Source: an uncultured Cetobacterium sp. | GTDB taxonomy: Bacteria; Fusobacteriota; Fusobacteriia; Fusobacteriales; Fusobacteriaceae | Reading direction: 5' to 3' | Length of the DNA stretch: 38,297 bases | Assembly: GCF_947038635.1 (NCBI RefSeq) | Contig: NZ_CAMQXC010000009.1 | Span: 1 to 38,297, forward strand | Shown here: positions 1 through 38,297 of the stretch, piece by piece | Position numbering within the stretch: the first letter of the stretch is position 1 | Layout of the letters: each line of letters opens with the position of its first letter | Notes under the pieces: generated by a model | Told to the model about the DNA's origin: nothing | Database searches by the model: none | The model's input: only the letters and a program-made list of their open reading frames with translations | Position numbers and translations under genes: made by a program

Positions 1-402
1 ACGATATCTATCGCATCAACTTATATTGTTGATGCGATAGATATCGTTACAGCAAAATTAGATTTAATAACTATAGCAAAGGAATTAAAAATTCCAATTA
101 TATCATCAATGGGAACAGGAAATAAAATAAATCCAACAATGTTAGAGATTGCAGATATATCAAAAACATCTGTTTGCCCATTAGCAAAAGTTATGAGAGC
201 AGAGTTAAAAAAGAGAAGAATTCAAAAGGTAAAGGTATTATTTTCAAAAGAACTACCAATGAAACCGAAGAATCTAGAGAATAATAGAGAGAAGCAAAAT
301 AATGTAGGAAGTATATCTTTTGTACCATCTGTAGCAGGTCTTATAATTGCAAGTGAGGTTATAAAAGATATAACTGGTTTGAAAAATTTAGGAGGAAATT
401 AA
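1..402 (+). CDS. tcdA: tRNA threonylcarbamoyladenosine dehydratase (TcdA/CsdL-like), 3' fragment; native reading frame only reliable from about position 22
   Basis: Open frame continues upstream of the listed ATG at 109: YIVDAIDIVTAKLDLITIAKELKIPIISSMGTGNKINPTMLEIADISKTSVCPLAKVMRAELKKR, typical of the E1-like TcdA family. The first ~20 nt are an inverted copy of 28-47. Confidence 0.8.
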   Translation, partial: TISIASTYIVDAIDIVTAKLDLITIAKELKIPIISSMGTGNKINPTMLEIADISKTSVCPLAKVMRAELKKRRIQKVKVLFSKELPMKPKNLENNREKQNNVGSISFVPSVAGLIIASEVIKDITGLKNLGGN

Positions 403-404
403 TT

Positions 405-908
405 ATGAAAAAAATAGGAATTTTTTATGGAACAACATCAGGAATAACAGCTGGAATAGTTGATGAGATAGAGTTTTACTTAAGAGGTGAGGAATACGAA
501 GTTTTTGATGTAGCAAATGGAATTGATGAGATGGAGAATATTGAAAATCTAATTTTAGTTTCACCAACTTATGGAGTAGGAGAGCTACAAAAAGATTGGG
601 AAAATGTATATGATAAATTAAAAAATTTAGATTTTACAAATAAGGTTGTAGGAATAGTGGGTGTAGGAAATCAATTTGCATTTGGTGAATCATATGTAGG
701 AGCAATGAGGAAATTATATGATGCAGTTATAGCTAAAGGTGCTAAAGTAGTGGGGTTTACTTCAACAGAAGGATATAGCTATGAAGAAACTGAATCAGTT
801 GTAGATGATAAATTTATTGGTCTTGCTTTAGATGAGAGTAATCAAGATAACGAAACACCAGATAGAATAAAAGCTTGGATAGAAGAGATTAAACCTCTAT
901 TTAATTAA
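405..908 (+). CDS. fldA: Flavodoxin (long-chain type)
   Basis: N-terminal FMN phosphate loop IGIFYGTTSGITAGIVDEI; SPTYGVGELQKDW; VGIVGVGNQFAFGESYVGAM. Confidence 0.9.
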   Translation: MKKIGIFYGTTSGITAGIVDEIEFYLRGEEYEVFDVANGIDEMENIENLILVSPTYGVGELQKDWENVYDKLKNLDFTNKVVGIVGVGNQFAFGESYVGAMRKLYDAVIAKGAKVVGFTSTEGYSYEETESVVDDKFIGLALDESNQDNETPDRIKAWIEEIKPLFN

Positions 909-917
909 GGAAAAATT

Positions 918-1211
918 ATGAAAAAATATCAAACGTTAAATCAAATTGAAGTGAAAGAATTACTAGTACAAGAGAATACGATACTTTTAGATGTTCGAAC
1001 AGAAGAGGAATACTGGGAAGAATCAGTGAAAGATAGTTTAAATATTCCACTTCATGAATTAGAAGAAAGAGTTATTGAACTAGATAAGAATAAGACGTAT
1101 GTAACTTTTTGTAGAAGTGGAATTCGGTCTAAAACAGCAGCTTTAATTTTATTAGAAGAAGGGTTCACAAAAGTTTTTAATTCTCAAGAGGGAATATTAA
1201 CTTGGAAATAA
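918..1211 (+). CDS. Rhodanese-like domain protein
   Basis: LLDVRTEEEYWEESVKDSLNIPL and active-site loop FCRSGIRSKTAA. Confidence 0.88.
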   Translation: MKKYQTLNQIEVKELLVQENTILLDVRTEEEYWEESVKDSLNIPLHELEERVIELDKNKTYVTFCRSGIRSKTAALILLEEGFTKVFNSQEGILTWK

Positions 1212-1214
1212 AAA

Positions 1215-1243
1215 TTGACAAAATTATTTTCATATGTTACCAT
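1215..1243 (+). promoter_or_regulatory. Promoter of putP leader: TTGACA (1215-1220), 17-nt spacer, extended -10 TGt-TACCAT (1235-1243)
   Basis: Direct reading; start of transcription predicted around 1250, just upstream of the leader ORF Shine-Dalgarno (aaaggagag 1261-1269). Confidence 0.7.
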
Positions 1244-1274
1244 AATGAAAATAAAAAATTAAAGGAGAGTTCTA

Positions 1275-1334
1275 ATGAGAAAAGATCAAGTTATTTCAAA
1301 TAATGTAAATAGACAACCCATCCCCCCTAGATAG
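1275..1334 (+). CDS. Putative leader peptide MRKDQVISNNVNRQPIPPR* with clustered proline codons (CCC ATC CCC CCT)
   Basis: ATG at 1275, strong SD aaaggagag 6 nt upstream, stop TAG 1332-1334; Pro codons at 1317, 1323 and 1326. Confidence 0.7.
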   Translation: MRKDQVISNNVNRQPIPPR

Positions 1335-1510
1335 GGATTTGTGTTTTAAGCATTAGTTTATGTTTAGATACAGATCCATTTTGTGTTACGATTTTGGATC
1401 TGTATCTAAGGGGAAATAACTTTTAATGAAAGATTATTTTTATAGGATTCTTTTAATGAGGGTCACTTAGGTACAAAACTGTACTTGAGTGGCCCTCTTT
1501 TATTTTTATT
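1335..1510 (+). promoter_or_regulatory. Putative transcription attenuator: alternating pairings A(1335-1346):B(1366-1377), B(1364-1378):C(1395-1409), C(1401-1410):D(1466-1475), D(1458-1474):E(1481-1497)
   Basis: Hand-checked complementarity: A:B 12 contiguous pairs (3 G.U); B:C 15 Watson-Crick pairs; C:D 10 pairs (1 G.U); D:E 17 pairs (3 G.U) followed by ttttattttt. Confidence 0.7.
1458..1510 (+). terminator. Rho-independent terminator in putP 5' UTR (gagggtcacttaggtac-aaaact-gtacttgagtggccctc + T tract)
   Basis: 17-bp stem, 6-nt loop, followed by ttttatttttatt; lies upstream of the putP RBS. Confidence 0.88.
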
Positions 1511-1532
1511 AAAAATTTGGGAGGAGTATAAG

Positions 1533-2966
1533 ATGATAGGAGTAGAAACGTTTATTACATTTGGAGCATATTTATTATTTTTAATAGGAGTTGGAATTTA
1601 TTTTTATGGAAAGACCTCCAGTTCTGAAGACTATTTAATAGGTGGTAGAGGAGTTGGGAGTTGGGTTACAGCATTATCAGCTCAAGCGAGTGATATGAGT
1701 GGGTGGTTATTAATGGGATTACCAGGCGCAGTATATCTTTCAGGGTTTGGACAGATTTGGGTTGTGATAGGTTTAACAGTAGGAACATATTTAAATTGGA
1801 AATTTATAGCTCCAAAACTTAGAGTAGAAACTGAAATAGAGGATACTTTAACTTTACCGACTTTTTTAGAAAAAAAATTAAAAGATGATAAAGGAACAAT
1901 AAGAAAAGTTTTAGCTTTAGGAACACTATTTTTCTTTACAATTTATTCATCATCTGGATTAGTTGCAGCAGGAAAACTATTTGAATCAATACTTGGAATT
2001 GATTATAAAGTTGCAGTAGTAATAGGTGCAGCAACAATAGTTGTTTATACATTTATGGGTGGGTATTTAGCTTCTTGTTGGACAGATTTTTTTCAAGGAG
2101 GATTGATGTTTTTAGCTATAATAGCTGTTCCATTAGCAGCGTATTATAAAGTTGGAGATATAGAAACAGTTAGACAAGGAATTGAATTAAAAGGAATTTC
2201 CTTTAATATATTTAAGCAAAATGGAGAAAATATAGGGATACTGGGTATATTATCTTCATTAGCTTGGGGATTAGGATATTTTGGACAACCTCATATTTTG
2301 GTTAGATTTATGAGTATAAATGACGTAAAAGAACTAAAAAAATCTAGAAGAATAGCTATGATATGGGTAATTATCTCTTTAATTGGAGCAATAGCAATTG
2401 GTCTTTTAGGGATACCACTTTTTAAAAATGTTGCAGAGTTAGGAGGAGATGCAGAAAAAATATTTATCTATATGATAAAAGAGTTATTCAATCCTTGGGT
2501 AGCAGGAATTTTATTAGCTGCGATATTATCAGCAATAATGTCAACAATAGATTCGCAATTATTAGTTTCATCGACTACTTTAACAGAAGATTTTTATAAA
2601 TATATGAAAAAAGATGTTTCTGACAAAGAAATCATGTGGGTTGGAAGATTGTGTGTTATTGTAATAGCTTTGTTAGCATTACTATTTGCATTAAACCAAA
2701 ATGCAAAAGTATTATCATTGGTAGCTTATGCATGGGGAGGATTTGGAACAATATTTGGACCAGCAATAATATCAGTACTTTATTTTAAAAATGTAAATAG
2801 TAAAAGTGTTTTATCAGGAATTTTAGTTGGAATGTTTGTATTTTTAATATGGAAAGTTTTAGGATTAGATAGTTACATGTATGAATTATTACCAGGATTT
2901 TTTACTAATTTAATCACAGTTTACATAGCAGAGAAAGTAGTTTTTAAAAATGTGGTTAAAGCTTAA
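1533..2966 (+). CDS. putP: Na+/proline symporter (SSS family)
   Basis: MIGVETFITFGAYLLFLIGVGIYFYGKTSSSEDYLIGGRGVGSWVTALSAQASDMSGWLLMGLPGAVY..., PutP-like. RBS gggaggag 1519-1526; the track's TTG start at 1485 lies inside the terminator hairpin. Confidence 0.9.
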   Translation: MIGVETFITFGAYLLFLIGVGIYFYGKTSSSEDYLIGGRGVGSWVTALSAQASDMSGWLLMGLPGAVYLSGFGQIWVVIGLTVGTYLNWKFIAPKLRVETEIEDTLTLPTFLEKKLKDDKGTIRKVLALGTLFFFTIYSSSGLVAAGKLFESILGIDYKVAVVIGAATIVVYTFMGGYLASCWTDFFQGGLMFLAIIAVPLAAYYKVGDIETVRQGIELKGISFNIFKQNGENIGILGILSSLAWGLGYFGQPHILVRFMSINDVKELKKSRRIAMIWVIISLIGAIAIGLLGIPLFKNVAELGGDAEKIFIYMIKELFNPWVAGILLAAILSAIMSTIDSQLLVSSTTLTEDFYKYMKKDVSDKEIMWVGRLCVIVIALLALLFALNQNAKVLSLVAYAWGGFGTIFGPAIISVLYFKNVNSKSVLSGILVGMFVFLIWKVLGLDSYMYELLPGFFTNLITVYIAEKVVFKNVVKA

Positions 2967-2997
2967 AAAGGGTGCAAAATTATTTTGCACCTTTTTC
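2965..2997. terminator. Bidirectional terminator between convergent putP and ogt
   Basis: aaaaagggtgcaaaattattttgcacctttttc: inverted repeat flanked by A-run and T-run. Confidence 0.8.
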
Positions 2998-3456
2998 TAA
3001 ATTAAGTAAATGAGATTTTATAGATAATCCATAAGCATATCCAGTTAGCTTACCATTAGAACCGATTACTCTATGACAAGGGATAACGATAGGAATAGGA
3101 TTTTTATTATTTGCTAATCCAACAGCTCTACACGCTTTAGGATTACCAATAGCAATTGCAATATCTTTATAAGTTTTAACTTCTCCATAAGGAATATTAA
3201 GTAGTGCTTTCCAAACAGACTTTTGGAACTCTGTTCCAATAGGATTTATTTTAAATGTAAATTTTTTTCTTTTTCCTTTTAGAAACTCATCAATCTCTTT
3301 AAATGATTCTTCTAAAAGCTTTGTAAGTTTAAAAGTTCTATTTGAAGTAGGTTTATTAAGTTCAATTTTAATAATTTCATTGTTTAATTCTTCAATTTTA
3401 AGTAAGCCAAATGGAGTGTCAAAAATATAAAAATAACCTGGAATAATATTTTTCAT
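2980..3456 (-). CDS. ogt: Methylated-DNA--[protein]-cysteine S-methyltransferase
   Basis: Active-site motif PIVIPCHRVIGSNGKLTGYAYGL; GTEFQKSVWKALLNIPYGEVKTY. Confidence 0.93.
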   Translation of the reverse strand: MKNIIPGYFYIFDTPFGLLKIEELNNEIIKIELNKPTSNRTFKLTKLLEESFKEIDEFLKGKRKKFTFKINPIGTEFQKSVWKALLNIPYGEVKTYKDIAIAIGNPKACRAVGLANNKNPIPIVIPCHRVIGSNGKLTGYAYGLSIKSHLLNLEKGAK

Positions 3457-3577
3457 AAACTCTCCTTAAAAAATTTTTATCTAAATTGTACTTAAAAAAT
3501 ATAAATAAATCAAGGTTAATTTAAAATATATTTTGTTCACTTATTGTTTAAAACTTTTAAAAATGAAGTGATTATAG

Positions 3578-3583
3578 TATAAT
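3578..3583 (+). promoter_or_regulatory. -10 element (TATAAT) upstream of cobalamin riboswitch
   Basis: gattatagTATAATaagacg. Confidence 0.45.
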
Positions 3584-3585
3584 AA

Positions 3586-3755
3586 GACGTTATGGTTTTC
3601 ATAAATTAAAAGGGAATTAAGTGAAAAGCTTAAACGGTCACGCCACTGTAAAATGGACAAAAATAGATAAACCACTGGGAAACTGGGAAGGGCTATTGGA
3701 GGAAGAAGTTGAGTCAGGATACCTGCCATAAAAATAAACTGCGAGTGACAGAATG
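3586..3755 (+). ncRNA. Cobalamin (adenosyl-/B12) riboswitch
   Basis: Conserved blocks: aaaagggaa; cggtcacgccactgt; gagtcaggatacctgcc (B12 box region); directly upstream of a TonB receptor start at 3771. Confidence 0.92.
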
Positions 3756-3770
3756 GGAGGATTAAATTAA

Positions 3771-5648
3771 ATGAAAAAAAGATTTTATATTGCAGGCTTG
3801 ATTATTGCATCTAGTTTAGCAATGGGACAAGAAAAGGTTGTGAAATTAGAAGAAAGTGTTATAACAAGTGAAAACACAGAGACTACAATAGCAGATATAC
3901 CTAAAAATGTAACTGTATTAACAGGGGAAGAGATAACACAAAGAGGAGCAAAAACAGTAGCAGAAGCTTTAAAATTAGTATCAAGTGTTATTGTAAAAGA
4001 GATGGGTGGAGCAGATGCAGCTTTTGATATAAGAGGTCAAGGTGCTACAGCAAAATCAAATGTTATAGTATTAGTTGATGGGGCTCCAATTAATTCAATT
4101 GATCTATCAGGATACCAGACAAGTAATATTCCAGTAGATAATATAGAGAGAATTGAAGTAATCCCTTCAGGTGGATCAGTTTTATATGGGGATGGAGCAG
4201 TTGGTGGAACAATAAACATTGTAACAAAAGCACCCGAAGATAAAAAGAACTATGGAAGTTTAAATAGTGAAATAGGTTCTTATGGACTAAAAAAACAACA
4301 ATTTACATATGGGACTAAAATAGGAGAAAAACTTTTAGTTGAAGTAGATTATTTAAAAAGAGAGAAAGATGGCTATAGAGATTATTCTAAAGATGATTTA
4401 GAAAGTTTTGGATTTAGAAGTAGATATAAACTTAATGATGGAGAGCTAAAATTTAAATATAATTATTCTAAAAATAGCTTTAAAGCACCTGGAGCATTGA
4501 CTAAGGATGAAGTTGATGATGATAGAACACAGTCTAACCCAAATGCTTGGAGAGTTGATGGGAAAACTGAGAAGAATAATTTTGTAGGAGATTATTTATA
4601 TAATATAAATTCTAATTTAGAGTTTAAATTATTAGGAAGATACGCTCATGAAAACTACTCTTCAAATGGAAGTAACTATAAAACAGAAGTTAAATATTTA
4701 AAACCACAATTAAAATATTCATACTTAGATGAGAGTTATGTTGTATTTGGTGGAGATATTTATCAAGGTGAAACAAAAGATTTTGCTTATGGAAATGGGA
4801 AATCTGAAAAAAACTCTTTAGGTGGATTTTTAATAAATAGTTATACAGTTGATAAGTTTAGATTTACTCAAGGATATAGAAGACAAAATATTGAATATAA
4901 AGGGGATAGATTCACAACAAAAAAGTTTAAAGAAGATGCCATAGAACTTACAGGAAGTTATTTATATTCAGATTCAGGTTCTACATATATAAGTTATACA
5001 AAAGGATTCAGAGCGCCAAATACAGATGAAATAAATGCTTGGGCAGGAGAATTTAATCCTCAAAAAACAGAAACTTATGAGATCGGAATAAAGGATTTTG
5101 TAGGTAATACCTATATTTCAACATCAGTATTTTATATAGAAACAGAGAATGAAATTTTCTATGGAGTAAACAAAAATGATGAGTTTAATAAAAATAGAAA
5201 TTTAGATGGAACAAGTAAGAGAAAAGGAATAGAATTTTCTTTGGAACACTATTTTGATAAATTGACAATATCGGAATCAATAACTTATATGAAAACAGAA
5301 TTTAAAGAGGGAAAAGATATTCCAGGGATTCCAAATATAAAAGGAGTGCTAAACTTTAATTATAAATTTAATGAAAAATTAAGTATGAATAACTCTTGGG
5401 AATATTATGGAAAATCTTATGATAGTAATGACGAAGCTAATGAAAGAGAAAAAATAGATAGTTATTTATTAAGTGGATTAACTTTTGTGTATGATTTTCA
5501 AGATGGATTAGTTATAAATGCTGGAATTAATAATTTATTTGATGAAAAATATTATGATTATGTAGGGTATAGCAGTTATAGTAAAACTCGTAATTACTAT
5601 CCAGCACCAGAAAGAAATTATTATATTGGATTTAAATATAGTTTTTAA
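3771..5648 (+). CDS. btuB: TonB-dependent receptor, vitamin B12 transporter BtuB-like
   Basis: Signal peptide; plug domain VTVLTGEEITQRGAKTVAEALKLVSSV...IVLVDGAPINSIDLSGYQTSNIPVDNIERIEVIPSGGSVLYGDGAVGGTINIVTK; C-terminal beta-barrel ...YYIGFKYSF; B12 riboswitch upstream. Confidence 0.9.
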   Translation: MKKRFYIAGLIIASSLAMGQEKVVKLEESVITSENTETTIADIPKNVTVLTGEEITQRGAKTVAEALKLVSSVIVKEMGGADAAFDIRGQGATAKSNVIVLVDGAPINSIDLSGYQTSNIPVDNIERIEVIPSGGSVLYGDGAVGGTINIVTKAPEDKKNYGSLNSEIGSYGLKKQQFTYGTKIGEKLLVEVDYLKREKDGYRDYSKDDLESFGFRSRYKLNDGELKFKYNYSKNSFKAPGALTKDEVDDDRTQSNPNAWRVDGKTEKNNFVGDYLYNINSNLEFKLLGRYAHENYSSNGSNYKTEVKYLKPQLKYSYLDESYVVFGGDIYQGETKDFAYGNGKSEKNSLGGFLINSYTVDKFRFTQGYRRQNIEYKGDRFTTKKFKEDAIELTGSYLYSDSGSTYISYTKGFRAPNTDEINAWAGEFNPQKTETYEIGIKDFVGNTYISTSVFYIETENEIFYGVNKNDEFNKNRNLDGTSKRKGIEFSLEHYFDKLTISESITYMKTEFKEGKDIPGIPNIKGVLNFNYKFNEKLSMNNSWEYYGKSYDSNDEANEREKIDSYLLSGLTFVYDFQDGLVINAGINNLFDEKYYDYVGYSSYSKTRNYYPAPERNYYIGFKYSF

Positions 5649-5689
5649 TAAAAAATGCTCTTTTCAAGATATGAGAAGAGCATTTTTTT
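5649..5689 (+). terminator. Intrinsic terminator after btuB
   Basis: aaaaatgctcttttc-aagatat-gagaagagcattttttt. Confidence 0.88.
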
Positions 5690-5696
5690 ACATATA

Positions 5697-5705
5697 TGCT
5701 ATAAT
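5697..5705 (+). promoter_or_regulatory. Extended -10 promoter TGcTATAAT for btuF operon
   Basis: tatatgctataattgaaa located immediately after the btuB terminator. Confidence 0.5.
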
Positions 5706-5738
5706 TGAAATATATTTTTATAGAAGAGGTGGATATGA

Positions 5739-6599
5739 GTGTTAAAAAAAATATTTATGTTAAATATAGTTGTATTTTCAATAGGATATTCAAGAATATT
5801 AGTAGATGGTATAGGAAGGAAGGTTGAAATTCCTGAAAAAGTGGAAAAAATAATTTCAACAGTTCCATCAAATACAGAGATAATAGTAGATATGGGATTA
5901 GTTAATGTTTTAGTTGGAGTAGATTCATATTCTGAAAAAATATCTAAAGAGTTAGAAGGGAAAGGAATTTTGAATACAGATAGATTAAATGAAGAGAAAA
6001 TAATGGAATTGATGCCAGATTTAGTTATAACATCTCAGCATAATTTATCCAAAGGAAAAGAGAGTTTGAATGTTTTTGATGAGGTTGGAATTCCTGTTTA
6101 TGTAATGAAAACTCCAAATTCGTTAGAAGAAGTTAAAAATTCTATTGAGGAAATTGGAAATCTTTTAAATGAGAAAAAAAAGAGTGACAAATTAAAAGAA
6201 AATTATGTTAAAGAATTAGAAAAGTTAAGATTACAAAATAAAAATGAAAAGCGAGTATATTTTGAAATTTTAAATAATCCCATATATACAACAGGAGGAA
6301 AAACATTTTTAAATGATGTTATCGAAAATGCCGGTGGAAAAAATATATTTGAGGATCAAGAGGGCTGGATTTCCCCTACTTTAGAATCTGTTATTGAAAG
6401 AAATCCTGAATTTATATTTGTAGGAGAGGATAGAAAAGAGATTGTAAAGGATATAAAAAATAGACTAGAATGGCAGGAAATAGATGCTGTAAAAACTGGA
6501 AAAATATATTTTATAGATGAAGGGATTAATAGGCCGTCAACAAGAGTTTTAAAATCTTTAAAACAGATGAAGGAAGTGCTTTCAAATGATAAGTTTTAG
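5739..6599 (+). CDS. btuF: Periplasmic cobalamin-binding protein, BtuF-like (helical-backbone metal receptor family)
   Basis: RILVDGIGRKVEIPEKVEKIISTVPSNTEIIVDMGLVNVLVGVDSYSE...IMELMPDLVITSQHN...GGKNIFEDQEGWISPTLESVIERNPEFIFVG; GTG start. Confidence 0.83.
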   Translation: MLKKIFMLNIVVFSIGYSRILVDGIGRKVEIPEKVEKIISTVPSNTEIIVDMGLVNVLVGVDSYSEKISKELEGKGILNTDRLNEEKIMELMPDLVITSQHNLSKGKESLNVFDEVGIPVYVMKTPNSLEEVKNSIEEIGNLLNEKKKSDKLKENYVKELEKLRLQNKNEKRVYFEILNNPIYTTGGKTFLNDVIENAGGKNIFEDQEGWISPTLESVIERNPEFIFVGEDRKEIVKDIKNRLEWQEIDAVKTGKIYFIDEGINRPSTRVLKSLKQMKEVLSNDKF

Positions 6600-7536
6600 T
6601 TTTATTCCTAAAAATGGGGAGGAAGAAAAATTTTTAAAAGTATATGAAAAATTAAAAAACGAAGGTATAACAGGTATAGAAACAATAATTGGAGATCATT
6701 TGCCTTTAAAAAGTTATGAAAGATATCCTATAAAAGGAGTGCACCTATTATATTATCCTACTTGGTTAGAGTTTTGGAAAGAAGATATGGAAAAGGTAAG
6801 AGAAGATTTTTACAATGATGAAGGAATATTAAATTATTATCGTTCTTTTAAAAAAGAGATTTTATTAGAAACTTTTAAAAAACAATTTGAAGATGCTAAA
6901 AAAATTAAAGTAAAGTATTTAGTTTTTCATGTTTCACATGTAAGGCCGAAAGATATATTTACATGTAATTTTGATTATACATCTATAGAGGTATTAGATG
7001 AGACTTTGAAAATAGTGAATGAAGTTTTTAAAGGTGATGGACCATTACTGCTTTTTGAAAATTTACCGTGGCCAGGATTAACTTTAAAGGACTACGGATT
7101 AACAAAATATTTTTTTGAAAGAGTAAAATATGAAAACAAAGGTTTTTTATTAGATTTATCCCATATAATATGTACAGAAAAAAATATAAAGAGTTTTCAA
7201 GAAGCTGATAAATATATTTTGAATAAAATAAAGGAATTAAAAGAATTAAATAAATTTATATATGGTGTTCATATAAACGGGATAGAATTTAAAAATTATT
7301 TTGAAAAAGATTTTTCTAGCGAAATAAAAGAATGGTCAAATGAAGATAGAAATGGAAAATTTAAGATTGAGTGGGAACATATGAAAAACCTTGATCCCCA
7401 TAAAATTTATAGAGGAAATTTAAAGTTAATATTAAATAGTCTACCAAATTTAAAATATATAAATTTAGAATTAAATTTTTCATCTGTTGATCATTTAGAA
7501 GAGGTTGTTAGAGAACAATTAAATTATATAAAATAA
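6586..7536 (+). CDS. Xylose isomerase-like / AP endonuclease 2-superfamily TIM-barrel protein; candidate cobamide-remodeling hydrolase (CbiR-like)
   Basis: Metal-site-like motifs VFHVSHVRP, LLFENLPWPG, FLLDLSHI, YGVHINGIEF, INLELNF; overlaps btuF by 14 nt in a B12 uptake locus. Confidence 0.6.
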   Translation: MISFSFIPKNGEEEKFLKVYEKLKNEGITGIETIIGDHLPLKSYERYPIKGVHLLYYPTWLEFWKEDMEKVREDFYNDEGILNYYRSFKKEILLETFKKQFEDAKKIKVKYLVFHVSHVRPKDIFTCNFDYTSIEVLDETLKIVNEVFKGDGPLLLFENLPWPGLTLKDYGLTKYFFERVKYENKGFLLDLSHIICTEKNIKSFQEADKYILNKIKELKELNKFIYGVHINGIEFKNYFEKDFSSEIKEWSNEDRNGKFKIEWEHMKNLDPHKIYRGNLKLILNSLPNLKYINLELNFSSVDHLEEVVREQLNYIK

Positions 7537-7605
7537 ATTCTTAAAAGACAAAAAAATATGATATACTTTATAGTATAGAACGTTAAGATTTTCGCGGGAG
7601 GATAT

Positions 7606-8589
7606 ATGACACAAGGAAATTTAGATATAGATAAAAATATAGATGAAACTACAATAAAAGAGAATGAAAATATAAAAGAGGAAAATCAAGATGAGGTAGT
7701 ATCAGATCCAAATAAATTATATAATATATTAGGTGTAATGTTTGAAACTACTAAAAAAAGATATAGCTTTGAAATTGTGGATGAAGTAGAGTATAAAAAA
7801 GGTGATAAAGTAATAGTAGATACTATTAGAGGTAAAGAAATCGGGGTTGTTTATGGTGGTCCAATGCAGCTTCCTGAAAGAGTATTAGTATTACCACTTA
7901 AACCTGTAATAAAAAAAGCTAGTGAGGAAGAGATTCAAAAATATGAAGTACTTCGTCAAGAAGCTAGAGAAGCATTTAAAGTTTGTAAAGAAAGAATTAT
8001 TCATCATAAACTACCTATGAAATTAATAGAGACAGAATATACGTTTGACAAAACAAAGTTAATATTTTATTTCACAGCAGAAGGAAGAATTGACTTTAGA
8101 GATTTAGTAAAAGATCTTGCAAATATATTTAAACTAAGAATAGAGTTAAGACAGATTGGTGTTAGAGATGAAGCAAGAATACTTGGAAATATAGGAGTAT
8201 GTGGAAAAGAACTATGTTGTAGAACATTTATAAATAAGTTTGATTCAGTATCAATAAAAATGGCAAGAGATCAAGGATTAGTAATAAATCCAACTAAAAT
8301 ATCAGGAGTATGTGGACGTTTACTTTGTTGTATAAATTATGAATATAAGCAATATGAAGAAGCTTTAAGAGTTTATCCAGCCGTAAATCAATTTGTTAAA
8401 ACTCAAAAAGGAGAAGGAAAAGTAACAAGTATAAGTCCGTTAAATGGGTTTTTATATGTAGATGTTGAAGGAAAAGGAATTATGAAGGTTCTTATTGATG
8501 AGATAAAATTCAATAAAAAAGAAGCAAAAAAATTACAAAATGTTTTATCAACAGAAGAGCTTCAACATAAGGTTTTAGAAAAGGAGTAA
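7606..8589 (+). CDS. ricT: PSP1-domain protein, RicT/YaaT family
   Basis: GNIGVCGKELCCRTFINKFDSVSIKMARDQGLVINPTKISGVCGRLLCCINYEY. Confidence 0.88.
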   Translation: MTQGNLDIDKNIDETTIKENENIKEENQDEVVSDPNKLYNILGVMFETTKKRYSFEIVDEVEYKKGDKVIVDTIRGKEIGVVYGGPMQLPERVLVLPLKPVIKKASEEEIQKYEVLRQEAREAFKVCKERIIHHKLPMKLIETEYTFDKTKLIFYFTAEGRIDFRDLVKDLANIFKLRIELRQIGVRDEARILGNIGVCGKELCCRTFINKFDSVSIKMARDQGLVINPTKISGVCGRLLCCINYEYKQYEEALRVYPAVNQFVKTQKGEGKVTSISPLNGFLYVDVEGKGIMKVLIDEIKFNKKEAKKLQNVLSTEELQHKVLEKE

Positions 8590-8598
8590 TAAAAGAAA

Positions 8599-9273
8599 AT
8601 GATTTTTGAAAATGAAGATATAGCTAATATTTGTGAAGGATACACTTTAATTCAAAAAAAAGAAGGATTTAGATTTGGAACTGATGCGGTTTTATTAGCT
8701 AATTTTTTCAATGGAAAGAAAAATTCTAAAATATTAGAAATTGGAACAGGAAATGGTATAATTCCAGTATTATTATGTGCCAAAGATAAGATATCTAAAA
8801 TAAAAGCAGTAGAGATTCAAAAAGAAATTGCAGATTTAGCAATTAGAAATGTTAAAAGAAATGGATTAGAGGATAGAATAGAAGTTGTTAATATGGATAT
8901 AAAAAATATCCAAGAAGGAAATACATATGATTATATAATTTCAAATCCACCGTATATGGTTTTAGATGGAAAAGAGATTAATGATAAAGATATAAAAAGT
9001 ATAGCAAGGCATGAAATAAAGCTTAACTTGAAAGAGTTTGTAGCAAATGCTAAGAGGTTATTAAAACCAAGAGGTGAACTTTTCATGGTACATAAAAGCT
9101 ATAGATTTTTAGAGATTTCAGAAGAGCTTATAAAAAATGGATTTTCAGTTAAAAGAGTTAAATTTGTTCATTATTCAAAAGATAAAGACTCAAGTATTGT
9201 TTTAATTGAAGCTAGCAAAGGGAGAAAAAACATATTAAAAATTGAAACTCCAATTTTTTTAAACGATAATTAG
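8599..9273 (+). CDS. tRNA1(Val) (adenine(37)-N6)-methyltransferase-like SAM-dependent methylase
   Basis: GFRFGTDAVLLANF, ILEIGTGNGIIPVLL, and catalytic NPPY motif (IISNPPYM). Confidence 0.82.
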   Translation: MIFENEDIANICEGYTLIQKKEGFRFGTDAVLLANFFNGKKNSKILEIGTGNGIIPVLLCAKDKISKIKAVEIQKEIADLAIRNVKRNGLEDRIEVVNMDIKNIQEGNTYDYIISNPPYMVLDGKEINDKDIKSIARHEIKLNLKEFVANAKRLLKPRGELFMVHKSYRFLEISEELIKNGFSVKRVKFVHYSKDKDSSIVLIEASKGRKNILKIETPIFLNDN

Positions 9274-9283
9274 AGATACTTTA

Positions 9284-9310
9284 AGGGAGAGGAGCTACCT
9301 CTCCCTATTT
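9284..9310 (+). terminator. Hairpin/terminator-like element between methylase and uvrB
   Basis: agggagagg-agcta-cctctccct followed by atttt. Confidence 0.6.
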
Positions 9311-9329
9311 TAATGGAGGTGTCACAAAG

Positions 9330-11300
9330 ATGTTTAAATTAAATTCAAAATATAGTCCAACAGGAGATCAGCCAGAAGCAATTAAAAAATTGATTAAAGG
9401 ACTAGATGAAGGTATAAAGGATCAAACTTTATTGGGGGTAACTGGATCAGGAAAGACATTCACAATAGCTAATATAATAAAAGAGAGTGGTAGGCCAGCA
9501 TTGATATTAGCTCCAAATAAAACATTGGCAGCGCAGTTATTTGCAGAGTATAGAAGCTTTTTTCCTGAAAATGCAGTAGAATATTTTGTTTCATACTATG
9601 ATTATTATCAACCAGAAGCTTATATAGCAACAACAGATACCTATATAGAGAAAGATTCATCTATAAATGATGAGATAGATAAATTTAGAAATGCAGCAAC
9701 AGCTGCTTTAATAAATAGAAAAGATGTTATAATTGTAGCTTCAGTATCTGCAATTTATGGACTTGGATCACCAGAAACTTATAAAAATTTAACTATAGCA
9801 ATTGACAAAAAAACAGGTTATAGTAGAAAAAAGTTAATCTCAAAATTGATAGAGTTACGATATGAAAGAAATGATATTGCTTTTGAAAGAGGTAAGTTTA
9901 GGGTAAAGGGAGATGTAATAGATATATATCCATCTTATATGGAGAATGGTTATAGAATAGAATTTTGGGGAGATGAAATTGAAGAAATCTCTGAAATAAA
10001 TACATTGACAGGTCAAAAGATAAAAAGAAATTTAGAAAGAGTTGCAATTTCTCCTGCTACTCACTATGTAACAGAAGAGGGAGAACAAGAAAGAATTATA
10101 GAGGAGATAAGAAAAGATTTAAAAAAAGAAGTAAAAGAGTTTGAAGAAAAAGGAAAGCTTTTGGAAGCTCAGAGATTAAAACAAAGAACAGATTATGATT
10201 TAGAGATGATAAGAGAAGTTGGTTACTGTAAAGGAATTGAAAATTATTCAAGATATTTAACACATAAAAAACCAGGAGACAAACCGGATACATTAATGGA
10301 TTATTTTCCTAAAGATTTTATTGTTTATATAGATGAATCTCATATTGGTGTTCCTCAAATAAGAGGGATGTATAATGGTGATAGAGCAAGAAAGACGGCT
10401 TTAGTTGAAAATGGATTTAGATTAAAATCAGCTCTAGATAATAGACCTTTGACTTTTGAAGAGTTTAGAGAAAATTGTGGTCAAACAATTTTTGTTTCAG
10501 CCACTCCTGGAGATTTTGAGATAGAAAAATCTAAAGGATATATAGCTGAGCAACTAATTAGGCCAACAGGAATTTTAGATCCAGTTATAGAGGTAAGAGA
10601 AACTAAAAATCAAGTAGATGACCTTTTAGATGAGATTAGAAAGAATGCTTTAAAAAAGGAAAGAGTTCTAATAACTACTTTAACTAAAAAGATGGCTGAA
10701 GAATTAACAGAGTATTATATAACTTTAGGTGTTAAAGTAAAATATATGCATTCAGATATAGATACTTTAGAAAGAATTGAGATTATTAGAGGATTAAGAA
10801 AAGGTGAATTTGACGTTTTAATTGGAATAAATTTATTGAGAGAGGGTCTGGATATACCTGAAGTATCATTAGTCGCTATTTTGGAGGCTGACAAAGAGGG
10901 GTTTTTAAGAAGTAAAAGGTCTTTAGTTCAAACAATAGGAAGAGCAGCTAGAAATGTTGATGGAAGAGTAATATTGTATGGTGATGTTATAACTGATTCA
11001 ATGAAATATGCTATTGAAGAAACTAAGAGAAGAAGAAGAAAGCAAGGAGAATACAACTTATTAAATAATATAGAACCTAAAACGATTTTTAGAGAAGTTT
11101 CAGAATCTTTATTTAATTGGGAAGCTGAAGAGGAAAAAATAGTTGAAACTAAGCATTTCACAAGCAAAGAGGATATTGAAAAAGAGGTAAAAAAATTAAT
11201 TAAAGAGATAAAAGTATTATCTGAAGAGTTGAACTTTGAAAAAGCTATAGAAAAAAGAGACGAGATGAACAAACTAAAATTGATGTTATTAGAGATGTAG
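9330..11300 (+). CDS. uvrB: Excinuclease ABC subunit B
   Basis: FKLNSKYSPTGDQPEAIKKLIKGL, LLGVTGSGKTFTIANII, YYDYYQPEAYI, C-terminal UVR motif. Confidence 0.97.
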   Translation: MFKLNSKYSPTGDQPEAIKKLIKGLDEGIKDQTLLGVTGSGKTFTIANIIKESGRPALILAPNKTLAAQLFAEYRSFFPENAVEYFVSYYDYYQPEAYIATTDTYIEKDSSINDEIDKFRNAATAALINRKDVIIVASVSAIYGLGSPETYKNLTIAIDKKTGYSRKKLISKLIELRYERNDIAFERGKFRVKGDVIDIYPSYMENGYRIEFWGDEIEEISEINTLTGQKIKRNLERVAISPATHYVTEEGEQERIIEEIRKDLKKEVKEFEEKGKLLEAQRLKQRTDYDLEMIREVGYCKGIENYSRYLTHKKPGDKPDTLMDYFPKDFIVYIDESHIGVPQIRGMYNGDRARKTALVENGFRLKSALDNRPLTFEEFRENCGQTIFVSATPGDFEIEKSKGYIAEQLIRPTGILDPVIEVRETKNQVDDLLDEIRKNALKKERVLITTLTKKMAEELTEYYITLGVKVKYMHSDIDTLERIEIIRGLRKGEFDVLIGINLLREGLDIPEVSLVAILEADKEGFLRSKRSLVQTIGRAARNVDGRVILYGDVITDSMKYAIEETKRRRRKQGEYNLLNNIEPKTIFREVSESLFNWEAEEEKIVETKHFTSKEDIEKEVKKLIKEIKVLSEELNFEKAIEKRDEMNKLKLMLLEM

Positions 11301-11309
11301 GAGTGAGCT

Positions 11310-12509
11310 ATGGAAGAGAAAATTTATAGTGTAACAGAGTTTAATAAAATGGTAAAAGGATATATAGATGAAAATCCGAACTTTCAAGAGTTTTTTTTAA
11401 AAGGGGAGCTTTCAGGAATAACATATTATAAAAGTGGTCATTTATATTTTACTTTAAAAGATAAACAGAGTCAGATAAAATGCGCGGCATTTAATTATAA
11501 ATTTAAAAGAATAGCTGAAGATTTAAAAGAGGGAGATTCTGTAAAGATATTTGGAGATGTTGGTTTCTATGAAGCTAGAGGAGATTTTCAGGTATTAGTT
11601 AGACATGTACAAAAAGAAGATAAGCTTGGTGAGATGTTTGCAAAGTTAGAAAAGTTAAAGAAGGATTTAGAAAGAGAAGGATTATTCTCGCCATTATTTA
11701 AAAAAGTTTTACCTAAATATCCAAAGGCGATAGGAGTTGTAACAGCATATACAGGAGCAGCATTTCATGATATAGTAAATACAGCAAGAAAAAGATTTGA
11801 AAATATAGATATTTATATCTATTCAGCTAAAGTTCAAGGGGTAGGAGCTAAAGAAGAGATTGTAAAAGGTATTGAAACATTAAATAAAGTACCAGAAATA
11901 GATTTAATTATTGCAGGTAGAGGTGGAGGAAGTGTTGAAGATTTATGGGCTTTTAACGAAGAAGAGGTAACAAGGGCATTTTTTCAAAGTGAAAAACCAA
12001 TAATATCAGCTGTAGGTCATGAGATAGATAATTTATTATCTGATTTAGTGGCAGACGTTAGAGCAGCAACTCCAACTCAAGCAATAGAAATATCTATTCC
12101 TGTAAAAAAAGAGATAGAAAAGCAATTGTTAGAAAAAGAAAAAAGAGTAAAAGATAGTATCAATAGAGTAATAAAAAAGAAAAAAGATGAGATAAAGCAG
12201 TTACAAAATAGTTATGTACTAAAGAATTTTATAAAGGCTATAGAGGAAAAAAATCAAATGTTAGTATCAAAAGAGGAAAAACTTGAAGATATTATGAAAA
12301 AAATATTTAAAAATAAAAGTCATGAGTTAGAAGTGTGTACAGAAAAAATAATTGCTTTAAATCCTTTAAATGTCTTAAAAAGAGGTTATAGTATAACTAA
12401 AATAGGTGATAAAGTAATAAAAGAAAGTTCTCAAGTAAAACTTGGGGATTCAATTGAAACAACTATAAAAAATGGAAAAATAATTAGTAGAATAGAGGAG
12501 ATTATTTAA
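11310..12509 (+). CDS. xseA: Exodeoxyribonuclease VII large subunit
   Basis: YSVTEFNKMVKGYIDENPNFQEFFLKGELSGITYYKSGHLYFTLKD; IAGRGGGSVEDLWAFNEEEVTRAFF; SAVGHEIDNLLSDLVADVRAATPTQA. Confidence 0.95.
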   Translation: MEEKIYSVTEFNKMVKGYIDENPNFQEFFLKGELSGITYYKSGHLYFTLKDKQSQIKCAAFNYKFKRIAEDLKEGDSVKIFGDVGFYEARGDFQVLVRHVQKEDKLGEMFAKLEKLKKDLEREGLFSPLFKKVLPKYPKAIGVVTAYTGAAFHDIVNTARKRFENIDIYIYSAKVQGVGAKEEIVKGIETLNKVPEIDLIIAGRGGGSVEDLWAFNEEEVTRAFFQSEKPIISAVGHEIDNLLSDLVADVRAATPTQAIEISIPVKKEIEKQLLEKEKRVKDSINRVIKKKKDEIKQLQNSYVLKNFIKAIEEKNQMLVSKEEKLEDIMKKIFKNKSHELEVCTEKIIALNPLNVLKRGYSITKIGDKVIKESSQVKLGDSIETTIKNGKIISRIEEII

Positions 12510-12510
12510 A

Positions 12511-13131
12511 ATGAAAAAATTAATAGGAATATTATTTCTTTTTCTTAGTTTAATAGCTTTAGGTGATCAAAGACCACAATATATTCAAAGTCTAGAAAGC
12601 CAAATAGCGAGAGAAGATGATAGAGATAAGGCGGCAGTTCTTTTAAAAGAGTATGAAAAATATTTTAAAAGTTATATAAACTCTATAAGTGGAGATGAAA
12701 ATCAGGTTTTCTATTTAGGAGATCAATATTTTAGAAATAGAAAATATGAAAGAGCAGCACAAATTTTTAGTAGCAATATAGATAGTTCTAGAAATTTGTT
12801 TGGAGCAGCAACAAGTTATAGATTTATTGGAGATTATAATAAAGCAATTGATTTTTATAGCGTTGCAATTAGTATTGAGCCTAGTATGAAAGAAGCTTAT
12901 TTAGGAAGAGGATTAGCATATAGAAATTTAGGGAGATACAATAAAGCAATAGATGATATTCAAATATATATGAACTATGCACCTAGTGTAGAAGGATTTT
13001 TAGCTTTAGGAGATATTTACTTGGCTGAAAAGAAAATTGATAGAGCAAGAGAAGTTTTACAAGAAGGAAGAAGATTATATCCACAGTCAAAAGAGATAAG
13101 TAATATGTTAACGTCTACATATTCTAGATAA
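12511..13131 (+). CDS. TPR-repeat protein with signal peptide
   Basis: N-terminal hydrophobic signal; degenerate TPRs (AIDFYSVAISIEPSMKEAYLGRGLAYRNLGRYNKAIDDIQIYMNYAP). Confidence 0.75.
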   Translation: MKKLIGILFLFLSLIALGDQRPQYIQSLESQIAREDDRDKAAVLLKEYEKYFKSYINSISGDENQVFYLGDQYFRNRKYERAAQIFSSNIDSSRNLFGAATSYRFIGDYNKAIDFYSVAISIEPSMKEAYLGRGLAYRNLGRYNKAIDDIQIYMNYAPSVEGFLALGDIYLAEKKIDRAREVLQEGRRLYPQSKEISNMLTSTYSR

Positions 13132-13143
13132 AAGAGGTGACAG

Positions 13144-14208
13144 ATGGAGTGGTATCGATTAAAATTAATGGGTTTGAAAAATAGTAAAATTAGAGCTTTA
13201 ATGGGATACAATAAACGATATAAAGATATTTTTGCTGATTTAGATAAACTTACAAATATGTTGAATTTGACCACAGACGATACCAGATTGATAGAAAATT
13301 CAAAATACTGTGAAAAATATTTGGAGGTTATGGATTATTTAGAGCGAAACAGGATAGGCTTAATTAGTATTAACGATTATAGATATCCTGATAGTTTGAA
13401 AAATATAGCAAAACCTCCACTTTTTCTTTTTTATAAAGGAAACATAGAACTTTTAAGTAAAAATAAAATGATTTCCATAGTAGGTACAAGAAGATCAACA
13501 AAGTATGGAGAACTTTGTTGTGAAAGAGCAGTTAAAGATTTAGTTGATGGAGAAGTAGTTATTGTAAGCGGATTAGCTTTAGGAATAGATTCAATAGTTC
13601 ACAAGGAAGTATTAAAGTATAAAGGTAATACTATTGCTGTTTTAGGATGTGGAATAGATATATTTTACCCAAGAACAAATATCAAATTAAGAGATGAGAT
13701 AGAACGAAAAGGATTAGTGATATCAGAATTTCCAATAGGAATGAGGCCAACACCTAAAAATTTTCCAATAAGAAATAGAATAATAGCTGGCTTATCTAAA
13801 GGAACTGTAGTAGTCGAAAGTTCTTCAAAAGGAGGAAGTTTAATAACTGCGAGTATAGCTTTAGAAGAGGGAAGAGATGTTTTTGCTTTTCCTGGAGATG
13901 TGACATATCCATTATCCCAAGGATGTAATGAATTAATAAAGTTGTCTCAAGCTAAATTAATAGTATCTGGTGAAGATATATTAAATGAGTACAGCTGGTT
14001 AAAAATAAGTGAAGATGGAAAAAAATTAAATAAATTAATTGGAATAAAACTAAAAATATATAGTGTATTAAAAACGAAAATGCATTTAGAAGAAATAAGA
14101 AAAGAAGTTTCTTGTGAAACTAGTGAATTATTGAGTAATTTAATGGAATTAGAAATAGAGGGTTATATTCAAAGCTTACCAGCAGGACACTACAGAAGAC
14201 GTTTATAA
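13144..14208 (+). CDS. dprA: DNA processing/recombination mediator DprA
   Basis: SIVGTRRSTKYGELCCERAV, VSGLALGIDSIVHKEVL, AVLGCGIDIFYPRTN, SEFPIGMRPTPKNFPIRNRIIAGLSKGTVVVESSSKGGSLITA. Confidence 0.95.
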   Translation: MEWYRLKLMGLKNSKIRALMGYNKRYKDIFADLDKLTNMLNLTTDDTRLIENSKYCEKYLEVMDYLERNRIGLISINDYRYPDSLKNIAKPPLFLFYKGNIELLSKNKMISIVGTRRSTKYGELCCERAVKDLVDGEVVIVSGLALGIDSIVHKEVLKYKGNTIAVLGCGIDIFYPRTNIKLRDEIERKGLVISEFPIGMRPTPKNFPIRNRIIAGLSKGTVVVESSSKGGSLITASIALEEGRDVFAFPGDVTYPLSQGCNELIKLSQAKLIVSGEDILNEYSWLKISEDGKKLNKLIGIKLKIYSVLKTKMHLEEIRKEVSCETSELLSNLMELEIEGYIQSLPAGHYRRRL

Positions 14209-14304
14209 ATGGGAAACTTGGTACCCTTAGTTGATTTTTTTATCAATTTCTAATATAATTAAGAGCGAATAATGTATATAGAGAAAAAATTAGGGGTGAA
14301 AATA

Positions 14305-16563
14305 GTGGCGAAAAAAAATTTAGTAATAGTGGAATCACCTGCAAAAGCGAAGACTATTGAAAAAATATTGGGGAATAATTTTCATGTTACAGCTTCCTTT
14401 GGACATGTAAGAGATTTGCCAAAAAGTAAAATCGGAGTGGATGTGCAAGATGATTTCAAACCTAGCTATTCAACGATAAGAGGAAAGGGAGATGTAATAA
14501 AAACTTTAAAGGATCTTGCTAAAAAATCAGATAAAGTATACTTGGCATCTGACCCGGATAGAGAAGGAGAAGCTATTGCGTGGCATATAGCTCAAACATT
14601 AAAATTAGATGAAAATGAAGCTAATAGAATAGAGTTTAACGAAATAACAAATGGAGCAATAAGAGAAGCCATAAAAAATCCTAGAAAAGTGGATATAGAT
14701 AGAGTTAATGCACAACAAGCAAGAAGAATACTTGATAGATTGGTGGGATATGAGATAAGTCCTCTTTTATGGAAGTCAATATCTTCAAATACAAGCGCTG
14801 GAAGAGTTCAATCAGTTGCTTTAAAATTAATATGTGATTTAGAGGATAAAATAAAAAAGTTTGTTCCTGAAAAGTTTTGGGATATAAAAGGTGAGTTTGA
14901 AAATAAGATGAATCTTTCTCTTTATAAGATAGAAGGAAAAAGATTTGAAAGGGTTACAGATGAGGATATTGTAAAGAATGTTCAATTAACATTGAACTCA
15001 GAATATGCAGTTATTAACTCTAAAGTGACTAAAAAATCTAAAAATCCACCATTGCCATTGAAAACAAGTACATTACAGCAATTATCATCATCATATTTAG
15101 GTTTTTCAGCATCAAAAACTATGTCTGTAGCCCAAGGATTATATGAAGGGATAAGTATTGATGGAAACCAAAAGGGTTTGATAACTTATATGAGAACAGA
15201 TTCAACAAGAATATCTGATGAAGCTAAAGAAATGGCAAAAAGTTATATAGTTGAAACTTTTGGAAAAGAGTATTTAGGGAAAGAAGGGGTAAAAAAGAAA
15301 AAAGATGAAAAAATTCAAGATGCCCATGAAGCTGTTAGACCAACAGATATCTATTTAGAGCCTGATAAAATAAAGAAGGATTTAGCACCAGATCAATATA
15401 AGTTATATAAATTAATATGGGAAAGATTTATGATATCTCAATTGGCGCCAATGCAATATGAGCAGTTTGAAATAATTTTAGAAAATGGAGATTACCAATT
15501 TAGAGGAACTTTAAACAAAATAATATTTGATGGATATTATAAAGTATTTAAGGATGAAGAGGAACTACCGCTAGGAGAATTTCCAACAATAAATGAAGGT
15601 GATTTCTTAAAACTAAACAAATTACACATAAAAGAGGATTGGACAAAAGCTCCTTCACGATTGACAGAGTCATCTTTAGTTAAAAAATTAGAAGCTGATG
15701 GAATAGGTAGACCATCTACATATGCATCAATAATTGAGACTCTAAAGAAAAGAGAGTATGTTGTAATTGAAGGTAAAAGTTTTATTCCAACAGAATTAGG
15801 ATATGAAATAAAAACGATATTAGAAAAAAACTTTAAAGATATAATGGATGTTAAATTTACAGCTTCTTTAGAAGATGGCTTAGACTTAGTTGAAGAGGGA
15901 GAAAGAGATTGGGTTGAAATACTAAAAGATTTCTATTCAAAACTTTCAAAAGATTTAGAGCTTTATAAAATTAAAGTTGAAGAGGAATCAAGCAGAATAA
16001 TAACTTCAGATGTTCCATGTCCTTGTGGATCTGGAAATATGATTATGAAAAATGGAAGATTTGGAAGATATTTATGCTGTACAGATGAAAATTGTAAAGA
16101 GAAATACTCTTTAAAGGGAATTGAAATCCCATTGGAAGATATCAAAAATGGAGATATAAAAGTAAAAGAGCTATTAGAAGAGCAACTGAGAGTTAAGCAG
16201 GGTAAACTAACAGATGTATTTTTAAGTAATGGAAATAGATTACTCTTAAAGTTAGGACGTTTTGGTAGCTATTTAGAGAGTGAAAACTTTAAAGAGGACA
16301 ACGAGAGAGTTTCTTTGCCTGGAGAAGTAAAAAAACTTCTTATGAATGGTTCAATTGAAGAAAAAGATGGAATAGTTCAACTGAAATGGATTATGGATAA
16401 AATCCAGAAAGAAGAAGAAGAGATTCTAAAAAATGCTGGAAATTGTGAGAAGTGTGGAAGACCATTTAAAATAGGTAGAGGAAGATGGGGGAAATTCTTG
16501 GCTTGTACGGGATACCCTGATTGTAAAAATATAAAGAAATTAGAGAAAGATAAAAAAGAGTAG
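14305..16563 (+). CDS. topA: DNA topoisomerase I (type IA)
   Basis: KKNLVIVESPAKAKTIEKILG, SDPDREGEAIAWHIA, QGLITYMRTDSTR-type motif, C-terminal zinc-ribbon repeats. GTG start at 14305 with RBS taggggtg is preferred over track start 14272. Confidence 0.95.
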   Translation: MAKKNLVIVESPAKAKTIEKILGNNFHVTASFGHVRDLPKSKIGVDVQDDFKPSYSTIRGKGDVIKTLKDLAKKSDKVYLASDPDREGEAIAWHIAQTLKLDENEANRIEFNEITNGAIREAIKNPRKVDIDRVNAQQARRILDRLVGYEISPLLWKSISSNTSAGRVQSVALKLICDLEDKIKKFVPEKFWDIKGEFENKMNLSLYKIEGKRFERVTDEDIVKNVQLTLNSEYAVINSKVTKKSKNPPLPLKTSTLQQLSSSYLGFSASKTMSVAQGLYEGISIDGNQKGLITYMRTDSTRISDEAKEMAKSYIVETFGKEYLGKEGVKKKKDEKIQDAHEAVRPTDIYLEPDKIKKDLAPDQYKLYKLIWERFMISQLAPMQYEQFEIILENGDYQFRGTLNKIIFDGYYKVFKDEEELPLGEFPTINEGDFLKLNKLHIKEDWTKAPSRLTESSLVKKLEADGIGRPSTYASIIETLKKREYVVIEGKSFIPTELGYEIKTILEKNFKDIMDVKFTASLEDGLDLVEEGERDWVEILKDFYSKLSKDLELYKIKVEEESSRIITSDVPCPCGSGNMIMKNGRFGRYLCCTDENCKEKYSLKGIEIPLEDIKNGDIKVKELLEEQLRVKQGKLTDVFLSNGNRLLLKLGRFGSYLESENFKEDNERVSLPGEVKKLLMNGSIEEKDGIVQLKWIMDKIQKEEEEILKNAGNCEKCGRPFKIGRGRWGKFLACTGYPDCKNIKKLEKDKKE

Positions 16564-16572
16564 ATAAAAGGA

Positions 16573-16590
16573 CTCGCCTTTGTAGGCGAG
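16573..16590 (+). terminator. 7-bp hairpin after topA (weak terminator-like)
   Basis: ctcgcct-ttgt-aggcgag followed by actttt. Confidence 0.4.
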
Positions 16591-16619
16591 ACTTTTGTAT
16601 GTATAAAAAAGGAGAACAG

Positions 16620-17930
16620 ATGACGAATAAAGAAGTAGTAGTAATAGGAGCTGGATTAGCAGGTTCAGAAGCAGCATATCAATTAGCAAAAAATGGAATT
16701 AAAGTAAAATTATATGAAATGAGACCAAAAGTTTCAACAGAAGCTCATAAAAGTGAGAAATTTGCAGAGTTAGTATGTAGTAACTCTTTAGGAGGAGATC
16801 ATTTAGGAAATGCTTCTGGATTAATGAAAGAAGAGCTAAGAAGAATGGGATCTTTACTTATTGAAATTGCAGACGAAGTTAAAGTTCCTGCAGGACAAGC
16901 TTTAGCTGTAGATAGAGAAGGATTTTCAGAGAGGGTAACGGAGAAGCTACATTCTATGGAAAATATCGAAATAATAAACGAGGAGTTAAAAGAGATTCCA
17001 AAAGATAAAATAGTTATTGTTGCTAGTGGACCATTAACATCAGATGAGTTATCTAAAAATATTGGAAAAACATTAGAACAGGAATATCTATATTTTTACG
17101 ATGCAGCAGCTCCAATTGTAACGTTAGATTCAATTGATAAAGATAAAGTATTTTTCCAATCAAGATATGACAAAGGAGAGGGAGAATATATTAACTGTCC
17201 TATGAATAAAGAAGAGTATGAAGCTTTTTACGAAGCTTTAATATCAGCAGAAAGAGCTCCTTTAAAAAAGTTTGAAGAGGAAAAGTTGTTTGAGGCATGT
17301 ATGCCTGTTGAGAGAATAGCTCAAAGAGGATTCAAAACATTGTTATTTGGACCATTAAAGCCAAAAGGATTAATAAATCCAAAAACTGGGAAAGAAGAGT
17401 TTGCGGTAGTTCAGTTAAGACAAGATGATAAAGATGGAAAGTTATATAACTTAGTAGGATTTCAGACAAATTTAAAGTGGGGAGAGCAAAAGAGAGTATT
17501 CTCGATGATACCAGGACTTGAAAATGCTGAATTTGTAAGATATGGAGTTATGCATAGAAATACATTTATAAACTCAACAAAGTTATTAACGCCAGCATTA
17601 AATTTAAAAAATAATCAAGATATATACTTTGCAGGACAAATAACTGGTGGAGAAGGATATGTTTGTGCTATTGCTACTGGATTAATGGCGGCAACTAATA
17701 TTCTTCGAAAAATGGATGGAAAAGAACCATTAGTATTAGATGATAGAAGTTCGATTGGAGCAATTATTAAATATATCACAGAAGAAAAGAAAAATTTCCA
17801 ACCGATGGGACCTAATTTTGGTGTAATAAAATCTTTAGATGAAAGAATAAGAGATAAAAAAGAGAAATATAATAAAATATCAAAAATAGCTTTAGATTAT
17901 TTAGATGAAAAGTTAAATCAAGAGAAATAA
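16620..17930 (+). CDS. trmFO: Methylenetetrahydrofolate--tRNA-(uracil-5-)-methyltransferase TrmFO
   Basis: EVVVIGAGLAGSEAAYQLAKNGIKVKLYEMRP...ELVCSNSLGGDHLGNASGLMKEELRRMGS; ATG at 16620 with RBS aaggagaa. Confidence 0.96.
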   Translation: MTNKEVVVIGAGLAGSEAAYQLAKNGIKVKLYEMRPKVSTEAHKSEKFAELVCSNSLGGDHLGNASGLMKEELRRMGSLLIEIADEVKVPAGQALAVDREGFSERVTEKLHSMENIEIINEELKEIPKDKIVIVASGPLTSDELSKNIGKTLEQEYLYFYDAAAPIVTLDSIDKDKVFFQSRYDKGEGEYINCPMNKEEYEAFYEALISAERAPLKKFEEEKLFEACMPVERIAQRGFKTLLFGPLKPKGLINPKTGKEEFAVVQLRQDDKDGKLYNLVGFQTNLKWGEQKRVFSMIPGLENAEFVRYGVMHRNTFINSTKLLTPALNLKNNQDIYFAGQITGGEGYVCAIATGLMAATNILRKMDGKEPLVLDDRSSIGAIIKYITEEKKNFQPMGPNFGVIKSLDERIRDKKEKYNKISKIALDYLDEKLNQEK

Positions 17931-17942
17931 AAGGAGTTTGAG

Positions 17943-18845
17943 ATGGATACTCTTAATTTATTAGGGGATATAAAAGAGTTTTTATATCATTGTGAATTCG
18001 CAAAAGGAAAGAGCTTAAATACAATAAAGTCATTAAGAATAGATCTATATAGATTTAATGAATATATTATAAAATGTAATGATTTGAAAAAAATTTCTGA
18101 TATAGATGGATTTAATTTTAGAGAGTTTTTAGTAGAGCTTCAAGGGTGTGATATAGGAAAGAGATCTTTAAATAGAAAAATTTCATCTATAAAATCATTT
18201 TTTAAATATTTGAAGGATACGGGGAAAATAAAAAGTAATCCAGCTCAATTAATAGTAGCGCCAAGCTATGATAGGGGAATTCCTGAAGTTCTTGAATTAG
18301 AAGAGATAATAAGATTTAGAAAAGCAATAGAGTTAAAAAATTATCATAGTTTGAGAGATAGGTTGATTATAGAGCTTCTTTATTCAAGTGGAATAACATC
18401 GCAAGAATTATTAGGTTTAGGTGAAGATGTTTTTAATCTAGAGAATAGGGAAGTTGTTGTAACGAGTTTTAAAAAATATAGAACTGTATTTTTTAGCGAA
18501 AGAACAAAAAATTTTTTTAAAAGATATATAACAGCTAAAAAGGAGAAATTAGGGTCTAAGTATAGTAAAGAGATACTTTTTGTTAATGGATCTGGTGGGA
18601 GATTAACTGATCGTTCATTAAGGAGACTTATAGATAGATACAGTGTTAAAGCAGGAATAACAAAGGAGATAAGTCCACATAGTTTTAGACATACATTTGC
18701 TGTCCATATGCTAGAACATGGTATTAGTTTATTGCAGTTACAAAAATTATTAGGTCACTCAAATTTAGATTCAACAAAAATATATTTAGAAGCTTTAGAG
18801 AAAAAAAGAAGAAAAGAACTGTCTAAAGAGATAGAAATAAAGTGA
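17943..18845 (+). CDS. Tyrosine recombinase, XerC/XerD family (atypical catalytic site)
   Basis: SAM-like N-terminal domain; SPHSFRHTFAVHMLEHGISLLQLQKLLGHSNLDSTKIYLEAL; located directly after trmFO. Confidence 0.88.
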   Translation: MDTLNLLGDIKEFLYHCEFAKGKSLNTIKSLRIDLYRFNEYIIKCNDLKKISDIDGFNFREFLVELQGCDIGKRSLNRKISSIKSFFKYLKDTGKIKSNPAQLIVAPSYDRGIPEVLELEEIIRFRKAIELKNYHSLRDRLIIELLYSSGITSQELLGLGEDVFNLENREVVVTSFKKYRTVFFSERTKNFFKRYITAKKEKLGSKYSKEILFVNGSGGRLTDRSLRRLIDRYSVKAGITKEISPHSFRHTFAVHMLEHGISLLQLQKLLGHSNLDSTKIYLEALEKKRRKELSKEIEIK

Positions 18846-18882
18846 TAGAAAAATATTAATATTATAAATTGAAGGAGAGTTT

Positions 18883-19992
18883 ATGACGAAAAAATGTATA
18901 GGATGTGGAATTGAACTTCAAGGAGAGAATCCTAATTCTAATGGATATTTGCCGAAATCAGTTTTAGAAGGAGATAATAAAGAATTACTTTGTCAAAGAT
19001 GTTTTAAGATAAAAAATTATGGACAATATATTCCTATAAAAATGACAAAAGAGGATTATAGACAAGAAGTTAAAAAAAGTTTAGCAGAAGCAGATGTAGC
19101 AATACCTGTTTTTGATATTATTGATTTTGAAGGGTCATTTGATGATGAGATTCTTGATATTTTAAGAGAAATGGAATCAATTGTTGTAATTAATAAGTTA
19201 GATTTAATACCGGATGAGAAACATCCATCAGAAGTTGCAGATTGGGTTAAAGGAAGATTAGGAGAAGAGGGAATTTCTCCATTGGATATAGCTATAGTAA
19301 GTTCTAAAAATGGATATGGAATAAATGGAATATTTAAGAAAATCAAGCATTTTTATCCTAATGGAGCCAAAGCTTTAGTTCTAGGGGTAACAAATGTTGG
19401 AAAATCTAGTATTATAAATAAGCTTATAGGTGCTAAAAGAGTAACAGTATCAAAATTTCCAGGAACAACTTTAAAAAGTGTAAAAACAGAGATTCCATTC
19501 TCGAAAATAACTTTAATTGATACTCCAGGATTAATTCCTAGTGGAAGATTTTCTGATTTTGTATGTCAAGAGTGTAATCAAAATATAATTCCTGCTAACG
19601 AAATTTCAAGAAAAACTTATAAAGTTCAAGAGGATAGAGTTATATTAATTGGTGGAATGATTCAAATGAGAGTTTTAAACGATGACGATTTAAAACCTAT
19701 ATTTTCATTATATGCATCTAAAGATGTAACATTCCATGAAACAAACGTAGAAAAAGCAAAAGAGTTAATGCAAAAAGCAGACTTTTTAACTCCGCCGTGT
19801 GAAAAATGTAGAGATGAATTTAACTCTTTAGAAAAAGATGTTGAAGTTTATACAGTTGAAACAGGGGAAGAGTTAGTTTTTAAAGGACTAGGATGGTTAT
19901 CTGTAAAAAGAGGGCCTTTAAAAGTGGAAATAACATCACCAAAAGGTGGGGAAATAATTATTAGAGAAGCTTTTATAAAGCCAAAAAGATAA
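18883..19992 (+). CDS. yqeH: Circularly permuted GTPase, YqeH-type ribosome biogenesis factor
   Basis: CIGCGIELQGENPNSNGYLPKS...CQRCFKIKNYGQY zinc finger; G4 NKLDL precedes G1 GVTNVGKSSIINKL; G3-like DTPG. Confidence 0.9.
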   Translation: MTKKCIGCGIELQGENPNSNGYLPKSVLEGDNKELLCQRCFKIKNYGQYIPIKMTKEDYRQEVKKSLAEADVAIPVFDIIDFEGSFDDEILDILREMESIVVINKLDLIPDEKHPSEVADWVKGRLGEEGISPLDIAIVSSKNGYGINGIFKKIKHFYPNGAKALVLGVTNVGKSSIINKLIGAKRVTVSKFPGTTLKSVKTEIPFSKITLIDTPGLIPSGRFSDFVCQECNQNIIPANEISRKTYKVQEDRVILIGGMIQMRVLNDDDLKPIFSLYASKDVTFHETNVEKAKELMQKADFLTPPCEKCRDEFNSLEKDVEVYTVETGEELVFKGLGWLSVKRGPLKVEITSPKGGEIIIREAFIKPKR

Positions 19993-20010
19993 AAATGAGG
20001 TTCTAAAGGG

Positions 20011-20487
20011 ATGGAAAAAGACGGAAGAATAACTACTCTAAATTGGATTATAAATATAGCAGTAACAATTTTATTTATCTATCTTGCTATGAGAGGAATC
20101 GATGATTTAACAGGAACGTACAAAATTGATGAAACAGTGAGAAGTACAAAAGAACTTAGAATAGCTTTAGAGAAATACTATCAATTGACAGGGAGTTATC
20201 CTGAGTTAACAAAACCTGGGGTAAATATGAACTTGCACCTTTTAGATTATGTGGATGAAAAAGGACAGAAGATATCTTTTGCAGATATCTATGGACGAAA
20301 AACTTTGGCTAAGACTTATGGTAGTAACTCAATAATTGCATCAAATGAAGTTTATGATGTACAAGATTTTGAAAATACAAATAAAAATGGTGGTTGGAAT
20401 TATAATTATTCTCAAAGAACAGGAGAGATTCATCCTAATTTGCCTGAGGATATTTATATAGAAAAAGTAAACTGGATTAGACAGTAG
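20011..20487 (+). CDS. Hypothetical membrane-anchored protein with pseudopilin-like segment
   Basis: Single N-terminal TM (WIINIAVTILFIYLAM) then STKELRIALEKYYQLTGSYPEL, reminiscent of T2SS/T4P pseudopilin 'aLekYylexGxYP'. Confidence 0.55.
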   Translation: MEKDGRITTLNWIINIAVTILFIYLAMRGIDDLTGTYKIDETVRSTKELRIALEKYYQLTGSYPELTKPGVNMNLHLLDYVDEKGQKISFADIYGRKTLAKTYGSNSIIASNEVYDVQDFENTNKNGGWNYNYSQRTGEIHPNLPEDIYIEKVNWIRQ

Positions 20488-20508
20488 AACATGAATGGAG
20501 GAAAATAA

Positions 20509-21900
20509 ATGTACGATATTATATTTTTAGGTGGAGGACAAGCTGGGGTTTTTGGAGCTTACGAAGCTATTAAAAAGAATAAGGATTTAAAGATTTTAGT
20601 TTTAGACAAAGGTAGAATGTTAACACAAAGAGTTTGTCCAAAAGAAAAGCTAGGAACATGTGTAAAGTGCCCAACTTGTGCAATAATTTATGGAGTTTCA
20701 GGGGCTGGAGCTTTTTCAGATTCTAAATTCAATATGGATTATAGAGTTGGTGGGGATGTTCATGTTTTAACTGGAAAAGTAATTGTAAATGAAACGATTC
20801 AATATGTAGCAAATATATATAAAGACTTTGGATTTGATGAAAAACCATCTGGTTTAGAGTACAATCAAGTTATGTTAGATTTAAAGAAAAGATGTATTGA
20901 AAATAATGTACAATTAGTAGATACACCAACAATGCACTTAGGAACAGACGGATCAAGAGAACTATATACAAAATTAGTAAATTCTCTATTAGAAAAAGGT
21001 GTAGAGTTTATAACTGAAAGATCTGCTGAAGGATTAATAATAGAAAATGGTGAAATAAAAGGAGTAACTGTAAAAAATAAAAAAGATGAAGTTGAAAATT
21101 ACTTTGCAGAAAATGTTGTAATTGGACTTGGAAGAAGTGGTGCAAAAAAACTGATGGAAATGTGTGAGGAGTCAGGAGTATCATATGAGACAGGTGCAGT
21201 TGATTTAGGTGTAAGAGTAGAGATACCTGATTTAGTAATGAAAGATATTAATGAAAATTTCTATGAGGCAAAGATGATTTATCATACAACAAAATATAGA
21301 GATAAAATGAGAACTTTCTGTTCAAATCCAAGTGGATTTATAGCTGCAGAAAAGCATAGTGATGATGTAGTACTAGCAAATGGTCATGCATACAAAGATA
21401 AGAAATCTCAAAATACAAATTTAGCTTTATTATGTACAAAAACATTTACACAGCCATTTAAGCAACCATTTGAGTATGCAACAGCTATAGCAAAGATGTC
21501 ATCAATGTTAACTGGTGGAAAGATATTAATGCAATCTTATGGTGATTTAAAAGTAGGAAGAAGATCAACAGACGAGTCTATAGCTAGATTAAATATAATT
21601 CCAACAACAGAAGATTATGTAGCTGGAGATATAGCTTTAGCATGTCCAAAGAGAATTTTAGATAATATTATAGAATTTATAGAAGTTCATGATAAAATAA
21701 CTCCCGGATTTGCATCAAGTGATTTATTACTATATTTCCCTGAGATAAAGTTTAGAAGTACAAGAATAAAAATAGATGCTAATATGGAAACTAATATAAA
21801 AGGATTATATGCAGCAGGAGACAGCTCAGGATATGGAAGTGGATTAAATATAGCTGCAGTAATGGGGATACTAGCCGTAAGACATATAATTTCTAAATAA
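20509..21900 (+). CDS. NAD(P)/FAD-dependent oxidoreductase (uncharacterised FAD-dependent dehydrogenase family)
   Basis: YDIIFLGGGQAGVFGAYEA Rossmann; CPKEKLGTCVKCPTCAIIYGVSGAGAFSDSKF; C-terminal GLYAAGDSSGYGSGLNIAAVMG. Confidence 0.85.
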   Translation: MYDIIFLGGGQAGVFGAYEAIKKNKDLKILVLDKGRMLTQRVCPKEKLGTCVKCPTCAIIYGVSGAGAFSDSKFNMDYRVGGDVHVLTGKVIVNETIQYVANIYKDFGFDEKPSGLEYNQVMLDLKKRCIENNVQLVDTPTMHLGTDGSRELYTKLVNSLLEKGVEFITERSAEGLIIENGEIKGVTVKNKKDEVENYFAENVVIGLGRSGAKKLMEMCEESGVSYETGAVDLGVRVEIPDLVMKDINENFYEAKMIYHTTKYRDKMRTFCSNPSGFIAAEKHSDDVVLANGHAYKDKKSQNTNLALLCTKTFTQPFKQPFEYATAIAKMSSMLTGGKILMQSYGDLKVGRRSTDESIARLNIIPTTEDYVAGDIALACPKRILDNIIEFIEVHDKITPGFASSDLLLYFPEIKFRSTRIKIDANMETNIKGLYAAGDSSGYGSGLNIAAVMGILAVRHIISK

Positions 21901-21914
21901 TTTGGAGGACTATA

Positions 21915-23084
21915 ATGGGATTTTTTAATAAACTTTTCGGTAGAAAAAAAGAGGATAAAGTCGAAGAACAAGAAGAAAAGTTAGAAAAAGAAATAGTAAA
22001 AGAAGAACTAGAATCTTTTGAAGAACAAAAAGAAGAGAAAATAGACGAAGAAGAGAAAATAGATGAAGCTGTAGAAAACGCTATTAATGATGAAGAAAAG
22101 GAAGAATCAATAATAGAGCATGAAGAAATAAAAGATGAGGTAGTATACGTAGAAAAACCAAAAGTTGAAAAAAGAAGCTTTTTTACATCTTTAAAAGAAA
22201 AACTATTTAAATCAAGAGAGGGATTATTTGGAACTTTAAAAAATATTTTTACAGGAAAGTCAATAGTAGACGGTGAAATGTATGAAGAGTTAGAAGATAC
22301 TTTAGTACAATCAGATATTGGTATTGAAATGACTTTGAAGATAGTAAAAGATTTAAAAGCTGAAGTGAAAGCTAGAGGTGTTAAAAAACCTGAAGATGTA
22401 TACCCAGTATTAAAAGATGTACTAGAAGGATATTTGATTACGGAAAATACTAAATTAGATATTCAACCTGGAAGAATGAATGTAATACTAATAGTTGGGG
22501 TAAATGGAGTTGGAAAAACTACAACTATTGGAAAAATTGCAGCTAAATTAGTTAAGGATGGTAAAAAAGTTGTAATAGGTGCAGCAGATACGTTTAGAGC
22601 AGCAGCAGTTGAGCAATTAGAAGAATGGGTAAAAAGAGCTGGTGCTGAGATTGTAAAACATCCAGAGGGCGCAGATCCAGGAGCAGTTGTTTTTGATACT
22701 TTAAAGGCTGGAGAAGATAAAAATGCTGATGTTGTAATTATTGATACTGCAGGAAGATTACACAATAAAAATAATCTAATGAAAGAGTTAGAGAAAATAA
22801 ATAATATCATAAAGAAAAAAATAGGAGATCAACCTTATGAATCAATTTTAGTTTTAGATGGAACTACAGGACAAAATGGGTTGATTCAAGCAAGAGTATT
22901 TAATGAAGTAACAAAATTAACAGGGTTTATTGTCACTAAATTAGATGGAACAGCTAAGGGAGGAATACTATTTAGTATCTCTGAAGAACTTAAAAAACCT
23001 ATAAAATATATAGGTGTAGGAGAGGGAATAGAGGATTTAAGAGAATTTAATAGTAAAGAGTACATACAAGCTATTTTTGACTAA
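21915..23084 (+). CDS. ftsY: Signal recognition particle receptor FtsY
   Basis: Acidic N-terminus; ILIVGVNGVGKTTTIGKIAAKL, AADTFRAAAVEQLEEW, IIDTAGRLHNKNNLMKEL, TKLDGTAKGG. Confidence 0.96.
   Translation: MGFFNKLFGRKKEDKVEEQEEKLEKEIVKEELESFEEQKEEKIDEEEKIDEAVENAINDEEKEESIIEHEEIKDEVVYVEKPKVEKRSFFTSLKEKLFKSREGLFGTLKNIFTGKSIVDGEMYEELEDTLVQSDIGIEMTLKIVKDLKAEVKARGVKKPEDVYPVLKDVLEGYLITENTKLDIQPGRMNVILIVGVNGVGKTTTIGKIAAKLVKDGKKVVIGAADTFRAAAVEQLEEWVKRAGAEIVKHPEGADPGAVVFDTLKAGEDKNADVVIIDTAGRLHNKNNLMKELEKINNIIKKKIGDQPYESILVLDGTTGQNGLIQARVFNEVTKLTGFIVTKLDGTAKGGILFSISEELKKPIKYIGVGEGIEDLREFNSKEYIQAIFD
22033..22068 (+). repeat. 18-bp tandem duplication inside ftsY acidic region
   Basis: gaagagaaaatagacgaa / gaagagaaaatagatgaa (1 mismatch), encoding EEKIDE x2. 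Confidence 0.85.
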
Positions 23085-23217
23085 TATATTAAAAAAAATA
23101 GAATTTCTGTTGTAAATATATATAAAATTTGTTAATATATAGTTGAAAATTATGAGCACTATTACAGTATAGTTAAAAATGTGCAATTTATTTAATAAAA
23201 ATCAAGGAGGACTTAAA

Positions 23218-24216
23218 GTGAGCATTATAGTTCAAATTAAAGAAAAAGCAAAAACTTTAGGAAACAAAATAGTTCTTCCTGAGGCTACTGATGAGAGAGT
23301 AATCAGAGCGGCTGCAGGAGTAGTTGAGGAGAAGTTAGGAACTCCAGTATTAGTAGGAAATGTAGAAACAATAAAAACATTTGCTGCAAATTTAGGAGTA
23401 TCTTTAGATGGTGTTGAAATTATCGATCCAAAAACTACTGAGAAATTAGCTTCATATGTTGAGAAACTTTGTGAGTTAAGAGCAAAAAAAGGAATGACTC
23501 CAGAAGAGGCAGAAAGATTATTAACAACTGATGTTAACTTCTTTGGTGCTATGATGGTTAAAATGGGAGATGTAGCTGGAATGGTTTCAGGATCAGATTC
23601 ACCTACAGCAAATGTTTTAAGAGCTGGATTACAAGTTGTTGGAACAAAGCCAGGAGTAAAAACAGTATCATCAGTATTTTTAATGGAGTTAAAGCATAAT
23701 ATAGAAACTTACGGAGAAATCTTAGTATTTGGAGATTGTGCTGTAATCCCTGAACCTACATCAGAGCAATTAGCTGATATCGCATCAGAAGCAGCTGTAA
23801 CAGCAGCTACAGTAGCTGGATTAGATCCAAAAGTTGCACTTATGTCATTCTCTACAAAAGGATCAGCAAAGCATGATTCAGTAGATGTTGTAAAAAGAGC
23901 AGGAGAAATTTTAAGAGAAAGAAATGCAGATTTTGCATTTGAAGAGGAGTTACAAGCAGATGCTGCTTTAGTAGCATCAGTAGGAGTTAAGAAAGCGCCA
24001 AACTCTAAAGTAGCAGGAAAAGCTAATGTATTAATATTCCCTAACTTAGCAGCAGGAAATATTGGATATAAATTAGTTCAAAGATTAGCTAATGCAGAAG
24101 CATATGGTCCTTTAATTCAAGGATTAGCAGCTCCAATAAATGATTTATCAAGAGGATGTTCAGTTAAAGATATCGTAGATTTAGCTGCAATAACTTCAGT
24201 ACAAGCTGGAAAGTAA
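23218..24216 (+). CDS. pta: Phosphate acetyltransferase
   Basis: KTLGNKIVLPEATDERVIRAAAG...MVSGSDSPTANVLRAGLQVVGTKPGVKTVSSVFLM; GTG start at 23218 after RBS aaggaggac. Confidence 0.95.
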   Translation: MSIIVQIKEKAKTLGNKIVLPEATDERVIRAAAGVVEEKLGTPVLVGNVETIKTFAANLGVSLDGVEIIDPKTTEKLASYVEKLCELRAKKGMTPEEAERLLTTDVNFFGAMMVKMGDVAGMVSGSDSPTANVLRAGLQVVGTKPGVKTVSSVFLMELKHNIETYGEILVFGDCAVIPEPTSEQLADIASEAAVTAATVAGLDPKVALMSFSTKGSAKHDSVDVVKRAGEILRERNADFAFEEELQADAALVASVGVKKAPNSKVAGKANVLIFPNLAAGNIGYKLVQRLANAEAYGPLIQGLAAPINDLSRGCSVKDIVDLAAITSVQAGK

Positions 24217-24243
24217 TAGACGATAATTTAAATTAAGGTAAAA

Positions 24244-24273
24244 ATTTGTAAGGAGTTTTATCTCCTTACAAAT
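24244..24273 (+). promoter_or_regulatory. Perfect 12-bp stem-loop in the pta-ackA intergenic region
   Basis: atttgtaaggag-ttttat-ctccttacaaat; no T-tract downstream. Confidence 0.65.
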
Positions 24274-24316
24274 CAAATATATTAAAATAAAAAATAAAAT
24301 TAAGGTGGTAAATTTA

Positions 24317-25522
24317 ATGAAAGTTTTAGTTATTAACTGTGGTAGTTCATCTCTAAAGTACCAATTATTAAATCCTGAATCAGGAGAGCTTTTTGCAATT
24401 GGACTTTGTGAAAGAATAGGAATCGAAGGATCAAAAATGGAGTATGAAACTCCAGCTAACGATTTTGAAATCGAAATAAAGCAAGATATGCCAACTCATA
24501 AGGAAGCTTTAGAGTTAGTAATAAGTGCTATTACAAATCCAGAATATGGAGTAATAAAATCAGTAGAAGAGATTGACGCAATTGGTCACAGAGTAGTACA
24601 CGGTGGAGAGAAATTTGCTTCATCAGTATTAGTAACTCCAGAAGTTATGGCAGCTATGGAAGAGTGTTCAGAGTTAGCACCATTACACAACCCTGCAAAC
24701 TTATTAGGAATTAGAACAATGCAAGAGTTAATGCCAGGAAAGCCAAATGTTGGAGTATTCGATACATCATTCCACCAAACAATGCCAAAAGAAGCATACA
24801 TGTATGCATTACCATATGAGGATTATACAGAATTAAAAGTTAGAAAGTACGGATTCCACGGAACATCTCATAAATTTGTTTCAGGAGTAGCTCAAGAGTT
24901 ATTAGGAAATCCAGCTGAATCAAAAATAATCGTTTGTCACTTAGGAAACGGTGGATCAATATCTGCAGTTAAAAATGGTAAATGTATTGATACAACTATG
25001 GGATTAACTCCATTACAAGGAATTATGATGGGAACTAGATGTGGAGATATCGATCCAGCAGCAGTTTTATTCATAAAGAACAAAAGAGGATTATCAGATA
25101 AAGAAATGGATGATAGAATGAATAAGCAATCTGGAATCTTAGGAGTATTTGGAGAATCTTCAGACTGTAGAGATATGGAAATTGCTGCAGCAGCAGGAAA
25201 TGAAAGAGCATTATTAGCTGAGAATATGTTCGCTTACAAAATAAGAGGATATGTTGGAAACTATGCAGCTCAAATGGGTGGAGTAGACGCAATTTGCTTC
25301 ACAGGAGGAATTGGAGAGAATTCTGGAAAAGTTAGAGAAGATGTTTTAAGAGGATTAGAGTTTATTGGAGTTGAATTAGATAAAGAAGTTAACTCTAAGA
25401 GACAAAAAGGAAATGTTCTTTTAACTAAAGAAACATCTAAGGTAAAAGCATTCAAAATACCTACAAATGAAGAGTTAGTAATAGCTAGAGATACTTACGA
25501 GATTGTAAACGCTACAAAGTAA
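24317..25522 (+). CDS. ackA: Acetate kinase
   Basis: MKVLVINCGSSSLKYQLLNPESGELFAIGLCERIG...GHRVVHGGEKF...GFHGTSHKFVS; start ATG 24317. Confidence 0.97.
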   Translation: MKVLVINCGSSSLKYQLLNPESGELFAIGLCERIGIEGSKMEYETPANDFEIEIKQDMPTHKEALELVISAITNPEYGVIKSVEEIDAIGHRVVHGGEKFASSVLVTPEVMAAMEECSELAPLHNPANLLGIRTMQELMPGKPNVGVFDTSFHQTMPKEAYMYALPYEDYTELKVRKYGFHGTSHKFVSGVAQELLGNPAESKIIVCHLGNGGSISAVKNGKCIDTTMGLTPLQGIMMGTRCGDIDPAAVLFIKNKRGLSDKEMDDRMNKQSGILGVFGESSDCRDMEIAAAAGNERALLAENMFAYKIRGYVGNYAAQMGGVDAICFTGGIGENSGKVREDVLRGLEFIGVELDKEVNSKRQKGNVLLTKETSKVKAFKIPTNEELVIARDTYEIVNATK

Positions 25523-25622
25523 TAAGTGTTAAAGGCTGTTTAAAAAATAAACATATTAGTCAGTAAAAATTATATTTGGTTGAATTAGTTTAAAAATTTC
25601 TTAAAAAAATCGATAACTTTAA

Positions 25623-25651
25623 TTGACAATTAATAAGAATACTCGTAAAAT
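25623..25651 (+). promoter_or_regulatory. nifJ promoter: TTGACA (25623-25628), 17 nt, TAAAAT (25646-25651)
   Basis: Direct reading; shows that the track's TTG 'start' at 25623 is the -35 box. Confidence 0.75.
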
Positions 25652-25694
25652 AGAGTTAACTTTAGAGTCAATTAAAAAAGGGAGGACAATTCAA

Positions 25695-28600
25695 ATGGCT
25701 AAAAAAATGCAAACTATGGATGGTAACCAAGCTGCAGCATATGCATCATATGCTTTTACAGAAGTAGCAGGTATTTATCCAATAACTCCATCATCGCCAA
25801 TGGCTGAGTACACTGACGAGTGGGCATCAAGAGGAATGAAAAATATGTTTGGAGTTCCAGTAAAAGTTGTTGAAATGCAATCAGAGGCAGGAGCAGCTGG
25901 AACAGTTCACGGATCTTTACAGGCAGGAGCTTTAACTACAACATATACAGCATCACAAGGATTACTATTAAAAGTGCCTAATATGTATAAAATAGCTGGA
26001 GAACTTTTACCAGGAGTTATCCACGTATCAGCAAGAGCGTTAGCAGCACAAGCGTTATCAATATTTGGTGATCACCAAGACGTTTATGCAGCTAGACAAA
26101 CTGGATTTGCTATGTTATTTGAGAGCTCAGTACAAGAAGTAATGGATTTATCAGGAGTTGCACACTTAGCAGCTATTAAATCAAGAGTTCCTTTCATGAA
26201 TATATTTGATGGATTCAGAACTTCACACGAAATTCAAAAAGTTGAAGTAATGGACTTTGATGTATTCAAGAGATTAGTAGATATGGATGCTATTAAAGCT
26301 TTCAGAGAAAGAGCTTTAAACCCAGAGCACCCAGTAACAAAAGGAACAGCTCAAAACGACGACATCTACTTCCAAACTAGAGAAGTACAAAATAAATTCT
26401 ACGATGCAGTACCTGCAATTGTAGCAAATTATATGGAAGAAATTTCAAAAGTAACTGGAAGAGATTATAAGCCATTTAACTATTATGGAGCACCAGATGC
26501 AGAGCATATTGTTATTGCTATGGGATCTGTTTGTGAAACATTAATAGAAACAGTTGATTATTTAGTAGGAAAAGGAGAGAAAGTAGGACTTATAAATGTT
26601 CACTTATACAGACCATTCTCTGCTGAATATTTCTTCAATGTATTCCCTAAGACAGTTAAGAAAATTGCTGTACTAGATAGAACAAAAGAACCTGGAGCAT
26701 TAGGTGAGCCATTATACATGGACGTTAGAGGATTATTCTACGGAATGGAAAACGCTCCAGTAATCGTAGGTGGAAGATATGGATTATCTTCAAAAGATAC
26801 AACACCAGCTCAAATGAAAGCTGTATTTGATAACTTAAAGCAAGCTGAGCCAAAAGATGGATTTGTAGTTGGAATCAATGATGACGTTACTTTCAAATCT
26901 CTTGAAGTTGGACCAAGCATTGAAACAGGAGCAGAAGGAGTAAGAGAGTGCTTATTCTTTGGACTTGGATCAGATGGAACAGTTGGAGCTAACAAAAACT
27001 CAATTAAAATTATTGGAGATAAAACAGATTTATATGCACAAGGATACTTTGCATATGACTCAAAAAAATCTGGAGGATCAACAAGATCTCACTTAAGATT
27101 TGGTAAACATCCAATTAAATCAACTTACTTAGTATCATCACCAAACTTCGTAGCTTGTTCAGTACCAGCATACTTAACTCAATACGATATGATTGGTGGA
27201 TTAAAGCAAGGTGGAACATTCTTACTAAACTGTGTATGGGATAAAGATGAAGTTGTAGCTCATTTACCAAATTCAGTTAAGAAACAATTAGCTGAGAAAA
27301 ATGCTAAGTTCTACATCATAAATGCTAACAAATTAGCAGCAGAAATTGGATTAGCAGGAAGAACTAACACAATAATGCAATCAGCATTCTTTAAGTTAGC
27401 AGATGTTATTCCATTTGAAGATGCACAAACTTACATGAAGCAATATGCTGAAAAGTCATATGCTAAAAAAGGTGACGCAATTGTAAAAATGAACTATGAG
27501 GCTATTGATAAAGGAGCTGGAGAATTAGTTCAAATTACAGTTGATCCTTCATGGGCTAACTTAACAACTGAAGTTGTTGCAGAAAAAGGAGCTTGCTCTT
27601 GTACAGGATGTGGATGTGGATCAACATCTAAGTTAGAATCATTTGTAGAGAAAATTGCAAAACCTATAAATGCTTTAAAAGGTGAGGAATTACCAGTTTC
27701 TACATTCTTAGGATATGAGGATGGAACATTTGAGAACGGAACAACAGCTTTTGAGAAAAGAGGAGTTGCAGTAAACGTTCCTGAGTGGAAATCTGAAAAT
27801 TGTATCCAATGTAACCAATGTTCATATGTTTGTCCACACGCAGTTATAAGACCATTCTTAATGACAGCTGAGGAAAAAGCAGGAGCACCAAACGAGTTAA
27901 AAACAAAAACTCCAATTGGAAAAGGATTAGAAGGATTAGAGTATAAAATCCAAGTATCTCCATTAGATTGTACAGGATGTGGATTATGTGCTAACGTATG
28001 TCCAGCTAAAGAGAAAGCTTTAGTTATGGTACCTATCGGACAAGAAGTTGAAAAGGGAGAGCAAGAAAATGCTGATTACTTATTCAACGAAGTAACATAT
28101 AAAGATGAGTTTATGCCAAAAACATCAGTAAAAGGATCACAATTTGCACAACCATTATTCGAGTTCCACGGAGCTTGTGGAGGATGTGGAGAAACTCCTT
28201 ATATTAAAGCAATAACTCAACTATTTGGAGACAGAATGATGATAGCTAACGCTACAGGATGTTCTTCAATTTATGGAGGATCAGCACCATCAACTCCATA
28301 TACAACAAATAGCTGTGGAGAAGGACCATCATGGGGTAACTCATTATTTGAGGATAACGCAGAGTTTGGATACGGAATGGCAACAGCTGTTGAAACAATG
28401 AGAGATAGAATCCAAACAATAATGGAAGAGAATATGGCAAATGTTTCTCCAGAAGTTGCAGCAATGTTCGCTGAATGGATTGAAAATAGAGCAGATGGAA
28501 ATAAAACTAAAGAGATTAGAAATAGATTAGTTCCAGCTTTAGAAGCATGTAACTGTGGAGTATCAACAGAGATTTTAGAGTTAAAGCAATATCTTGTTAA

Positions 28601-29273
28601 AAAATCACAATGGATATTTGGAGGAGACGGATGGGCTTATGACATCGGTTATGGAGGATTAGACCACGTTTTAGCTTCTTCAGATGACGTTAACGTTTTA
28701 GTAATGGATACAGAGATTTACTCTAACACAGGTGGACAAGCGTCTAAATCAACTCAAACAGGAGCAGTAGCAAAATTCGCAGCTGCAGGAAAACCTAATA
28801 AGAAGAAAGATTTAGCAGCTATCGCAATGTCTTATGGACATATCTATGTTGCACAAGTATCTATGGGAGCTAACCAAGCTCAATACTTAAAAGCAATTGC
28901 TGAAGCTGAGGCATATCCAGGACCATCATTAATCATAGCTTATGCACCTTGTATCAGTCATGGATTAAAGAATGGAATGGGTAACAGTCAACTTGAGATG
29001 AAAAAAGCTACTGAGTGTGGATACTGGCCAATATTCAGATACAATCCATTATTAGAGAAAGAAGGAAAGAACCCTCTTCAAATCGATTGTAAAGAACCTA
29101 ATTGGGATAATTACAATGATTATCTAATGGGAGAAGTTAGATATGCTACATTAGCAAAATCTAAGCCAGAGCATGCAAAAGATTTATTTGCTAAAAATAA
29201 ATCAGAGTCTCAAAGAAGATGGAGACAATACCAAAGACTTGCATCATTAGACTTCACAGCTGAAGCTAAGTAA
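25695..29273 (+). CDS. nifJ: Pyruvate:ferredoxin (flavodoxin) oxidoreductase
   Basis: MAKKMQTMDGNQAAAYASYAFTEVAGIYPITPSSPMAEYTDEW; two 4Fe-4S motifs CIQCNQCSYVCPH and CTGCGLCANVCP; GGDGWAYDIGYGGLDHVLAS TPP motif. RBS gggagg 25680-25685. Confidence 0.97.
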   Translation: MAKKMQTMDGNQAAAYASYAFTEVAGIYPITPSSPMAEYTDEWASRGMKNMFGVPVKVVEMQSEAGAAGTVHGSLQAGALTTTYTASQGLLLKVPNMYKIAGELLPGVIHVSARALAAQALSIFGDHQDVYAARQTGFAMLFESSVQEVMDLSGVAHLAAIKSRVPFMNIFDGFRTSHEIQKVEVMDFDVFKRLVDMDAIKAFRERALNPEHPVTKGTAQNDDIYFQTREVQNKFYDAVPAIVANYMEEISKVTGRDYKPFNYYGAPDAEHIVIAMGSVCETLIETVDYLVGKGEKVGLINVHLYRPFSAEYFFNVFPKTVKKIAVLDRTKEPGALGEPLYMDVRGLFYGMENAPVIVGGRYGLSSKDTTPAQMKAVFDNLKQAEPKDGFVVGINDDVTFKSLEVGPSIETGAEGVRECLFFGLGSDGTVGANKNSIKIIGDKTDLYAQGYFAYDSKKSGGSTRSHLRFGKHPIKSTYLVSSPNFVACSVPAYLTQYDMIGGLKQGGTFLLNCVWDKDEVVAHLPNSVKKQLAEKNAKFYIINANKLAAEIGLAGRTNTIMQSAFFKLADVIPFEDAQTYMKQYAEKSYAKKGDAIVKMNYEAIDKGAGELVQITVDPSWANLTTEVVAEKGACSCTGCGCGSTSKLESFVEKIAKPINALKGEELPVSTFLGYEDGTFENGTTAFEKRGVAVNVPEWKSENCIQCNQCSYVCPHAVIRPFLMTAEEKAGAPNELKTKTPIGKGLEGLEYKIQVSPLDCTGCGLCANVCPAKEKALVMVPIGQEVEKGEQENADYLFNEVTYKDEFMPKTSVKGSQFAQPLFEFHGACGGCGETPYIKAITQLFGDRMMIANATGCSSIYGGSAPSTPYTTNSCGEGPSWGNSLFEDNAEFGYGMATAVETMRDRIQTIMEENMANVSPEVAAMFAEWIENRADGNKTKEIRNRLVPALEACNCGVSTEILELKQYLVKKSQWIFGGDGWAYDIGYGGLDHVLASSDDVNVLVMDTEIYSNTGGQASKSTQTGAVAKFAAAGKPNKKKDLAAIAMSYGHIYVAQVSMGANQAQYLKAIAEAEAYPGPSLIIAYAPCISHGLKNGMGNSQLEMKKATECGYWPIFRYNPLLEKEGKNPLQIDCKEPNWDNYNDYLMGEVRYATLAKSKPEHAKDLFAKNKSESQRRWRQYQRLASLDFTAEAK

Positions 29274-29286
29274 TTCTTTGAAATTT

Positions 29287-29322
29287 AGAGATAAGGTAGA
29301 AGTACCTTATCTCTTTTTTTAT
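29287..29322 (+). terminator. Intrinsic terminator after nifJ
   Basis: agagataaggta-gaag-taccttatctct followed by ttttttta. Confidence 0.92.
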
Positions 29323-29334
29323 TACAAAACTTTT

Positions 29335-29363
29335 TTGTAAATTAGCATATTATTTGGTATAAT
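29335..29363 (+). promoter_or_regulatory. Promoter of LPS-core cluster: TTGTAA, 17 nt, extended -10 TGgTATAAT
   Basis: ttgtaa 29335-29340; tggtataat 29355-29363. Confidence 0.65.
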
Positions 29364-29397
29364 TAAGAGTAAGTAGTAAAAAAGAAAGGGTGAAAAA

Positions 29398-30186
29398 ATG
29401 AAGATATCTGTTGCAATGATAACCTTTAATGAAGAAAAAATATTGAGAAAAACTTTAGAATCAGTTAAAGGATTAGCGGATGAAATAGTTATTGTAGACA
29501 GTGGGTCAACAGATGCTACAAAAAGTATAGCCGAAGAATTTGGTGCAAAATTTTATATAGAATCTTGGAAAGGTTATGGACCACAAAGAAATTTAGCTAT
29601 AGAGAAGTGTGAAAATGAATGGATTTTAAATATAGATGCTGATGAAGAAATATCAGAAGAGTTAAAAAAAAAGATAAAAGAAATAACATCAGATATCAAC
29701 AATAAGAAAGAGATTTTTAAAATAAATAGACTTTCAGTTTGTTTTGGAAAGCAAATAAAATATGGCGGATGGGGAACATCTTATGCAATAAGATTATTTA
29801 AAAAAGGTTCTGGAATATTCAATGACAATATGGTTCATGAAGAATTTAAAGCAAATAAAGAAATTTTTAAAATAAAAGAAAATATATATCATCATTCATA
29901 TTTAACTATGGAAGATTATTTCAATAGATTTAATAGATACACAACAGAAGGTGCAAAGGACTATTATAAAAAAAATAAAAAAGTAAGTGTATTAGATATA
30001 TTGATAAATCCAATATATAAATTTTTAAAAATGTACATTTTTAGATTAGGATTTTTAGATGGTATTGAAGGCTTTGTCATAGCATCAACAAGTTCAATGT
30101 ATTCTATGATAAAATATTTTAAACTGAGGGAGATGTATAAGAATGGCTCATACTTACAAAAGAATAATAATAGCAAGAACGGATAA
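29398..30186 (+). CDS. Glycosyltransferase family 2 (WaaE/KdtX-like LPS core glycosyltransferase)
   Basis: ISVAMITFNEEKILRKTLESVKGLADEIVIVDSGSTDATKSIAEEFGAKFYIESWKGYGPQRNLAIEKCENEWILNIDADEEIS. Confidence 0.88.
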   Translation: MKISVAMITFNEEKILRKTLESVKGLADEIVIVDSGSTDATKSIAEEFGAKFYIESWKGYGPQRNLAIEKCENEWILNIDADEEISEELKKKIKEITSDINNKKEIFKINRLSVCFGKQIKYGGWGTSYAIRLFKKGSGIFNDNMVHEEFKANKEIFKIKENIYHHSYLTMEDYFNRFNRYTTEGAKDYYKKNKKVSVLDILINPIYKFLKMYIFRLGFLDGIEGFVIASTSSMYSMIKYFKLREMYKNGSYLQKNNNSKNG

Positions 30187-31168
30187 AATAGGTGACTTAA
30201 TTCTATCAATTCCTAGTTTTTTTATGATTAGAAAAATGTATCCTGAAGCTGAAATAACTTTATTAGTGAGAAATTATAACTATAATATAGTAAAAAATTT
30301 ACCATATATAAATAGAGTTGTTCAAATAGATAGATATAGACAAAAAGAACTTTTAGAAAAAATAAAATATTTTAATGCTGATGTTTTTATAGCTTTATAT
30401 GTTGATAATTTTGTAATGGAATTAGCAAAAGCAAGTAAAGCTAAAATAAAAATAGGACCGCTATCAAAAATAAAATCTTTTTTTACGTTTAATAAAGGTG
30501 TTTTACAAAAAAGATCTAAATCAATAAAACATGAAGCAGAATACAATTTAGATTTGATAAAAAAACTTGATAAAAAACTTTTTGAAGATAGATTTGAAAT
30601 AAATACTCAGATTTTTTTAGATAAAAGTAATTTAGAAGCTGCTGAAAAATTTTTCAAAGATAATAGTATTGGAGATAAAGTGTTAGTTGTAAATCCATTT
30701 ATGGGTGGTTCTGCAAAAAACATAACAGATGAGCAGTATGCAGATATTTTAAGAGAAGTTATAGATAGAGAAAAAAATATTGATGTGATTGTAACAGCAC
30801 ACATTTCAGATGAAGAGAGAGGATTAAAGCTTTTAGAAAAAGTAGGAAGAGATAAAGTATATCTTTTTGCTAATGGAGGAGAACTTCTAAATATAGGGGC
30901 AGTTATAAATAGAGCTAAAGTTTATTTTGGTGGCTCAACAGGACCAACTCATATAGCAGGATCTTTACAAAAAAGTATTGTAGCTTTATATCCTAAAAAG
31001 GCAACTCAAAGTCCTATGAGATGGGGTGTTTTTGGTAATGAAGACGTTACATATGTAATACCAGATGAAAATATAAAAGAAAATTATAAACATAAAAATT
31101 TTGATTCATATAATGAAAATATAAAAGAAAAAATAGTTCAGGCAATAATAGAGAGATTGGAGAGATAA
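30143..31168 (+). CDS. Glycosyltransferase family 9 (heptosyltransferase-like)
   Basis: RIIIARTDKIGDLILSIPSFFMIRKMYPEAEITLLVR...FGGSTGPTHIAGSLQKSIVALYPKK. Confidence 0.87.
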   Translation: MAHTYKRIIIARTDKIGDLILSIPSFFMIRKMYPEAEITLLVRNYNYNIVKNLPYINRVVQIDRYRQKELLEKIKYFNADVFIALYVDNFVMELAKASKAKIKIGPLSKIKSFFTFNKGVLQKRSKSIKHEAEYNLDLIKKLDKKLFEDRFEINTQIFLDKSNLEAAEKFFKDNSIGDKVLVVNPFMGGSAKNITDEQYADILREVIDREKNIDVIVTAHISDEERGLKLLEKVGRDKVYLFANGGELLNIGAVINRAKVYFGGSTGPTHIAGSLQKSIVALYPKKATQSPMRWGVFGNEDVTYVIPDENIKENYKHKNFDSYNENIKEKIVQAIIERLER

Positions 31169-31169
31169 C

Positions 31170-32183
31170 GTGAAAATATTAGTAATACACACAGCTTTTA
31201 TAGGAGATATTGTATTATCAACACCATTATTAAAAAGAATAAAGGAAGTATATCCAGAAGCAAAAATTACTTATGTAACAACTCCTATTGGTGCTACTAT
31301 TTTGAGAAACAATCCAAATATAACAGAGATAATAGAATATGATAAAAGAGGAAGCCATTCAGGAATTAAAGGATTGTTAGCTTTAGGTAGAAGATTGAGA
31401 TATGAAAATTTCAATGTAGTTTTAACACCTCATAGATATTTAAGAAGTTCTATTTTAGCATGGTTAACAAGATCTCCTAAGAGAATTGGTTATGATATAG
31501 CAAGTGGGTCTTGTCTATTCACTGATAAAATAAGCTATGATAAGAGTAAACATGAAGTAGATAAACTACTATCATTTATAGGAGAGGTTCCAGATAATTC
31601 AAGAAAAAAATATCCAATAGAGTTATATCCAAGTAAAAAAGATATTGATGTAGTTGATAAGATTTGGAATGAAAATAAATTTAATAATCAAGAGATTATA
31701 GCAATAGCTCCTGGAAGTAAATGGTTTACAAAAAAGTGGCCTTTAGAATATTTTAATGAAGTAATTCGTTTGTTGATAGAGAATGGTAATAAAGTTGTTG
31801 TTATTGGTGGCAAAGATGAATTATATCTAAATGTAAATATTCAGCAAGGTGTTTTAGATTTAAGAGGAAAAACAACATTGTTAGAGTTAGCAGAGGTTTT
31901 AAAAAGAGTAAAAGTAGTTTTAACAAATGATTCATCACCAATACATATAGCATCTGCTTTTAACAAAACTTCAATTCTTGCAATTTTTGGACCAACTGTA
32001 AAAGAGTTTGGATTTTTTCCATGGAGTGAAAATAGTGAAGTTTTAGAAATTGAAAATCTTTCGTGTAGACCGTGTGCAATACATGGAGGAGATAAGTGTC
32101 CAAAAGGTCATTTTAAATGTATGTTAGATATAAAGCCAAAACAAGTCTATGAAAAAATTCTACAAATTTTGAAGAGGGTGTAA
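31170..32183 (+). CDS. Lipopolysaccharide heptosyltransferase, GT9 (WaaF-like)
   Basis: MKILVIHTAFIGDIVLSTPLLKRIKEVYPEAKITYVTTP...IAIAPGSKWFTKKWPLEYFNEVI...LTNDSSPIHIASAFNKTSILAIFGPT...CRPCAIHGGDKCPKGHFKCM. Confidence 0.9.
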   Translation: MKILVIHTAFIGDIVLSTPLLKRIKEVYPEAKITYVTTPIGATILRNNPNITEIIEYDKRGSHSGIKGLLALGRRLRYENFNVVLTPHRYLRSSILAWLTRSPKRIGYDIASGSCLFTDKISYDKSKHEVDKLLSFIGEVPDNSRKKYPIELYPSKKDIDVVDKIWNENKFNNQEIIAIAPGSKWFTKKWPLEYFNEVIRLLIENGNKVVVIGGKDELYLNVNIQQGVLDLRGKTTLLELAEVLKRVKVVLTNDSSPIHIASAFNKTSILAIFGPTVKEFGFFPWSENSEVLEIENLSCRPCAIHGGDKCPKGHFKCMLDIKPKQVYEKILQILKRV

Positions 32184-32854
32184 TGGAAAAAATATTATGT
32201 AATAGTGAAGTAGATTTTAATTTAGTTAATAAAATTAAAAGAGAAGAGTTTAAAGTTATTAAAGATTTAAAAAACGATAACAGAAGCAAAGTTACGTTAA
32301 TCGATATTGATGGAAACAAATATGTTTATAAAATTCCTAAAGAAAAGAATAACCGTATATGGCAAAGAATAACTTCTTTAATTAGAGGAAGTGAAAGTAA
32401 AAGAGAATATGAAAATTATTTAAGAATAAAAGAAAATGGTTTTAAAGGACCTATCCCTATAATGTATTGGGAAAGGAAAAATTTTGGAATATGTGTTGAT
32501 TCATTTTTAGTAAGTTCATATTTATCTGGAAAACCAGCGACTCAAAAAAATTTAAAAATAGTAGAAAAAGAACTGAGAAAAATACATGCTAAAGGTTATT
32601 TACATGGAGATTCTCAATTGAGTAATTTTATAGTAGAAAATAATGAAATTTATTTAATAGATGCAAAATTAATAAAAAATAAATATGCAAAAGCAGGAGA
32701 AACCTATGAATTTATATATTTAGAAGAAAGTTGTCATAAAGAGATTGATATTTATGATAAAAATACTCTAAGTTATAAATTAGCAAAAAGTTTAAATAGT
32801 TACCTGCATTGGATTGGAAGAGTGAAAAAAGCAATTCGAAGAAAGGAAAGATAA
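32183..32854 (+). CDS. Lipopolysaccharide core heptose kinase, RfaY/WaaY-like
   Basis: Kinase-like: YVYKIPKEKN..., IHAKGYLHGDSQLSNFIVENNEIYLIDAK; sits between GT9 genes. Confidence 0.75.
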   Translation: MEKILCNSEVDFNLVNKIKREEFKVIKDLKNDNRSKVTLIDIDGNKYVYKIPKEKNNRIWQRITSLIRGSESKREYENYLRIKENGFKGPIPIMYWERKNFGICVDSFLVSSYLSGKPATQKNLKIVEKELRKIHAKGYLHGDSQLSNFIVENNEIYLIDAKLIKNKYAKAGETYEFIYLEESCHKEIDIYDKNTLSYKLAKSLNSYLHWIGRVKKAIRRKER

Positions 32855-32855
32855 A

Positions 32856-33854
32856 TTGAGAGTTTTAATAATAAGACTTAGTTCTATAGGAGATGTAATA
32901 CTGACTACTCCTGTTTTAAAAGAACTGAAAAAAAAATATCCAGATATAATTATAGATTTTTTAGTTATGGAAAATTTCAAAGATGCAATATCAGGATGTC
33001 CTTATATAGATAATTTAATTTTATTTAATAAAACAAAACATGATGGTTTAAAAAACATGATAGCATTTGGAAAAAAATTAAAATTAAATAATTACGATTA
33101 TGTATTTGATTTACATGCTAAAGTGAGATCAAAAGTTATAAGTAATACAATTGGAAGTAAAACATATACGTATAAAAAAAGAAGTTTATTAAAAAGTATT
33201 TTAGTTAAAACTAAGGCAATAAAGTATAAAGTTGATGATACAATTATTAGAAATTATTTTGGTGCTTTTAAAGTTTTGGGATTAGAGTATAAAAGTGAAG
33301 ATTTAACTTTTAGTTTTGAAAAAAAAGATTTAGAAAAATTAGAAACACTTTGTATAGAATACGACAACGTTCCGATGATAGCCCCAGGAGCTTCAAAGGA
33401 AACTAAAAAATGGACAAAAGAAGGATTTGCACAATTATCAAAACTACTTTATAATAAATATGGAAAGAAGCCAATTATAATAGGAGCAAAAAATGAGTAT
33501 GAAATGTGTGAAGAAATTAAAAATCTTGCAGATGGGTTTGCTATAAATTTAGCTGGAAAATTAACTTTAAAAGAAAGTGGAGCACTACTTTCAAAAGCCA
33601 GATTTTTAGTTACGAATGATTCGGGGCCATTTCATATAGCAAGAGGAGTTAAATGTCCAACATTTGTTATATTTGGTCCAACTAGTCCAGGAATGTTTGA
33701 ATATGATGAGAATAATACATTAATCTATTTAAATGAACCTTGTTCACCTTGTAGTTTACATGGAGATAAAGTGTGCCCACAGAAACATTTTAATTGCATG
33801 AAAAAATTAAATGCAGAAATGGTTATGAAAGTAATAGAAAAAAATGGGAGGTAA
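32856..33854 (+). CDS. Glycosyltransferase family 9 (heptosyltransferase-like)
   Basis: RVLIIRLSSIGDVILTTPVLKELKKKYPDIIIDFLV...MIAPGASKETKKWTKEGFAQL...VTNDSGPFHIARGVKCPTFVIFGPT...CSPCSLHGDKVCPQKHFNCM. Confidence 0.9.
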   Translation: MRVLIIRLSSIGDVILTTPVLKELKKKYPDIIIDFLVMENFKDAISGCPYIDNLILFNKTKHDGLKNMIAFGKKLKLNNYDYVFDLHAKVRSKVISNTIGSKTYTYKKRSLLKSILVKTKAIKYKVDDTIIRNYFGAFKVLGLEYKSEDLTFSFEKKDLEKLETLCIEYDNVPMIAPGASKETKKWTKEGFAQLSKLLYNKYGKKPIIIGAKNEYEMCEEIKNLADGFAINLAGKLTLKESGALLSKARFLVTNDSGPFHIARGVKCPTFVIFGPTSPGMFEYDENNTLIYLNEPCSPCSLHGDKVCPQKHFNCMKKLNAEMVMKVIEKNGR

Positions 33855-34934
33855 TTGAATATGGCAAAAAAATCAGTAGATACAACAACAGATAAGTCAA
33901 AAGCTTTAGAAACAGCATTAAAGCAGATAAGAAAAGATTTTGGAGAAGGATCAATAATGAAACTTGGAGAAAACCAAGGTATGAATATTGAAGTTATTCC
34001 AACAGGGAGTATAAATTTAGATTTAGCTCTTGGTTTAGGAGGCGTTCCTAGAGGAAGAATTATAGAAGTATATGGTGCAGAGAGTTCAGGAAAAACAACA
34101 ATAGCATTACACATAGTAGCTCAAGCACAAAAAATGGGAGGAGTAGCAGCATTTATAGATGCTGAACATGCATTAGATCCAGTATATGCAAAAGCTTTAG
34201 GTGTAGACGTGGAAGAATTATTAATTTCACAACCAGATTTTGGAGAGCAAGCGTTAGAAATTGCAGATATGTTGGTTAGATCAGGAGCAATTGATGTTAT
34301 AGTTGTTGACTCTGTAGCAGCTTTAGTTCCAAAAGCAGAGATTGATGGAGAGATGTCAGACCAACAAATGGGTCTTCAAGCTAGATTGATGTCAAAAGCT
34401 TTAAGAAAATTAACAGGATCTATAAATAAATCAAAGACAACAATGATATTTATAAATCAAGTTAGAGATAAAATTGGTGGATTTAGTTTTGGACCTCAAA
34501 CAACTACAACAGGTGGAAAAGCTCTTAAATTCTACTCTTCAGTAAGAATGGAAGTTAAAAGAGTTGGAAGTGTAAAACAAGGTGAAGAAGTTATAGGTAA
34601 TGAAACAGTAGTAAAAGTTACAAAAAATAAGGTAGCTCCTCCGTTTAAAGAAGCTAAATTCCAAATTATGTACGGTAAGGGAATTTCTAGAGTAGGAGAA
34701 ATTTTAGATATGGCCTTAGACAATGATATAGTTGCAAAATCTGGAGCTTGGTTCAGTTTTGGTGATATTAGACTAGGACAAGGAAAAGAAAATGTAAAGG
34801 CTAGATTAGAAACTGAACCAGAATTATTAGCAGCAATTGAAGAAAAAATAAACCAACTTCTAGAAAAAAATACAATAGTACTACATACATCAGAGGGAGA
34901 AGAAGTTGAAGCTGAAGAGATTACTGAAGAATAA
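33855..34934 (+). CDS. recA: Recombinase RecA
   Basis: [81 protein letters not shown]. Confidence 0.97.
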
Positions 34935-35466
34935 GTATCTCTTTGAAAATGGATTGAGTATAGGTCTGAATAATGAAATAATAAACAAATATGATTTAAA
35001 AAGGAGAGAGGAGCTATCTCACGAGGAATACTTACAAGTGTTAGAGTTAGCTGCTCTCTCTACTTCATATTATTATTTAGCTAAAAGAGATTATACCAAA
35101 AAAGAGATATATAATAAATTGCTACAAAAATATTGGGAAAAAAATCCAATAGTAAAAGTTATAAAAAGATTAGAAGAAGCTGGTTATATTGATGATAAAG
35201 AATTTGCTATATCATATGTAAAAACTAAAAAATGTGGTAAGAAAAAAATAATATATGATTTAAAATTAAAAGGAATAACTTCTGAAATTATAGAAGAAGC
35301 ACTAAGTTTTTATGAAGAGGAAGATGAGTTAGAAGAATTATCTAGAGCGTGGGATAAACTAGGAGAAAAAGAGGAGCAAAAAAAAATAGCCTCTCTTATG
35401 AGAAAAGGATTTTCGTATAGCGATATAAAAAGAGTTATAATCAAAAAAAGGGAGGAAGAATGTTAA
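34906..35466 (+). CDS. recX: Regulatory protein RecX
   Basis: Position after rec[54 protein letters not shown]. Start (TTG 34906) uncertain. Confidence 0.82.
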
Positions 35467-36185
35467 CATTATTAAAAGTTACATTAGTAGCACTACTAAA
35501 TTTTATGTATTTAACGTTATTTAAATCTAGTAAGATAAAAAAAATGTCTAAAGATAAAGCTCCATTTGCCGCAAGAAAAGAGTTGAAAAAGCTTTCTGAA
35601 AGAATAGTAAAAGCAGCTAAAATAGATTTAGAAGTAGTATATTTAGATGAGATAGCATATAAAAAGATGAAGCTAGAGGATGGAATAGTGATAGTAGCAA
35701 ATCACGCAAGTAATTTAGATATACCAGTTATAGTTACAGCTTTAAGTATACCAGTAGGTTTTGTTGCTAAAAAAGAGATGGAAAACTGGCCATTTTATTC
35801 AATGTGGATGAAAATGAGCAATTGTATATTTTTAGACAGATCTAATCCAAGAGAAGGGATAAAAAGCATAAGAAAAGCAGTGGAAATCGTTAAACAAGGA
35901 TATCCAACTGTAATTTTTCCTGAAGGTGAAAGAACTTTAACAGGAGAAATTGGAAATTTTAAAAAAGGAAGTTTTAAATTAGCAACAGAAACTGGTGGAA
36001 TCATTTTGCCGTTAACAATAGATGGAACTTTTTTTGTTCAAAATAGAAAAAGCATTCTAATAAAGCCAAATAGAAAAGTTAGATTGACTGTAGGAAAACC
36101 GATAGATTTGAGAAAAATAAGCCAAGAAAATAGCAAAAACATTAGTGAGATTGTTCGAGAATTGGTAGTTAAAGAGATGAAGTAA
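35460..36185 (+). CDS. 1-acyl-sn-glycerol-3-phosphate acyltransferase (PlsC-like)
   Basis: VANHASNLDIPVI (HX4D), FLDRSNPREGIKSI, FPEGERTLTGEIGNFKKGSFKLA. Confidence 0.9.
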   Translation: MLTLLKVTLVALLNFMYLTLFKSSKIKKMSKDKAPFAARKELKKLSERIVKAAKIDLEVVYLDEIAYKKMKLEDGIVIVANHASNLDIPVIVTALSIPVGFVAKKEMENWPFYSMWMKMSNCIFLDRSNPREGIKSIRKAVEIVKQGYPTVIFPEGERTLTGEIGNFKKGSFKLATETGGIILPLTIDGTFFVQNRKSILIKPNRKVRLTVGKPIDLRKISQENSKNISEIVRELVVKEMK

Positions 36186-36249
36186 AAAAATAATTAAAAA
36201 ATAACCACTAAATAAGTATAAAATTAATCGTTAAAAACTTGGGAAAAGT

Positions 36250-36278
36250 TTGACACTAGTTATTATTTGTGCTATAAT
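36250..36278 (+). promoter_or_regulatory. Consensus promoter of pflB: TTGACA (36250-36255), 17 nt, TATAAT (36273-36278)
   Basis: gtTTGACActagttattatttgtgcTATAATc. Confidence 0.88.
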
Positions 36279-36368
36279 CTCCTTGAAAATTAAGTTGAGC
36301 TTAACAGGGCTTAAACGAAAAATATAATTGGAATATATATTATTTATAATCCACTCAGGAGGAAAAAG

Positions 36369-38297
36369 ATGGAAAACTTACAATCTTACTGGTCAGATTT
36401 CAAAGGAAACTTATGGAAGAAAGAAATCAATGTTAGAGATTTCATTCAGAACAACTACACACCATACACTGGGGATGAGTCATTCTTAGTTGGAGCTACT
36501 GAAAATACAAAAGCTGTTTGGTCAAAGTTAACAGAAATGTTCAAAGAAGAGATTGCAAGAGGTGTTTATGATGCAGAAACTAGAACTCCTCAATCAATAA
36601 CTACTTATGGACCTGGATACATTTCAAAGGATAACGAGTCAATCGTAGGACTACAAACAGATGCACCATTAAAGAGAGGAATCTATCCAAAAGGTGGATT
36701 AAGAATGGTTGAAAACTCTTTAAATGCATATGGATATGAAATTGATCCAATAACAAAAGAGATTTTTACAAAATATAGAAAAACTCATAACGAAGGAGTT
36801 TTCTCAGCATATACAGATGATATGAAAGCTGTAAGAAAATCAGGAATCGTAACTGGATTACCAGATGCTTATGGAAGAGGAAGAATAATTGGAGACTACA
36901 GAAGAGTAGCTTTATACGGAGTAGATAGATTAATCGAAGAAAGAAAATTCGAATTAAAGAAAGCTGAAGCTCCAGAATTAACTGAAGAAATCATCAGAAA
37001 AAGAGAAGAAATAACAGAGCAAATTAACGCGTTAAAAGCATTCGTTAAAATGTGTGCTTCTTACGGATTTGACGTAACTAAGCCAGCATCAAACGCAAAA
37101 GAAGCTGTACAATGGGTATACTTTGCATACTTAGCAGCTACAAAAGATCAAGATGGAGCAGCAATGTCAGTTGGAAGAACTGCAACATTCTTAGATATAT
37201 ATATTGAGAAAGATTTAGCAAAAGGATTAATTACTGAGGATGAAGCTCAAGATTTAATCGACCAATTTATCATAAAATTAAGAATTATCAGATTCTTAAG
37301 AACTCCAGAGTACAACGATTTATTCTCAGGAGATCCAACTTGGGTAACTGAAGCTTTAGGAGGAGAAGGAGTAGATGGAAGAACTTTAGTTTCTAAAACA
37401 GCGTTCAGATATTTAAATACTCTTTACAACTTAGGACCAGCTCCAGAGCCAAACTTAACAGTATTATGGTCACAAAAATCTCCAGCAAACTGGAAGAGTT
37501 TCTGTGCTAAAGTTTCAATAGATACATCAGCAATTCAATATGAAAATGATGATTTAATGAGACCAGAGTTAGGAGACGACTACGGAATCGCATGTTGTGT
37601 TTCTCCAATGAAAATAGGAAAGCAAATGCAATTCTTCGGAGCTAGAGTAAACTTACCAAAAGCTTTATTATATGCTATCAACGGTGGAAGAGATGAGAAG
37701 TCAGGAGCACAAGTAGCACCTAAATTCGAAGGAATCACTTCTGAGTACTTAGATTTTGATGAAGTAATGGAAAAATATGACTTAGTATTAAAATGGTTAG
37801 CAGGAGTATACATCAACGCTCTAAAAGTTATCCACTACATGCACGATAAGTATTCTTATGAGGCATTTGAAATGGCACTTCATGATGTAGAAGTTTTAAG
37901 AACACAAGCATCAGGAATCGCTGGATTATCAATCGTTGCTGACTCATTAGCAGCTATTAGAGATGCAAAAGTAAGAGTAATCAGAGATGAAAGAGGAATC
38001 GCTGTTGACTTCGTAAGAGAAGGAGAATATGTAGCATTCGGAAACAACGATGATAATACAGATAAATTAGCAGTTGAAATAATGGAGAAATTCATGAATT
38101 ATATCAGAACTCATGAAACTTACAGAAATTCAAAAGCTACACAATCAATCTTAACTATAACTTCAAACGTAGTTTATGGAAAGAAAACAGGAACTACTCC
38201 TTGTGGAAGACCAGCAGGAACTCCATTCTCTCCAGGAGCTAACCCAATGAACGGAAGAGATACAAGAGGAGCAGAGCAAGTGCTGCTACTGCTCCTC
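36369..38297 (+). CDS. pflB: Formate C-acetyltransferase (pyruvate formate-lyase), 3'-truncated by window end; missing from the ORF track because no stop is reached
   Basis: RBS aggagg 36357-36362; [45 protein letters not shown]...; catalytic Cys-Cys [29 protein letters not shown] (CC codons 37593-37598); ...[26 protein letters not shown]. Confidence 0.96.

Follow-up and report, generated by a model that had tools for sequence, protein, structure and literature searches.

In the proteobacterial his, trp, leu and thr attenuators, a leader ORF that contains regulatory codons is combined with hairpins that exclude one another and with an intrinsic terminator. Proline codons can serve in such a leader: mgtL is the proline-codon leader of Salmonella mgtA, and its leader-ORF Pro codons affect downstream transcription, although the gene concerned encodes a Mg2+ transporter rather than a proline transporter and the RNA is a different one. 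The T-box (RF00230) likewise senses tRNA charging and controls amino-acid genes by antitermination, but it binds the tRNA directly; T-boxes are absent in the Fusobacteria and Thermotogae genomes of PMC2494555. Leader attenuators are known in Proteobacteria and Actinobacteria, and leaders with His codons before hisZ or his operons in Firmicutes (PMC2965389, PMC9413887); the parts of these two papers on which we draw concern histidine only and do not include Fusobacteria, the trpB motif or other codon versions. The trpB motif (RF04312), with over 900 members from Firmicutes and Fusobacteria, starts with a hairpin whose right shoulder contains the antiterminator and continues with a terminator (Narunsky et al. 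2024, PMC11109978). It was published without a described leader ORF and was classed as a strong riboswitch candidate, classic attenuation not being ruled out there (PMC11109978).

Here we describe the leader of putP in a 38,297 nucleotide stretch of DNA from an uncultured Cetobacterium sp. (the window; contig NZ_CAMQXC010000009.1). The best explanation of our observations as a whole, and on comparative sequence grounds a very probable one, is that this leader works as a ribosome-mediated transcription attenuator with charged tRNA-Pro as its signal, and that it represents one form of a codon-swappable chassis, present in Fusobacteriota and some Firmicutes, that also underlies the trpB motif. 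It has the ORF, hairpins and terminator of the proteobacterial attenuators and differs from them in its five-segment chain plus a further segment, Z, and in the use of one chassis for many amino acids. A first-pass annotation of the window had proposed a proline attenuator here and knew of no description of it for this lineage. In the open-access literature we found no description of an attenuator at putP or in fusobacteria (the broad attenuation survey of Lopatovskaya et al. 2010, cited in PMC4833913, was outside this scope), but part of the element is in Rfam as the trpB motif; nor does it stand alone, as it is one member of a family with other codon runs. If correct, our interpretation would place leader-peptide attenuation in the Fusobacteriota, where T-boxes are rare, would add a proline version that controls proline uptake, and would readily explain an orphan riboswitch candidate.

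Parts and fold of the putP leader

All of the features below are on the + strand of the window, and direct reading confirmed the coordinates given in the first-pass annotation for the promoter, Shine-Dalgarno (SD) sequence, 19-codon ORF, segments A to E and terminator. The promoter (1215-1243) has TTGACA at 1215-1220 and TACCAT at 1238-1243 with 17 nt between them and matches 10 of 12 consensus positions in a promoter scan, and relatives retain a -35/-10-like pair. The SD sequence aaaggagag (1261-1269), which corresponds to an SD-like purine run upstream of the ORF in homologues, precedes the leader ORF MRKDQVISNNVNRQPIPPR (1275-1334); this starts with ATG at 1275 and ends Q-P-I-P-P-R-stop (TAG, 1332-1334), and its Pro codons are CCC at 1317, CCC at 1323 and CCT at 1326.

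Five segments then form a chain of alternative partners as follows: segment A (1335-1347) is the partner of B (1364-1378), which can pair with A or C, and both are supported by pair registration, covariation and constrained folding; C (1395-1410) can pair with B, D or Z (covariation, Z/C pairing test and constrained folding); D (1458-1475) is at once the 5' arm of the terminator and the antiterminator partner (covariation, folding and terminator scan); and E with its T tract occupies 1480-1505 (folding and terminator scan). The predicted intrinsic terminator (1458-1497) has 18 pairs and is followed by the T tract. Beyond these five segments there is an extra helix, Z:C, conserved in many family members; Z (1317-1334, codons CCC ATC CCC CCT AGA TAG) comprises the regulatory codons plus Arg-stop and is complementary to the 3' half of C and its flank (1403-1414). 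The putP gene follows at 1533-2966, and its product scores 609 bits against the sodium/proline symporter model NCBIfam TIGR02121 (curated cut-off 515.5).

The structure of the RNA from 1250 to 1532 goes beyond chance: its folding energy is -89.2 kcal/mol, compared with -54.9 +/- 4.6 kcal/mol for dinucleotide shuffles (z = -7.5; 0 of 200). The leader is not a dispersed repeat, as the genome holds a single full copy. An Rfam scan at the gathering threshold gave a cobalamin riboswitch as its sole match and none at the putP leader, where a relaxed threshold gave matches at chance level only. Rfam scans of the leader loci found no match to His_leader (RF00514) or to the other proteobacterial models of the his, trp, leu and thr set (RF00512, RF00513 and RF00506). 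The T-box model RF00230 had no match at the window leader or in the window's genus and scored above its cut-off in 2 of 61 family genomes. The cobalamin riboswitch (RF00174, 90 bits) is at 3576-3744 on the + strand, upstream of a TonB-dependent receptor-like gene (3771-5648).

Conservation, alternative pairing and the proposed switch

In 25 Fusobacteriaceae genomes there is a PutP orthologue that is 60-100% identical. Of these 25, 22 have the leader upstream of putP, always with an ORF that follows an SD, and the close orthologues that do not have it are those of loci L015, L016 and L027. The leader peptides vary outside their C-terminal end (MRKDQVISNNVNRQPIPPR, MIKKVLLSITLNPMVP, MLYSSILLPVYPIVP and MKRFLIADVNPTVPRVDLH), and P-x-[P/V/M]-P is invariant in all 22. 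In every one of the 22 leaders the first Pro is encoded by CCC; this codon makes up 3 of the 341 Pro codons in the window's genes (0.9%), and UGG is the only tRNA-Pro anticodon found in the sister genome G005. A sensor of tRNA charging would be expected to favour just this, the rarest codon placed where sensing takes place. The number of Pro codons in the putP leaders, two or three, is smaller than the His, Asn and Tyr runs of other versions, and this counts against the attenuator. A screen of 79 loci for putP leaders beyond the Fusobacteriaceae gave five matches, none with the PxxP-plus-hairpin pattern.

In genus g5 (L019, L020, L021, L022, L023 and L024), the interval from the terminator to putP holds another short ORF (M..KVPR/G...), which has an SD of its own and a single Pro codon. 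L017 and L018 have similar short ORFs with a Pro codon just upstream of putP; tandem translational control is possible at these loci.

Is it the codons or the peptide that matters? P-x-x-P is the sole peptide feature common to the genera, and the sequence by itself cannot separate a codon effect from a peptide effect. In a TnaC-like nascent-peptide arrest, the P-x-x-P peptide together with free proline would stall the ribosome at the stop codon, where it would cover A and cause termination, so that proline itself would be sensed. Six leaders do end in ...P-stop (L017, L018, L023, L025, L026 and L028), and the g1 leader peptides are kept over most of their length. We nevertheless consider such an arrest quite unlikely: the residue past the last Pro is variable (stop, R, N, K or L), a rare codon that never varies (CCC) speaks for decoding and not for the chemistry of the peptide, and the same chassis accompanies the unrelated peptides HHHHHR, NNNNN, MMMMLW, YYYYY and WQNWRR. 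Alternatively, any slowing of translation in the leader, whether by EF-P shortage or antibiotics, might turn putP on with no amino-acid specificity, because a stall anywhere upstream of A would have the same effect on the RNA, and the window leader does contain a Pro-Pro pair. Such a general stress sensor is very improbable, given that most putP leaders outside g1 are P-x-V-P and avoid the Pro-Pro pair and that the codons match the amino acid in the other versions. EF-P limitation, which the first-pass annotation had offered as an input, is for the first of these reasons unlikely to be the main one. The avoidance of Pro-Pro outside the window's genus may reflect the fact that such a pair would stall ribosomes whatever the proline supply.

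Pairing was counted in 14 distinct sequences whose segments were registered by hand, because a whole-leader MAFFT alignment placed C wrongly in several rows. With the proviso that hand registration favours the structure and limits these counts, 96.7% of cells are paired in B:C, 92.9% in C:D and 95.1% in A:B, the pairs altered on both sides number three, three and two, respectively (the changes in A:B are mostly of the G.U type), and slid registers are all far poorer (13-62% paired for B:C and C:D and 18-56% for A:B). In L025 and L026 a U-A to G-C change keeps C:D and breaks B:C at the same position of C, which argues for selection on the antiterminator itself. The Pro ORF and compensatory stem changes were what the first-pass annotation had put at stake, and the homologues retain both, the changes being in B:C and C:D. 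Its placement of A directly after the leader stop codon is correct in the window's genus; outside that genus the stop is found upstream of A or within it (peptides ending ...PRVDLH-stop and ...PRVPLGDLYL-stop).

The two conformations that the first-pass annotation predicted were reproduced by constrained folding of the nascent RNA up to position 1476: a ribosome mask over the Pro codons gave A:B (12 pairs) plus C:D (10 pairs), a mask reaching to the stop gave B:C (15 pairs), and the unmasked RNA also gave B:C (15 pairs). The full-length leader RNA adopts the terminator fold in all three ribosome states, and the choice between folds must therefore be a kinetic one. When minimum-energy folds were computed with a generic stalled mask, C:D appeared in 29 of 67 family elements, and in 3 of 67 without a mask; thus, the switch is not recovered in every case by folding at equilibrium.

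From these alternatives we infer the following switch. When Pro-tRNA is ample, the ribosome would reach the leader stop codon and cover A, B:C and then the D:E terminator would form, and transcription would stop upstream of putP. When it is scarce, the ribosome would stall at the CCC codons, A:B would pair, and C would be free to capture D, so that the terminator would be blocked and putP transcribed. The SD-preceded short ORF with codons matched to the amino acid of the downstream gene (Pro and putP in 22 of 22), the covarying terminator and antiterminator helices, which exclude each other, the constrained folds, and the match of codon to gene in the other versions all support the proline attenuator of the first-pass annotation, the last of these being independent and the strongest.

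Versions with other codon runs and the trpB motif

A covariance model built from the Pro leaders (R1) found 23 strong sites, all of them putP leaders (E <= 2.6e-13), and weaker sites with HHHHHR-stop leaders upstream of a His-type ABC transporter; a generic model (R2) and RF04312 widened the search. His versions precede the ABC transporter and hisZ, Asn versions (run NNNNN) asnA, Met versions metN, metG, hom (homoserine dehydrogenase) and metY (O-acetylhomoserine sulfhydrylase), Trp versions TrpX and an NSS transporter, Tyr versions tyrS and an AGCS carrier, and the mixed aromatic version DAHP synthase. These gene identities come from NCBIfam for one representative of most kinds and from sequence resemblance for the rest, the NCBIfam scores being below the curated cut-off for the His-type binding protein, hisZ and metN, and TrpX and tyrS having been scanned as fragments. 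The codon run thus tracks the amino acid of the downstream gene, which argues for sensing of charged tRNA. Within the phylum, the only match beyond the Fusobacteriaceae was in G081 (an HHHR leader).

The window's own genome contains a His copy (G000:C143:561-633, L177; peptide MSQLFVVLNSLHHHHRY) upstream of an amino-acid ABC binding protein gene. Tyr-run leaders (YYYYY, GYYYYYH) lie upstream of tyrosyl-tRNA synthetase at L340, L343 and L344. Since the amino acid can be read off the codon run, a leader would also indicate the substrate of a poorly annotated transporter, such as Tyr for the AGCS carrier and Trp for the NSS transporter. At L208 and L341, YYYYY leaders upstream of AGCS-family carriers suggest that the substrate of these is tyrosine rather than alanine, and the leaders NSFFFNSKFR, YYFSYFR and FYFSYFR, upstream of ABC transporter genes at L315 (a Tepidibacter mesophilus genome), L329 and L333, suggest a phenylalanine or tyrosine substrate. 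With such a natural series of re-specified attenuators, the joint evolution of codon choice and RNA pairing could be tested directly.

How does this family relate to the trpB motif? The putP leader fits the description of RF04312 in having two hairpins, the second a terminator and the first with the antiterminator in its right shoulder, before an amino-acid gene: B:C corresponds to its P1, D:E to its terminator hairpin and C:D to its stated antiterminator. The fusobacterial versions, including putP, differ in scoring under its gathering cut-off of 59 bits. The window leader was unlisted even at a relaxed E-value, its relatives scored 38-52 bits and several family loci 31-48 bits, and sub-threshold matches were present in 38 of 98 Fusobacteriota genomes. 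L337 and L338 (both from the window's genus) and L342 were rejected as attenuators, as were the weak Bacilli matches L331, L332 and L334; all six look like ordinary terminators, and L337 and L338 indicate that some RF04312 matches are not attenuators.

Among 400 Bacilli genomes there were 11 RF04312 matches above the cut-off. Every one has a Trp-containing leader ORF (two Trp codons in 10), 10 of the 11 leaders end in W-Q-x-W plus a few residues with the stop about 15-21 nt upstream of the start of the RF04312 model, and a TrpX-like binding protein is encoded downstream of nine. Thus the model appears to start just past the sensing part, judging from the 11 members checked of the more than 900 published. 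Among the weaker Firmicutes matches, leaders upstream of hisZ-like genes contain HHH, and leaders upstream of transporters contain FFF or YYF runs.

The conserved, strong P1 (B:C) with its terminator, and the classification of the trpB motif in PMC11109978, might be taken to mean that the RNA binds proline or a protein directly and that the short ORF is incidental. This is highly unlikely in our estimation, because an SD-preceded ORF is found in every putP version as well as at all of the above-cut-off Bacilli matches, the gene is tracked by codon identity and not by the RNA core, and besides the paired segments no aptamer-like conserved unpaired core was seen. We think it likely instead that the riboswitch label of RF04312 is wrong and that the motif forms the downstream half of an attenuator chassis whose codons can be swapped, and which in Fusobacteriota and Firmicutes has been re-specified to respond to Pro, His, Met, Asn, Trp, Tyr or mixed aromatic amino acids; at every swap Z would have been matched anew to C, their pairing being a fail-safe that keeps untranslated RNA OFF.

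Pairing of segment Z with C

Z:C excludes C:D, so in several versions it would keep C from D in ribosome-free RNA and could hold the switch OFF when the leader is untranslated, and a ribosome on the regulatory codons would free C from Z. In the window, Z:C is missing from the minimum-energy fold because B:C wins; since B:C already keeps C from D, Z may matter little there. Is the pairing specific to each leader? Cognate Z/C pairs average -10.9 kcal/mol, compared with -7.3 kcal/mol for reshuffled partners (0 of 5000), and the advantage holds separately inside the His set and inside the Pro set (0 of 5000 each), sequence kinship not having been removed from any of these comparisons. The same reshuffling gave no cognate advantage in the Met set and a weak one in the Asn, Trp and aromatic fusobacterial sets. 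The Bacilli Trp leaders, again with kinship not removed, have a mean Z:C energy of -14.9 compared with -6.5 for shuffled Z (0 of 300).
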